Shown piece after piece: positions 1 through 56,403 of a DNA stretch of 56,403 nucleotides. Origin of the DNA: Thermodesulfobacteriota bacterium (lineage in GTDB: Bacteria; Desulfobacterota; Thermodesulfobacteria; Thermodesulfobacteriales; Thermodesulfobacteriaceae); assembly GCA_030550555.1 (NCBI GenBank), contig JAUQPD010000027.1:1-56403 (forward strand), in the 5' to 3' direction. The notes under the pieces are model-generated. The model was not told where the DNA came from, did not search any database, and saw only the letters and a list, made by a program, of their open reading frames with translations. The stretch's first letter is position 1; each line of letters starts with the position of its first letter. Made by a program: the position numbers and the translations under genes.

Positions 1-464
1 TCTACTGTTTCACCCCAGATGTTTACACCAGGGATAGGAGGGATAGCAGGATGCCATTTTCCAATAACTTCATCTTTTTCAACACAAATGATACGCTGGA
101 CCTGTTCTCTGAGATCTTTAGACTCTTCTGCGACAATTGTTGCTCCCTTTTTAGATTTAACTTGCTGGAAAAATTTAATAAATTTGGGCAATAATTCAAT
201 TCGTTCAGGACTTCCTTTCTTTGGAGGTTGACCCTTTGCAACAACAATCTTGCCATCTAAACTTTCGGGCTCATCAAGTATAAATCGGACACCTGTTTTG
301 ACTAGCTGAGCCCTTATTTCAGGATAGTTTTTAATGAAAAACCTCTTTTCAGTGGGAGAATGAAGAGGTGTATCTAAATACAGGATAGTTTCATCTTCAG
401 AAGTTCTAAATGTATAGTCACCGACTTTTATTCCTTCCTTTTTAGCTTTGTTTTTATCAATCAT
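1..464 (-). CDS. FapA/DUF342-family protein, N-terminal part (cut by window edge)
   Basis: About 154 residues are visible, from an ATG at 464 that overlaps the plsY stop as ATGA, so the two are probably translationally coupled. The rest lies beyond base 1. The segment around residues 70-85 (IVVAKGQPPKKGSPERIELL) resembles the conserved 'AKGxPPxxGxxGRIE' stretch of FapA/DUF342 proteins. The visible C-terminal part carries a PxxPGVNIWGE motif typical of the beta-rich region of that family. FapA-like proteins are usually 450-600 residues and have been linked to flagellar assembly or polymer binding. The family call is by motif memory; function here is not established. Confidence 0.65.
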   Translation of the reverse strand, partial: MIDKNKAKKEGIKVGDYTFRTSEDETILYLDTPLHSPTEKRFFIKNYPEIRAQLVKTGVRFILDEPESLDGKIVVAKGQPPKKGSPERIELLPKFIKFFQQVKSKKGATIVAEESKDLREQVQRIICVEKDEVIGKWHPAIPPIPGVNIWGETV

Positions 465-1066
465 ACCTTATTTCTTTTCCAGCTCTTCTCCTCACCTCTA
501 ATTAGTCTCTTTATATTATCCTTATGTTTCCAATAAATTAGAGGAACAAGAAGGAGAGCACTGTATGTATATTCATTCGGATATTTATATAAATAAATTA
601 GAAGAGGAAGCAGTGCAACAGAAAGTAGAGAGCCAACGGAAACATACCCTGAGATATACACTGCAAGAAAAAAAATAGGTAAAACTGTAATGAGGGCCTT
701 TGGTGTGAGAATTAGGAAGGTGCCTATTGTAGTTGCAACTCCCTTTCCACCGCCAAATTTGAGAAAAACTGAATGGAGGTGACCAACAATAGCAGATAGG
801 GCTATTCCAGAATAGAGTAGGGGATTTTGTGTAAAATCCTGCGAACTCAAAAACTTTACTACGTATAGTGCAAAGATGCCCTTTCCCGCATCACCTATGA
901 ATGTAACTAGACCCCATTTTTTTCCAAGAAGGCGAGCAACATTGGTAGCTCCAGGATTACCACTTCCTGCTTCTCGAGGATCAACTCCCTGGGGAAGGGA
1001 GACTACAAGTGCAAAAGGAATTGAACCAAGTAAATAGGCAAGAAGGAAATAAAATAGGACCTCCAT
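461..1066 (-). CDS. plsY: acyl-phosphate:glycerol-3-phosphate acyltransferase PlsY
   Basis: Integral membrane enzyme that acylates glycerol-3-phosphate from acyl-phosphate, the first step of phospholipid synthesis. The three PlsY signatures are present: GSIPF near the N-terminus, SGNPGATNVAR around residue 37, and GDAGKG followed by FGGGKGVATTIG in the middle. About 200 residues with five hydrophobic segments, the usual family size. An ATG at 1066 is directly preceded by a possible TTG at 1069; no Shine-Dalgarno is close to either. It lies 18 bp after pilQ, apparently co-transcribed with the pilus operon, and runs into the FapA-like gene. Confidence 0.95.
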   Translation of the reverse strand: MEVLFYFLLAYLLGSIPFALVVSLPQGVDPREAGSGNPGATNVARLLGKKWGLVTFIGDAGKGIFALYVVKFLSSQDFTQNPLLYSGIALSAIVGHLHSVFLKFGGGKGVATTIGTFLILTPKALITVLPIFFLAVYISGYVSVGSLLSVALLPLLIYLYKYPNEYTYSALLLVPLIYWKHKDNIKRLIRGEEKSWKRNKV

Positions 1067-1084
1067 CAATAAAAAATTATATAT

Positions 1085-3025
1085 TTAAAAATCCACTCCT
1101 TCAACCTCTGCGGTAATGATTCTGGGTGTAATAAAGACCATGAATTCACTCTTAGCTGTGGATTTCCCAGTCCTTTTGAAAAGATTCCCAACACCAGGGG
1201 CATTAGAAATCCAGGGTATTCCTTCAGAGCTATCGCGGACATCATCAAGTTTGATACCGCCAATAACAAAGGTCTCACCACTACTTACAAGAACCCTTGT
1301 AGATACAAGAGTGGTGTAGAGTGGGGGGACACCCTGGACAGCTCTAGTCCAATCTGGAAGAGTTCTTTCAACCTCAACATCCATGAAAATGCGGTTATCT
1401 GGTGTGATGTGTGGTGTAACCCTAAGCCCCATGACAGCTTCTATGAATTTGGTTCCTGCAATTCTATCTCCTGTAACTTCAAGATAGGGGATTTTGTAAC
1501 CCTGTTTAAACTCTGCTGGATGGTTGTTGGTGGTGACGATGCGTGGTCTTGCGAATATTCTAGCATAACCCTTCTCCTCAAGGGCATGGAGTTCAAGGTC
1601 GATGAACGTTAAACTCTTACCCAAATAACCGATAGAAAAGCCAATTCTAGATGTTGGTTTTGAAGGATCGAACCCCAGATCAACAAGGGGCCCAGTTGGG
1701 AGTCCCACAGTATGGGTGGACGTGGTCATTTGATCTGTATCGTTTTGTGTAGTTGTTAAGCTTTTGCTAACTTGAGGAATATTTCCAATTCCCAGCAATG
1801 TTTTTTCAGTAATTCTGTAGGCACCTCCTCCCCATCTAATTCCGAAACTATGGACATAGGTATCTGAGACTTCAACAATTCTTGCCTCAATGAGAATTTG
1901 AGGGGCAGGTCGATCAAGGGCTTTTATTGCTTTTTCTATTTCTCTCATAATCTTGGGTGTTGTTTTTACAATAACAAGTTGAGTACTTTCATCGAATGTG
2001 ATACTTCCTTTTTCACCGTGTCTGCCTATGGTCAGCTCAATTCTTGTTACTTCCTGCCTTGCGCCTTTTTCTTCTGCTCTAATTACAATTGTCTCTCTTT
2101 GAGTTGCTTTAACTTCAGCAAGATTTCCAATTATAAGAGATATTTTATTGGCTACTTCTTTTGCTTTTGCATATCTTAAATTGAATATTTTCATAACTAA
2201 GGGACCAGCCTCTTCATACTCCTTAAGAGATTTCATATAGTCTCTGAGAGCATCAGTTTCAGTTTTTACTTTTCCTACGCTTCTAATGACAACTAAATTA
2301 TTAAAGTTTATTTTTATCAGACCAAAGCTATTAAGAATCGCATCAAAAAGAAGGTCCCAGGGAACATTTGAGACTCTCATAGTTATGGTTCCATTAACTG
2401 GATCAGTAAATACGATGTTCATCTTTCCAACTTCTGCAAAAAGCCTCATAACTGCTCGGAGATCTGCATCTTGAAAATCAACTGAAATTGGAGATCCAGT
2501 GTAATTTCCGGCTAATGGAAGATTGATATTTATTCTATCTTGAGTAACCCAATTTGGAGGATTTTGTATATCACTTGCAACAGAATAAGTTTCAATTTTA
2601 TTATTAATTACTCTTGCATGAGTAATTCTTTTGCCTTTATCTAAAATAAAGTTTACTATTAATTTATTTTCAAAGACTTCACTGGTTATTTGGAAATCTC
2701 TTGTTAGACTAAATTTGAGTCTAACATCTTGATCTTTTAGAGATATATCAACCTCCCTAAACATATCTTTAGGAAGACTAGCCAACCAATTGCTACTTTT
2801 AATTATGGTGTTATTTAGTATTAGTATAAGATTATTGTTATCTTTGGAAATTTCAAAAGTTGGTTTATGAGAAAATTCAAAAATTAACCTTTTTTCAGGG
2901 TCTTTAAGAAAAATCACATTTTCAAGAGAATTTTTTGAGTATATTGATGACATAATTGGTTCACAAGAAAGTAAATATATGAAAGATGTCAATAGAAGTA
3001 TTATTAGTATTACTTTCGCACTCAT
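1085..3025 (-). CDS. pilQ: type IV pilus secretin PilQ
   Basis: Outer-membrane secretin forming the pore through which the type IV pilus passes. The 646-residue protein starts with a hydrophobic signal segment ending in a lipobox-like LLSC. An AMIN-like beta domain follows (about residues 35-130), then the secretin N-terminal domain containing VDFQDADLRAVMRLFAEVGK (about 180-240), a second alpha/beta N-domain (about 285-345), and the C-terminal secretin beta domain from about residue 390 (PAPQILIEARIVEVSD, later VIGGI). The ATG at 3025 has an AAGGAGT ribosome site. It is last of pilMNOPQ, 3 bp after pilP, as in most pilus clusters. Confidence 0.95.
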   Translation of the reverse strand: MSAKVILIILLLTSFIYLLSCEPIMSSIYSKNSLENVIFLKDPEKRLIFEFSHKPTFEISKDNNNLILILNNTIIKSSNWLASLPKDMFREVDISLKDQDVRLKFSLTRDFQITSEVFENKLIVNFILDKGKRITHARVINNKIETYSVASDIQNPPNWVTQDRININLPLAGNYTGSPISVDFQDADLRAVMRLFAEVGKMNIVFTDPVNGTITMRVSNVPWDLLFDAILNSFGLIKINFNNLVVIRSVGKVKTETDALRDYMKSLKEYEEAGPLVMKIFNLRYAKAKEVANKISLIIGNLAEVKATQRETIVIRAEEKGARQEVTRIELTIGRHGEKGSITFDESTQLVIVKTTPKIMREIEKAIKALDRPAPQILIEARIVEVSDTYVHSFGIRWGGGAYRITEKTLLGIGNIPQVSKSLTTTQNDTDQMTTSTHTVGLPTGPLVDLGFDPSKPTSRIGFSIGYLGKSLTFIDLELHALEEKGYARIFARPRIVTTNNHPAEFKQGYKIPYLEVTGDRIAGTKFIEAVMGLRVTPHITPDNRIFMDVEVERTLPDWTRAVQGVPPLYTTLVSTRVLVSSGETFVIGGIKLDDVRDSSEGIPWISNAPGVGNLFKRTGKSTAKSEFMVFITPRIITAEVEGVDF

Positions 3026-3028
3026 ATT

Positions 3029-3484
3029 TTACTCCTTCTGCAAAGTTATAGTTCTCCTTCGAAAAACTTTTTTTCCTGTTGCGTCGATTGTAGGTTCTTC
3101 TATTATGATATAATTTTTACCAATTTCTTTAATTCTAGATTCTCCTAATCGATCTCCAGCTTTAACGATGTAACCTTTTCTTGAGTAATCTTGAAGAAGT
3201 GCAACTCTACGTCCATCTTTTTCAACTATTCCGACAAGTTCAAGTTGTATTGTTTGGTCTTTTTCTGCTAATTCACTATGTATTCTAGGTGAAATAAAGG
3301 GATTAGAAAGTTCATTTACATTAATAGTAAAGGGTTCCTTTGTTATTATTTCTCGCCATATTTCAAGCTTTGTATCTTTAACGATAGTTAGTGGTTCTGT
3401 AGCATTAGTTTCTGATCTTTTCCCCTGATCTCTAGAACATTGAATAAGTAAAAAACCTATAAAAATTATTATTAATTGTTTCAT
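3029..3484 (-). CDS. pilP: type IV pilus inner-membrane lipoprotein PilP
   Basis: Small lipoprotein linking the PilN/PilO inner-membrane complex to the PilQ secretin. It has 151 residues; the N-terminal segment ends in a lipobox (LLIQC, Cys at residue 16). A disordered stretch follows, then the PilP beta-sandwich with ELVGIVEKDGRRVALLQD and a GYIVKAGDRLGESRIKEI segment. The start ATG is at 3484, 14 bp after pilO. Identification rests on the domain pattern and the pilMNOPQ gene order. Confidence 0.93.
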   Translation of the reverse strand: MKQLIIIFIGFLLIQCSRDQGKRSETNATEPLTIVKDTKLEIWREIITKEPFTINVNELSNPFISPRIHSELAEKDQTIQLELVGIVEKDGRRVALLQDYSRKGYIVKAGDRLGESRIKEIGKNYIIIEEPTIDATGKKVFRRRTITLQKE

Positions 3485-3498
3485 AATTTATTTTTAGT

Positions 3499-4083
3499 CT
3501 AAAGAAGCTTTCCAGTAAACTTATATGTTACGATAGTTCCTTTGAAAACTATTTTTTCCTCTCCTTCACTTGAAGTAAATTCCATTTTATTGATATTAAC
3601 AACTCGTTGAATTCTTGTGATATCATTTAAAAATTTTATAATATCTTTGTAATTTCCTTTTATTTGAATTTCTACAGTAATTTCATTATAATAATCTCTT
3701 TCTGTTTCAATCTTTGGTGAAAAGAAAAGTAGTTCTAATTTGTTTTTTTTGATAAGTTTTGATATATCTTTAAGTAATTGTGGTATCTCTTCTTCTGTAA
3801 GGAGAATTTCTTGGACTTCCTTTAAAAATTTTTCCCTTTCCTTTAGTTTAAATTCAACTTCTTTTTCTTTTTTTACATAACTTTCATATTTTGCAATGTC
3901 AAGTTCGATATTCTTGATCTCATCTTTAAGTTTTATAATTCTTTCTTGTCGTACTTCATAGTAAAGCTTATAAAAAAGAAATATTGGAAGTAGAATAGAT
4001 ATTAACAGTATTAATACTTTTTCCCTTCGTGATCTTTCTTTTTCCCAAAGGTCAATATTTTCTTTCAATTCACTAAGTTTCAT
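3499..4083 (-). CDS. pilO: type IV pilus inner-membrane protein PilO
   Basis: Bitopic membrane protein of the pilus alignment complex that pairs with PilN. It has 194 residues: a short charged cytoplasmic tail, one transmembrane segment (about residues 23-43), a coiled coil (about 44-110), then a ferredoxin-like periplasmic domain with repeating I-x-V/I beta strands. Its ATG overlaps the pilN stop by one base (TAATG), indicating coupled translation. Sequence similarity in this family is low, so gene order is a major part of the evidence. Confidence 0.9.
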   Translation of the reverse strand: MKLSELKENIDLWEKERSRREKVLILLISILLPIFLFYKLYYEVRQERIIKLKDEIKNIELDIAKYESYVKKEKEVEFKLKEREKFLKEVQEILLTEEEIPQLLKDISKLIKKNKLELLFFSPKIETERDYYNEITVEIQIKGNYKDIIKFLNDITRIQRVVNINKMEFTSSEGEEKIVFKGTIVTYKFTGKLL

Positions 4084-4634
4084 TAAAATAGGACCTCTAA
4101 TTCAAAACTATAGATTGCTGTAGTTCCTATTCTTTTAGTTTCAGCTGATTTTAAATGTGTTGCTTTGATAATATCTCTATTTGACTCAATATTATTAATG
4201 TAATTTGTCAGCAAATCAATATCGTAACACATTCCTTTAATCTTTGCTTGAGTGTCGTTTATTTGAAGACTTTCGAAAAAAACTTTGTTTGAACTTGTAT
4301 GGATTAAAAGAGTGTACAACTTTTTTAATGTCAGATCTTGTTTTTCTTTTAAAGATACTATAATCTCTATTCTTTTCTCCATTTCCTCTGTCTTTTTTTC
4401 GATTTCTTTTACTTTATTTGAGATTGATTTATATCTCATTAGCATTTCATTTTTTTCTTTTTTTTCTTTCTCAAGATGAATTAAGTTTCTTTCTGTTTTA
4501 GATACTAAGAATAACATACCTATTATAATAGAAGCTAATATTATTGAATAAACTTTAAAAAAAGATAGTTTACTTTCCTCTCTTTCTTTTTCTTTCTTTT
4601 CTAATTTTGGTAGAAGATTAAATTTTATAATCAT
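4083..4634 (-). CDS. pilN: type IV pilus inner-membrane protein PilN
   Basis: Partner of PilO and PilM in the pilus inner-membrane platform. It begins MIIKFNLLPKLEKKEKE; the INLLP-like N-terminal peptide is the part of PilN that docks into PilM. One transmembrane segment lies around residues 27-45, followed by a long charged coiled coil (about 46-100) and a small periplasmic alpha/beta domain. 183 residues is normal for the family. It starts 3 bp after the pilM stop. Confidence 0.93.
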   Translation of the reverse strand: MIIKFNLLPKLEKKEKEREESKLSFFKVYSIILASIIIGMLFLVSKTERNLIHLEKEKKEKNEMLMRYKSISNKVKEIEKKTEEMEKRIEIIVSLKEKQDLTLKKLYTLLIHTSSNKVFFESLQINDTQAKIKGMCYDIDLLTNYINNIESNRDIIKATHLKSAETKRIGTTAIYSFELEVLF

Positions 4635-4637
4635 GAT

Positions 4638-5684
4638 CTATAAATACTTTCTTACTGCACTTGCTATTGCAATTATACCTTGTTTATTTATAATATCTAC
4701 GTATAGTGGATCAATATTTTCAGAGATTTCTAGTTTCTTTCTTATATCAACTAATTCTATTTTAACATTAGTTAACTTACTTAATATATTGTTAATATTA
4801 GGTATTCTTGCACCACCCCCTATTAAATAAAACTTTTCAGGATTTAAATTGTATTTAGATCTAGCAATATTAATACCAAAACGAATTTCATCAGCTAATT
4901 TAATTATGTATTCTTTAACTATTTTTCTAATTTTTTCTCTATTGTCATCATTTGGTGGATTTAAAAAAAATTTTTCAACTAGGTCTGGTGTAACTTTTAA
5001 TTCTTTTTGTAATTTTGATTTAATTTTTTTAGTGCCTAAATTAAATAGTTCATGCGTATAAACAGGGGTATCTTTAGTAGAAAAATGAAGTTTAACTTTT
5101 TCATATCCCCAATCAATTATAAGTCTATTTTCAGGTCCATATAGCAATTCAAAAAAATTATGTAAGTTTATAAAATCTGCATCAATATTTTCTATTGTTA
5201 AATCAAGTGAAGTAAAAACGTCAATTAATATATCAATATTTTCTTTTTTAGAAACTAAGTAATGGACTACATAACCATCCTTTTCAGGCAGAATAAAATA
5301 GCTATAATATACATCATCAATATTATAAGGTATTTCGTCATTTATTTGTTTCTCAATTTCCCGAATTGCTTCCGGATTTCTAATCGTAAAATTTCCATAG
5401 ATTGTTATCTCATAAGGAATAGATAAAATAGCACTATTGCTTTTGGGTTTAAAGTTTAAAATTAAATTTTTCAGATTTGATCTCAATAAATGTGAGTCAT
5501 TTATTATCTGATTGATGATTGTATTTTCAAAAGTTTTTACACGTGTAAATCCATTTAGAATTATTTTATCTCTATTCTTAGTGAGCTCGGCACATTTTAT
5601 CGTATGACTTCCAAGGTCAAATCCTAAAACTGCCTCCCTTTTGCTTTGTAAGAGGGAGTTTTTAATAAGAGTTAGTATCCTCAT
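4638..5684 (-). CDS. pilM: type IV pilus assembly ATPase-like protein PilM
   Basis: Actin/FtsA-fold cytoplasmic protein that anchors the PilN tail. The nucleotide-binding signature VLGFDLGSHTIKCAEL lies around residues 18-34 and the second phosphate loop FYLIGGGARIPNI near residue 285. 348 residues matches the family. First gene of the pilus operon; the predicted promoter lies only about three bases upstream of the ATG and no Shine-Dalgarno is visible, so translation may start on a nearly leaderless message. The pilus motor genes (pilB, pilT, pilC) are not in this window. Confidence 0.93.
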   Translation of the reverse strand: MRILTLIKNSLLQSKREAVLGFDLGSHTIKCAELTKNRDKIILNGFTRVKTFENTIINQIINDSHLLRSNLKNLILNFKPKSNSAILSIPYEITIYGNFTIRNPEAIREIEKQINDEIPYNIDDVYYSYFILPEKDGYVVHYLVSKKENIDILIDVFTSLDLTIENIDADFINLHNFFELLYGPENRLIIDWGYEKVKLHFSTKDTPVYTHELFNLGTKKIKSKLQKELKVTPDLVEKFFLNPPNDDNREKIRKIVKEYIIKLADEIRFGINIARSKYNLNPEKFYLIGGGARIPNINNILSKLTNVKIELVDIRKKLEISENIDPLYVDIINKQGIIAIASAVRKYL

Positions 5685-5693
5685 TTCTGTTCT

Positions 5694-5722
5694 ATTCTAT
5701 TTGAGGTCAAAAAAATTATCAA
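5694..5722 (-). promoter_or_regulatory. predicted sigma-70 promoter of pilMNOPQ
   Basis: On the minus strand, TTGATA (5722-5717) is separated by 17 bp from TAGAAT (5699-5694), both close to the vegetative consensus. The predicted start site falls about three bases before the pilM ATG. A perfect 7-bp inverted repeat with a 6-bp loop (AAGAATT/AATTCTT, 5721-5740) abuts the -35 box and could be an operator or chance in AT-rich DNA. Confidence 0.5.
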
Positions 5723-5737
5723 GAATTTTTATTAATT

Positions 5738-6490
5738 CTTGTTCTGCCCAACAAAAATGTCACCAATAACTGCTCAGCAAAAATGTCACCTTTAGGCTAT
5801 ACTTACTCCTATCTCTCAGATGGAGGTTGGAATATGTGGAAAAACTTATGAAATATGGCAAAAGAAAATCCGTCCTTATTCAAGTTATTAATGGCTTCCT
5901 CACAATTGATGAAGCCTCTCAGCAACCCAATCTCTCAAAAGGCAAATCATACGCCTAAAAAAGAAATTGCAACAAAATCCCCACTCACCACTCATTCATG
6001 GTAACCCCCTTAGATCCCCTCATAATGCCTTCCCAAAGGAAATTAAATCCCTAATCATAAAACTCTACAAATCCAAATATTAATCTCCTAATATCTTCCA
6101 CTTCAGAGACCTTCTTGACCTCAAACACGACATAGAAATCGGAAGAGAAACACTCAGAAGATGGTCAAAACAAGAGGGCCTACTTTCAAACAACCAAATA
6201 TCAAACAAAAAGAGAAGAAAAAGGAGAAAAACCCTTCTCCAAAGAGGGCCAAGTTGTCTTTCTTGATGGATCTATTCACAAATGGTTTGGAGATGAGGAG
6301 AGTTGTCTCCTTCTTGCAGTTGACGATGCTACAAAGAAACCTCTAGCGGAAAGGTCGTAAGGTTTGAAGAACATAAAGAGGATTCTAAAGCTTTTGTTGG
6401 TAAAAAAAGAAGTTGGTATAATACTCACAAAATGGCAGGTGACAAAATTGCTGAGCATGTATGGTGACAAATTTGCTGAGCGGTTACAGG
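5738..6490. mobile_element. decayed insertion sequence remnant with doubled inverted ends
   Basis: Each end carries two copies of a roughly 21-bp motif in inverted orientation. Left end: CTGCCCAACAAAAATGTCACC (5744-5764) and ACTGCTCAGCAAAAATGTCACC positions 5769-5790. Right end: a copy beginning GGTGACAAAATTGCTGAGC (6438-6456) and one beginning GGTGACAAATTTGCTGAGC (6463-6481). Between them lie broken fragments of an rve-type transposase. The 12-bp direct repeat TTTTTATTAATT flanks the element (5726-5737 and 6492-6503) and may be a target duplication. The interior is only about 650 bp, so the 3' half of the transposase has been lost. Confidence 0.75.
5848..6346 (+). pseudogene. broken rve-type transposase (ISNCY/IS481-like)
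   Basis: At least four frames must be joined. They are an N-terminal HTH piece (RKSVLIQVINGFLTIDEASQ), a second piece (RQIIRLKKKLQQNP then SPLIHGNPLRSPHNAFPKEI), a third (FRDLLDLKHDIEIGRETLRR then WSKQEGLLSNN), and the start of the catalytic domain (VVFLDGSIHKWFGDEE then LLLAVDDATKKP). The LIHGN, RETLRRW and DGSxHxWFG...AxDDAT blocks are typical of integrase-core transposases annotated as ISNCY or IS481-like. The rest of the catalytic domain is absent. The family name is from motif memory; that it is a dead transposase is clear. Confidence 0.75.
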
Positions 6491-6609
6491 GTTTTTATTA
6501 ATTTTTATTGAATACTGACCAATGATTTTGACTCCTAGGTTTTGCCTGAAAAGTGGAGTTACTACCAGGTTTTGTAAGTTGATGGATTTTAGGCCTGCGC
6601 GATACTATT

Positions 6610-7326
6610 CTACTTCGATCCACTCAAGAAAAGCTCGACTAATTTTTTTACCAAGAGGTCACATATTTTTTTTCCCTTCTCAGGACTTGCTAACTTGGGG
6701 TTCCCCCAAATTCCTGAGTGCCAGAATTTTGTCTTTTCTGTAACAAGTTCATACTCAGGAAAGGCAGGGTAATCTTCAAAAGCCTGATCCAGATTTTTTA
6801 CAACCTCTGGCTTCACATGCATCATTAATGAAGTTTCCCAATCGCCTGCGTGAGAGTCCTGGGGATGAAGTTCAATTTTTTGAGAGAGATCCCTTAGAAG
6901 CTTAGCAATATTTGCAACAAAGATTCGGGTATCTTTGTGGTGTTCCAAAAAGGTCTCTCCTGCATCAAGGATATAACAATTGTGGGTTCCTCCTGCATGT
7001 CCAGAGAGCAAAGCAATGGTCCTTAGCCCCTGCCTGTAAAGACTTTCCATAATATCTAAGAGTAGTAATTTTAGGGTCTCTCCTTGGATGCTCAGAGTTC
7101 CAGGAAGATCTCTTGTGCTTCTACAGAGTCCATAATAGACTGGAGGTGCAATTAAAATGGGGACCTCTTTAGCAACTCTTTTGGCAATCTCATGAATAGT
7201 ATATAGATCAGTTGCCAAAGGTAGGTGGGGACCATGGGCTTCAATAGAACCAATCGGAATTATCACCCCAAGTACCTTCTTCTTTATCTCCTCAAACTCA
7301 AAGGAGGTCAGTCTTTCTATTTCCAT
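6610..7326 (-). CDS. creatininase-family amidohydrolase
   Basis: 238-residue member of the creatininase/MftE superfamily of metal-dependent amidohydrolases. The metal-binding motif IGSIEAHGPHLPLATD (about residues 26-41) supplies Glu, His and Asp ligands. GHAGGTHN lies near residue 108 and DSHAGDWETSLMM near 157, supplying the further His and Glu. Family members hydrolyse creatinine, formylated intermediates or peptide C-termini in cofactor maturation; nothing in the neighbourhood points to one substrate. Transcribed away from mfd; the downstream side is the insertion-sequence remnant. Confidence 0.85.
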   Translation of the reverse strand: MEIERLTSFEFEEIKKKVLGVIIPIGSIEAHGPHLPLATDLYTIHEIAKRVAKEVPILIAPPVYYGLCRSTRDLPGTLSIQGETLKLLLLDIMESLYRQGLRTIALLSGHAGGTHNCYILDAGETFLEHHKDTRIFVANIAKLLRDLSQKIELHPQDSHAGDWETSLMMHVKPEVVKNLDQAFEDYPAFPEYELVTEKTKFWHSGIWGNPKLASPEKGKKICDLLVKKLVELFLSGSK

Positions 7327-7412
7327 CGTATCTACCTACCCCTCAGAAGGAAACCGCACACATGAATATTATCATATAGCTTTAGCATCGCAAATAGCAA
7401 CCCTTATCTACC

Positions 7413-7440
7413 TTGACTTTATCTATGCGAATTTTAAATT
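7413..7440 (+). promoter_or_regulatory. predicted promoter of mfd
   Basis: TTGACT (7413-7418) and TAAATT (7435-7440) are separated by 16 bp, 34 bp before the mfd start region. The mfd start has an AAAGGGGA ribosome site at 7457-7464, so this message would carry an ordinary leader. Confidence 0.4.
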
Positions 7441-7474
7441 GTTTTAGAAAAACTCAAAGGGGATAGTTTATTTA

Positions 7475-10400
7475 GTGATGAAAAGTTCAAGGCTAATTTC
7501 TGGGGTGAATCCTGCCTTTTTAGGCTACCTTTTTGCAAAAGTTCCGGGTTTTAAAGGAATTTATGACAAAGTTTTTGCTATTTTCCCCGAAGAGGACCAA
7601 GGTAGAGATTTTATTATTAGTTTTCGGCTTTTCTCTAATGAAAAAGCTGAATTTGTTCCTGTGCCAGTTTTACCTGTTTTCAGTGATGCTATCACCTATG
7701 ATGAGAGTGAAAAAGACAAATTGAGAATTCTCTGGGAGCTTCCCTTCTTGAAGGCACTTGCTTTTACTCCTCGGACATTTCTGAGGAAAACTCACTCTCG
7801 TGCAACCCTTAAAGAGGAATACCTTTACGTCATCCCTGGTGAGAAGGTCAACCGAGAGGCCTTTGTAATGGACCTAATCAGACTGGGATATGAAAGGGTA
7901 GGGCAAGTTGAGGAGAGAGGAGAATTTTCTGTTAAAGGTGCAGTTATTGATCTCTTTAGTCCTCAGTATCTATATCCTGCAAGAATTGAGTTTTTTGGTG
8001 ATGAGGTAACTGCTATTAAATTTTTTGACATTTCCACACAGCGTAGCATTGAACGAGCTGAAGAATTAAGTGTTCTTCCAGCAAAGGAGCTCTTCTTTCC
8101 AAAGGACTCAAAGAGAGTCTATTCAAAACTACTTTCCCTAAAACACAAAGTTTCGGAAAGAAGAATCTCTGAGCTAATAAGGGCAATAGAAAATCAGTCT
8201 GTTCATGAGAATCCTGAATATCTCTTACCCCTATTTTTTTCAAATCTGATTTTATTTCCCGAAAATGTCTCTCCAGAGGAAAGAATTTTTTTAGTATTCG
8301 AAAGGTCAAAATTAGAAAAGGAGATTGAAAATTTATGGGAAAAGATAGGGGGGTTGGCTCATAGGGCAAAAGAGAGAGAAAAACTCCTGTATGACGAGAC
8401 ATTGCTCTATGCCACAAAAGATGAGTTTGAGGAGCTTTTAAAGAGTTCTCACACGGTGTTGGCCACTGAACTTCCTATTAGTGGTAAAGAGTCTGAACTA
8501 TATAATGTTGAATACATTGATCCAGAGAGTCTATTAGATTCAAGAGTTTCAAAAATTGACAGGGCCTTTCAATTTCTTATTGAACATCTGCATGATGGCT
8601 ACCAGATATACTTTGTAACCTCTGATGAGAGGACTGAAAGGGTTGTCAGTGAAGGATTACTTTTGAGAGGGGTGGATTCAAGGGAGGGGATTACTTTTGA
8701 AAGGGGAATTTTAAGAAGAGGTTTTGTTTGGCATAAAGAGAAAATAATTTTAACTTCTGAATGGGAATTATTTGGCAAGAGAGGATTCTCACGAGAGACA
8801 ACTTCTACTTCAAAGAGCTCAAGAGCCTTCTTTAGGCGGTATGAAGACTTAAAACCTGGAGATCTAGTAGTGCACAAACGTCATGGAATAGGAAGATTTC
8901 TTGGGCTTGTCTCTTTGAAGCTTGATGGTTTTGAAGGTGAATTTCTACAACTGGAGTATGCAGATGGAGACAAACTCTATCTTCCGGTGAGTAGATTAGA
9001 GGAACTCTATCCATATGTGGGCTTAGATGAAAAGGAGCCCCCTCTCGATAAACTTGGAAAGAAGAGTTTTCTTCTAAGACGAAAGGAGGTAGAGAGGCAT
9101 CTTACAGAAGTAGTAGAAGAGATTCTGAGGCTCTATGCGGAGAGAAGAGCGGTTCAGAGTTATGCGATCCCTTTTCCTGCTCTTGCCTATTCAGAGTTTG
9201 TCCAGACCTTTCCTTTTGAAGAGACTCCTGATCAAATCTCTGCTATTGAAGAGATTCTTGCAGATTTGACCTCTCCAAAGGCTATGGATAGACTTCTTGT
9301 GGGGGATGTGGGTTTTGGTAAGACGGAGGTAGCTTTGCGAGCTATCTTCGTAACAGCTTATAGTGGGAAACAGGTTGCTGTCCTGACCCCTACAACTCTA
9401 CTTGCTGAACAGCACTACAGAAACTTCAAAGAGAGACTTGAGCCCTTTAATATAAAGGTGGGTGTTGTTTCTCGTCTTCGTTCTCAGAAAGAGTTAAAAG
9501 AGACTCTAAAGGCCCTTGAAGAAGGTGAGCTAAAGGTCATTATTGGCACCCATCGCTTGCTTTCAAGTGATGTGAAATTCAAGGACCTCGGACTTCTCGT
9601 TATAGATGAAGAGCATAGATTTGGAGTAAGACAGAAGGAGAAACTCAAACAACTTAAAAAATCAGTTAAGGTATTGAGCCTTTCAGCAACTCCCATTCCA
9701 AGGAGTCTTCAATTAAGTCTTTTGGGAATCTTTGATCTCTCATTGCTTGAGACTCCACCTCCTGGTAGACAATCCATAAAAACCATTCTTTCTCCCTTTG
9801 ATCCTGAACTTATAGGAACAGGCATTGAAGAAGAACTTCAAAGGGGAGGACAGATTTATTTTGTCCATCCCAGAATTCAAGGCTTAAATTCTCTTGCAAC
9901 CTTTCTCAAAAAACTTGTCCCTAAGGCAAGAACTGCAGTTTTACATGGACAGATGGACGAAAATCAGATCGAAAGAACACTTTACAGCTTTCTAAAGAGG
10001 GAGATAGATATTTTAGTATGCACACCGATAATTGGGAGTGGAATAGATATTCCCACTGCAAATACTATCTTCATTAACAGAGCAGATATGTTTGGGCTTG
10101 CAGATATTTATCAGCTACGGGGCAGAGTTGGTCGCTCTCAGGAAAGAGGTTATTGTTATCTCCTTGTGCCAGATTTGAAGAGCATTACTGAGGGAGCTCA
10201 GAAAAGGCTCAAAGCCCTTATGCAATTTGTAGAACTTGGCTCCTGTTTTAAACTCTCCCTTAGCGACCTCAAAATCAGGGGGGCAGGTGAACTTCTTGGA
10301 ATAAATCAATCTGGCCATATAAACAAGGTCGGCTATGAGTTATACTTAGAGCTATTAGAGAACACTATAAAGAGCTTAAAAGGAGAGGCTGTTGAAGACT

Positions 10401-10837
10401 GGGAGCCTGAAGTTAACCTCAAAGTTCCAGCCTATTTCCCCCCATCCTTTGTCCCAGAGCCAGGGGAAAGGTTAGGACTCTACCGCGAATTGGTCCTAAC
10501 AAGAACCTTTGAGGAACTCGAGGACTTTGAACAACTTTTGCAAGATAAATATGGTCCTCTTCCTAAGGAGGCACAAAACCTTTTGAAAATTTATAAACTA
10601 AAACTTTGCATGAAAAAGTTAAAGGTCCTTGCTATTGAGGAAAAAGGAAAAAATCTTTTACTAACCCTTGGAGAGGTCTCGCGCCTTCCTGCATATCGCA
10701 AGGTCAGTAAAGGTAGGGACTATCAGCTCATAAGAGTGCAGGAGGAGAAGGGACGAGCAAGACTGATTTTCAAAGGAGATAAACCCTCAATTGATACTGC
10801 TCTAGAGATTCTTTTGAGTGTTATGAATTTACCTTAA
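7475..10837 (+). CDS. mfd: transcription-repair coupling factor Mfd
   Basis: ATP-dependent translocase that removes RNA polymerase stalled at DNA lesions and recruits UvrA. 1120 residues, the usual size. An N-terminal UvrB-like module (about 1-350) is followed by the RNA polymerase interaction domain around residue 460 (GDLVVHKRHGIGRF). The helicase core has Walker A GDVGFGKTE at about 609-617, DEEH at about 711, and the motif region SATPIPRSL. A C-terminal regulatory TRCF domain completes it. GTG (7475) and ATG (7478) are adjacent possible starts after an AAAGGGG ribosome site. The stop overlaps the convergent PilZ gene by 9 bp. Confidence 0.97.
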   Translation: MMKSSRLISGVNPAFLGYLFAKVPGFKGIYDKVFAIFPEEDQGRDFIISFRLFSNEKAEFVPVPVLPVFSDAITYDESEKDKLRILWELPFLKALAFTPRTFLRKTHSRATLKEEYLYVIPGEKVNREAFVMDLIRLGYERVGQVEERGEFSVKGAVIDLFSPQYLYPARIEFFGDEVTAIKFFDISTQRSIERAEELSVLPAKELFFPKDSKRVYSKLLSLKHKVSERRISELIRAIENQSVHENPEYLLPLFFSNLILFPENVSPEERIFLVFERSKLEKEIENLWEKIGGLAHRAKEREKLLYDETLLYATKDEFEELLKSSHTVLATELPISGKESELYNVEYIDPESLLDSRVSKIDRAFQFLIEHLHDGYQIYFVTSDERTERVVSEGLLLRGVDSREGITFERGILRRGFVWHKEKIILTSEWELFGKRGFSRETTSTSKSSRAFFRRYEDLKPGDLVVHKRHGIGRFLGLVSLKLDGFEGEFLQLEYADGDKLYLPVSRLEELYPYVGLDEKEPPLDKLGKKSFLLRRKEVERHLTEVVEEILRLYAERRAVQSYAIPFPALAYSEFVQTFPFEETPDQISAIEEILADLTSPKAMDRLLVGDVGFGKTEVALRAIFVTAYSGKQVAVLTPTTLLAEQHYRNFKERLEPFNIKVGVVSRLRSQKELKETLKALEEGELKVIIGTHRLLSSDVKFKDLGLLVIDEEHRFGVRQKEKLKQLKKSVKVLSLSATPIPRSLQLSLLGIFDLSLLETPPPGRQSIKTILSPFDPELIGTGIEEELQRGGQIYFVHPRIQGLNSLATFLKKLVPKARTAVLHGQMDENQIERTLYSFLKREIDILVCTPIIGSGIDIPTANTIFINRADMFGLADIYQLRGRVGRSQERGYCYLLVPDLKSITEGAQKRLKALMQFVELGSCFKLSLSDLKIRGAGELLGINQSGHINKVGYELYLELLENTIKSLKGEAVEDWEPEVNLKVPAYFPPSFVPEPGERLGLYRELVLTRTFEELEDFEQLLQDKYGPLPKEAQNLLKIYKLKLCMKKLKVLAIEEKGKNLLLTLGEVSRLPAYRKVSKGRDYQLIRVQEEKGRARLIFKGDKPSIDTALEILLSVMNLP

Positions 10838-11650
10838 GAGATCCTCCTTTATAAGCCCCCAGAGCTCAGGTTTTAACTCAGTCAAATAGGCTAAGTGAAA
10901 GACACTGAAGCCATCGTGATAACTAATGTTTCTTAAATGACAAAAGAGGGCAAACTTAATTGTTCTTTCTAAAATTAGATTGAACTTTACGTAAAATATT
11001 CCAAAATCATCTTCAAAGTGAATTTTTCCTTGACATTTTATGCCACATCCACCACGCGATAAGTCCCTTAGTTCTCCAAAATAGAGGGTTTTTTGTATAT
11101 ACTTTTTAAATTTTTCACTAATCATATTATTACTGTCTAGTACCAAATCGTAAATATGAAACTCATTAAGGGTTTTATAATTATCAAGAGAAATATTAGA
11201 CTCTCTAAGTAAAAAAAATCTATTAGTGTTTAGAATTTCTCTTATGAAATCTTCAGGAATTAGTGAAAGAAAGGCAGGTATTTTTTTATTAAGGGGTATT
11301 CTTTCTTCGGAGCGGGGCTCTATAATGGTAACCTCATAAAAATTGTCACCTATGTTGATGACTTGGCAGAGGAAGACATATCTTACAGATCCAAATGGAA
11401 TAATAACTAAAATTAACTCTCGCGGTTTCAAATGCAAATTATTTGTATGATATATTGCAAAAGTATTATCTGAGAGAGCTTCAATTTTGGATTGCACTAA
11501 ATTGCCTTTATAAATAATTAAAGCATTTTGAAGATAGGATTGAAGATTATTATAGATTTCTGGAGGTAGTCCCTTTAGGGAATATAGAGAGATATTTTTA
11601 GCTAAAACGCGCTGTTTTAATTTTAGAGCTAAATCTATTTTGTCTTTCAT
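10829..11650 (-). CDS. PilZ-domain protein with an expanded motif spacer
   Basis: Probable c-di-GMP receptor. The binding motifs RSEER (RxxxR) and DLSRGG (DxSxxG) are both intact, but lie 79 residues apart instead of the usual 20-40, implying an insertion of about 45 residues inside the PilZ fold. The N-terminal region (about residues 35-105) is predicted beta-rich and could be a YcgR-N-like module. ATG at 11650 is preferred over an upstream TTG at 11668; neither has a good ribosome site. It follows the helicase gene by about 20 bp. The other PilZ protein in this window (33577) has canonical spacing. Confidence 0.75.
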   Translation of the reverse strand: MKDKIDLALKLKQRVLAKNISLYSLKGLPPEIYNNLQSYLQNALIIYKGNLVQSKIEALSDNTFAIYHTNNLHLKPRELILVIIPFGSVRYVFLCQVINIGDNFYEVTIIEPRSEERIPLNKKIPAFLSLIPEDFIREILNTNRFFLLRESNISLDNYKTLNEFHIYDLVLDSNNMISEKFKKYIQKTLYFGELRDLSRGGCGIKCQGKIHFEDDFGIFYVKFNLILERTIKFALFCHLRNISYHDGFSVFHLAYLTELKPELWGLIKEDLLR

Positions 11651-11670
11651 CGTAAATTTATGAAGCAAAT

Positions 11671-13815
11671 TTATGAAATTAATTCAAGATAAGTATACTT
11701 TAAGTGTAATAAAGTGGGACCCCTTGATACAAAATTAACTTTTATTTTTTCGCCAATAATTTCTAAAACCTCACCTTCACCGAAGTGAGGATGCCTAACG
11801 AGATCGCCTACTTTAAAGGCACTTCTTGAAGTTGATGTTTCAGAGGTTGTAAGGGTGTTTTTATAGGGTTCACTTGTCTTTTTGGATGAGAGTTCTTGAT
11901 AGTAATTGGGTGGAATCTCTGCAATAAAGCGAGAGATCTTAGCAAAAGTTTTGCCTTCACCTGGGACGTATATCATAAGTGGTGCTACCAGATAGAGTTG
12001 TTCTCTTGCCCTGGTTACTGCCACATAAAAGAGCCTCCTTTCTTCTTCAAGTTCCTCTTCGTTTTTTAGGCTATGGAGTGAGGGAAAACGCCCCTCAATT
12101 AGGGAGATGACAAAAACAGTATGCCACTCAAGCCCCTTTGCTGAATGGATGGTAGATAGGACAAGAGGTTCTTCGTCAAAGGTCGCATTCTCTTGTTCAA
12201 AAAGTTCAATTGGTTCAAGGACGAGGTCTGCAAGGAATTCTTCAAGGGTCAAATATTTTTCAGAGAGGGCAAAGAGTCCCTCTATATCTTTAACCCGTTT
12301 GTGATATTCTTCATAATATATTCTCTGAAAGATTGGTTCGTAGAATTCCCAGATCTGTCCCAAGATGCCTGATGGTGCCTCTTCATAGGGTCTTATCGTA
12401 AGAAATAGTTCTAAAAATCTCTGAAACTCCCGGGAATTGACTGTGAATTTAAGTTTTGATAGAGAAAAGGGCAGTGGCTCTTGTTTCAGAATTCCAATAA
12501 CTCTCTCTGCTGTTCTCGGACCGATGTTTTCCATTAGAAGTAAGATCCTGTTCCAGGAGAGGTAGTCGTGAGGATTGAGGAGAACTCTAAGAAAGGAGAC
12601 GAGATCTTTGATGTGGGCGGATTCGAGTAGTTTTAGCCCTCCATATTTGACAAAAGGGATGCCCCGTTTAGTAAGCTCAACCTCTAACTCATAGGAGTGA
12701 TAGGCAGATCTAAAGAGAACAGCTATTTGCGAAAGTTTTAGACCTTTATTTCTTAACTCTAATACTTTATCTGCAATGAATCTACTTGCCTCTGTGTCAT
12801 CAAAGGCCCTGATTAAGAAAGGTTTTTCTCCCTCCCTTTTCAAGGAGAAAAGATTTTTTTTATACTTCCACTTAGCATTTGAAATAGTAATATTGGCGAG
12901 ATCAAGGATTTGCTGAGTGCTTCTATAGTTTTGTTCAAGTTTTATTATCTTGGTATCGGGAAAGATTTTTGGGAAATCAAGGATATTCCTAAAATTAGCA
13001 CCTCTAAAGCCATATATACTCTGCGAATCATCTCCTACAACCATCACATTACGGTGACTTTCTGCCATATATCTTATAATTTCTCCCTGAAGGGTGTTAG
13101 TATCCTGATATTCATCAACCATTATGAATTTAAAGCGTTCCCCTATTTCTTGTCTAATCTGCGGATATCTCTTGAGAATTTCAAGCCAATTTATAAGAAG
13201 ATCGTCGTAATCCATTAACTGGTGTTCACGTTTATAGTTTTGATATTCAGTAAAAAGTCTCTCAATCATTGGCAGATATTCAAGAAACTGAGGATACTCC
13301 TCAGAGAGTAGATCTTCAAGCGAAATAAGTTTATTAATCATCTTACTGTAAATGCTTGCAAGAGTCTGTTTTTTGGGGAAACGTTTTTTATTGTCACTAA
13401 AACCGAGACTTGTTTTTAGTAGATTAAGTAAATCTTCTACATCTCCCCTATCAAGAAGAGTAAAGGTTGAGGAATATCCGAGAAGATGTCCATACTGTCT
13501 CAGCATAAGATGGCAGAGGGAGTGAAAAGTCCCACCTGTGATTCTATCACAGTCCTTTTGAAGGAGTGTTCCTGCCCTTTCAATCATCTCCTTTGCTGAT
13601 CTCCTCGTAAAGGTAAGAAGGAGGATATTTTCTGGAGGTACACCAAGATAGACAAGATAGGCGAGTCTACAAACAAGGGTGCGGGTTTTTCCTGATCCAG
13701 CACCAGCTATAACTAAAACAGGACCCTCTATGGATTCTACTGCCTCTCTCTGAGCCTGATTTAGCTCTTCAAGAAAGGAAAGATCTGTTAAAGTATTCTT
13801 CACCCTTCTGAGCAT
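11671..13815 (-). CDS. UvrD/PcrA-type superfamily 1 DNA helicase
   Basis: 3'-5' DNA helicase for repair and replication-fork rescue. 714 residues: Walker A AGAGSGKT at 37-44, DEYQDTN near 235, QNYRS near 295, and the late motif STIHSAKGLEW near 560. The C-terminal tail (FKVGDLVRHPHFGEGEVLEI) is the Tudor-like fold used by UvrD/PcrA to bind RNA polymerase. ATG at 13815 has no Shine-Dalgarno but sits exactly six bases after a TAAAAT box, so the message may be leaderless. Whether it is the PcrA or UvrD orthologue cannot be decided here. Confidence 0.93.
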   Translation of the reverse strand: MLRRVKNTLTDLSFLEELNQAQREAVESIEGPVLVIAGAGSGKTRTLVCRLAYLVYLGVPPENILLLTFTRRSAKEMIERAGTLLQKDCDRITGGTFHSLCHLMLRQYGHLLGYSSTFTLLDRGDVEDLLNLLKTSLGFSDNKKRFPKKQTLASIYSKMINKLISLEDLLSEEYPQFLEYLPMIERLFTEYQNYKREHQLMDYDDLLINWLEILKRYPQIRQEIGERFKFIMVDEYQDTNTLQGEIIRYMAESHRNVMVVGDDSQSIYGFRGANFRNILDFPKIFPDTKIIKLEQNYRSTQQILDLANITISNAKWKYKKNLFSLKREGEKPFLIRAFDDTEASRFIADKVLELRNKGLKLSQIAVLFRSAYHSYELEVELTKRGIPFVKYGGLKLLESAHIKDLVSFLRVLLNPHDYLSWNRILLLMENIGPRTAERVIGILKQEPLPFSLSKLKFTVNSREFQRFLELFLTIRPYEEAPSGILGQIWEFYEPIFQRIYYEEYHKRVKDIEGLFALSEKYLTLEEFLADLVLEPIELFEQENATFDEEPLVLSTIHSAKGLEWHTVFVISLIEGRFPSLHSLKNEEELEEERRLFYVAVTRAREQLYLVAPLMIYVPGEGKTFAKISRFIAEIPPNYYQELSSKKTSEPYKNTLTTSETSTSRSAFKVGDLVRHPHFGEGEVLEIIGEKIKVNFVSRGPTLLHLKYTYLELIS

Positions 13816-13821
13816 AAGTTT

Positions 13822-13850
13822 ATTTTAACACAGCAAAAGAGTCCCTACAA
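13822..13850 (-). promoter_or_regulatory. predicted leaderless promoter of the UvrD-like gene
   Basis: Minus-strand TAAAAT (13827-13822) is followed by AAACTT and then the ATG, putting the predicted start site on the A of the start codon. A weak -35, TTGTAG (13850-13845), lies 17 bp upstream. The -10 to ATG stretch matches the rpoH one at 10 of 12 bases. Confidence 0.45.
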
Positions 13851-13872
13851 TCTTTTAAGAAGTTATAGCTGA

Positions 13873-13908
13873 TTGACAATTCCTCAAGAATGAGTATCTT
13901 TACTCATT
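13873..13908 (+). promoter_or_regulatory. predicted promoter with overlapping palindrome
   Basis: TTGACA (13873-13878), a 16-bp spacer, then TATCTT (13895-13900). A perfect 8-bp inverted repeat, AATGAGTA/TACTCATT with a 4-bp centre (13889-13908), covers the -10 box and the predicted start site, a layout typical of a repressor operator. It drives the gene starting at 13949. It is the best -35 match among the promoters listed for this window. Confidence 0.5.
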
Positions 13909-13948
13909 GAGTTTTCGGAGGACAATTCTTTTATGGTGGAGGTCTTCA

Positions 13949-14551
13949 ATGGGAGACGAAATAAAGAGCACTTTAGAGCTTGCTTTGGAAAAGGCTGAAA
14001 AGTTAGGAAAAGCAAGTAAAGAAGAACTTGAATGGGAGAGGACCAAAGAGAAGGCACTCTCTCTTGTCGGTAAGTTTCTCAGGGGAGAGCTAAGCGATCT
14101 TGATCAGGAGGTTGCAAATTTCCTTCAGGGGATACCTTTGGAATTTCAAAAAAAGACCCTTAAATTAGTTGTTGAGACTCTTCTTAAGAATCTCAATTTG
14201 CCCCGCGAAGAATATCAGATAGAAGAAGCAAAGAAGATTTTGGAAGGTCTTAAAACACTGCTCAAAAAAGTTCCAAAAATAGACCAGCTCTTTCAAGAAA
14301 CAGAGAGACTATTGAAGGAGTATTTTACTCACAAAGAAGCCCTCTATCAGGATCTTGTAAAGAGGTTCTCTGCAAGTTTGTCTGCCTTGGAGAGGGCAGT
14401 GTCTGAGCAAGTTGGAGCTCAAGTTAAGCTATCACCTGAAGCACATCCCCAATTTCAAGAGGAATGGATGAAGCTCAAAGATCACTTGGACCGGGAATAC
14501 GGAAGACACCTTGAATACGTGAAGTCCCTGCTCCTAAGGGTAGTCTCCTAA
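13949..14551 (+). CDS. hypothetical helical protein
   Basis: I do not recognise a characterised family. About 200 residues, strongly helical and charged (KSTLELALEKAEKLGKASKE near the N-terminus, then several Leu/Glu/Lys-rich helices), with no cysteines, signal peptide or membrane segment, so a soluble cytoplasmic protein. ATG at 13949 is chosen because GGAGGT lies 5 bp upstream; an in-frame start at 13907 would fall inside the predicted promoter. First gene of a tight plus-strand set with the unknown gene at 14559 and the CNNM transporters. Confidence 0.7.
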   Translation: MGDEIKSTLELALEKAEKLGKASKEELEWERTKEKALSLVGKFLRGELSDLDQEVANFLQGIPLEFQKKTLKLVVETLLKNLNLPREEYQIEEAKKILEGLKTLLKKVPKIDQLFQETERLLKEYFTHKEALYQDLVKRFSASLSALERAVSEQVGAQVKLSPEAHPQFQEEWMKLKDHLDREYGRHLEYVKSLLLRVVS

Positions 14552-14558
14552 ATAACTA

Positions 14559-15341
14559 ATGATAGAGGTCCTGCTCTATCCACAAACTGTCCTCTATCCC
14601 ATTGGTTTACTGAAATTCATCAAATATTTAGAAAAATTATATATCTTAGACTTAAATACTTCAAAAGATATCTATGAACTGATTGATTACAATATTAAAG
14701 ATAAGCTTCAATTTATCACTCCATATGATAAATATATATATTTATTTAATACAGTTTCTCTATATGTTAAGCAACTAAAGAGCTTTGGAGAATATCTTAA
14801 ATATCCTGAGAACTTTAAATATTATAAACTAAATAGAGAGCTTTTTGATGAGTATTTTAGTATGAGGAAAGGAGAAGAAGAGGAATTAACATCAATTGAA
14901 AGAGCCCTAGTAGTACTAACTCTTGCTGAAGAGGTAGACAAAAATCTTCTTGAAGTTTCCATCGGTCTCAAAAAGTTTCAAGCAGAATGGAAAAAATTTT
15001 TTGATGAAAAGATTCTGTATACTGAGACTTCATCAGTAGATTTGGAAGTTTTTGATGAACCTTTAGAGTTTGAATCTCTTCAAAACATTGAACAACGAAT
15101 AAATGCATTAAAGGTTATTTTTGAACTTTTTAATTGGGAGCCTTATAAGAACCTTGATACACTTCTTATTACTGAGAAAACTATAATTTTTGATATTTTT
15201 GATATAATGAATCACCAGGAAAAAATCTCAATTGATGAGTCTTTGGTCTTAATAAAATTTCCACAATCTATAAACTCATATCTTGGTTTTCCACCTGATC
15301 CTTTTTATCCTCGATTTATGAAAATTCTTACTTTTTCATAG
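14559..15341 (+). CDS. hypothetical protein
   Basis: 260 residues, not recognised. It starts MIEVLLYPQTVLYPIGLLKF and is rich in Tyr, Phe, Leu, Asp and Glu, with alternating helices and no clear membrane segment, signal peptide or cysteine cluster. A Glu-rich helical stretch (RKGEEEELTSIERALVVLTL) lies near residue 105. It starts 7 bp after the preceding unknown gene and ends 1 bp before the CNNM gene, so it is probably co-transcribed with both. The compact operon and normal codon use argue it is a real gene. Confidence 0.7.
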   Translation: MIEVLLYPQTVLYPIGLLKFIKYLEKLYILDLNTSKDIYELIDYNIKDKLQFITPYDKYIYLFNTVSLYVKQLKSFGEYLKYPENFKYYKLNRELFDEYFSMRKGEEEELTSIERALVVLTLAEEVDKNLLEVSIGLKKFQAEWKKFFDEKILYTETSSVDLEVFDEPLEFESLQNIEQRINALKVIFELFNWEPYKNLDTLLITEKTIIFDIFDIMNHQEKISIDESLVLIKFPQSINSYLGFPPDPFYPRFMKILTFS

Positions 15342-15342
15342 A

Positions 15343-16611
15343 ATGAGTGAACTATTTATCCTTTTAACTCTAATTTGTATTTTCATTTCAATGATTTTAT
15401 CTGCCAGCGAAGCAAGTATTTTTTCTCTTACGCGTATTGATTTAGCCAGTCTTAAAAGCCTTGGTCTTAGAGATAAATATCTTAGTATGATTAATAATAC
15501 AGAGCAATTACTTTTTGCCCTGCTCACTGGAAATGAACTTGCTGACTATTTTGCAAGTTTATGCTTTGCATCTGCAGTAACTCTTCTTCTCTCTGATGAT
15601 TTTCGAACTCCAGCTTTTTTTATTTTTTCTATACTTAGTTTCTTTTTCGCAGACTTTTTTCCTAAAGTTGCTGGTTTTCGACTTAGAGCTAATCTTGTAA
15701 CTAAAATTATACCACTTACCTATGTCTTATTTCAAGTTTTTTACCCATTTCGAATTATTTTATATAAATTCTATCTAAAAATTAATAAATTATTCCCCGT
15801 ATCAATTGAAAATCATAGTATTAAATCATTGACGCCTGTTGAACAAATTATAATATATGCACTTGAGATTGCTTACCGAGATGGTAAAATTAGCAAAACT
15901 GAGAAAGAATTTATATATGGTCTTTTTTTATCTGAGAAAATTTCTGTGTCAGCAATTATGACACATAGATCTGAAATAATAGCATTTAAGGACCAGCCTT
16001 TAAGTAGAGAATTATTAAATAAGTTCAAGGTTTTGCCTTATAACAAATATCCTATTTATAAGAATAATTTTGATGAAATAATAGGAATTCTCTATACTAA
16101 GGATCTTTTGAATCATTTTGCACGAGATAAGGATATCCTCGGTAAATACCTTAGTGAATTTTGTAGACCAGCTTATTTTGTTCCTGAGCACTTTCCGGTA
16201 AGAGATCTTCTCTTTGAATTTCAGAAAAAAAACTTAAAGATAGCCTTAGTGGTTGATGAGTATGGAGCGGTAAAGGGGCTTGTTACATTGGAGGACTTAG
16301 TGGAGGAACTTTTTGGTGAGATCCTTCCAGCAAAAGACGACCCCATTGAGGCTATACAAGTTATAGGAGAAAATCGCTATCTCATCTCGGGTAAGGCCCT
16401 CTTAGAGGAGGTTAAGACTCATCTTGGTCTAAATGTAGAGGAGGAGATCTATAGTGACTTAACAACTATGAACGGCCTTATTATTGCTCTTTTTGAAGGC
16501 ATTCCTAAGGAAGGTGAGGTCAGAAACTATAGAGATTGGACCTTTAAGATTAAAAAAGTGAGAGGACGAAAGATACTTTGGATTGAGGCAGAACGGACGA
16601 ACAGTGATTGA
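15343..16611 (+). CDS. CNNM/CBS-domain transporter (HlyC/CorC family), first copy
   Basis: Membrane protein of the family linked to magnesium or cobalt efflux (MpfA, CorC-associated). 422 residues: an N-terminal DUF21/CNNM membrane domain with about four hydrophobic segments (SASEASIFSLTRIDL near residue 20), a CBS pair (SAIMTHRSEIIAF, then IIGILYTKDLL), and a C-terminal CorC/HlyC domain starting around VVDEYGAVKGLVTLEDLVEE. Starts 1 bp after the preceding hypothetical gene and overlaps the second copy by 8 bp. Confidence 0.9.
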   Translation: MSELFILLTLICIFISMILSASEASIFSLTRIDLASLKSLGLRDKYLSMINNTEQLLFALLTGNELADYFASLCFASAVTLLLSDDFRTPAFFIFSILSFFFADFFPKVAGFRLRANLVTKIIPLTYVLFQVFYPFRIILYKFYLKINKLFPVSIENHSIKSLTPVEQIIIYALEIAYRDGKISKTEKEFIYGLFLSEKISVSAIMTHRSEIIAFKDQPLSRELLNKFKVLPYNKYPIYKNNFDEIIGILYTKDLLNHFARDKDILGKYLSEFCRPAYFVPEHFPVRDLLFEFQKKNLKIALVVDEYGAVKGLVTLEDLVEELFGEILPAKDDPIEAIQVIGENRYLISGKALLEEVKTHLGLNVEEEIYSDLTTMNGLIIALFEGIPKEGEVRNYRDWTFKIKKVRGRKILWIEAERTNSD

Positions 16612-17830
16612 ATCAATCCTCTCATTTTTCTTTTTTTCCTCTCTTGAAGCCTTTTTTGCAATTAGTGAGATCTCTTTTGTCTCAGCAGAGAGATCTCTTG
16701 TTGAGGGTCTTGGAGGTAGATCCCAGAGAGCAAAGATTTGTAAGAAACTCTGGGATGATCCAGAAAGACTCTTCACCACCACAACTCTTGGTGTCACCTT
16801 TAGCATCGCAGGAAATGGTTTCTTTACTTCCTATTACCTGATTAAATCTTTTGGCTATTACGGAGTTATATTATCGAGCTTTTTTTTACCCATCTTTATA
16901 CTTATTTTAGGACAGATTATTCCAAAAACTCTCGGTAAGAAATTTGCTTATCCTCTTGTTATATATCTATCAGTGCCTCTATACATAGTTTCCTTTATAT
17001 TTTATCCTATTTATTTGATTAATAAGAAATTAAGTAAAACTTTCTTAAAGGATAGATCAGAAACTCCCTATTTTTTAACTAAATTTAGAGAAACTTTTTT
17101 GACAATGATAACTTATGAGGAAGAAATTGATTATAAAGAAAAGGAATTAATAAATAGAATAATTGAATTTGGAAAGAAAAGGGTTAGTCAAGTTATGATT
17201 CCTCTTAGTAACATTAAGGCTTTACCTATTGATGCCAAGATTAGAGATGCAATTGAGTTTACAAGTAAATATAATTTTTCATACATTCCTCTATACGATG
17301 GAGATCTAACGAAAATTAAGTACATAGTAAAGGTGCAGGACCTTTTGGGTGAAGATATTTTCAATGAGGAGGAACCACTAAGAAAATTTGCTAAGGTTCC
17401 ACTTTATATTCCAGAGATAATACCTGCTCATGAGGCTTTGAAGACTCTACAGAGAGAGATTCAAGAGATTGCAATAATTGTGAATGAGTATGGTATTGTC
17501 TCTGGACTTGTAACTATTGAAGATCTCATTGAAGAGGTGCTTGGAGAATTTAGAGATGCCTTAGACTATTATGAGCCTGAAATAAAGAGGCTAAGTCCAG
17601 GTGTCTTTATAGTGAAGGGAACAATAGAAATTGAGAAAATTCAGGGGCTTGGGCTCAATGTCCCTTCAGGTGATTATGAAACTTTGAATGGTTTTATCTA
17701 TAAGTTACTCAATAGAATTCCCAAGGCTGGTGAGACCTTTTCATATGCAGATATAGATTTCCAAATCCTTAAGGCAGATCCCTTGATGGTTGAGGAAGTA
17801 TTAATCAGAGTCAAAAAGTCAAAAAAATAG
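16604..17830 (+). CDS. CNNM/CBS-domain transporter (HlyC/CorC family), second copy
   Basis: Same architecture as its upstream neighbour: CNNM domain (AFFAISEISFVSAERSLVEG), CBS pair (SQVMIPLSNIKALP, IKYIVKVQDLL), and CorC/HlyC domain (NEYGIVSGLVTIEDLIEEVL). The two are tandem paralogues but clearly diverged. I prefer the GTG at 16604, overlapping the upstream stop by 8 bp; a TTG at 16583 is possible. The 3' end overlaps the convergent lipoprotein gene by 20 bp. Confidence 0.9.
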   Translation: MIESILSFFFFSSLEAFFAISEISFVSAERSLVEGLGGRSQRAKICKKLWDDPERLFTTTTLGVTFSIAGNGFFTSYYLIKSFGYYGVILSSFFLPIFILILGQIIPKTLGKKFAYPLVIYLSVPLYIVSFIFYPIYLINKKLSKTFLKDRSETPYFLTKFRETFLTMITYEEEIDYKEKELINRIIEFGKKRVSQVMIPLSNIKALPIDAKIRDAIEFTSKYNFSYIPLYDGDLTKIKYIVKVQDLLGEDIFNEEEPLRKFAKVPLYIPEIIPAHEALKTLQREIQEIAIIVNEYGIVSGLVTIEDLIEEVLGEFRDALDYYEPEIKRLSPGVFIVKGTIEIEKIQGLGLNVPSGDYETLNGFIYKLLNRIPKAGETFSYADIDFQILKADPLMVEEVLIRVKKSKK

Positions 17831-18425
17831 TTCTAATTTTGTAATCGTCAAAAGCTGGAAGTTCAGGCAATTTTTCAATGCCCTTTATTTCTTTTATTTT
17901 CCAAGTAACTTTAAATAGGTTGGATGTCAATTTGCCAGTTAGAGTGTCATGATCAAAGGTGTATTCGCCTGAGTATTTATCTAATCTCCAGGCCCTATTC
18001 TCTTTTAGACCTAAAAAATAGAGAGGAAAATCATCAAAGAGCATATCTCCTGGAACTGAGACTCTAAGCCCCCTTTTCTTCGTTGGATCAATAATTAGTA
18101 TTTCAGGAAGGCCTTTTTTCCAGACAATAAGGGTCTCTGATCCCAAAGGAGGAGTAAGCTGTATAATAAGTCTTTCTGCATTAACATAGAAGTTTCCATA
18201 AGATGCCCCACTGCGAGCTCCGTTTACGAGGAAATCTACTTCGCCCTCAACGAAAAGTTTCCCAAAGTAGGTAGCCTCTTTAAGGCCTTCAAGTCTAAGA
18301 TAACTATAAATCTCATGAAGGCCTTCCTTGTGAGTTGCTTTCCATTTTGGAAAACACGCGTTTAACAACAGAACTAGCAAAAGGAGGTGAATAAGTTTAC
18401 TAAACAGACCCAGTTTTAAGGGCAT
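17811..18425 (-). CDS. LolB-like outer-membrane lipoprotein
   Basis: 204 residues with a hydrophobic signal segment ending in a lipobox (LLNAC, Cys about residue 24). The body is beta-rich (GKLFVEGEVDFLVNGARSG, then ERLIIQLTPPLGSETLIVWK), resembling the LolB/DUF4292 half-barrel that accepts lipoproteins at the outer membrane. Orthology to LolB is not certain from sequence alone. Its start overlaps the TPR gene's stop by about 10 bp, suggesting an rpoH-TPR-lolB-like transcript. Confidence 0.6.
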   Translation of the reverse strand: MPLKLGLFSKLIHLLLLVLLLNACFPKWKATHKEGLHEIYSYLRLEGLKEATYFGKLFVEGEVDFLVNGARSGASYGNFYVNAERLIIQLTPPLGSETLIVWKKGLPEILIIDPTKKRGLRVSVPGDMLFDDFPLYFLGLKENRAWRLDKYSGEYTFDHDTLTGKLTSNLFKVTWKIKEIKGIEKLPELPAFDDYKIRTIFLTF

Positions 18426-20011
18426 AACTTTAACTTTTCGAGAATTCGAGCTCTCTCACGATGGTGAATTACAGCTTTTAGAGCCCTCTGATAAAATTCG
18501 CAGGCCTTTTTGGTATCTCCTAAGGCTTTGTAAACATCACCAAGATGCCATAGTATCACCGCTTCTTCCTCATTTAATAGCGAGACAGCCTTCTCAAGGT
18601 AAAATCGAGCTTGCTCAAGATTTCCCATTCTAAAATAGAGCCAGCCAATACTGTCAAGGATATAGGGATCATTGGGTTTAAGTTGATCAGCTCTAATAAG
18701 TAATTTTTCAGCTCTTGGGAGGTCTCTATTTAACTCAACAAGGCTATATCCCACGAAATTGAGAACATAGGCATCATCAGGTAACTTCTCTAATAATGGT
18801 TCCACTAGCCCTAAAACTTTTTCATAGTCCTCAATGCATGCATAATTTAGAGCCACAGCAAGGATTATATCTGGGTCATTGGCAAAGGCTTTAAGGGCTT
18901 CATCTCCCAGGGTGATTCCCTCCTCACAGAGATCTAAATCTTCATAAGAGTGAAGAAGAAAGAGGTAATAGCCCTTGCCTAGATTTCTCTTGCCTTTTAT
19001 GCGATACACTATGTCTCTTGCCTTATCTGGATTTTTCTTCTTGTAATGGTTAAAAACTCTTTTTTGGGCTTCAAGATACCAGGGTGAGTCCTCTGGAATG
19101 GTATCGTAAATTCGAATTGCCTCCTGGTAATTGCCCTTATGTTCAAGAGTAAGCGCAAGGTAAAATAGAATTTCTGGGTGATCTCTATGTTTTTCAAGAT
19201 AACCCCTAAGTAATTGCTCGGATTTCTCCCAGTTCCCCTGATCAAAATAGAACCCAAAAAGGAGACGGAGGATTTCTTCATCTTCAGGATTTGCTGATAA
19301 GTGTCTTAGGAGAATTTTTTCAATGCTATCGTAGTCCTTTATGTTCTCAAGGAACCTCAAAACTTCAACAAGGAGAGCCCTGTTGTTTGGTGATGTCTCC
19401 AAGGATCTGAGATAGAATTCTTTTGCCTTTGAAAAATCTCCTTTTTCACGGTAAATCCTTGCTCTAAAAACTTCAAAGGCAACTTCTTCAGGATAGAGTT
19501 GAGATAGGCTGTTAAGCCTCTCCAATGCTAGATCCCATTTTTTTTGTTGTAAGTATATGGATATTAACAGACTCAGAATGGTTTCTTCTTTGGGGTTTTT
19601 TTCTAAAAAGCGTTCAAGGATTTGGCTTGCTTTGTCTAGTTTATTTTGAGCTAAGTAGAGACGCGCTATTAGTAGAGTTACTTCTCTATCTTCCAAAGCA
19701 AGTGGTTTTAGGTCTTTAGCCAACTTTTCTGCCTGTGTATAGTTCTGAAGATGAAGATAGATGTTAAGAAGGGTCTTTTTAAGAAAGATAGACTTTTTCT
19801 CTTTCTCAAGAGCTTTTTTTAGGTAGAATTCCATCTCTGTTGCATTTTTGGCTACAATCTGTGAAAGAAGAAAATAGTAATAGGCTTCTTCTCTATCCCT
19901 CGACTTGGCATTACTTACAGAGTTTAAAGCGTAAATGATAAAGAGAAGAGACAAAAGGATTTTCCAGAGGCTATTCTTTATAGGGGAGTGCGAGGGGATA
20001 GATGTGGGCAT
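18416..20011 (-). CDS. exported tetratricopeptide-repeat protein
   Basis: 531 residues. An N-terminal hydrophobic segment (WKILLSLLFIIYALNSVSNA) looks like a signal peptide; the rest is a near-continuous array of TPR units, with recurring A-x-x-Y/F-x-x-A-L-x-x-x-P spacing and a well-conserved pair near residues 440-500 (NDPYILDSIGWLYFRMGNLE). TPR arrays are protein-binding scaffolds; partner and role are unknown. The start lies inside the 3' end of rpoH (41-bp overlap). Confidence 0.8.
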   Translation of the reverse strand: MPTSIPSHSPIKNSLWKILLSLLFIIYALNSVSNAKSRDREEAYYYFLLSQIVAKNATEMEFYLKKALEKEKKSIFLKKTLLNIYLHLQNYTQAEKLAKDLKPLALEDREVTLLIARLYLAQNKLDKASQILERFLEKNPKEETILSLLISIYLQQKKWDLALERLNSLSQLYPEEVAFEVFRARIYREKGDFSKAKEFYLRSLETSPNNRALLVEVLRFLENIKDYDSIEKILLRHLSANPEDEEILRLLFGFYFDQGNWEKSEQLLRGYLEKHRDHPEILFYLALTLEHKGNYQEAIRIYDTIPEDSPWYLEAQKRVFNHYKKKNPDKARDIVYRIKGKRNLGKGYYLFLLHSYEDLDLCEEGITLGDEALKAFANDPDIILAVALNYACIEDYEKVLGLVEPLLEKLPDDAYVLNFVGYSLVELNRDLPRAEKLLIRADQLKPNDPYILDSIGWLYFRMGNLEQARFYLEKAVSLLNEEEAVILWHLGDVYKALGDTKKACEFYQRALKAVIHHRERARILEKLKLCP

Positions 20012-20942
20012 CAGGTAGTTTCTCCTGAATGAACTTTCTTAAGCGTTTTATGAGTTTTTCCTCAATCTGTCTCACTCTTTCTTTTGAAATTCCCAGTTTT
20101 TTTGAGAGTTCGTTTAAGGTTTTCGGTTCATCAGCAAGAAGGCGCTCGTAAAAGATAACATAGTCCTTACCAGAGAGAGTTTGAGCAAAGTCTTTCAATA
20201 AACGCTTGAAATTACTGAGAATTTCCTCTCGTGCGTAGGTGTCTTCAGGCGAGGGTCTTGTATCTCTCAAGAAATCACCAAGTGTATCGTCTGAATCATG
20301 AGAGATAGGGGCTTCAAGGCTTAGGTCTTGACTGAACATACGAGCTTCCATTTCTTCAACTTCCTTTTCCTTCACTCCAAGTCTCTTTGCGATTTCCTTT
20401 GGTGTAGGTTCGAAGCCGAGGGCAGAGAGACGTTCCTTCTCTTTTCTGAGCTTATAGAAGAGTTTTCTTTGGGCTTGAGTAGTTCCCATTTTGACAAGTT
20501 TCCAATTGTCCATGATGTATTTCAAGATGTAGGCCTTTATCCAAAACGAGGCATAGTAGGAGAACTTTACACCTTTGTATGGGTCAAATTTTTTTACTGC
20601 CTGCAGGAGTCCTAGGTTTCCCTCTTGAATAAGATCTAGGAAGTTATAAGCCCAGAATTTCTGAAATTCAAGAGCAATCTTGGCAACTAATCTAAGATTG
20701 GAGACAACGAGTTTGTAGGCAAGACGAGGATCCTTTGTCTCATAATAGGCTTTGGCAATTGCCTCTTCTTCCTCTCTTGTAAGAACTGGATATTTACTAA
20801 TTTCTTGAAGATATTTCTGAAGGGGGTCAAACTTTGTGGGGAGTTTATTTTCTTCTTCCTCTTTGACCTCAGCAAGGGGAAGATTATCTAGCTCTTTTGC
20901 CTGTTCAAGAAGGGTATCTACTATTCTCTCCTCCTGCATCAT
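19971..20942 (-). CDS. rpoH: RNA polymerase sigma factor, RpoH (sigma-32) type
   Basis: Sigma factor likely controlling a heat-shock or stress regulon. 323 residues. Region 1.2 begins near DPLQKYLQEISKYPVLTREE. Region 2 has DLIQEGNLGLLQAVKKFDPY and FSYYASFWIKAYI. The segment KMGTTQAQRKLFYKLRKEK matches the RpoH-box of sigma-32 proteins. Region 4.2 is the helix-turn-helix LNELSKKLGISKERVRQIEE. ATG at 20942 has no upstream Shine-Dalgarno; a TATAAT box ends six bases before it, predicting a leaderless message. A second in-frame ATG follows at 20939. Confidence 0.88.
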   Translation of the reverse strand: MMQEERIVDTLLEQAKELDNLPLAEVKEEEENKLPTKFDPLQKYLQEISKYPVLTREEEEAIAKAYYETKDPRLAYKLVVSNLRLVAKIALEFQKFWAYNFLDLIQEGNLGLLQAVKKFDPYKGVKFSYYASFWIKAYILKYIMDNWKLVKMGTTQAQRKLFYKLRKEKERLSALGFEPTPKEIAKRLGVKEKEVEEMEARMFSQDLSLEAPISHDSDDTLGDFLRDTRPSPEDTYAREEILSNFKRLLKDFAQTLSGKDYVIFYERLLADEPKTLNELSKKLGISKERVRQIEEKLIKRLRKFIQEKLPDAHIYPLALPYKE

Positions 20943-20948
20943 AGGTTT

Positions 20949-20976
20949 ATTATAATCCTTGTTCCTGATTTGAAAA
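20949..20976 (-). promoter_or_regulatory. predicted leaderless promoter of rpoH
   Basis: A perfect TATAAT (20954-20949) is followed by AAACCT and then ATG, so the predicted +1 is the A of the start codon. A TTTTCA -35-like box (20976-20971) lies 16 bp upstream. Confidence 0.5.
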
Positions 20977-21059
20977 GCTGAATTTTGCCCCTTTGTGCAA
21001 GGCTATTTCGTGTTAAAATAGGTTAAAATAAATGTTTAAATAAAAAGTCTATCCAAAAA

Positions 21060-21539
21060 ATGCCCAGAACCATAAAGCCCTTTCCCATTGAGGTTAGTAA
21101 AGAGGAAAGGGAGTTCATACTGAACTACCTCAATGAACGTTTTGGATTTGCTCAAGAAACTTTTGATAATTACCACATACTTAAGGGAGTTAAAAATTAT
21201 TGGCTCTTAAGTAAAAGTCAGCATTTAGAGAAATTAAGGAGTCTTTCAGTAGAGGTTGTAGGCTTAGTCTTTTTAAGGCAGGTCTCTGAATATTTAAAAC
21301 CAACCTCTGCCTTTTTACAGAGATTTGGTTATCTTGCGAAGAAGAATGTTGTATACTTGAGAGAAGAGGATGTCAATTTTTTGAGTGAACACCCTTTTCT
21401 GAGGATTGATCTTCCTCTTGAGCCAGGCTATGTTATTTTGAGAGATTCCAATTGGGTTCTTGGTTGTGGGCTCTATCTTCCAGGAAGACTTTATGCCTTT
21501 TTTGAGAAAAAATTTCTCAAAATTCTAACGGGCTCATAG
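21060..21539 (+). CDS. stand-alone PUA-like RNA-binding domain protein
   Basis: 159 residues. The C-terminal half (EPGYVILRDSNWVLGCGLYL then PGRLYAFFEKK) resembles the PUA-like domain appended to RsmF/NSUN-type rRNA m5C methyltransferases. The N-terminal half (EVSKEEREFILNYLNERFGF) resembles the linker preceding that domain. No methyltransferase domain is present in any frame nearby, so it may be a free-standing RNA-binding module. ATG has no strong ribosome site. Divergent from rpoH and ending 2 bp from the decayed envC. Confidence 0.5.
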   Translation: MPRTIKPFPIEVSKEEREFILNYLNERFGFAQETFDNYHILKGVKNYWLLSKSQHLEKLRSLSVEVVGLVFLRQVSEYLKPTSAFLQRFGYLAKKNVVYLREEDVNFLSEHPFLRIDLPLEPGYVILRDSNWVLGCGLYLPGRLYAFFEKKFLKILTGS

Positions 21540-21541
21540 CT

Positions 21542-22292
21542 TTACTTTTTACACTCTATCTCGTAATAGATGTTAAACCTATCCTCTGAGAACCCCGCCT
21601 CTCCAAGTTCTTGGCCAACTTTTAAGTGATCACCGATATTGACCTTAATTAGTCCTAAGCCGTGAATATAGGTAGAACATACTTGATTTTCAATTGTGAT
21701 TGCAAAATTGTCAACCATGAATTGAATTCTCTTTACAACTCCATCGTGAGGTGAGAATACCCTATGTCCTGGTTCTATTTTCTTAAAATATCTTCCTGGA
21801 GTAATTGTTTCTCTTGTGATAGGATCTAAAATTTTTCCTGCTTGTAAAATAGTTTGCATTGTTGCATTTCTGAAACTTTTACCTGATTCTGTTATAATTT
21901 TTTCACTATAATTTAATTTTTCTTTTTTAGTGAATTGAGTTTTGTAATATATTCTTTTTTAAGATTAATTATTTCTGCTTTTTCATTTTTTATTTCTTCT
22001 CCAAGTTTATAGAAAATAATCTTATTTATATAGTTTTCTTTTTTTTCTTGTAGTCCTTTATACTATGAATGGTGTATATTTCCTTCTCCTTTAATTTTAA
22101 TTTGATTGCTGTGTGAAGAAATGCTTTATTAAGTTTTTGAATTTTTTTATCTTTTTGATTTATAGCATTTTCTAGGTAAACCAATTGCTTCTCTAGGTTT
22201 CTTATATGCATTTCTATATCTGTATTAACTGCAAAAGATAAATTGTTCAGATGAAAATAAATGAGAAAGAATCAAAAGTTTTTTAACTTCAT
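21542..22292 (-). pseudogene. decayed EnvC-like murein hydrolase activator
   Basis: Reading from an ATG at 22292: a signal-peptide-like segment is interrupted by an in-frame TGA at 22274-22272 (codon 7), then continues in the same frame into a coiled coil (IRNLEKQLVYLENAINQKDK). The coiled coil is frameshifted near 22040 into KLGEEIKNEKAEIINLKKEY, and again near 21915 into the C-terminal LytM/M23-like domain (FSPHDGVVKRIQF, then KVNIGDHLKVGQELGEAG). Signal peptide, coiled coil and degenerate M23 domain is the EnvC architecture. It sits directly after ftsX remains. EnvC normally activates amidases at the division site under FtsEX control. Confidence 0.75.
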
Positions 22293-22300
22293 ATTTTTTT

Positions 22301-23066
22301 TTATGGACAAGTGTATAGTGAAAACATTGTTAACTCTAATGTTGAATTAAAATTAGGAAAATTTTTGAGAATGGGAAAAGACAGAACAAAAAAATTAGAG
22401 GTTATTAGGTAGATGTAAAAGGCAATAATATAGATAAAAATAAAAGGGAGAATTGTTAGCGAAAGCCTTACAAGTAGTAACTTTTTAATAGATCCGCCTA
22501 ATATTTGAAAGGTGCATAAGTATAATCGTAGATAATTATTAAGAGATTTGATCATAAAATATAAAAAAAGAAATAAAATAAATTCCATATCAATAATAAG
22601 AAAATCTAAATATGTTTTAAAATGGAAAGTTTGGGGATTTTAGTATATAATTCATCAAATACTAAGTAGGTTGTGATATTATATTTTTTTCTATTGAATT
22701 TAAAATTTTTTTAATTTCATCTGGTTGATTAAAACTTTCAATAGTAAAGCGAATTCCAACAGGGAGATAACTCTTTAGGTTTTCATCTATAAGTCTGTTA
22801 AGCTCGCTATATAGATCTAATTCTTTTAATATTTCTTCTCCAGTTATTTTTTCAAATTTATCTATTTTTAGTTCTTTCACTATGTTTGAATAGATAGAAT
22901 CATTAATATCCGATTTATTGCTACTGAAAAAAATAACAAATACTTCATTATTGGTTTTAAATTCCTTAAGGATTTGACTAAAATTACTGAAAACAAAAAA
23001 AACCAAAAATCGATAAAGACCAAAATATCCTCTTTTAAATTCTAATTTACTGAGAGTAAGAAACAT
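22301..23066 (-). pseudogene. ftsX: decayed cell-division protein FtsX
   Basis: The N-terminal part (22662-23066) has a hydrophobic segment and an extracytoplasmic domain (NNEVFVIFFSSNKSDINDSI ... KITGEEILKELDLYSELNRL ... YLPVGIRFTIESFNQPDEIK) matching FtsX. After a frameshift near 22680 a short piece (TTYLVFDELYTKIPKLSILK) continues in another frame. After a second shift near 22590 the C-terminal membrane part resumes (LRLYLCTFQILGGSIKKLLL, the FtsX R-x-x-E-I-x-x-x-R-L-x-G-A region). Total length fits a normal FtsX. It overlaps the ftsE remains by 20 bp as intact ftsE/ftsX pairs do. Confidence 0.8.
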
Positions 23067-23523
23067 CTCTTAAAAGTGTGCCCTGATTTAAAAAAATTAT
23101 TTTTCCAGGTTTTTTTTGATAAGATAGTTGGATCGTAAGTGGACAGGACAATAGTGCAACCTTTACTATGGAAGATCAATAATTTCTATAAGGCTATGTG
23201 GATCGAGATTACCAGTTGGTTCATCTAACAATGGAACTTCTGGCTCTCTTATGAATGCTCTAATGAGGCCGACCTTTTGTTGTTCTCCTCCTGAAAGTTC
23301 ACATATTTTCTTTTGAGCTTTGTAGGCAAGATTGAATCGCTCTAACCATTCGTAAATCAGAAATTTTGCCTTCATAGTTTTTTTTCTCTGCAAGAAGGAG
23401 TAACAATAAAACATTTTCATAGTAAGATAAAATCCCCTTTCTTTATCTCGAGATTAATGTTGACGAGAGCCTTAAAATATGGTGGATAAATTTTGTAACC
23501 CCCTCAAATCGTAGAAGACTCAT
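23047..23523 (-). pseudogene. ftsE: decayed cell-division ATPase FtsE with Walker A region deleted
   Basis: The N-terminus reads MSLLRFEGVTK, then after a -1 or +1 shift IYPPYFKALVNINLEIKKGD and FILL. About 70 residues, including Walker A and the Q-loop, are missing. The next recognisable piece is YENVLLLLLAEKK, then in another frame AQKKICELSGGEQQKVGLIR (ABC signature) and VPLLDEPTGNLDP (Walker B). The H-loop region reads CTIVLSTYDPTILSK, with Tyr where His is expected, then another frame gives PGKIIFLNQGTLLRDVS. The internal deletion rules out activity even if some frameshifts were sequencing errors. Confidence 0.85.
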
Positions 23524-23626
23524 AAGCTCAATTGTAATCTCATGAATTGAAATTAGAAGTTTATCACAATGGAAGGCACTTGAATTTTTTGGTAAGTATA
23601 ATATCATAAAATAAAAAATACGAAAA

Positions 23627-23712
23627 GCCCGGGTGGCGGAACAGGTAGACGCTGTGGACTTAAAATCCACTGGAGGTCAACCTCCGTGCCGGTTCGAGTC
23701 CGGCCCCGGGCA
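23627..23712 (+). tRNA. tRNA-Leu, anticodon TAA
   Basis: 86 nt. Acceptor arm GCCCGGG pairs with CCCGGGC and discriminator A. The anticodon arm is GTGGA-CTTAAAA-TCCAC, with TAA in the loop. A long variable arm (GGAGGTCAACCTCC), typical of class II tRNA-Leu, follows, then a T arm with GGTTCGAGTCC. The CCA end is not encoded. It lies between the divergent ftsE remains and the fmdB-type gene. Confidence 0.97.
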
Positions 23713-23747
23713 TTTCTTTCAGGTTAAATCAGGGCTTGAGGTGAGAT

Positions 23748-24005
23748 ATGCCCATATATGAATTCAAGTGTGGTGAATGTGGGGCAGAGTTCGAGCTTCT
23801 ACTCAAAAGTAAAGAGGAAATTGGGGAGGTCTCCTGCAAGGTTTGTGGCTCTCTTAAGGTTGAAAGACTTATGAGTATCGTCAATTCACTCTTTGGAAGT
23901 AGATCGAACTCATCAAGTAATTCTGATAGACCTAAGGTTGCTGAGACCCACAATTGTCCCTCTGGCACTTGCACACATCTTGAACTCCCAGGTTATAGAC
24001 GTTAA
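23748..24005 (+). CDS. FmdB-family zinc-ribbon protein
   Basis: 85 residues. Starts MPIYEFKCGECGAEFELLLK and continues with CKVCG, giving the CxxC...CxxC zinc ribbon of the FmdB/CxxC_CXXC_SSSS family; a Ser/Asn-rich tail follows with two further Cys near the end (NCPSGTCTH). Proposed roles in the family are regulatory. A GAGGTGA ribosome site precedes the ATG. Its 3' end contains the predicted promoter of fixA. Confidence 0.88.
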   Translation: MPIYEFKCGECGAEFELLLKSKEEIGEVSCKVCGSLKVERLMSIVNSLFGSRSNSSSNSDRPKVAETHNCPSGTCTHLELPGYRR

Positions 24006-24008
24006 TCT
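23980..24008 (+). promoter_or_regulatory. predicted leaderless promoter of fixA
   Basis: TTGAAC (23980-23985), 17-bp spacer, TAATCT (24003-24008), then exactly six bases (TTTAAA) to the fixA ATG at 24015. No Shine-Dalgarno precedes the ATG. The elements overlap the end of the fmdB-type gene. Confidence 0.4.
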
Positions 24009-24014
24009 TTTAAA

Positions 24015-24833
24015 ATGCTCAGAATCCTTGTATCTATCAAACAGGTCCCAGATACTACAAATATTCGCATAAATCCAGAGACAGGAACCCTAATTCGAGA
24101 AGGGATTCCTTCGATAACTAATCCCTATGACATTATAGCTCTAAGCTTTGCCTGTTATTTAAAAAACAATTATGGTGGAAAAATTACCGTAATAACAATG
24201 GGACCTCCTCAAGCCAAGAGCTCTCTAAGAGAGGCAGTAGAGTTTGGTGCAGATCGAATCATCTTGTTAACTGATCGAAAATTTGCTGGTGCAGATACCT
24301 TAGCAACGAGTTATACCCTTGCTGAGGCTATTAAATACCTTCAAGCTGAGGAAGGCCCCTTTGATCTTTATCTTTTTGGGAAACAGGCGATAGATGGAGA
24401 TACCGCACAGGTAGGTCCTGGTGTTGCAGTGCGACTTCAAGTCCCAGTTATTACTCAGACAGTAAAATTTGAAACACTCGACCTTGAAAAACGGATAATT
24501 AGAGTTCATAGAAAGAGTGAAAATGGAATAGAGATATTAGAGGCCAAATTACCTGTTCTTCTAACCTGTGATAAAGGATTAGCAGAACCGCCTTTCTCAC
24601 CATTTCCTCTTATACTCAAAGCGGTAAAGGCAGAACCAGAAATCTTTACCGCAGATGGCCCTGTAAATTATCAAAGAGAAAAGTTGGGGCTTAGAGGCTC
24701 TCCTACACAAGTTAAAAAGGTTTACACTCCAGAGGTTAAAAAGAAAGGGAAAATAGTTGATCTCTCAACAACACCCCTTAAAAAAGTTGTTGATGAAGTA
24801 ATCGAACTTCTCAAAAGTAAAGGTATCCTATGA
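24015..24833 (+). CDS. fixA: electron transfer flavoprotein beta subunit FixA
   Basis: Small ETF subunit of the FixABCX complex, which bifurcates electrons from NADH to a quinone and ferredoxin. 272 residues: starts MLRILVSIKQVPDTTNIRIN, with the ETF-beta signatures GPPQAKSSLREAVEFGADR and LYLFGKQAIDGDTAQVGP (AMP/FAD contact region). Its stop overlaps the fixB ATG (ATGA). In anaerobes this complex can supply low-potential ferredoxin or run in reverse; the direction here cannot be inferred. Confidence 0.95.
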   Translation: MLRILVSIKQVPDTTNIRINPETGTLIREGIPSITNPYDIIALSFACYLKNNYGGKITVITMGPPQAKSSLREAVEFGADRIILLTDRKFAGADTLATSYTLAEAIKYLQAEEGPFDLYLFGKQAIDGDTAQVGPGVAVRLQVPVITQTVKFETLDLEKRIIRVHRKSENGIEILEAKLPVLLTCDKGLAEPPFSPFPLILKAVKAEPEIFTADGPVNYQREKLGLRGSPTQVKKVYTPEVKKKGKIVDLSTTPLKKVVDEVIELLKSKGIL

Positions 24834-25819
24834 AGGAAGTCTGGGTCTTTATTGAACAGGAGGATGGCAGGATTCATCCTGTCTCTTTTGAGCTACTTGG
24901 AGTGGGAAAGAGGCTTGCAGATGACCTTTCTGGTATTTGTGTAGGAATCCTTTTAGGTCATCAAGTGAGTTCGCTCGTAGATGAGGTCTTTAGTTTTGGT
25001 GCAGACAAAGTTTACCTCATTGAGCATGAGGTCCTAAGCTATTATCGTCACATACCTTATGCAAAGGCTTTAAGTTTTCTTGCCAAAAAGTATGGGCCTG
25101 AGATCTTACTTCTTGGAGCAACTCCTCTTGGTAGGGACCTTGCAGGAGGGGTAGCAACCCTCTTAGAGACAGGGCTTACAGCTGATGTTACAGAATTAGA
25201 GATAGATAAAGAGACAGGAAATTTACTAATGACGAGACCTGCTTATGGGGGGAACATAATGGCAACAATTATTTGTCCCAATCATCGGCCCCAGATGGCA
25301 ACAGTTAGACCAAGAATCTTCCCTATGCCTGAGCGAAAACCAGGAAGACGTGGAGAACTTATAGTAGAGAGAGTTGATCTTTATGAGGAGGAGGCAGGTG
25401 TTAGACGTATTGGCTTTCTTCCAAAGGAGAAAACCGTAAATCTTGAGTATGCAGAGGTGATTGTTGCTGGAGGAAAGGGGCTTGGTGGAAAGGAAGGATT
25501 TGAAAAACTTCGAGAATTAGCAAGATTGCTTGGAGGTGAGATTGGGGCATCAAGGCTTGCGGTTGAAGCAGGTTGGATAAGTTACGATCATCAAGTTGGT
25601 CAAACTGGAAAGACCGTGAGACCAAAGGTCTATTTAGCCTTTGGAATCTCTGGAGCAATCCAGCACAGAGCTGGGATGCAGAATTCAGATCTTATAATTG
25701 CTATAAATTCAGATCCCAAGGCTCCTATCTTCAACATTGCAGATCTCGGAATCATTGGGGATTGGAAAATCCTTTGTGATGCTTTGATTGAAGCAATAAA
25801 GAGACACAAGGGCAATTAG
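24830..25819 (+). CDS. fixB: electron transfer flavoprotein alpha subunit FixB
   Basis: FAD-binding large ETF subunit. 329 residues. The N-terminal alpha/beta domain contains PEILLLGATPLGRDLAGGVA. The C-terminal FAD domain carries VIVAGGKGLGGKEGFEKL, GASRLAVEAGWISYDHQVGQ, and the family signature YLAFGISGAIQHRAGMQNSD. It is flush with fixC (next ATG begins at the following base), so fixABCX is one operon. Confidence 0.95.
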   Translation: MKEVWVFIEQEDGRIHPVSFELLGVGKRLADDLSGICVGILLGHQVSSLVDEVFSFGADKVYLIEHEVLSYYRHIPYAKALSFLAKKYGPEILLLGATPLGRDLAGGVATLLETGLTADVTELEIDKETGNLLMTRPAYGGNIMATIICPNHRPQMATVRPRIFPMPERKPGRRGELIVERVDLYEEEAGVRRIGFLPKEKTVNLEYAEVIVAGGKGLGGKEGFEKLRELARLLGGEIGASRLAVEAGWISYDHQVGQTGKTVRPKVYLAFGISGAIQHRAGMQNSDLIIAINSDPKAPIFNIADLGIIGDWKILCDALIEAIKRHKGN

Positions 25820-27136
25820 ATGGAAGAGCTAAAATTTGATGTAGTCATAGTTGGTGGAGGGCCTGCAGGCCTTTCCTGTGGAATCACTCTGGCTAAGGCA
25901 GGTATAAGAGCTCTCCTCATTGAAAGAGGGCGCTTCTGTGGCGCAAAAAATCTTTTTGGTGGCGTTGTTTATACGAAGTCTGTCAAAGAGTTAGTTCCTG
26001 AATTTCCCAATGTGGAGCCTTCACCAGTTGAGCGTCCAGTGACTGAAGAAGGTTATTACATAGTCTCTTCTGAGGGGCTTGTAAAATTATTACACAGAAA
26101 AAAGGATCCCCATGAGGCCTTTACCGCAACAAGAGCACGCTTTGATAGTTTTCTTGCAGAGTATGCTCTTAAGCTGGGACTTGAGATCGCACCCAAAACT
26201 AAGGTCTTAGATTTGCTTAAAGAGGGTCAGAGAATTAAAGGGGTAATTGTTGATAGGCCAAGAGCTTTTGGAGATCCGAGGCCTACAGAAATTCCAGCCA
26301 ACATCGTTGTAATCGCTGAGGGTGTAAACCGAGTTTTAACAGAAAAGGCTGGACTAATTGGGAGACCTTTTGGAGCTGAAGATGTAGCTCTTGCTGTCAA
26401 AGAGATAATTCAATTACCTAAAGGAGCTCTTGAGGCAAGATTGGGCTTAGCTGAAGGACAGGGTCTTGCAGTAGAGATTATTGGAGATATAACAGCTTGC
26501 CTTCCTGGAACTGGGTTTATATACACTAACAGAAACCATCTTTCCTTTGGTCTTGGGCTTTTTCTCTCAAATTTAAGAGAATCTGCCTTTAAGCCTTATG
26601 AGCTCCTTGAGAGAGCAAAAAACCATCCTCACCTCAGGGAGCTCTTTAAAGATGGTGAAATTTTAGAATATGGAGCCCATCTCATACCTGAGTGGGGACT
26701 TGAGGGGCTTCCAAGACTCTATGGTGATGGAGTTCTTGTTGTTGGGGACTCTGCTGGATTAGTAAATCCTCTCTTTCGCGAGGGGACAAATTTGGCCATC
26801 TACTCAGGAATAATGGCAGGAAAAACAATAATAGAGGCCTTTGAAAAGGGAGACTTTTCTTCAAGGACATTAAAGGCTTATGAAGCACAACTTAGAGAGA
26901 GTTTTATTTATCAAGATTTGATTACTCTCAAAAAACTCAAAAAACACCTTTTTACAAATATTCATTTATTTAAGACCTATCCAGAGCTTCTATATGACAC
27001 AATAAGTTTGTTTTTCTCTGCTCAAGGAAGGCCAAAGAGAGAGGTAATGAGGGAGATTTTTGAGCTCATAAGGAAGAAGAGAGGTTTTCTTGGTATTGTA
27101 GGAGACTTAATTAAGGTTGGGAGGGCCCTTTGGTAA
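25820..27136 (+). CDS. fixC: FixC flavoprotein (ETF:quinone oxidoreductase-like)
   Basis: 438 residues. N-terminal dinucleotide fold VVIVGGGPAGLSCGITLAKA (residues about 9-28), a second FAD motif GDGVLVVGDSAGLVNPLFRE near residue 305, and helices in the C-terminal part that may associate with the membrane. Passes electrons from the ETF pair to the quinone pool via FixX. It overlaps the fixX start by 7 bp. Confidence 0.95.
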   Translation: MEELKFDVVIVGGGPAGLSCGITLAKAGIRALLIERGRFCGAKNLFGGVVYTKSVKELVPEFPNVEPSPVERPVTEEGYYIVSSEGLVKLLHRKKDPHEAFTATRARFDSFLAEYALKLGLEIAPKTKVLDLLKEGQRIKGVIVDRPRAFGDPRPTEIPANIVVIAEGVNRVLTEKAGLIGRPFGAEDVALAVKEIIQLPKGALEARLGLAEGQGLAVEIIGDITACLPGTGFIYTNRNHLSFGLGLFLSNLRESAFKPYELLERAKNHPHLRELFKDGEILEYGAHLIPEWGLEGLPRLYGDGVLVVGDSAGLVNPLFREGTNLAIYSGIMAGKTIIEAFEKGDFSSRTLKAYEAQLRESFIYQDLITLKKLKKHLFTNIHLFKTYPELLYDTISLFFSAQGRPKREVMREIFELIRKKRGFLGIVGDLIKVGRALW

Positions 27137-27426
27137 AAGATATCTATGTGAATATAGATGAGAAAATTTCAAGTGTAAAATTTTTCGTTGATGAGGAATA
27201 CTGTCATTTGAAGATAAAAAGTGAAGAGGTTTGTCTGAATTGCGAAAGAAAGCCTTGTCTAAGTTTTTGTCCTGCTGGAGTTTACAGATTAGATAGTAAT
27301 GGTAAGATATTGATCAATTATCAGGCCTGCCTTGAATGTGGATCCTGCAGGGTGGGATGTCCCTTTAACAATATTTTATGGGATTATCCAAGAGGTGGAT
27401 TTGGTCTAAATTACAAATTTGGGTAA
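27130..27426 (+). CDS. fixX: ferredoxin-like protein FixX
   Basis: 98 residues with two cysteine clusters: CLNCERKPCLSFCP and CLECGSCRVGC. The second is a CxxCxxC plus downstream Cys-type cluster binding [4Fe-4S]; together they match the FixX layout with one working cluster. The N-terminal ~35 residues are not conserved. TTG at 27130 is supported by a GGGAGGG ribosome site 6 bp upstream inside fixC. Confidence 0.92.
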   Translation: MVKDIYVNIDEKISSVKFFVDEEYCHLKIKSEEVCLNCERKPCLSFCPAGVYRLDSNGKILINYQACLECGSCRVGCPFNNILWDYPRGGFGLNYKFG

Positions 27427-27433
27427 TTATAAA

Positions 27434-29539
27434 ATGAGAGACTGGTATTATAACATAGTCTACTACATTTTGTTTCTTGTAGTAATATTTTTTGGTCTCT
27501 ATATACGTTTTGATGATGTTAAGTTTTGGAGGGAGAGAGAAAGTTTTTCATTCTATAATGGTGAGCCTCTTTATGCTGAGTATGACTCCTTTTATTTTGC
27601 CCGCCTTTCAAGGGATATTAAAGAAGGCCTCTTTAAAAGTGGAGAAGTTGATAAGTTTAGATTTTTCCCTGATAATACCAAAGAAGCATACTTAGATAAT
27701 GAAACCAAATTCTATACCACATATAGAATCCCTGGTAATTTTATAAGTTATATCTTTAATTTATTATCGGAAATTACAGGAATTTCCGTTGCCTGGCTTA
27801 CATATTATTTAATACCCTTTCTTGCGATTACTCTTGTTATTCCACTATATTTTTATTTTAAGGAACTTGGTTTACCTTTTGTTGGTATATTTGGTGGTTT
27901 AATTGGTGTATCAGCTCCTATGTATCTTGGAAGAACAGGCCTAATGAGGCTTGATCATGATCCTCTCAATCTCACTCTTCCTTTTTTAATAGCTTTCTTT
28001 TACTTGAAATTTTTCAAAACTACAGATATAAGATTCAAATATTTTTGGATAACTTTAGCTTCGTTAACTTCAGTATTTTATTATCTTTGGTATGCTCACT
28101 CTAATCTAAATTTTGTTCTTGTCGTTACTTTTATATTTGTTCTTTTTTATGATTCTTTAAAGGAATTTATCTTGAAAAGGAAAATTTCCTTTAGAGTTAC
28201 TAAACACGAAATTTTATATCTTTCTATCTTGATTTTACCACAAATTTGGTATCTATATACAGGTCCATGGTATTTAATTTTTCAAATTAAAACTTTGGTT
28301 CTCTATATAAAAAGTCCAAGTGCGGTAGATATTCTTTTCAAAGACTTTCCGAATATTCTTATTTCTATTTCAGAATTACAGAAAATGACTTTTTGGGAAG
28401 TCTTTTCTGCAACTATTTACAACCAATACTTTGGCCTTATTGGATTGATAGGGGCTATTTTTCTGTTTTTATTTCGTTTTAAAGATCTATTCTTTCTTCT
28501 TCCCTTTTTCTGCATTGGGCTTTTAACATTTTTCTCGGGTGCTCGTTTTGCTATGTATCTTGGCCCATTTTTAGGGATGGGTCTTGGATATCTTGTTCAT
28601 CTTCTTTTTCAGAGTTTGCTTCCTCGTTTTGAAATTTTTAGCAGTAAATATAAACAACGTTTAGCTGAGGTCTTAATTGGTCTTCTTCTTTTTATTTCAG
28701 TTTTAGGTTTTCAGAAGAATGCTCTAAGTCTTGTTAGCACTCCCAAAATAACTGCCTCTCTTGTTAGGGATATGGAGTGGTTAAAGAAGAATACCCCCGA
28801 GGATTCGGTGATTTGGACTTGGTGGGATTATGGATATGCCTTTCCCCTATATGCAAGAAGGACCGTTGTGCATGATGGTGGCTCTCAGACAAGCCCTAAG
28901 ACCTACTTTGTTGCAAGATCATTTGCAACCCATGATCCCAGGGAAGGTTGGCTAATTACTTCCTTTATAAGCAATTACGGTCTAACAGGACTCGCAAGAA
29001 TTATGAAGGAGCAAAAACTCTCAGCAAAAGAAATTGTAGAAAAAATAAGTGCTGGTGAATACTTGAAGGAGATAAGAACTCCTATCTATTGGGTCTTCAC
29101 ATATGACTTAATACCCAAGTTTGCTTGGATACACTATTTTGGAACCTATGATTTTACAAAGAGAGAGGGCCTTTTTGGAAGGATCTTTATTCCAACATGT
29201 AACATGCTAAACTCCCATGAGGTCATATGTCCTGATATTGAGAATGCAGTGATAAATTTAAGTTTAGGAATTATAAAAGTGCAGAATCAGACTATTCCTG
29301 TGAGGAGAATTTACTACATTGAAGGTGAACAGAAAAGAATGAGTGAGTTCTATCCCATGGGCTATACAGTAGCTATAGTGAAAGCTGGTCCCCAAGCGGG
29401 ATTAGTTCTTGCAGAACCACCTTCAGATGAAAGCCTTTTCTTTAAGATGTTTATTCTCAGGAAATATGATCCGAGATACTTTGAGCTCATCTATGATAAC
29501 TTTCCACAAATGGTTGTTTATAAGGTGAAACCTAATTAG
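27434..29539 (+). CDS. STT3/PglB-type oligosaccharyltransferase
   Basis: About 700-residue membrane enzyme that transfers a lipid-linked glycan to protein asparagine. From the ATG at 27434: an Asp in the first external loop (YAEYDSFYF, D51), DHD at 174-176, SISE at 311-314 (the SVSE/TIxE catalytic Glu), RF at 371, and WWDYG at 463-467. Together these form the full catalytic and sequon-binding set of STT3 proteins. Roughly 11-13 hydrophobic segments precede the periplasmic C-terminal domain. It follows fixX by 7 bp. No glycosyltransferases or flippase are nearby, so the glycan pathway must be elsewhere. TTG at 27419 is an alternative start. Confidence 0.88.
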   Translation: MRDWYYNIVYYILFLVVIFFGLYIRFDDVKFWRERESFSFYNGEPLYAEYDSFYFARLSRDIKEGLFKSGEVDKFRFFPDNTKEAYLDNETKFYTTYRIPGNFISYIFNLLSEITGISVAWLTYYLIPFLAITLVIPLYFYFKELGLPFVGIFGGLIGVSAPMYLGRTGLMRLDHDPLNLTLPFLIAFFYLKFFKTTDIRFKYFWITLASLTSVFYYLWYAHSNLNFVLVVTFIFVLFYDSLKEFILKRKISFRVTKHEILYLSILILPQIWYLYTGPWYLIFQIKTLVLYIKSPSAVDILFKDFPNILISISELQKMTFWEVFSATIYNQYFGLIGLIGAIFLFLFRFKDLFFLLPFFCIGLLTFFSGARFAMYLGPFLGMGLGYLVHLLFQSLLPRFEIFSSKYKQRLAEVLIGLLLFISVLGFQKNALSLVSTPKITASLVRDMEWLKKNTPEDSVIWTWWDYGYAFPLYARRTVVHDGGSQTSPKTYFVARSFATHDPREGWLITSFISNYGLTGLARIMKEQKLSAKEIVEKISAGEYLKEIRTPIYWVFTYDLIPKFAWIHYFGTYDFTKREGLFGRIFIPTCNMLNSHEVICPDIENAVINLSLGIIKVQNQTIPVRRIYYIEGEQKRMSEFYPMGYTVAIVKAGPQAGLVLAEPPSDESLFFKMFILRKYDPRYFELIYDNFPQMVVYKVKPN

Positions 29540-29577
29540 AAATTAATAGACAATTAAATCAAGCAGAGGGGGGGACT

Positions 29578-29913
29578 ATGAAGGTTAATTTGGAAAACCT
29601 TGAGATGAAGCCCCATCCTAAGTTTAAGGGAGTGAGAATAGGATTTATTGTTACAAAGGAGAGACATCCTGAGCTGAGTATTACTGTGCTCGAGATACAA
29701 CCAGGTGTAGAGGTCCCAATTCACGACCATGAAAGAGAGGTTGACAGCATCCTTGTTCTCTCTGGCACAGGAAAGGCCTTTATAGGAGATTCCTGGCATG
29801 AGATAGGACCAAAAGATGTGCTTGTGATGGCTCCTGGACTAAAGCATGGAGTTAGAAACGATGGGATAGAACCTCTGATTTGTTATATTGTCCATGCACC
29901 TGCACTCTGGTAG
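29578..29913 (+). CDS. cupin-domain protein
   Basis: 111 residues forming a single cupin barrel: motif 1 VPIHDHEREVDSILVLSGTG supplies two His and a Glu, and motif 2 VMAPGLKHGVRN supplies the third His. Cupins of this size are metal-binding isomerases, dioxygenases or sensors; the substrate is unknown. AGAGGGGGG precedes the ATG. It lies 38 bp after the STT3 gene and 15 bp before argB. Confidence 0.85.
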   Translation: MKVNLENLEMKPHPKFKGVRIGFIVTKERHPELSITVLEIQPGVEVPIHDHEREVDSILVLSGTGKAFIGDSWHEIGPKDVLVMAPGLKHGVRNDGIEPLICYIVHAPALW

Positions 29914-29928
29914 GAGGGATATAATTGA

Positions 29929-30831
29929 ATGGATATCGTAGAAAAAGCCAAGATTCTCATCTCAGCTCTTCCCTATTTTAGAAGATTCTTTGGCAAAATC
30001 ATAGTAATTAAATACGGTGGCCATGCAATGGTAGATGAAGACCTAAAGAGGGATTTTGCCAAGGACATTGTACTTATGAAATATGTGGGAATCAAACCTA
30101 TTATTGTTCACGGTGGAGGCCCTCAGATAAGCAGGGTGATGGAGAGGATGGGCTTAAAGCCGGTTTTTGTTGAGGGGCAGAGAGTTACTGATGAAGAAAC
30201 AATGGATGTAGTTGAGATGGTGCTTGTAGGAACAGTTAACAAGTCAATTGTCAGCCTTATCAATCAGGCTGGCGGTAAGGCAGTTGGTTTATCAGGCAGA
30301 GATGGAAATCTAATAGAGGTTGAAAAAATGACCATTTATAGATATACTGGGGAAGATAGACCTCCTGAGATCATTGACATTGGTAGAGTAGGGAAGGTTC
30401 GTAAGGTAAATCCTGAAATACTTTTTACCCTGATTGAGAGTGATTTTATACCTGTTATAGCTCCTGTGGGAGTAGGACCTGATGGATATGCCTATAATGT
30501 GAATGCAGATTTAGTTGCAGGGGCTATTGCTGGAAGTTTGAAGGCTGAGAAATTAATCTACCTTACTGATGTTGAGGGAGTTAAGGATGAGAATGGAACC
30601 CTTCTTTCAACTCTATTTATATCTCAAGTTGAGGAACTTATAGATAAGGGCATTGCCAGAGGAGGTATGATTCCAAAGCTAAAGAGTGCAAGAAAAGCTT
30701 TACTTTCAGGTGTAAATAAGGTCCATATAATTGATGGAAGGATTCCTCACAGTGTAATCATTGAACTTTTTACCGATGAGGGGCTTGGAACTCAAATCAT
30801 AGTTGATGAGGAGAGGGAGACTGATGGATAG
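29929..30831 (+). CDS. argB: acetylglutamate kinase ArgB
   Basis: Phosphorylates N-acetylglutamate in arginine synthesis. 300 residues of the amino-acid-kinase fold: VIKYGGHAMVDEDLKRDFAK near residue 25, PIIVHGGGPQISRVMERMG near 57, the substrate segment VGLSGRDGN, NVNADLVAGAIAGSLKAEKL near 197, and RGGMIPKLKSA near 243. AGGAGGG ribosome site upstream. No other arg gene is in the window. Overlaps valS by 8 bp. Confidence 0.96.
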   Translation: MDIVEKAKILISALPYFRRFFGKIIVIKYGGHAMVDEDLKRDFAKDIVLMKYVGIKPIIVHGGGPQISRVMERMGLKPVFVEGQRVTDEETMDVVEMVLVGTVNKSIVSLINQAGGKAVGLSGRDGNLIEVEKMTIYRYTGEDRPPEIIDIGRVGKVRKVNPEILFTLIESDFIPVIAPVGVGPDGYAYNVNADLVAGAIAGSLKAEKLIYLTDVEGVKDENGTLLSTLFISQVEELIDKGIARGGMIPKLKSARKALLSGVNKVHIIDGRIPHSVIIELFTDEGLGTQIIVDEERETDG

Positions 30832-33478
30832 AGAAATACCTCCGAGCTATGATCCTAAGAAAGTCGAAGATAAATGGTATAAAATTTGGGAAGAAAGGGG
30901 ACTCTTTGAGCCGAGTTTTGATCCCAGTAAGCCTAAATTTTCAATGGTGATACCTCCGCCGAATGTCACAGGCTCTCTTCATATAGGGCATGCTTTAAAT
31001 AATACTATTCAGGATGTACTTGCGAGATATAAACGAATGGATGGGTATGATGTTCTTTGGATTCCAGGGACAGATCATGCAGGGATAGCTACACAGAATG
31101 TTGTAGAGAGAGAGCTTGCGAAGGAGGGGCTAACAAGGGAGGCCCTAGGCAGAGAAAAGTTCATTGAAAGAGTGTGGCAATGGAAAGAACAGTATGGGAA
31201 CAGAATTGTTCACCAATTGAGAAAATTGGGTGCCAGTTGCAGTTGGAAATTTGAAAGATTTACGATGGATGAAGGACTTTCAAGAGCTGTTAGAGAAGTT
31301 TTCTATAGGTTATGGAATGAGGGATTGATTTATAGAGGAGACTACATAATAAATTGGTGCCCTAGATGTCATACCGCTCTTGCAGACCTTGAGGTGGAAT
31401 TTGAACCAAGTCCAGGTAAGCTTTGGTATATAAGATATTTTCTTGAGAGTGGGGAAGGGGCGATTGTTGTCGCTACTACAAGACCCGAGACTATGCTTGG
31501 AGACACCGCAGTTGCGGTTCATCCTGAGGATCTAAGATATAAGACTTTGATTGGGAAATTCGTCAGATTACCCATAATTGAAAGGAGGATTCCTATAATT
31601 GCAGATAACCGTGTAGATCCTGAGTTCGGAACAGGTGCTGTTAAGGTTACGCCTGCTCATGATTTTAATGATTTCGAAATTGCAAGGACACATAATCTTC
31701 CTGCAGTAAAGGTTATTGATGAGTCAGGAAGGATGACGGAGTCTGCAGGGCCTCTTGCAGGGCTTGATCGCTTTACTGCAAGACAGGAGATAATTAGACT
31801 TCTTGAGGAAGGAGGATATCTTGAAAAGGTCGAGGACTATGAGGTTGTCCTTGGGCATTGTTATAGATGTAATACCGTGATAGAACCTCTGTTATCGAAA
31901 CAGTGGTTTGTCAGGATGAAGCCACTAGCTGGGCCAGCTATATCAGCAGTTGAATACGAATTTATCCGATTCTATCCTGATTCTTGGAAAAATCTTTATT
32001 TTGATTGGATGTCTCGAATAAGAGATTGGTGTGTGTCAAGGCAGATCTGGTGGGGCCATAGAATTCCTGTCTGGTATTGTCAGGACTGCGGGGAGGTCAT
32101 TGTAAGTAGGGATGAAAAGGTTGAACACTGTATTGAATGTGGTAGTCCCAATTTAAGGGCAGAAGAGGATGTTCTAGATACCTGGTTTTCTTCTGCACTT
32201 TGGCCCTTTTCTACTATGGGTTGGCCCGAAAAAACTGAGACTCTTAAGAGATTTTATCCGACTTCTGTCTTAGTGACAAGTTTTGACATTATTTTCTTTT
32301 GGGTTGCTCGGATGATTATGATGGGAATTCACTTTATGGGAGCAATCCCCTTTGAGAAGGTTTATATCCATGCCCTAGTGAGAGATGAAAAGGGTCAGAA
32401 GATGAGCAAAAGTAAGGGGAACGTCATTGATCCCTTGGAAATGATCGAAATCTACGGAACAGATGCCCTAAGATTTACTCTTGTTGCTCTATGTGCACAA
32501 GGTAGAGATATCAAACTTTCACCAGCTCGAATAGAGGGTTATAGACATTTTATAAACAAAATTTGGAATGCAGGTAGATATGTATTGATGAATCTTGAGG
32601 GTATTTCTGAGAGAGAGCTTGAGTTAATTAAAGATAATAGCCTTTCACTTTTTTCAAAATGGATACTAAATAGACTAGATCAAACAGTTACTAAAGTAAG
32701 AGAAAAGATGGAGGAGTTTGAATTTGATCAATCAGCTCTTCTTCTATATCACTTCTTTTGGGATGATTTTTGTGATTGGTACATAGAAATTTCTAAAATA
32801 TATCTTAAAGATGAGTTTCGTAAAAAAGAAACACAGACTGTATTGTATTACGTTTTTTCAGAATCTCTAAAATTGCTCCATCCATTTATACCTTTTATTA
32901 CTGAAGAACTATGGCAATATCTACCATCTAATAGTAAAAAGTTCCTCATTCAAGAGTCTTATCCACAGGCTAGAAATTTTGTTCTTTCAGAGGAAGAAAA
33001 GTTTCTTGTAGACTTAATAATGGAGTTGATAGTTTCTATAAGAAATATAAAAGCAGAATATCGTTTGGTATCACAAAAAAAGATCCCCGTATACTACAAG
33101 AACGAAAGAAAGATACTCAATTTAATAGAACAAGAAAAAGAAATTGTCAAATTTTTAGCAAAAATTGATGATATAATTTTTGTCGAAGATTATACAAGAA
33201 AAAAAGGAGACATTGTTCAAATTCTCTCTTCAGGTGAGCTTTATTTTGATCTCACTAATTATATTGACTATAGGAAAGAAAGAGAAAGACTGCTCAAAGA
33301 GAAAGCACAGCTTGAAGAAAAGATGAGAAGGGCTGAACAAAAATTGTCAAACCCACAATTTTTAGAAAGAGCTCCTCTTGAGGTTATAGAAAAAGAAAGG
33401 CGAACATATGAGGAAATGAATGAACGTATCAAGAAAATACAAAATCTACTAACAGGTCTAGAAGATAGTGGAAGCTAG
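30824..33478 (+). CDS. valS: valyl-tRNA synthetase ValS
   Basis: Class I aminoacyl-tRNA synthetase, about 884 residues. HIGH motif in PPPNVTGSLHIGHALNN (HIGH at 53-56), KMSKS in KGQKMSKSKGN near 526. The CP1 editing domain (TTRPETMLGDTAVAVHPED) is present, a zinc-ribbon-like CQDCGE...CIECG near 425, an anticodon-binding domain, and a C-terminal coiled coil from about residue 820 that contacts the tRNA. ATG at 30824 follows a GAGAGGGAGA ribosome site; an in-frame TTG at 30803 is less likely. Confidence 0.97.
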   Translation: MDREIPPSYDPKKVEDKWYKIWEERGLFEPSFDPSKPKFSMVIPPPNVTGSLHIGHALNNTIQDVLARYKRMDGYDVLWIPGTDHAGIATQNVVERELAKEGLTREALGREKFIERVWQWKEQYGNRIVHQLRKLGASCSWKFERFTMDEGLSRAVREVFYRLWNEGLIYRGDYIINWCPRCHTALADLEVEFEPSPGKLWYIRYFLESGEGAIVVATTRPETMLGDTAVAVHPEDLRYKTLIGKFVRLPIIERRIPIIADNRVDPEFGTGAVKVTPAHDFNDFEIARTHNLPAVKVIDESGRMTESAGPLAGLDRFTARQEIIRLLEEGGYLEKVEDYEVVLGHCYRCNTVIEPLLSKQWFVRMKPLAGPAISAVEYEFIRFYPDSWKNLYFDWMSRIRDWCVSRQIWWGHRIPVWYCQDCGEVIVSRDEKVEHCIECGSPNLRAEEDVLDTWFSSALWPFSTMGWPEKTETLKRFYPTSVLVTSFDIIFFWVARMIMMGIHFMGAIPFEKVYIHALVRDEKGQKMSKSKGNVIDPLEMIEIYGTDALRFTLVALCAQGRDIKLSPARIEGYRHFINKIWNAGRYVLMNLEGISERELELIKDNSLSLFSKWILNRLDQTVTKVREKMEEFEFDQSALLLYHFFWDDFCDWYIEISKIYLKDEFRKKETQTVLYYVFSESLKLLHPFIPFITEELWQYLPSNSKKFLIQESYPQARNFVLSEEEKFLVDLIMELIVSIRNIKAEYRLVSQKKIPVYYKNERKILNLIEQEKEIVKFLAKIDDIIFVEDYTRKKGDIVQILSSGELYFDLTNYIDYRKERERLLKEKAQLEEKMRRAEQKLSNPQFLERAPLEVIEKERRTYEEMNERIKKIQNLLTGLEDSGS

Positions 33479-33576
33479 AATATTTTATGCGAGGTAACTA
33501 TGAAAATACATTAATATTGTCTGTAGTTTTTTTTAAAGTTGTTCTCCCTTTAATAACTGATCAAGATTTCATATAG

Positions 33577-33927
33577 ATGGTTTTAGATAAAAGAATTTAC
33601 ACCAGATATCCTCTGAGATGTGAATGTATCTTAGCTACAGAATCTGGAAGAACGTTTGGAGCTGAAATAATGGATTTAAGTGCAGAAGGAGCAAAAATTA
33701 AAGCTGACGCAGGAATAAATTTGAATGAAGGTGATGTTATTTTTTTAAATATAAAATGTAAATACAGAATAAAAGCAAAGGCAGAAATAAGATGGCTTAA
33801 ATATGATGATAGATTCACAATTTTTGGAGTAAAATTCGTTGAAATGTCTATGAAAGATAGAGATTCATTAGCTAAAATTCTATCTGAAATGGCTTTATCA
33901 AGGTTAGAAGAGTCCTATTGGAGATGA
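33577..33927 (+). CDS. PilZ-domain c-di-GMP receptor
   Basis: 116 residues consisting of a PilZ domain alone: RIYTR (RxxxR) at residues 6-10 and DLSAEGAKI (DxSxxG) near 33, spaced as usual. The beta barrel ends with FGVKFVEMS. Probably adjusts motility or surface structures on c-di-GMP binding, but no effector domain is attached. About 100 bp after valS with no ribosome site; it ends 9 bp from the convergent SMC gene. Confidence 0.85.
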   Translation: MVLDKRIYTRYPLRCECILATESGRTFGAEIMDLSAEGAKIKADAGINLNEGDVIFLNIKCKYRIKAKAEIRWLKYDDRFTIFGVKFVEMSMKDRDSLAKILSEMALSRLEESYWR

Positions 33928-33936
33928 TTTTTAAAA

Positions 33937-36900
33937 TTATGAACTCTTAAAATCTATCTTTATAATTTTAGATACTCCTTTTTCTTCCATTGTTACTCCA
34001 ATTATGTTATCCACTTCCTTAATTACATGTGGATTATGACTTATTAATATTATTTGAGATTTTTCTTTAATTTTCGATAGGAGTTTTATGAATTTTTGTG
34101 AATTCTTTTCGTCTAAAGGTGCATCTATTTCATCTAAAATGCAGAATGGACCTGGCTTTGTTAGGTAAAAGGCGAGTAGTAAGCCAATCACACATAATGC
34201 CTTTTCTCCTCCTGAGAGCATGTAGATATTTCTGATATTTTTATAGGGAACTCTGATTGTTAGATCCAAACCAGAATTTAAAGGATCATCTCCAGTAAAA
34301 GATAGATGAGCCTGAGAATTCTCAAAGAGAATTGGAAATATTTCTATTAGATTTTTATTAACTATATCTAAACATTTAAGCATTCTATCCCTCGCTTCGG
34401 CTTCTAAATCTGATAAAATATGTTTTAACTCAAGAAGAGATTTTTCTATATCAATTTTTTGAGAGTTTAATTCTTCATATCTAACTTTTATTTTTTCAAA
34501 TTCCTTTATACTTGCTAAATTAACATCATTGAAGTTTTTGAGCTGATTTTCTAATTCCTCTAATTTTTTTTCTAAAGTGTTTACATCCTCTGAAGTATCT
34601 ATATCATTATCGAGTGAATTTTTATTCGATAATTGATTGAATTCTTTTTGTAAGTTTTGTAATGTCAAGTTAATTTCAGTAAGATCTATTTCAGTATTAT
34701 GAATTAATTTTTCTAAGTTTCTTAGCTCTCTTTCTTTGCTTTTTTTATCAAATGAAACTTTTTTAATTTTTTCATTTAGATTGTTTATTTCTGACTCTAT
34801 TTTAAGTATGTCATTTTTCAAACCATTTTGTTTTTCTTTAAGTTCATTGAGCTCCTTTTTTTTCTTTTCTAATTTTTCAGTTAAATACCTTTCTTCACTT
34901 TCCAATTTATTATTATTTATTATTACTTCTTGAAGAAAGTTTTCAATTTTTAAAATTTCCTTCTCAATTTCGGTCTTTTTCTTGTTTAGATATTGCAAAT
35001 CATTTTCTTTAAGAAGGAGTTCTCTTTCTAATTTATTTATTTCATCAAGTATCTGCTTTCTTTCTTTTTCCAATTTTGCTAAATTCTCTTTAAGATATTG
35101 AAATTCTTTATTGAGTATTTTGTGTTTATCACTTATGTTGGCTAATTCTGATTCAATTTTACTAATCTCCCTTTGAATTATCTCCCTATTTCTTTGAAGA
35201 CTATCCAACTTTTTAATCTCGTCATTTTTATTTTTTTCTAGGAATTCTTTTTTTTGTCCAAGTATCAATAAATTCTTTGTTATTTGTTCTTTTTTCTCAT
35301 TTTTTTCCTTTATACTTAATTCTAATTCTTTTACTTTTTCTTCTATCTCTCTTAGTTCTTTAGTTTTATTTTCATATGATACTTCAATTTCTTTTAGGAA
35401 TTCTATTTGATAATTTTTCTGTTTTTCTATCTCCTGCAATTCTTTTTGTAGAGAAAAGAAACCTTTATTTTCTTCGTTTATTTTTACTATGAATTTATTA
35501 TAGGCTACCAAAAAACTATCTTTTGTGATATAGATTATATCGTGATTAAAATTAAAGTTTAAAAATAATTCTTTTAAAGTTTTTTCAGAATGTTCAATAT
35601 TTAATATAAGTTTATCTAAATTATTTTTTAAAGTAAATACTTCTAGATTATATTCTTCTGTAAGATTGTAGACCTCTTGTATATCTTCTATGATAACAGC
35701 ATTTATGTATTCTCTATAAAAAGTTTCATAGTATTTTAAATCATTAATAAACTTTAGCAAATAATTTCCTAAAATCTTACCTTGTAATTCTATTGGTAAA
35801 TTTTTCTTAAAACTACTTAAAATCTTTCTAATTAGCTTTTCCCTTTCTTTTAATGAATACAATATATTTTTTAATTCATTTTTTTTATCTTTTAAGTTAT
35901 TTGTCACTAATTTTAATTTTTCAAATTCTTCTTTTATTTTTTTTAAAAATTCATTTTCATCTTCTAATTCCCTATCTATTTTTTCTAAAGTTTTTTTATG
36001 ATTCTCGAGATCAGTATTAATTTTATCTAGTAATCTTCTTTTTTCTTTCATTTCATATTCCATTTTCTTTATATCTTCGTCTATTTTTTTAATCTCTCTT
36101 AAAAGGCTTTCTCTTTTTTCTTTTAATTTTATAATTTCTCTATTAATGTCATCCATTTCTTTTTTCTTTGTCCCAAAGCTTTTCTGTAAATTGTTAAATT
36201 CAACCTCTTTTTTCTGCAAATTTTCTCTTATTTCTTTTAACCTTTTTAAAAGAGCTTCTTTATTCTTTTCAATCTCAATAATTTCTCTTTCAATCTTTTC
36301 TATTTCTTTTAATAAACTATTTTTTCTATTTTTTTCTATTTCATAAATACTTTTGTAGTTGTTAATCTTTTCATTTGTTAGCAATAATTCTTTCTCAATT
36401 TTGTTACTTTCTGTTAATATGTTTCTAATTTCATTTTCTACCTTATCTTTTTCTTTTCCTAGATCAATTTTTTTTCTTTCTAAAATTGAAATATTACTTA
36501 AAATTTTACTTTCCTCTATCTCAATGAATTGAATTTCGTCTTCAATTTTTTTGAATTTTAAGATAGCATTCTCTTTTTCTTCTTCTTTCTCTTTTTTTCT
36601 TTTTAAAAATTCTTTCTGTTTTATAAATAGATACTTTTTTTTCGTCTCAATAAATGAATCTCTTAAGTTTAAATATTTTTTTGCTACTTCTGCTTGCTCT
36701 TTAAGAGATAAATACTGTATTTCGACCTCTTTTAATATGTCACTTAAACGTTCGAGATTATGCTCTGTTGCTTTAATTTTTTTTATTATATCATCTTGTG
36801 TAAGTCTTAGTTTAGCAACACCTGCTAGCTCTTCAAGATAATATCTTCTTTCTACTGGATTTATTTCTAAAAATTTAGTAATTTCACCCTGATCAATAAT

Positions 36901-37320
36901 CCCATAGCTATTATAATTTATTCCTAAATTTAAAAATAAAAACTGTATGTCTTTTAATCTACACTGGCGATTATTTATTATAAATTCACTTTCCCCATCT
37001 TTATAAAATCTTCTTATAACAATTAGCTCATGATTTTCTTTGAATTTATCTAATATTGGTGGATCATGGTTTAAGACTATTTTAACTTCTGCAAAATCTA
37101 TTTTTCTATCAGTATTACCAGAATATATAAGGTCACTTAATTCCTTAACTCGCAACCTTTTAGGACTCTGTTCCCCAAGGACCCACTTTATGGCATCAAG
37201 GATATTACTTTTACCAGACCCGTTGGGACCAACAATAGCGGTAATCCCTTTTTCAAAGGGGATTACCGTTTTATAAGGAAAAGATTTGAATCCGTAAATC
37301 TCAAGTCTTTTGATATGCAA
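33937..37320 (-). CDS. smc: chromosome segregation ATPase SMC
   Basis: 1127-residue condensin subunit. Walker A GPNGSGKSNI at 31-40 in an N-terminal ATPase half, a coiled coil of about 300 residues, hinge around residues 490-610 (LQGKILGNYLLKFINDLKYY), the return coiled coil, then signature LSGGEKALCVIGLLLAFYL and Walker B FCILDEIDAPLD near 1065. The coiled coil is extremely Lys/Glu/Asn-rich, which explains the T-rich top strand. The start is TTG at 37320; no ScpA/ScpB genes are adjacent. Confidence 0.95.
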   Translation of the reverse strand: MHIKRLEIYGFKSFPYKTVIPFEKGITAIVGPNGSGKSNILDAIKWVLGEQSPKRLRVKELSDLIYSGNTDRKIDFAEVKIVLNHDPPILDKFKENHELIVIRRFYKDGESEFIINNRQCRLKDIQFLFLNLGINYNSYGIIDQGEITKFLEINPVERRYYLEELAGVAKLRLTQDDIIKKIKATEHNLERLSDILKEVEIQYLSLKEQAEVAKKYLNLRDSFIETKKKYLFIKQKEFLKRKKEKEEEKENAILKFKKIEDEIQFIEIEESKILSNISILERKKIDLGKEKDKVENEIRNILTESNKIEKELLLTNEKINNYKSIYEIEKNRKNSLLKEIEKIEREIIEIEKNKEALLKRLKEIRENLQKKEVEFNNLQKSFGTKKKEMDDINREIIKLKEKRESLLREIKKIDEDIKKMEYEMKEKRRLLDKINTDLENHKKTLEKIDRELEDENEFLKKIKEEFEKLKLVTNNLKDKKNELKNILYSLKEREKLIRKILSSFKKNLPIELQGKILGNYLLKFINDLKYYETFYREYINAVIIEDIQEVYNLTEEYNLEVFTLKNNLDKLILNIEHSEKTLKELFLNFNFNHDIIYITKDSFLVAYNKFIVKINEENKGFFSLQKELQEIEKQKNYQIEFLKEIEVSYENKTKELREIEEKVKELELSIKEKNEKKEQITKNLLILGQKKEFLEKNKNDEIKKLDSLQRNREIIQREISKIESELANISDKHKILNKEFQYLKENLAKLEKERKQILDEINKLERELLLKENDLQYLNKKKTEIEKEILKIENFLQEVIINNNKLESEERYLTEKLEKKKKELNELKEKQNGLKNDILKIESEINNLNEKIKKVSFDKKSKERELRNLEKLIHNTEIDLTEINLTLQNLQKEFNQLSNKNSLDNDIDTSEDVNTLEKKLEELENQLKNFNDVNLASIKEFEKIKVRYEELNSQKIDIEKSLLELKHILSDLEAEARDRMLKCLDIVNKNLIEIFPILFENSQAHLSFTGDDPLNSGLDLTIRVPYKNIRNIYMLSGGEKALCVIGLLLAFYLTKPGPFCILDEIDAPLDEKNSQKFIKLLSKIKEKSQIILISHNPHVIKEVDNIIGVTMEEKGVSKIIKIDFKSS

Positions 37321-37386
37321 GGCAAAATGAGAGCAATACTGAAGATTTACCTAATTTTACCATAAAGATTTGAAGGGAAAAGGGCT

Positions 37387-38043
37387 TTAATTCTTTTCCT
37401 TAAGCTTCAAAAACTCCTTTATCTCATGGATTAGGACTGCCGGACTCTTGATTGGATAGGGAATACTGTCAAGTATTTCTTCTATGGGAATTCCCTTGAT
37501 TGTGAGGTCCTTAAGTCTTTCTTTTAGTTCAGTTGAATTAGTTATAGGATATTTGATACCTTTTGAGCGTTTGAGTAAAGAATACGCCCAGGGGACATCA
37601 AGTGCTCTCACAAGATCTGTGGCAACAAGACTGCAGTAGTAAATGAGCGTCTGGGCCTCATGTCCCTCCTTTATTTCTTTATAGGCAAGTTTGGCAATTC
37701 CTCCGGCAGTATGCACCTTGAGCTCTCGTGTTTCTTCGTGGATAAGTTCTTCTAGTGCCTTGATCTTTTGAAGAGCAAGTTGAGGATCTGCACGGAGAAT
37801 ATTTCTCACAGTATTTTTAGTGAGGCCGACCTTTTGAGCAATCTCTTCGTCGGTTTTCATATATTCTTCTTTTAAGACAACTGCATAGCTTGCTCTCGCA
37901 AGTGAAGGAAGCCATGTCAGTGTTCGATATTCAGTAAGTTTGCTTAGACCACCTAGTAATTCAATTGCCTTAAAGAAAACTCTGGTCACAAGGTGTTCTA
38001 CTTCTGCCTCACTCATAACTGGTCCAGTGATACTGATAACCAT
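37387..38043 (-). CDS. near-KaiC regulatory-domain protein
   Basis: About 218 residues. The middle part contains a helix-turn-helix-like segment (TDEEIAQKVGLTKNTVRNIL) followed by helical stretches (IHEETRELKVHTAGGIAKLA). This matches my recollection of the 'near_KaiC_dom' family, found beside thermophile KaiC-like ATPases, and the neighbour is indeed such an ATPase. Role presumed regulatory, possibly DNA binding. ATG at 38043 is preferred over GTG at 38052 because AGGAGGTGA lies just upstream. Starts 33 bp after the KaiC-like gene. Confidence 0.75.
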   Translation of the reverse strand: MVISITGPVMSEAEVEHLVTRVFFKAIELLGGLSKLTEYRTLTWLPSLARASYAVVLKEEYMKTDEEIAQKVGLTKNTVRNILRADPQLALQKIKALEELIHEETRELKVHTAGGIAKLAYKEIKEGHEAQTLIYYCSLVATDLVRALDVPWAYSLLKRSKGIKYPITNSTELKERLKDLTIKGIPIEEILDSIPYPIKSPAVLIHEIKEFLKLKEKN

Positions 38044-38076
38044 AACTCTCACCTCCTTTTATCTACTAGTTTTTTG

Positions 38077-38991
38077 TCATTTAGCTATCTGAAAGATGGG
38101 TTCTCTTATTACTACAAGGCCTGTCTCAGTTATTTCAAGAAAATGAGTTTTTGTATCATGTCCGCAGAGTCTACAGCCATCAATTCTAAAAAGTCGCACG
38201 ATGTCGCCGATTGGTCTATTATATAGTTTAGCTTTAAAGGCTGAGTCTATGAGTTCTTTGGCAAGGACCATTGTTCCATCTACGATGTGTCCTACCGCAT
38301 AGCCCCCTGCAGCTTCTGCGGTAAGCTCTTCGTGTCCGCTTCGCTTTTGAGACACAAAAAGGGCAGTTTGAAACCACTTTTTCATAAAATTGAAAAGTCT
38401 TCTGACAACAGCTCTTGCAAGCATCTCTCGTGTCTCAAAAAGACCTGTAATAGAGTCAATAATTGTAAATTTGATTTTGTATTGTTGAATAGCATAACTC
38501 AATGTGGCAAGAAGATCAGGTATATTTTCGCGGAGTCTACTTGAACTTGCGGCATCTATCAGAATGATATTGTCTTCAAAGCTCGAAAAGTCCAATCCCA
38601 TAGCAGAAGCTCTGAGCTTTAGAGAGAGGGCTACAAAATTGGCAGGTGCCTCGACGGTGATAAAGGCAACCCTCTCCCCAAGGCTTGCCTGCTTTACAGC
38701 AAATTGTTCAACCAAAAGCGATTTTCCCGTATCCGAAACACCAGTAATATTAAATACCGAGTAGGCAGGTATTCCATTCAACTGTTTCTTGACAAGCTTT
38801 CCATCTTCACTTGTCGTTATATAGAAAAGTTGATCAAGTCCCTCGATACCTGTGGGGACTCCATAGAGTTTTGGAGCCTTGGCAACAGCTTCACTGCCCT
38901 TAAAAATTGCCTTAAGATCTGGCTCTCCATAACTAGAGATCTTTTCAGCCTCCTCTGCTATTCCTGAGTCCTTCCTAAAGCCTCTATTCAT
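38077..38991 (-). CDS. KaiC-like RecA-fold ATPase, single domain
   Basis: 304 residues with one KaiC/RecA domain: GVPTGIEGLDQLF near 44, Walker A GVSDTGKS at 84-91, VAFITVEAPANF (catalytic Glu region) near 120, Walker B-like FTIIDSITGLFETREM near 187. The C-terminal part has a CRLCGH zinc-knuckle-like motif near residue 275. It lacks the second KaiC domain, so it is not a clock KaiC. It resembles the thermophile KaiC-domain families (AF_0795-like) paired with near-KaiC proteins. Target unknown; likely signalling. Confidence 0.8.
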   Translation of the reverse strand: MNRGFRKDSGIAEEAEKISSYGEPDLKAIFKGSEAVAKAPKLYGVPTGIEGLDQLFYITTSEDGKLVKKQLNGIPAYSVFNITGVSDTGKSLLVEQFAVKQASLGERVAFITVEAPANFVALSLKLRASAMGLDFSSFEDNIILIDAASSSRLRENIPDLLATLSYAIQQYKIKFTIIDSITGLFETREMLARAVVRRLFNFMKKWFQTALFVSQKRSGHEELTAEAAGGYAVGHIVDGTMVLAKELIDSAFKAKLYNRPIGDIVRLFRIDGCRLCGHDTKTHFLEITETGLVVIREPIFQIAK

Positions 38992-39178
38992 CTCATTTTT
39001 CCCCCAAGATTTTTATTATGCTATAGTTGAATAATAATAAAGATTTATTTAGAGTAAAGGGGAAATCCCATTCTTAATGGCACCTAAAATTTGTAAATTT
39101 ATTGTTAATTTATATCCTACATTACTTGTTAAAAGACTGAAAGATGATATCATTGGTAGATGGAGATAGGAGGATAGG

Positions 39179-40471
39179 ATGAAGGATTTCTTAAAATCTC
39201 TTGGTTCTGCAAAACTTGCCATAGCTCTTTTCTTCATCCTTGCAGGAATCTCTATCCTTGGCACTCTGATTCCTCAGGGTCAACCACAGGCTTTTTATAT
39301 CTGGAAGTACGGAAACACTCTTGGCAGATTAATTATTTTTTTCCAGCTCCATGATGCCTATCATTCCTGGTGGTATATTGCTTCCCTTTTTTTGTTTCTT
39401 GTAAATCTTACAGTTTGTTCCTATAATAGGCTCCCTTTGACTCTTAGACTATATCGTAGAGATCCGGAAGATATAAATCCTGAAAAGTTGCCAAACAATA
39501 TAAACTATAGTTTGAATTGCAATATTTCTAAAATTTTAGATAAAATTAGTCAAATTGGTTTTAAAAAATCTTCAAAAAAATCTACTGAAGGTTATCTTTT
39601 TTATAAAAAAATAAATTGGTTTTCTTTTTTCTCAGTTTATATAGTTCATTTTTCCTTAGTAGTTGTAATATTAGGTGCACTCATAGGAGCGATATTTGGT
39701 TACAGAGGTAATATTAGTATTATTGAAGGTGAAAGTTCAAATGTAGTTTATGCATTTAGGAAGGCAGATCCAATATATTTAGATTTTCATATAAAACTAA
39801 ATAAATTCATTTTGGAAACCTATCCTAATGGAATGCCAAAAGAATATATTTCTAATATAACAATAATAGACGATAATCAAACTGTCGATGCGATTATTAA
39901 GGTAAATCAGCCTTTCAAATACAAAGACATAACTTTATATCAGGCAAGTTATAATATAATACCTGAATTTAAAGTAAAAATAAGATACAACGGAAAACTT
40001 GAAGAAAAAGTGTTATCTCCATTTCAACCACTTAACTTAGAGGATAGGTACTCTATAGCCGTCCAGGATTATGGGGAGGCCCATGGGTTCATATACATTA
40101 GAATCTGGGCTTTAGATGAACAAAAAGGAGAATCTCAAGAGGCAATAGTCATTAGCGGTTTTCCACCATCTAAATTGAAATTTTCTGATAACGAAATTGC
40201 AATAGAATATGTTGATATTGAAAAACTACACTATATGACAGGCTTACAAGCAAAGACAGATCCTGGAAATTTCATAGTCTATATAGGCTTTATATTAATG
40301 ATTCTTGGGCTATTCTTAGTATATTACTTTGAGCCTAAAATATATTGGATTTATGTTAAACCAAAGGATTCAATTCACTGTGAACTAATTTTAGGTGCCT
40401 ACTCTAAAAGAGAAAGAGAAGGTATTAAGGTAAAACTTGAAAAACTAGCAGATGAAATAATTAATAAATAA
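39179..40471 (+). CDS. resB: ResB-like cytochrome c biogenesis protein
   Basis: 430-residue membrane protein of the system II cytochrome c maturation pathway (ResB/Ccs1), which with ResC/CcsA delivers haem to apocytochromes. N-terminal SLGSAKLAIALFFILAGISI and LGTLIPQG, followed by WWYIASLFLFLVNLTVCSYN, are characteristic. A third membrane segment lies near residue 155, a large extracytoplasmic domain follows, and a last membrane segment near 365-385. AGGAGG ribosome site upstream of ATG. No ResC/CcsA partner is adjacent. Confidence 0.9.
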   Translation: MKDFLKSLGSAKLAIALFFILAGISILGTLIPQGQPQAFYIWKYGNTLGRLIIFFQLHDAYHSWWYIASLFLFLVNLTVCSYNRLPLTLRLYRRDPEDINPEKLPNNINYSLNCNISKILDKISQIGFKKSSKKSTEGYLFYKKINWFSFFSVYIVHFSLVVVILGALIGAIFGYRGNISIIEGESSNVVYAFRKADPIYLDFHIKLNKFILETYPNGMPKEYISNITIIDDNQTVDAIIKVNQPFKYKDITLYQASYNIIPEFKVKIRYNGKLEEKVLSPFQPLNLEDRYSIAVQDYGEAHGFIYIRIWALDEQKGESQEAIVISGFPPSKLKFSDNEIAIEYVDIEKLHYMTGLQAKTDPGNFIVYIGFILMILGLFLVYYFEPKIYWIYVKPKDSIHCELILGAYSKREREGIKVKLEKLADEIINK

Positions 40472-40490
40472 TCATCGAGTAAACCTGATA

Positions 40491-41384
40491 TCATTTTAAT
40501 GGCTCAACGTGAATTAAAACGCTTATTTCAGGATATTTATTTTGAATCCTCTTTTCAATTTCATCACATAGATCATGAGCATCCTGAACAGCTATGTGTC
40601 CGGGAACAAGAAGGTCAAATTCAATAAAACTTTTACGACCAGCCTTCCTACTTTTAAAATTTTTTATAATGATTTTGTTGTTGTGCTTATTTCGTATAGT
40701 CTCATTGATTATTTCAATTAATTCTTCAATTTTTTCTTTAGATAAGCTTACATCAAGAAGTGAGTTTACAGCATCCTTTAAAATTTTATAGCCTAAGTAT
40801 AGAATATTTATACTGATTATGACCGCAATTATTGAATCTATGAACCAAAGTTCTGTTAGATATACTATAAGTATCCCCAAAATAACACCCAATGTAGTTA
40901 TTACATCTGTTATTAAATGTGTTGCATGGGATATTAGTATAGGTGATCCTTCCCGTTTTCCTTGTTTATACATTATATAGCTTAGTAGTAAGTTAATATT
41001 CATAGCAATAAATATAACAATTAGACCAATTCCAAGGTTTTCTGGTCCCTTTTTTGATAATACATTTTCTAATGCTTTCCAGAAAATTGATAATGATGCA
41101 AGTAATATGAAAATGCTCTCAGCAATAGCAATAAAATATTCAATTTTTGTATGTCCATATGGGTGCTCCTTATCAGATGGTTTTAAAGCAAGTTTAGTTC
41201 CTATGTAAGCAAGTAAGGCAGAAAAAATATTAACTATTGACTCAACAGCATCAGAATATATTGCAATAGATCCAGTTACATAAAATGCCAAAAATTTCAA
41301 TATACATATTAGAATACTAAAAAAAAGACTAAGTTTAGTTAATTTAAAAGCATTCGTTTCTTTGAAATGTTCGTCTACTTTCAT
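40491..41384 (-). CDS. cation diffusion facilitator (CDF) family transporter
   Basis: 297-residue metal/proton antiporter. Six membrane segments; SIAIYSDAVESIVNIFSALL in helix 2 carries the Ser-Asp metal site, and SHATHLITDVITTLG in helix 5 carries His-Asp. KEHPYGHTKIEYF is the loop signature. The C-terminal cytoplasmic domain ends with the ferredoxin-like fold typical of zinc/iron CDFs. Six bp after the ABC permease gene, so likely in the same transcript; metal specificity is not determined. Confidence 0.93.
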   Translation of the reverse strand: MKVDEHFKETNAFKLTKLSLFFSILICILKFLAFYVTGSIAIYSDAVESIVNIFSALLAYIGTKLALKPSDKEHPYGHTKIEYFIAIAESIFILLASLSIFWKALENVLSKKGPENLGIGLIVIFIAMNINLLLSYIMYKQGKREGSPILISHATHLITDVITTLGVILGILIVYLTELWFIDSIIAVIISINILYLGYKILKDAVNSLLDVSLSKEKIEELIEIINETIRNKHNNKIIIKNFKSRKAGRKSFIEFDLLVPGHIAVQDAHDLCDEIEKRIQNKYPEISVLIHVEPLK

Positions 41385-41390
41385 TTGTAA

Positions 41391-42128
41391 TCAGTCTTTT
41401 GCTCTTTTTACAGTATAAATAGCAATCATATAAGCAATAACAGATAATATTAATAAAATAAATATTGGTTCATAATTTATAGTATAGCCCCAGGAAAGCT
41501 CCCTCAAGCTTTGAGCAACTATTGTTAGTGGTAGGAATTTGATGAGTGGTTGTAAGAATTCAGGTAAATTTTCAATAGGGAAGAAGGTTCCTCCAAGAAA
41601 CATCATAGGAGTGATGATAAAATTGGTAATTAGTGTTTGATCAGCATGTGTCTTTATAGTCATAGCAGAAGCTACACCAAGAGAGGCAAAGATAAAGGCA
41701 TTGAGAAAAGTTATCAGAAAAAAGAGTGGATCTATCTTTAAGTCTATATCACCGACAATATGGGCAATGGTTAGAATTAGGAGGGTAGATATGAAGGCTC
41801 TCGTAATTCCTGAGAAGACTTCTCCGAGTACATACCCTGCCGGGGAAATTGGGGAACTTTGAAATTCCTCAAAGACCTTAAGATAAAATCGGGCGACATT
41901 TATTTCCACATTTATAGCAAAGGCTTGAAGCATACTACTTCCAGCAACAAGACCAGGAACTAAGAACTCTAGATAACTTCTACCTGAAATGGTAATATCC
42001 TTTCCAAGTCCAAGACCAAAGGCTAGAATGAAAAGTAGTGGATTTATGGAGAAGGAAAGTAAAACCCTAAAAAATCGCTCCTTTAAAAGCAAGAGTTCTC
42101 GAAGATAGGTTGCCCAGAAGCCCCTCAT
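41391..42128 (-). CDS. ABC-2 type transporter permease
   Basis: 245 residues with six hydrophobic segments and the ABC-2 permease signature region (ITNFIITPMMFLGGTFFPIE then NLPEFLQPLIKFLPLTIVAQ). Pairs with the ATPase encoded immediately upstream, with which it overlaps by 4 bp. Such exporters move drugs, lipids or polysaccharides; no cargo clue is present. Confidence 0.9.
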   Translation of the reverse strand: MRGFWATYLRELLLLKERFFRVLLSFSINPLLFILAFGLGLGKDITISGRSYLEFLVPGLVAGSSMLQAFAINVEINVARFYLKVFEEFQSSPISPAGYVLGEVFSGITRAFISTLLILTIAHIVGDIDLKIDPLFFLITFLNAFIFASLGVASAMTIKTHADQTLITNFIITPMMFLGGTFFPIENLPEFLQPLIKFLPLTIVAQSLRELSWGYTINYEPIFILLILSVIAYMIAIYTVKRAKD

Positions 42129-42979
42129 AGGTGTCTTTCCGTAAGTTTAACAAAAATATCTTCCAAGGTTACCTTCCGAAGGGTTACATGATTAGAGTAG
42201 GTGGTATGAGTTTGAAGGGCTTTTTCGGCGTCTTCTTTATTTTTAAAATAATGAGTACTAATTCCCGTATCTGTAAATATATCCAAGGCATATTCTCCAA
42301 GTTTTTTTATGAAGTTTAAAGGAGAGTCTTGTGCAATTATTTCTCCGCTAATAATAAAGGCTACCCTGTCTGAAAGTAGTTCAGCTTCATCCATATAATG
42401 AGTGGTTAATAGTATAGTGGTTCCGGAGTTTTGAATCTGTTTGATAAGGCCCCAGATCTTTCTTCTGATGTGCGGATCAAGGCCAACTGTAGGTTCATCG
42501 AGGAGAAGCAAAGCTGGAGAATGCATAAGGGCTCGAATTATAAGGAGTCGTCTCTTTAGACCTCCAGAGAGCTCTTTGACCTTTGAATTTCCCCTCTCTT
42601 TGAGCTCTGCGATCTCTAAGAGTTCTTCAGTCCGTTTCTTGATCTCCCTTAAAGGCATGCCATAGAGAAGACCGTGAATTAGCAGATTTTCTCTGACTGT
42701 TAACTCCATGTCCAAGTTAATATGCTGTGGCACAAAACCTATCCGCCTTTTGACAATTTTTTCATCCTCATTCAAGGATTTGCCAAAAACCAAAACCGTG
42801 CCTCCGCTTGCTTTGGTTAGCGAAGTGATTATTCTCAAAGTTGTTGTCTTCCCAGCACCATTCGGGCCAAGAAGGGAAAAGAGTTCACCCTTTTTGACAG
42901 TAAAGGAGATACCCTTAAGGGCAGGAGTGTTACTGTAGATCTTTGTAAGATTCCTCACTTCAAGAGCAATTTCACTCAT
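42125..42979 (-). CDS. ABC transporter ATPase (ABC-2 exporter, DrrA-like)
   Basis: About 284 residues from the ATG at 42979. Walker A GPNGAGKTT near 38, Q-loop VPQHINLD, signature KELSGGLKRRLL, Walker B LLLLDEPTVGLDPH, and H-loop LLTTHYMDEAE, all intact. The C-terminal extension resembles the DrrA C-terminal domain. ATG at 42979 has AAGGAA upstream; an in-frame start at 43027 would add 16 unrelated residues. Confidence 0.93.
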   Translation of the reverse strand: MSEIALEVRNLTKIYSNTPALKGISFTVKKGELFSLLGPNGAGKTTTLRIITSLTKASGGTVLVFGKSLNEDEKIVKRRIGFVPQHINLDMELTVRENLLIHGLLYGMPLREIKKRTEELLEIAELKERGNSKVKELSGGLKRRLLIIRALMHSPALLLLDEPTVGLDPHIRRKIWGLIKQIQNSGTTILLTTHYMDEAELLSDRVAFIISGEIIAQDSPLNFIKKLGEYALDIFTDTGISTHYFKNKEDAEKALQTHTTYSNHVTLRKVTLEDIFVKLTERHL

Positions 42980-43027
42980 TTTATTCCTTATCCACAGGGT
43001 TCTATCTTTAAATCTAGTTCCGGGCAA

Positions 43028-43366
43028 ATAGAATTTCCCAATCTTTTAGATTTAGTATTTTCACCTTAAAAAGCCCTTTGGCAGTGATCCATAAAAAAAA
43101 TCTTCAAAAGCTTCTTTGGAAGAACAAAAAAGAATGAAAGGACATTTGAGTTTAAAGATTAAATAAAAAATATAACTTTGTCAAGAAATCTTGTTGTTTT
43201 TTGTCACGAAGAAGAGGAGAGGTCACTAATTGGCCTTGAAAGTAGGCCCTGAACTTCGATATTCCATTAGAGATCTCTATCAAAGTTCTTTCTAATCGTT
43301 GTAGGCTGAAGCCTGAATATTTGATTCTTAGTATTCAATCTTTGAGAGATGAGTTAAAATATAAAT
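43028..43366. other. gene-free intergenic stretch
   Basis: About 340 bp between the divergent ABC ATPase and uvrC genes. I see no convincing reading frame or structured RNA. A small hairpin AGGCT-GA-AGCCT lies at 43303-43314. The last bases hold the -10-like box of uvrC. The stretch may include the remains of a lost gene but nothing is recognisable. Confidence 0.5.
43355..43366 (+). promoter_or_regulatory. predicted -10 box of a leaderless uvrC message
   Basis: TAAAAT (43355-43360) followed by exactly six bases (ATAAAT) and the uvrC ATG at 43367. No Shine-Dalgarno is present. The -35 is weak (ATTCAA at 16-bp spacing). Confidence 0.35.
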
Positions 43367-45187
43367 ATGATTGAAATAGATTTAAAGGAGATCCCTCAAA
43401 GTTCGGGGGTTTATCTTTTTAAGGGTGAAAAGGGTGAAGTACTGTATGTAGGGAAGGCAAAGGATCTTAGAGCCAGGCTTTCAAGCTATGTTAAAGGACC
43501 AGTATTAAATCCTAAGGTAAGGGTCCTTCTTGAGCATGCCAAGTCAGTTGAATACTTTCTGACCCAGACAGAAAAAGAAGCCCTACTTCTTGAAGCAACT
43601 TTAATCAAAAAATACAGACCTAAGTATAACATCCTCCTTAGAGATGATAAGAACTATCCGATGTTGAGGATATCTCTCAAAGAGGAGTATCCTGCACTTC
43701 AAATCGTAAGAAAAAGGCGAAAGGGAGATGGAGCACTCTACTTTGGTCCTTTTACCTCCTCAAGGGCTCTAAAGGAAATCCTCCGATTGCTCTCTAAGAC
43801 CTTTCCACTGAGAAAGTGTAGCCTTGCTGAGATGAGGAGAAGAAATACACCTTGTGTGTATTTTCAAATTGGCAAATGTCTAGGGCCATGTTTCAGAAAA
43901 GTGCCTAAAGAGGAATATGACAAATTGGTTTCTGGAGTGATATCTTTTTTCCAGGGTAGGGGATATGAACTGCTTGAAGGGATGAAAAGGGAAATGGAAG
44001 AACTCGCAGAGAGACTTGAATTTGAAAGGGCAGCTTTCTTGAGAGACAGGATTAGAGATCTCGAAGCAATATTGGAGAAGCAGGCGGTTGTCCTGAGTGA
44101 GCCCCTTGATCTCGATCTCTGGGAATATTCAGAGGAAAACGAAAAGCTCTTCGTCATTGTCCTTTTTGTGCGACATGGCCACCTATACGGCTATCAGACC
44201 TTTAAGGTGAAGAGCTATTTCGGGTCCGATGAAGTGCCCCTTAAAAATATTCTACTTCAGTTCTATCTTGAAGGAAAGATTGTTCCTCCTGAAATTTTTG
44301 TGCCGACTCTTTGGAAGGATTTGCAAGATTACGAGAGTATCCTTAGAGATCTCGCAGGGGGAGAAATATCCATAAAGTCCTCAGAGGGGTTAGAGGAAGT
44401 TTCTTACCTGAGGGAGATTGCAGTAAAGAATCTAAAGAATTTTATTGAGTCAGACAGGCGAAGGGAAAAACCCTGGTATGATGGTCTTTCTGAAGAACTT
44501 ATGAAGCTCCTTAAACTAAATGTAGAACCAAGAATTATCGAGGCAATTGATCTTTCACAGTATTATGGTCAAGCAAGGGTAGGTGCGCTTGTAGCTTTTT
44601 TTGAAGGTGAGCCTGATAAGTCAAGGTATCGACTCTATAAGATCAAAACTGAGGGTAAGGATGATCTTTCAATGCTGTATGAAGTTTTAAGTAGAAGGAT
44701 AAGGAGAGGCCTTGAAGAGGCCTCTTTGCCTGATCTTCTGCTAATTGATGGAGGAAAAGGACACCTTGAGACAGCCCTTCGGGTTTTAGAAGACTTTGGA
44801 GTAACGGATATTGCAGTAAGAAGTGTGGCTAAAAATGAAAACAGAGAACCTGAAAAGGTCTATTTTCCTGGAAGAAAAAATCCACTCCTTCTTCCACGCT
44901 ATAAAGAGGTTTTTCATTTTATTGGACGAATCATGGAAGAGGCCCATCGGTTTGCCCAAAGTTTTGCAGAAAAAGCTCTCAAGAAAGAGAGTTTTGCAGG
45001 TATTCTTGACGAAATACCAGGAGTTGGTAAAAAGCGAAAGGAAATACTATTAAAGCATTTTTCAAGTCTTGAAGACCTAAAAAAGGCATCTCTTGAAAAA
45101 ATTGCTGGCCTTCCTGGTTTTAATCTTAAAGTAGCAAAGGCAATAAAGGAAAAATTAGAGGGAGCTTTAGAAAGCTCCCCTTCTTAG
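43367..45187 (+). CDS. uvrC: excinuclease ABC subunit C
   Basis: Nuclease making both incisions in nucleotide excision repair. 606 residues. GIY-YIG domain at the N-terminus (SSGVYLFKGEKGEVLYVGKA). Cysteines in RKCSLAEMRRRNTPCVYFQI and GKCLGPC are the UvrC iron-sulfur-type set. UVR motif LAERLEFERAAFLRDRIRDL near 230, RNase H-like nuclease domain (ALVAFFEGEPDKSRYRLYKI, LLIDGGKGHLETA), and a C-terminal helix-hairpin-helix pair (IPGVGKKRKEILLKHF). ATG at 43367. The 3' end overlaps the convergent zinc-protein gene by 21 bp. Confidence 0.96.
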   Translation: MIEIDLKEIPQSSGVYLFKGEKGEVLYVGKAKDLRARLSSYVKGPVLNPKVRVLLEHAKSVEYFLTQTEKEALLLEATLIKKYRPKYNILLRDDKNYPMLRISLKEEYPALQIVRKRRKGDGALYFGPFTSSRALKEILRLLSKTFPLRKCSLAEMRRRNTPCVYFQIGKCLGPCFRKVPKEEYDKLVSGVISFFQGRGYELLEGMKREMEELAERLEFERAAFLRDRIRDLEAILEKQAVVLSEPLDLDLWEYSEENEKLFVIVLFVRHGHLYGYQTFKVKSYFGSDEVPLKNILLQFYLEGKIVPPEIFVPTLWKDLQDYESILRDLAGGEISIKSSEGLEEVSYLREIAVKNLKNFIESDRRREKPWYDGLSEELMKLLKLNVEPRIIEAIDLSQYYGQARVGALVAFFEGEPDKSRYRLYKIKTEGKDDLSMLYEVLSRRIRRGLEEASLPDLLLIDGGKGHLETALRVLEDFGVTDIAVRSVAKNENREPEKVYFPGRKNPLLLPRYKEVFHFIGRIMEEAHRFAQSFAEKALKKESFAGILDEIPGVGKKRKEILLKHFSSLEDLKKASLEKIAGLPGFNLKVAKAIKEKLEGALESSPS

Positions 45188-45385
45188 TCTGCTCTCCTTT
45201 TTGCTCAGGGCATCCTGATTCTTAGTCCACTTAGCGACAAATTGACGGTAGCAAAGGTCTCCACAAAAATGCCAGGGTTTGTTAACACAACAGGTCTTTA
45301 CAGAGAGGGGTTCTCCGGTTATCAAACGACCACACCAGGAGCATCTGAGGATTTTACTTTTTTCTTTTTTTACTTCTAAAGGCAC
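45167..45385 (-). CDS. small cysteine-rich zinc-binding protein
   Basis: 72 residues with CSWCGRLITGEPLSVKTCCV then HFCGDLCYRQFV: six or seven Cys/His positions forming a treble-clef-like metal site, somewhat like MYM/TRASH-type small zinc fingers. Basic C-terminal tail. Start is GTG at 45385 with GGAGG 9 bp upstream, inside the 3' end of thi4 (32-bp overlap). Convergent overlap with uvrC by 21 bp. No family name can be given with confidence. Confidence 0.7.
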   Translation of the reverse strand: MPLEVKKEKSKILRCSWCGRLITGEPLSVKTCCVNKPWHFCGDLCYRQFVAKWTKNQDALSKKESRLRRGAF

Positions 45386-46145
45386 CTTTTAAATCCTCCT
45401 CTATAATGTCTGCAAGTTTTTTCCCACTCATGAGCATCCCACCAAAGATGGGGCCCATTCTTGGAAGTCCGTAGACTGCACAGACCGCAATGCCAGTAAC
45501 ATAAAGGCCCTCCGCCACCTTTCCTGTATGTTCAACAACCAGCTTCTCAGAGACCTCACTCCAATTTGAACGCTCTCCTGCAATCTGGATCCCTAATTCA
45601 GGATTCTTTCTTCCTGCAATGGCAATTAGCTCTGCATCATGCCCCGTTGCATCAACAAGGGCCCTACATTGTGTATAAAGGGGATCTACATGAAGACCAG
45701 AGAGTTGTATTGCAGTCCAGTGCCAAAGAACTCCCGTAACTCTTGGAGGATTGTCGCGAACAATGACATCATCTACATTAACTCCAAGAAAAATTTTAGC
45801 ACCTGCATCGAGAGCCCCAACTGCAAGTTTGGCAATTAACTCAGCTGGATCAATAGTGTAAAAACCATTGTCTACCTTTTTGTATCTAATTTTAAAATCT
45901 TCAACTATAGGGAGTGCTTCTTCTTGGACAACGATTTTTGGAATCATGTTGCCACCACCACCAATACCCCCTCCAAAGGAGAGCCTTCTTTCATATACAA
46001 GAACCTTTAAACCTTTCTCTGCTAAATATCTTGCAGAAGTAAGTCCTGAAGGACCAGCTCCTGCTATAAGGACATCCACATCACTGTACTCATCCAAATC
46101 CTTCAAACCCTCGCGAATAATTGCCTGGTTAATCTGAAGCTCCAT
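45354..46145 (-). CDS. thi4: sulfide-dependent ADP-thiazole synthase (Thi4), His-type
   Basis: Makes the thiazole precursor of thiamin from NAD, glycine and sulfur. 263 residues. FAD/NAD fold VDVLIAGAGPSGLTSARYLA at 23-42, GGIGGGGNMIPK near 59, VDATGHDAELIA near 164, and RMGPIFGGMLMSG near the C-terminus. At the position of the yeast suicidal Cys (CMDP) this protein has HVDP (His152), as in methanogen enzymes that use free sulfide catalytically. A GGAGGG ribosome site precedes the ATG. No TPP riboswitch is visible upstream, and no other thi gene is adjacent. Confidence 0.92.
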   Translation of the reverse strand: MELQINQAIIREGLKDLDEYSDVDVLIAGAGPSGLTSARYLAEKGLKVLVYERRLSFGGGIGGGGNMIPKIVVQEEALPIVEDFKIRYKKVDNGFYTIDPAELIAKLAVGALDAGAKIFLGVNVDDVIVRDNPPRVTGVLWHWTAIQLSGLHVDPLYTQCRALVDATGHDAELIAIAGRKNPELGIQIAGERSNWSEVSEKLVVEHTGKVAEGLYVTGIAVCAVYGLPRMGPIFGGMLMSGKKLADIIEEDLKGAFRSKKRKK

Positions 46146-46273
46146 AACTCCCTCCGAGATTTAATTATATTTATCGCATAAATTAATTCAAAATAAAAAG
46201 TTTTAACAGACGGTGTGAAAAAATGAACTTATAAGGGGAATTAAGCGGAGAAAAGTGAAAATAAAAGGCCCCC

Positions 46274-47776
46274 TTAGACAAAAGCCTCCTTAAAGATCCT
46301 TCGGAAGTGGTAGCCACTTGCAATTTGGGCTAAGACAATGGAGAAGTTTTGAGGTTTTCTGGTTAGTGTTTTGTAAATTAAACTCCAAAACTCCTTTTTG
46401 CTGTTTCCCAGGATTCCGAATTTGAGAAAAATTTTAATTACTCCCTTCAGGTAGCCGAAATTGTAGCGAAGATATTCTCGATCAATTCTAAGGGGAGTCC
46501 TTGTGGTGAAGTCCTCAATAAAGGCTTCTATTCTTTTGTAATAATTTTTCTCACTGTAGAGTGTCCTTATGACCTCTTTGTAACCTTCAACAAGTGTAGT
46601 AAGTCCCATTTTGGGAACAATATTTGTCTCAAGGTCCGTGTTGTTTCCGCTGAAAAAGGGCCTAATTCTTTTTTCTTCTGCAAGCCTTTTATAGAGTTTG
46701 GTTCCCGGGGGAGCATTGAGAAGCCCCACCATGGCAATAACAATTCTACTCTGATTGATAAAATCAATAAGTTTTTGGAAAATATCAGGTGGATCACTGT
46801 CAAAACCGAGAATAAAACCACCCATTACTTCAAGACCTTTTTTCTGGATTTTTCTTATGCTCTCAACCAGGGCTCTATTTGTGTTTTGTTTTTTATTTGC
46901 CTCCTTTAGGCTCTCCTCAGAGGGAGTTTCGATTCCAATAAACACTGAATTAAAACCCGCGTCCACCATCAAATTAATGAGCTCTTCATCATCTGCTAGA
47001 TTGATGGATACTTGAGTGTAGAAGTAAAAGGGGTATCTATGGGCCCTTTGCCAGTCAATAATTGCAGGAAGAAGTTCTTCTTTAACCTTTCTCTTCGCCC
47101 CAATAAAATTATCGTCAACAAAAAAGACAGAACCTCTCCAGCCAAGTGTGTAGAGATTTTCTAATTCTCTTAATATCTGCTCCGTTTTTTTGGTTCTAAC
47201 CTTGTGTCCAAAAAGCTTGGTCACCTCACAGAATTCACAATTAAAGGGACAACCTCTTGAAAATTGAATACACATGCTTGTGTATTTAGAGAAATCAATT
47301 AAATGATATGCTGGAGGGGGACTAAGGGTCAGATCAGGATAAAAGTCCTCTACATAGAGCTCCTTTTCTGTTCCCTTTGAAAGGTCCTCAACAAACTTAG
47401 GAATGGTATTTTCTGCCTCACCGAGAAAGAGGGTGTCAACTTTTCCTCTGAAATCCTCTGCAAAGGCGGTAAAAAGAGGGCCACCTACGACTACCTTTTT
47501 TCCAAATCTTCTGGCAAGATTTATGACCTCCTCAGCAGAGGTTCTTTGAACAGACATGGCACTAACGAACACAAGGTCCGCCCATCTAATGTGGTCCTCA
47601 TTTAAGGTTTCTACATTTAAATCAATAAGCTTGGTTTCCCAGTTGCTTGGGAGAAGGCTTGCAACTGTGAGCAATCCAAGGGGAGGATGAGTTGCCTTTT
47701 TATTGATTAATTTTAGAGCATGTCTGAAACTCCAGAAAGTATCGGGATAGGCGGGATAAACGAGAAGGATTCTCAT
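46274..47776 (-). CDS. B12-binding-type radical SAM protein (DUF4070-like)
   Basis: 500 residues: an N-terminal cobalamin-binding-like alpha/beta domain (MRILLVYPAYP, IRWADLVFVSAMS, KVVVGGPLFTA), then a radical SAM domain with CPFNCEFCE near 178-186 (CxxxCxxC) and FFVDDNFIG. A C-terminal region of about 150 residues is rich in aromatic and basic residues, as in the DUF4070 group, which includes hopanoid methylases and many unknowns. Substrate not predictable. Lies between the response-regulator gene (13 bp upstream) and thi4. Confidence 0.88.
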   Translation of the reverse strand: MRILLVYPAYPDTFWSFRHALKLINKKATHPPLGLLTVASLLPSNWETKLIDLNVETLNEDHIRWADLVFVSAMSVQRTSAEEVINLARRFGKKVVVGGPLFTAFAEDFRGKVDTLFLGEAENTIPKFVEDLSKGTEKELYVEDFYPDLTLSPPPAYHLIDFSKYTSMCIQFSRGCPFNCEFCEVTKLFGHKVRTKKTEQILRELENLYTLGWRGSVFFVDDNFIGAKRKVKEELLPAIIDWQRAHRYPFYFYTQVSINLADDEELINLMVDAGFNSVFIGIETPSEESLKEANKKQNTNRALVESIRKIQKKGLEVMGGFILGFDSDPPDIFQKLIDFINQSRIVIAMVGLLNAPPGTKLYKRLAEEKRIRPFFSGNNTDLETNIVPKMGLTTLVEGYKEVIRTLYSEKNYYKRIEAFIEDFTTRTPLRIDREYLRYNFGYLKGVIKIFLKFGILGNSKKEFWSLIYKTLTRKPQNFSIVLAQIASGYHFRRIFKEAFV

Positions 47777-47789
47777 TCAAAAGCCCATA

Positions 47790-49181
47790 TTAGGCATAAC
47801 CCCATCTTTTGAGTTTATCCCTAAGAGTTTTTCTGTCAATACCCAATAGTTTCGCGGTCAGACTGCGGTTCCATTTGAGTTGGTCAAGGACTTTGAGAAT
47901 GTATCTTTTTTCAATCTCCTCAAGGGGTAGAATAGTTCCATCAGTGTTTAGCTCTGGAAGGTCTCCTGACTCGAGCTGTGGAGTCTCTTCCTTTGAATTA
48001 GGTCTTTCAAATCCTGCAAAAAGGAGATCCTTCTCAGTGATTTCATCACGTTTGCTAAATATCACCAATCTTTCAATTAGGTGCTTGAGCTCTCTAACAT
48101 TACCAGGCCAGTCGTAGTGGAAAAAGATATCCATTACTTCTGGTGATATCTTTTTGGGAGGTTTCTGATGCTTTTCCTGGTAATATTTCAGAAAATAGTC
48201 AACAAGAAGTGGTATATCCTCTTTTCTTTCTCTAAGAGGGGGAAGGTGGAGATTAACTACATTGAGCCTATAATATAAGTCTTCCCTGAAATTTCCTTTT
48301 TTGACCTCTTCTTTTAGATTCTTATTTGTGGCAGTAATTATTCTAACTTTTGCCTTAATAATTTTGTGGCTTCCTACAGGAGAGAATTCCTTTTCTTCCA
48401 CCACCTTTAGAAGCTTTGCCTGGAGTTCAAGGGAGATGTTTCCAATTTCATCAAGAAAGAGGCATCCATTTTGGGCAAGTTCAATCTTACCAATCTTTGA
48501 GGTATGAGCTCCAGTAAAGGCACCTTTTACATGGCCGAAAAGTTCGCTTTCAAAGAGGGTAGGAACAATACAGCTACAGTCTACGCAGACGAAGGGACCA
48601 GGGTAGAGTCTGTCAAACTCGTGAATTTTTCTTGCAAGAAGCCCCTTTCCAGTACCAGACTCTCCAGTAATGAGAATTGTCGAGTCTGTTTGGGCTAAGA
48701 GTTTAGCCTTTTCAAGAAGATCCTTTATGGCTTTGCTCTTTCCAATAAAAGGGGTCTTACCCTCTCTCTCACGCAGATTCATTTTGAGATATAAGTTTTC
48801 AAGGGCAAGTCTTTTGTGCTCAAGAGCTTTCTCTAAGGCAAGTTTTGCCTCATATATGGAGAAAGGCTTCTCTAAGAAATCAAAGGCACCTGCTTTTATA
48901 GCAGAAACCGCAGTCTCTATATTTCCATAGGCAGAAATAACTATGACCTGTGTATCAAGGGAATTTTCCATGATCTCCTTTAGTAGCTCGAGCCCATTTG
49001 CATCTGGTAATTTCAAGTCAAGAAAACAGAGGTCATACTCATATTTGGAGAGATACTCCCTTGCGCTTTTTCCATCCTCAGCAAGGTCTACCTCATACCC
49101 TTCTTTTGTAAACACCTGATAGAGACTATCTCTAATAGCAGGTTCATCATCAACGATGAGGAGCTTTCCTTTAAAAGGCAT
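47790..49181 (-). CDS. sigma-54-dependent response regulator (NtrC family)
   Basis: 463 residues. Receiver domain (LLIVDDEPAIRDSLYQ; phosphoacceptor Asp in CFLDLKLPDANG near 54; KPF near 104). AAA+ domain with Walker A GESGTGKG near 172, GAFTGA near 218 (contact with sigma-54), Walker B CLFLDEIGN, and arginine-rich second half. C-terminal Fis-type helix-turn-helix (RSLTAKLLGIDRKTLRDKLK). Activates sigma-54 promoters on phosphorylation. Overlaps the kinase gene by 11 bp. Targets unknown. Confidence 0.94.
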   Translation of the reverse strand: MPFKGKLLIVDDEPAIRDSLYQVFTKEGYEVDLAEDGKSAREYLSKYEYDLCFLDLKLPDANGLELLKEIMENSLDTQVIVISAYGNIETAVSAIKAGAFDFLEKPFSIYEAKLALEKALEHKRLALENLYLKMNLREREGKTPFIGKSKAIKDLLEKAKLLAQTDSTILITGESGTGKGLLARKIHEFDRLYPGPFVCVDCSCIVPTLFESELFGHVKGAFTGAHTSKIGKIELAQNGCLFLDEIGNISLELQAKLLKVVEEKEFSPVGSHKIIKAKVRIITATNKNLKEEVKKGNFREDLYYRLNVVNLHLPPLRERKEDIPLLVDYFLKYYQEKHQKPPKKISPEVMDIFFHYDWPGNVRELKHLIERLVIFSKRDEITEKDLLFAGFERPNSKEETPQLESGDLPELNTDGTILPLEEIEKRYILKVLDQLKWNRSLTAKLLGIDRKTLRDKLKRWGYA

Positions 49182-50178
49182 CTTCTCTCAAAGCCTCCCT
49201 TGTTGCTAAAGGAAATACTATCTCAAAGGATGCCCCCTTTTCAGGGAGATTTTCTACTCTAATATATCCTCCATGTCTTTTAATTATACTGTGACATATA
49301 GATAAACCAAGACCTGTGCCCTTTCCAGAACTTTTGGTGGTAAAGAAGGGGTCAAAAATAAAGGGCATAATTTCAGGAGGAATGCCAGGTCCCGAGTCAG
49401 TAACCCTGATAATAATACGATCCTCCCTGCCCTTTGTTTCAACCCAGATTGTTCCCTCACCTTTCATAGCTTCTACCGCATTGGTAAAAAGATTTAAAAA
49501 AACCTGCTCCATCTGAGTTGGATTAGCATAAAATGGTGGCAACTCTGGGTCCAAATTAAAAACAAATTTAACCTTACGGAAGACCTGATAGTCAGAAATG
49601 AGATTATAGATATTTTGAATTACCTGGTTTAAATTAATCCACTCCTTTTTGCCTCGCTCAGGCTTTCCAAAATCAAGGAGGGCTTTGGAAATAATCCTAC
49701 ATCTTGTGGTTAGAGCTATTATCTTGTCCACGTAGTCCTGAAGTCTTGAATTTGAGCCAAGCTCTTCCTTAAGCATATTTGCATAGAGAAGGATGCCTCC
49801 AAGAGGATTATTCAATTCATGAGAGATTTCTCCTGCAAGTTTGCCAAGACTTGCAAGACGCTCAGTGTGATACCAGTGTGGAAATCTTAACCAAAAACTC
49901 TCCTCAATTAATACATGAATTTTTCTCTTCTTTCCAAGAGGTAAACAAAGGTGATAATAGGGTTTGCCAAGATAGGTAAAATATTCTAGTCCAGGACTAT
50001 CAAAGTAGGGTCCAAAGAGGCTCTCAAGATAGATCTCCCCTTCAAGAGATGAAAACTGGGGAAAGGCCTCCTTGAAGGCCCTGTTTACCCAAAGGACCTT
50101 ATGCCCTCTCTTTGTAATCTTTGAAAGAATAAATGGTAATCCAATACTTTCCCACTCTTCACATGCCTTACCTGCCAT
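49171..50178 (-). CDS. soluble sensor histidine kinase
   Basis: About 335 residues without membrane segments, so a cytoplasmic sensor. The N-terminal ~100 residues look PAS-like (HKVLWVNRAFKEAFPQFSSL). HisKA box LGKLAGEISHELNNPLGGIL carries the phosphorylated His; HATPase motifs LFTNAVEAMKGEG, VTDSGPGIPPEIM, DPFFTTKSSGKGTGLGLSIC follow. ATG at 50178 has GGGAGGA upstream and overlaps mpl by 11 bp, so mpl, kinase and regulator are probably co-transcribed. Confidence 0.92.
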   Translation of the reverse strand: MAGKACEEWESIGLPFILSKITKRGHKVLWVNRAFKEAFPQFSSLEGEIYLESLFGPYFDSPGLEYFTYLGKPYYHLCLPLGKKRKIHVLIEESFWLRFPHWYHTERLASLGKLAGEISHELNNPLGGILLYANMLKEELGSNSRLQDYVDKIIALTTRCRIISKALLDFGKPERGKKEWINLNQVIQNIYNLISDYQVFRKVKFVFNLDPELPPFYANPTQMEQVFLNLFTNAVEAMKGEGTIWVETKGREDRIIIRVTDSGPGIPPEIMPFIFDPFFTTKSSGKGTGLGLSICHSIIKRHGGYIRVENLPEKGASFEIVFPLATREALREDAF

Positions 50179-51586
50179 AAATCCTCCCAAGAAGCTCCTT
50201 AAGCTTAGAAATCTCTCTCTCCATATAGGCACTTGACATCAAAACAAGCAGTTGTCTCCTCTCAGGATAAATGTCAACAGTAAAGTCTTCCCTTGCACTT
50301 ATGAAACCAACCTTTTTTCCTCTCTCAATAAGCCTTTTAGTAACATAGCCCAAGTCAATCCGTTCAGTATCAGGAATTAACTCAAGTCCCGGAGGTTCTT
50401 TGAGATAAATTTCATCCGCAAGACTTAGTGACTCAACGTAGTCCTCTTGAAAGACCTTTCTTCTGCTGGAATTTGTTCTCGGCTCAAAAATCAAAGTAGT
50501 AATCTCTGGTTTAAAGGCATCCATAAGAGAGGAGAGGGTTAGTTTAACAGCAGAAGGATGATGGGCAAAATCATCAATAAGAAGATGCCTCCTTCCACAA
50601 AAAAGAACTTCTTGCCTCCTCTTCACCCCGGGAAAGGTCTCAATCACCCTTAAAAGCTCTTCTCTCTTAAATCCAAGAGCTTCAAGTAAAAGAAGCACAG
50701 AAATAACATTAAGCGAATTATAAAAACCTGGAAGTCTATGCCTAACAACAAATTGGTCTCCCTTAGAGTCATGCACTATGGCTTCAGTTATAAAACCCTC
50801 TCCATTAAATAATGTGTGTGAACGCACTAAGCGATAGTCTCCGCTCTGAGTCCCATAGGTTTTCAGTATGTCAATATTGTGCTTAATTTTTTCAATAAGG
50901 TTTGTGAGATTTGGGTCATCGCCATGATAGACAAGGACCCCTTTTTGGCTGACTGATTGCACTAATTTTTCAAAAACTTCAGTATAGGCTTCAAGACTCG
51001 AAAAAACATCAGCATGGTCATACTCAAGGCTTGTCAAGATTAATCCAAAAGGGTAATAGTGAAAAAATTTAGGCACCGGATCAAAATATGCAGATGGATA
51101 TTCATCACCCTCAAGAACGACATATCTTCCCTTGCCAAAACGGAAGTTTCTTCCAGTCTCCCTGATGAGCCCACCAATTACAAAAGTTGGATCCTGAGAG
51201 AGACGAAACAAAGACCAGGCAAGCAAGGCGGATGTGGTTGTTTTCCCATGAGTTCCAGCAACAACGAGGCTAACTTTGTCTTTCAAGATAAAACGCTTAA
51301 TAAATTGGGGAAAGGAGAGGACCTCTTTTCCAAGGGCCCTTGCTCGAGCAACTTCATCATTATCTCGCTTTACTGCATTGCCAACAACGACATACTGCGG
51401 ATCAATTAGGTCTATGTTGCTTTCTTGACTTGCTAAGACCCTTATCCCCAATTCATTTAGAATGTCTTTTGCAGGAGAGTATATGGGATTGCTTTCAGAG
51501 CCACTTACCTCAAAGCCCATCTCTTTTGCAAGCCCTGCAACCGCAGACATGGCAATACCACCAATACCAATAAAATGAACTCTCAT
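50168..51586 (-). CDS. mpl: UDP-N-acetylmuramate:tripeptide ligase (Mpl), murein recycling
   Basis: Mur-ligase family enzyme joining recycled L-Ala-gamma-D-Glu-meso-DAP to UDP-MurNAc. About 472 residues: Rossmann start HFIGIGGIAMSAVAGLAKEM, ATP loop VAGTHGKTTTSALLAW near 108, GDEYPSAYFDPVPKFFHYYP, and LEYDHADVF, the last two being typical of Mpl over MurC. ATG at 51586 has GAGGAGG 6 bp upstream and overlaps the hemW stop as ATGA. MurC remains a weaker alternative. Confidence 0.88.
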   Translation of the reverse strand: MRVHFIGIGGIAMSAVAGLAKEMGFEVSGSESNPIYSPAKDILNELGIRVLASQESNIDLIDPQYVVVGNAVKRDNDEVARARALGKEVLSFPQFIKRFILKDKVSLVVAGTHGKTTTSALLAWSLFRLSQDPTFVIGGLIRETGRNFRFGKGRYVVLEGDEYPSAYFDPVPKFFHYYPFGLILTSLEYDHADVFSSLEAYTEVFEKLVQSVSQKGVLVYHGDDPNLTNLIEKIKHNIDILKTYGTQSGDYRLVRSHTLFNGEGFITEAIVHDSKGDQFVVRHRLPGFYNSLNVISVLLLLEALGFKREELLRVIETFPGVKRRQEVLFCGRRHLLIDDFAHHPSAVKLTLSSLMDAFKPEITTLIFEPRTNSSRRKVFQEDYVESLSLADEIYLKEPPGLELIPDTERIDLGYVTKRLIERGKKVGFISAREDFTVDIYPERRQLLVLMSSAYMEREISKLKELLGRIYGR

Positions 51587-52740
51587 TTTACCTCCTCTAT
51601 GTTCTCCCAAATATATGCTACGATCTTGCTGTGCAGTAGCCAGCCTCTTTTAGTGAGCTTCAATCTGTCACCCTCAAGCTGGGAAAAGCCCTTACCACAG
51701 AGAAGCTTAATTGCCTCTTCTCTAATTCCCAAACCATATTTGTCCCTAAGATCTGATAGACAAATTCCCTCACTCATCCTAAGCCCCATAAAAATAATCT
51801 CCCTAATCTTATCTGTTTTACTAAAGTTTTCTATTATTTTATATGGTAATCTATTTTCTTCAAAAAGAGCTCGGAAGTATAGGGACAGATCTTCAGGGTT
51901 TTGAAATCGGATATCTCCAATTCTTGATACCGCACCAGCTCCAAGTCCAAGATAGGGCTCAAACCTCCAGTAAAGAAGATTATGCTTACACTCGAAATTG
52001 TCCCAGGCAAAATTAGATATCTCATAGTGTCTATAGCCTCTCTCCTCAAGGAATTCGTCAATAATCCTCCAAAACTGAGCACACCTTTCAGACCTCCTCT
52101 CAAAGAAGGAGTCATTGAAAAATCTTTTGAAAAACTTTGTTCCTGGATAGATCGTTAACTCATAAAAGGAGAGGTGAGGGGGGCTAAATTCAAGGGCAAG
52201 GGAAAGTTCTCTGAGAAGGGTCTTTCTACCCTGTCCCTTCCATCCATATATAAAGTCAAGAGACAAGTTATCTGTACCAACACTTCTTATCATCTCAATC
52301 GCAAGGATTATGTCCTTGACCTCGTGCCTTCGTTCAAGAAATCTAAGACCCTTTGAGGAAAAACTCTGCACCCCAAGACTTATCCTATTAAAGCCCAATT
52401 CCTTATATCCCTTTAACCAGTCAATTCTTAAGGTCTCAGGATTTGCTTCAAGGGTCAGTTCCAAAGGTCTAAAGTCAAAGACCCGTAGAAGTTTCTCAAT
52501 AACCCTGTGGTAGAACTTAGGACTTAAAAGAGAAGGTGTCCCTCCACCAACATAGAAGGTAATTATCTTGAGAGTATCTGCACCAAATAAGGAAACAGAG
52601 AACTCCTTAAAGAGCTCTATCTCCTTTAGGAGAGCTCTTAAATAGAGCTCCTCATCTGGCTCACCTTCAACCGAAAAAAAATCACAGTAGGGACATTTCC
52701 TTACACAAAAGGGGACATGCAAATATAGACCAAGCTCCAT
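51583..52740 (-). CDS. hemW: radical SAM haem chaperone HemW
   Basis: 385 residues. Radical SAM motif CVRKCPYCDFFS near 12-20 (CxxxCxxC with YCDF, as in HemW; true HemN has YCGC). YVGGGTPSLL near 67, EANPETL near 98, NRISLGVQSF near 116, and a C-terminal HemN_C domain. HemW inserts haem into respiratory enzymes and lacks coproporphyrinogen dehydrogenase activity. First gene of the hemW-mpl-kinase-regulator run. Confidence 0.93.
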   Translation of the reverse strand: MELGLYLHVPFCVRKCPYCDFFSVEGEPDEELYLRALLKEIELFKEFSVSLFGADTLKIITFYVGGGTPSLLSPKFYHRVIEKLLRVFDFRPLELTLEANPETLRIDWLKGYKELGFNRISLGVQSFSSKGLRFLERRHEVKDIILAIEMIRSVGTDNLSLDFIYGWKGQGRKTLLRELSLALEFSPPHLSFYELTIYPGTKFFKRFFNDSFFERRSERCAQFWRIIDEFLEERGYRHYEISNFAWDNFECKHNLLYWRFEPYLGLGAGAVSRIGDIRFQNPEDLSLYFRALFEENRLPYKIIENFSKTDKIREIIFMGLRMSEGICLSDLRDKYGLGIREEAIKLLCGKGFSQLEGDRLKLTKRGWLLHSKIVAYIWENIEEVK

Positions 52741-52780
52741 ATCTCTTTAAAATAAACACTCTCCTGGTAAAATTACAGGG

Positions 52781-53890
52781 ATGTTAACCCTTTCGCAATA
52801 TATCCTAAAGGAACTTACTCTCTCAAGTTTTCTCTTCTTTTTAGTCTTTGCAAGTATCTTCACCTTGCTTTTTGGCACAATTAATATGAGAGATTTCATA
52901 TGGCTTGATCCATCCTTTACAACACTGCTAAAAATTTATGGACTTACTTTCTTTCATTTACTCTCCTTATTACTACCTTTATCCACCTTTTTTGGAACTC
53001 TTATGACTTTTTATAGACTTCGTGAGGATGGAGAGTTGCTTGCTCTTTTCTCTCTTGGTTTTACACTTAAAGACCTTTTAATCCCAATAACTTTCTTCTT
53101 TTCAGGCATCTTAATTTTAACTCATTTGAGCCATTTTTACCTACTTCCCTATTCAAAAAGAGAAAAAAAATTGACTCTAATTGAGTTAAAAAAATATATC
53201 TCTCAGAAAACATTTCCTGCTAAAAAACCGGTAGGTATTACTGAAAACATATACATATATGCGAGAGAAGTTGAGGCTGAAGTGGAGTTTCAGAGAGTCT
53301 TAGGGATTATACTTTTTGAGAGGGGATCTGGTGGACGAAAGGTCCTCTATCAAGCAGAGGAAGCAAAGCTTGACTTAAAAAGGGGGCTCTTAGAGCTCCA
53401 TAATGGAAAGGTCTTTTCCTTCTCACCTCAAAGGGAGATTGAAGTCCTCTCCTTCGAAAATTACCTAATTCAATTAAGAGAAGAAACTCTCAAAGCTGAA
53501 AAAATCCAATTTAGACGTGGAGAGATGACAATCAGTGAACTTAAGTCCTCTATGGCAGAACACAGAGATAAAAATCCCAAACAGTACTCCTTGTTACTGT
53601 CTGAATACTATCATCGCTACCTTTATGCACTGTCTATTACACCACTAATTATTCATGCCTTCTTTTTATCTCTCATTTTACCTTTGCATCATAGAGTTTA
53701 TCTATTTCTCTCTGGCATAGCTTTTTATATCTTTTTTTATTATGGATATGATTTTTTCCTCTCCCTTGCTGAAAAGGGAAATTTAACTCCTCTATATTCA
53801 TTTGCTCTGTTTAATGTTATCTCCCTTTCAGTTATCTTATTAGAAGCTTATCTTTTTAACAAAAGAGGAGTCCTTTTGATAAGGAAATAG
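52781..53890 (+). CDS. lptF: LptF/LptG-family LPS export permease (first)
   Basis: 369 residues. Three N-terminal membrane segments (LSSFLFFLVFASIFTLLFGT and following), DGELLALFSLGF-type cytoplasmic loop (conserved E-x-x-A-L-x-x-x-G), a periplasmic beta-jellyroll domain (about residues 125-250), then three C-terminal membrane segments. Partners LptG and LptB in moving LPS toward the outer membrane. A TAAAAT box preceded by TGG lies seven bases before the ATG. Confidence 0.9.
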   Translation: MLTLSQYILKELTLSSFLFFLVFASIFTLLFGTINMRDFIWLDPSFTTLLKIYGLTFFHLLSLLLPLSTFFGTLMTFYRLREDGELLALFSLGFTLKDLLIPITFFFSGILILTHLSHFYLLPYSKREKKLTLIELKKYISQKTFPAKKPVGITENIYIYAREVEAEVEFQRVLGIILFERGSGGRKVLYQAEEAKLDLKRGLLELHNGKVFSFSPQREIEVLSFENYLIQLREETLKAEKIQFRRGEMTISELKSSMAEHRDKNPKQYSLLLSEYYHRYLYALSITPLIIHAFFLSLILPLHHRVYLFLSGIAFYIFFYYGYDFFLSLAEKGNLTPLYSFALFNVISLSVILLEAYLFNKRGVLLIRK

Positions 53891-53891
53891 T

Positions 53892-54962
53892 ATGTTTAAG
53901 GTTTGGGTAATTTATCTTTATAGGGAAACTCTAAAAAATTTTCTTTTTATTATTTTACTTTTTTTGTCTTTCTTATTAGTAATAGAAGTTTTTGAGAAGC
54001 TTTCAGCTTTTTTAGTTACTAATAAGCCTCTTTTTTATTTTATAAAGTATCTTTTCTGGAAAACAATTGTTAATATTTACTATGTCTATCCATATGCACT
54101 TATTTTGAGTTTTATTTTAACACTTTTTTTACTTGGGAGGTCAGCTGAGCTTCTTGCTCTCCTCACACTTGGTTTTAAAAGGGAGGAAATATATCGCAAG
54201 ATTATACTGCTTTTATTTTTGCTTTCTCTTTTTGGTGAAATTGTTTTGAATCTCCTTGTTCCAGGTGCCTATTTTTCAGCTCAGAAGACTTGGATTGCAG
54301 AGATTGAGGAGAGAAGGTCCCTATATTTAATCTTTAGGGATGAGCTCTTTTTTGGGGGAGATGGTTTTTTTCTTGTTGGAAGGCCTCTTGAGCCAAAGGG
54401 AGAGTATCTTTCAGAGATGGTTGTAGTTTTTTTCAATAGAGATATGCAAGTTGAGAAAGTGCTTTGGGCAGGATCTGGGATACATCGAGAGGGTAGGTGG
54501 GTTCTCAAGGAGGTAACCCTGCAGAGAGGAGAGACCAACTTTAGGCCTGAACTCTATCAACAGCTTGAATCGGAGCTCCCCTTTAGCCCTCAGATGTTGG
54601 TGCTTGTAGAAAAGCCTGTGAGATTCCTCTCAATTGGAGAGCTCTATAGGAGATATGAATTCCTAAAACTTGCGGAAAAGCCAATGCAGGAAATCTGGTC
54701 AGAACTTTTAAATAGAGCCCTAAATCTCTCCTCAGGGCTCCTCTTAGGTGTTTTTCCCCTCTACCTCTTCTTCCTTATCTTCTCCCCAAGGAGACTAAAA
54801 ATCTCCCTTATAACCTCCCTCCTTAGCTTCCTCCTCCTTACAGGGCTCTTTCTCTTTATTCAGACAATCTCTGTCTCCAAACTATTCTTGGCTCTCCTCG
54901 TAACCTCTCTTTGGCTCTTTACTTCTATAGCCTTTGTCTTCAAAAGATTTAGGGCACTTTAA
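53892..54962 (+). CDS. lptG: LptF/LptG-family LPS export permease (second)
   Basis: 356 residues with the same layout as its neighbour: three membrane segments, cytoplasmic loop GRSAELLALLTLGFKREEIY, periplasmic jellyroll domain (about 130-245), three further membrane segments. Begins 1 bp after the first permease gene. Which of the two is functionally LptF or LptG is assigned by order only. Ends at the bidirectional terminator facing the flagellin gene. Confidence 0.88.
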   Translation: MFKVWVIYLYRETLKNFLFIILLFLSFLLVIEVFEKLSAFLVTNKPLFYFIKYLFWKTIVNIYYVYPYALILSFILTLFLLGRSAELLALLTLGFKREEIYRKIILLLFLLSLFGEIVLNLLVPGAYFSAQKTWIAEIEERRSLYLIFRDELFFGGDGFFLVGRPLEPKGEYLSEMVVVFFNRDMQVEKVLWAGSGIHREGRWVLKEVTLQRGETNFRPELYQQLESELPFSPQMLVLVEKPVRFLSIGELYRRYEFLKLAEKPMQEIWSELLNRALNLSSGLLLGVFPLYLFFLIFSPRRLKISLITSLLSFLLLTGLFLFIQTISVSKLFLALLVTSLWLFTSIAFVFKRFRAL

Positions 54963-54964
54963 AA

Positions 54965-55009
54965 TAAAAAAAAACCCCCTTTGGGGTTGGACCAAAGGGG
55001 ACCCTTTTT
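54965..55009. terminator. bidirectional intrinsic terminator between lptG and flagellin
   Basis: Perfect 9-bp stem CCCCTTTGG (54976-54984) with CCAAAGGGG (54992-55000) and a 7-base loop. An A-run at 54965-54974 becomes a long U-tract for the minus-strand flagellin transcript; a five-T run at 55005-55009 serves the plus strand. Confidence 0.85.
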
Positions 55010-55027
55010 GTGGGAATTAGTTTAAAA

Positions 55028-56403
55028 TTATCTCATAAGCTGGAGGACTAATTGAGGTAGGGTGTTTGCTTGAGCGAGCATGGCAATGGTTGCCTGCATA
55101 CGAATCTGATAGGTTGTAAACTCGCTCATCTCCTTTGCATAGTCGGTATTGCGAATTACAGATTCAGCTTCTTTTGTGTTGTCAAAAGCTACTTTTTGAG
55201 CATCAAAGATAGACTGAAGATTATTCATAGTAGCACCAATTTGAGCACGAACAGAGTCCACAGTTCTGAGAGCAATCTGAGCTGTCAACATCGCAACCTC
55301 AGCACCTTCATTGGTAGTTACATTAATTGAGTAGAGATTGTGGAATTGAGAGCCAGTGTTTTCTCCAATCTTTGCTTCTCCAAAAGTGGCTTTCTCAAAA
55401 CCATCCACGGCAAAATTTCTATCATTGGCAATATATAGTCTTCCAACCTTTATTGCAGAGGCAAAGCCACCTTCTTCTACATCCTCAGCAGGGTCGACTC
55501 CCTGAATTAATTGGTCAAGATTGACTGTTGCTGTTGTAGCACTATTGATCTTTGTTAATTCCACCTGAACGCCAATTGTATATCCTCTTGAAGAGGTTAG
55601 GACTAATCTTCCATCATCAACGCTTGCGGTAAGGTCAGCACCTACTGTCCTTGCGTGTCTGTTAATCTTTTCAACAAGCTCATCAAGGGAAATCGTGGTA
55701 TCAACATCTTTGATATCAAACTTAACATTTCCTACATAAAAAGTTAAATCTGCCTTTCCACTTTGATTTGCAATAGCTGTGTATTTTGCACCAACACTCA
55801 CATTGACAGCCTTTGCAACAAAGCCAATATCAGAAAGATCCCTATTTATAGTCTCCGCAACAAGCCCTGCATCATATATGTGGATATCAATTTTCTGAGT
55901 AGCAGTAAAAACTCTTCCACCAACGGTAACAGTTTTTTCAGAATTAGATACAAAATCTTCAAGCTCGGTAATGTCTCCAGCGGCAGAGGATTGAGCTCCA
56001 GGTAAGAAAATCATATGGGCACCAAGGCTTTGGGCTCTCAAATCAGAAATACTTAAAAATACAGTCTGTTCCATCCTTGGACCATAGTGGATGTATTTGT
56101 CCTTGAATGTGCCATCAAGTAGTCTAATTCCGTTATATTCGGTATCAGTTCCTATTTTTTGGATGGCATCAACGAAGTTTCTAATCTCCTGTTGCAGAGC
56201 CTGACGGGCAAGGGGGTCATTGATGTCATTTGCAGAATTCTGGGCCCTCACGTAGATTTCCTGCAGTTTGTCAAAAATTTGTCCTGCAGAGGCTTCAGCA
56301 ATCTGCAGAGCAGAGATACCTGTCTGGATATTTCTGTTGCCCTGCTCATAGGCCTTTGCCATAGTGGAGAGCATGTCCGCAATGAACATTCCTGCAGAGT
56401 CAT
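55028..56403 (-). CDS. fliC: flagellin (N-terminus beyond window edge)
   Basis: Filament subunit, at least 457 residues. The visible part starts within the conserved N-terminal D0/D1 helices (DSAGMFIADML corresponds to the usual DDAAGLAIA). It continues with ISALQIAEASAGQIFDKLQE and TDTEYNGIRLLDG, then a variable central domain of about 220 residues, and ends with the conserved C-terminal helix (NTDYAKEMSEFTTYQIRMQA then MLAQANTLPQLVL). About 40 residues of the N-terminus are missing. Three NxS/T sequons are present (NQS, NVS, NVT). Confidence 0.95.
   Translation of the reverse strand, partial: DSAGMFIADMLSTMAKAYEQGNRNIQTGISALQIAEASAGQIFDKLQEIYVRAQNSANDINDPLARQALQQEIRNFVDAIQKIGTDTEYNGIRLLDGTFKDKYIHYGPRMEQTVFLSISDLRAQSLGAHMIFLPGAQSSAAGDITELEDFVSNSEKTVTVGGRVFTATQKIDIHIYDAGLVAETINRDLSDIGFVAKAVNVSVGAKYTAIANQSGKADLTFYVGNVKFDIKDVDTTISLDELVEKINRHARTVGADLTASVDDGRLVLTSSRGYTIGVQVELTKINSATTATVNLDQLIQGVDPAEDVEEGGFASAIKVGRLYIANDRNFAVDGFEKATFGEAKIGENTGSQFHNLYSINVTTNEGAEVAMLTAQIALRTVDSVRAQIGATMNNLQSIFDAQKVAFDNTKEAESVIRNTDYAKEMSEFTTYQIRMQATIAMLAQANTLPQLVLQLMR

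Follow-up and report, generated by a model that had tools for sequence, protein, structure and literature searches.

A KaiC-type ATPase gene and its near_KaiC partner mostly track the reverse gyrase gene in several bacterial phyla

The pair formed by a single-domain KaiC-type ATPase gene (kaiC) and its near_KaiC partner mostly tracks the reverse gyrase gene (rgy) across several bacterial phyla, and it is this association that is new. The pair itself had already been catalogued as TIGR03878/TIGR03879, its function being undescribed. The "undescribed regulatory system" of the original prediction is therefore undescribed in function and not as a family, because curated models exist. Reverse gyrase is the best-known marker of hyperthermophiles and, to our knowledge, its control and its working partners are poorly known. 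A conserved pair of an ATPase and a putative DNA-binding protein, which accompanies rgy in different phyla and in some of them shares a gene cluster with it, is a concrete candidate for such a partner, and it suggests what might be the function of two curated families that so far carry just the labels "hypothetical equivalog" and "probable regulatory domain". The open literature searched contained no report of a link between the pair and rgy and no relevant paper on thermo_KaiC_2, near_KaiC, or COG1318; prior notice of the link is possible, e.g., in the survey of archaeal KaiC ATPases published in mBio in 2017.

The kaiC and near_KaiC genes and their products

The pair was studied in a window of 56,403 nucleotides, which is the whole stretch of DNA that was analysed, from a 1.7-Mb genome of the Thermodesulfobacteriaceae whose named relatives are Thermodesulfobacterium and Caldimicrobium. 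Genes for a KaiC-like ATPase and a partner had been proposed; both open reading frames are real and lie on the minus strand. The features of the locus are as follows.

33937..37320, minus strand: smc (SMC_N; Pfam SMC_N, 145 bits), 66 nt downstream of near_KaiC
37387..38043, minus strand: near_KaiC partner, likely ATG start, ~218 aa, TIGR03879 match
38044..38076, minus strand: kaiC/near_KaiC junction, ~33 nt after the kaiC stop, with an AGGAGG ribosome site
38077..38991, minus strand: kaiC, thermo_KaiC_2 single-domain KaiC/RecA-type ATPase, 304 aa, ATG start
38992..39178, minus strand: divergent intergenic region upstream of kaiC, with weak sigma-70-like promoters, e.g., TTTACT-16-TATTAT

The GTG that gives the longest form of near_KaiC (37387-38052) and the AGGAGGTGA ribosome site overlap. 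The likelier start is the in-frame ATG at 38043-38041, because it lies at a usual distance behind the AGGAGG and is the start used by most homologues. A terminator scan of the junction at 38044..38076 detected none, and a short junction of ~5-80 nt recurs in most linked loci. Upstream of kaiC (38992..39178), the number of matches in the promoter consensus scan was close to that in shuffles. The immediate neighbours of the pair in the window are smc and resB, and the order near_KaiC then smc on the same strand was also found in six loci of Thermodesulfobacteriaceae, smc being a family-specific neighbour. The statement that no kinase is nearby thus holds for the immediate neighbours, but genes for a histidine kinase (49171-50232) and an NtrC-type sigma-54 response regulator (47790-49181) are located 9-11 kb from the pair in the same window. 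No Rfam match to a structured RNA was obtained at the locus, and a role in anti-phage defence was rejected, since PADLOC matches were at chance level only.

In the NCBIfam profile search, the kaiC product matched TIGR03878 (thermo_KaiC_2) over its full length with 455.8 bits (cut-off 232.2), and it scored 180.8 bits with the Pfam KaiC model PF06745. TIGR03878, a model without described function from which the window kaiC does not differ, is also matched over the full length and well above the cut-off by all 31 aligned kaiC homologues. An alignment showed conservation of the Walker A motif GVSDTGKS (residues ~84-91), of E114, and of the Walker B motif FTIIDS (D179-S180). The C-terminal CxxC (C273-C276) noted originally is present in the window, but its second Cys is not conserved: C273 is invariant, whereas position 276 is occupied by Ser or Ala in the majority of Aquificota and Campylobacterota, and a conserved metal or redox motif was therefore ruled out.

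The nearest fold to the AlphaFold model of the kaiC product, which is of low confidence in parts of the nucleotide site, is that of PH0284 from Pyrococcus horikoshii (PDB 2dr3, E=2e-10), a RecA-superfamily ATPase that is likewise a single-domain KaiC-type protein (TM 0.69 on the target); the model also matches KaiC. However, PH0284 has 22% identity to the kaiC product and represents a distinct subfamily, because TIGR03877 (thermo_KaiC_1), the model of the PH0284 family, gives 55 bits for kaiC versus a cut-off of 307. Cyanobacterial KaiC has the RecA/KaiC fold and the P-loop in common with the window kaiC, and this fold could be taken to indicate a circadian-type or phospho-timer system. Such a system is extremely improbable here, as cyanobacterial KaiC has two tandem domains whereas the window kaiC has one, and the circ_KaiC profile gave 31 bits versus a cut-off of 546; a circadian clock is rejected on the profile scores. 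Furthermore, kaiA and kaiB were found neither among the window genes scanned nor as conserved neighbours of the pair loci.

An alternative that deserves more weight, unlikely as we consider it, is that the pair serves DNA maintenance, in which a RecA-fold ATPase (compare the archaeal RadA-paralogue group) would be loaded by a helix-turn-helix (HTH) adaptor that binds DNA and, together with reverse gyrase, act on DNA that is nicked, melted, or over-wound. This would be consistent with the remote similarity of the kaiC product to RadA/RadB and to Sso2452 (PDB 2w0m), an archaeal RadA paralogue which has a single-domain RecA/KaiC fold like kaiC (E=3e-6 by sequence). However, kaiC scores far higher on thermo_KaiC_2 than on any recombinase model, with 18.9 bits, below threshold, for both the curated RadA profile (cut-off 259) and the curated RadB profile (cut-off 172.4), and recombination genes are not among the conserved neighbours of the pair.

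The partner scored 123.5 bits with TIGR03879 (near_KaiC_dom) in the NCBIfam profile search (cut-off 65.1), and all 60 aligned near_KaiC homologues match this model. With both curated cut-offs passed, the profile check confirmed the two family assignments of the original prediction. The HTH of near_KaiC (residues ~68-86 in long-form numbering) is followed by a conserved HTAGGxAKLAY segment, and the C-terminal half is helical and less conserved, its last ~90 residues being excluded from the TIGR03879 model. The AlphaFold model is mostly helical, with a pLDDT of ~96 over the two HTH helices at residues 68-86, and the HTH-like segment seen earlier is thus supported by both the near_KaiC_dom match and a confident structure model. 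Scores with Pfam HTH models were just short of threshold, the PDB relatives detected by sequence were short HTH matches only, and the fold search gave nothing at E<0.001. Weak similarity was seen to the HTH domains of ParB/Noc and sigma region 4, to which the near_KaiC HTH is weakly closer than to any ligand-binding regulator. This would fit a role in DNA maintenance, but the similarities fall below thresholds, the fold E-values are not significant, and the CTPase domain of ParB is absent from near_KaiC. In the Thermocrinis-type genomes G068, G070, and G341-G345, a second, weaker near_KaiC_dom match (62-95 bits) was found in each, possibly a paralogous partner.

Distribution of the pair and of reverse gyrase

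The kaiC and near_KaiC genes are a conserved pair and co-occur even when they are unlinked. Among 49 Thermodesulfobacteriota genomes, both genes are present in 33 and absent from 14, kaiC occurs alone in two, and near_KaiC alone in none; in other genera of the window's order the two genes are unlinked, yet both are present. A further 80 loci were obtained from Thermodesulfobacteria, Aquificota, and thermophilic Campylobacterota and, for other phyla, from MAGs of vents or hot habitats. The kaiC gene lies directly upstream of near_KaiC in ~48 of these 80 loci, the two are also linked in the window, and they are not adjacent in Aquificaceae. The predicted pairing is therefore supported by conserved adjacency as well as by co-occurrence. 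The view that it is best known from archaea has to be revised, because the pair is not limited to archaea and occurs commonly among bacterial thermophiles (Aquificota, Thermodesulfobacteria, and thermophilic Campylobacterota), the archaeal sampling consisting of control genomes. On the Thermomicrobium roseum megaplasmid (L165, 11986-13265), the pair has a short near_KaiC of ~127 aa, the domain only, which overlaps kaiC by 4 bases and adjoins a gene for FAD-dependent thymidylate synthase; rgy was not found on this plasmid.

The association with rgy was observed in several phyla. Among 200 Campylobacterota genomes drawn evenly, near_KaiC was found in 10, kaiC in the same 10, and rgy in 12 that include all 10 (Fisher p=3e-15, phylogeny being ignored). 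The single pair carrier among 285 Omnitrophota genomes, which was the centre of that sample, is also the single rgy carrier. In Thermodesulfobacteriota (n=49), 32 genomes have both near_KaiC and rgy, one near_KaiC only, seven rgy only, and nine neither; the corresponding numbers in Aquificota (n=136) are 110, 6, 14, and 6 (p=0.0025). Many genomes in these tables are incomplete MAGs, and this is possibly why rgy is missing in 6 of the 116 Aquificota carriers of near_KaiC. In addition, rgy was detected at E below 1e-110 in 32 of the 40 genomes reached through pair loci. Both near_KaiC and rgy are present in the control genomes of Thermus composti, T. maritima, and M. jannaschii, and near_KaiC was above the cut-off in none of the 10 controls without rgy. 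In four Aquificota (G080, G084, G383, and G385), the rgy open frames are 1,400-1,690 residues long, and their profile match is interrupted near position 730, which suggests a large insertion, perhaps an intein.

The association may partly reflect shared thermophily. Taken to its end, this would make the two genes a general signalling or housekeeping pair of thermophiles that co-occurs with rgy through habitat and horizontal transfer (vents, hot springs), its clustering with rgy being incidental. Such co-occurrence would be expected for other thermophily genes too, and some genomes have rgy without the pair, among them G004 (99% complete), G127, and G138, the last of which we take to be Nautilia profundicola. 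It has been reported that rgy of N. profundicola is induced more than 100-fold by heat (PMC2628731). Therefore, the pair is not a universal inducer of rgy, nor is it needed for the heat induction of rgy in that organism. The pair was also not found beside the plasmid-borne rgy of Thermus thermophilus.

Gene order and linkage with rgy

Clustering of the genes that flank the pair loci identified rgy as the immediate neighbour in six Aquificota and five Campylobacterota loci. It is the neighbour common to two phyla in the greatest number; cluster 3, which was joined by single linkage, also spans two phyla with fewer loci, and no convincing cross-phylum conserved neighbour apart from rgy was found. 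In total, rgy adjoins the pair, either codirectional or divergent, in 5 of 10 carriers in Campylobacterota and in at least 12 of 116 in Aquificota, and in some members of both phyla kaiC, near_KaiC, and rgy are contiguous. For example, the end of near_KaiC and the beginning of rgy share 4 bases in Nitratiruptor-type loci of Campylobacterota, the stop and start codons abut in G112 and G156, and the kaiC-near_KaiC-rgy unit is present in G135, taken to be Nitratiruptor sp. SB155-2. In the window genome, rgy is unlinked to the pair (on G000:C28), and in most Aquificota carriers the pair lies away from rgy.

This distance in most carriers would suit a general thermophile pair, but that explanation appears decidedly unlikely when the linked loci are considered. 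Besides the position of rgy as the top neighbour shared by two phyla, its adjacency to the pair requires three changes on each of both trees and includes two distinct arrangements. Furthermore, in G061, which is grouped with Aquificota and in which rgy is divergent to the pair, rgy is sister to that of the window genome (100% SH-aLRT) and near_KaiC branches with Thermodesulfobacteria (90%). Because both branch with Thermodesulfobacteria, the pair and rgy of G061 seem to have been acquired together. The finding that the neighbours of the pair are DNA-topology genes (rgy and, in Thermodesulfobacteriaceae, smc) is also consistent with DNA maintenance.

In Persephonella-type loci, an intrinsic terminator is located between near_KaiC and rgy in seven of seven cases (L078, L082, L083, L091, L094, L191, and L192), ~20-30 nt before the rgy start, as a G+C-rich hairpin with a GCGGGCT stem and a T7-T8 tract. 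The best promoter-like site in these loci is found before kaiC (TTGACA-16-TATATT), and the position of the hairpin leaves scant room for a promoter of rgy itself. It is possible that this terminator attenuates rgy, whose expression would then be controlled by read-through from the pair. When the upstream regions of kaiC and rgy were compared by an 18-base shared-word test, which is crude and of low power, no common operator was found in 14 of 15 genomes, a result that speaks against near_KaiC as a transcription regulator of rgy and would agree with DNA maintenance; by eye, the rgy upstream regions have a resemblance to sigma-70-like promoters only.

Possible roles of the pair

Our tentative proposal, to which we give a little less than an even chance, is that the two genes form a thermophile module acting together with reverse gyrase, most likely as a DNA-binding heat-response switch gated by the ATPase. 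Several findings weigh against it: rgy is unlinked in the window genome and in most Aquificota carriers, kaiC and near_KaiC are themselves apart in Aquificaceae, rgy occurs without the pair in some genomes (including that taken to be N. profundicola) and on the T. thermophilus plasmid, the T. roseum megaplasmid has the pair but no rgy, and a common operator was not found. From its RecA fold and intact nucleotide motifs, the KaiC-type protein is predicted to form an ATP-dependent ring, which would control the near_KaiC protein. The latter would bind DNA via its predicted HTH, and the pair would thereby determine at what time or place reverse gyrase and heat-protective DNA functions come into use. 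To describe the pair as a "two-component switch of its own", as had been suggested, is too narrow, because it accompanies reverse gyrase. In a second form of the proposed module, which is a close second, the pair would act directly on heat-stressed DNA in an accessory role. A more specific possibility, which we hold with reserve and place appreciably short of an even chance, is that reverse gyrase has in the pair a dedicated partner or controller, in which a KaiC-type ring driven by ATP would, together with an HTH protein, couple the state of the cell or heat to positive supercoiling, in Persephonella via terminator read-through.

Between a regulator and DNA maintenance, the regulator is slightly favoured by the HTH, by the operon form, and by heat-shock induction of a possible archaeal counterpart. 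In Pyrococcus furiosus, it has been reported that PF1931, which has a KaiC domain, and PF1932, a predicted regulator, are induced by heat shock, have Phr motifs, and belong to the Phr regulon (PMC10746257), and these two consecutively numbered genes are a possible counterpart of the window pair.
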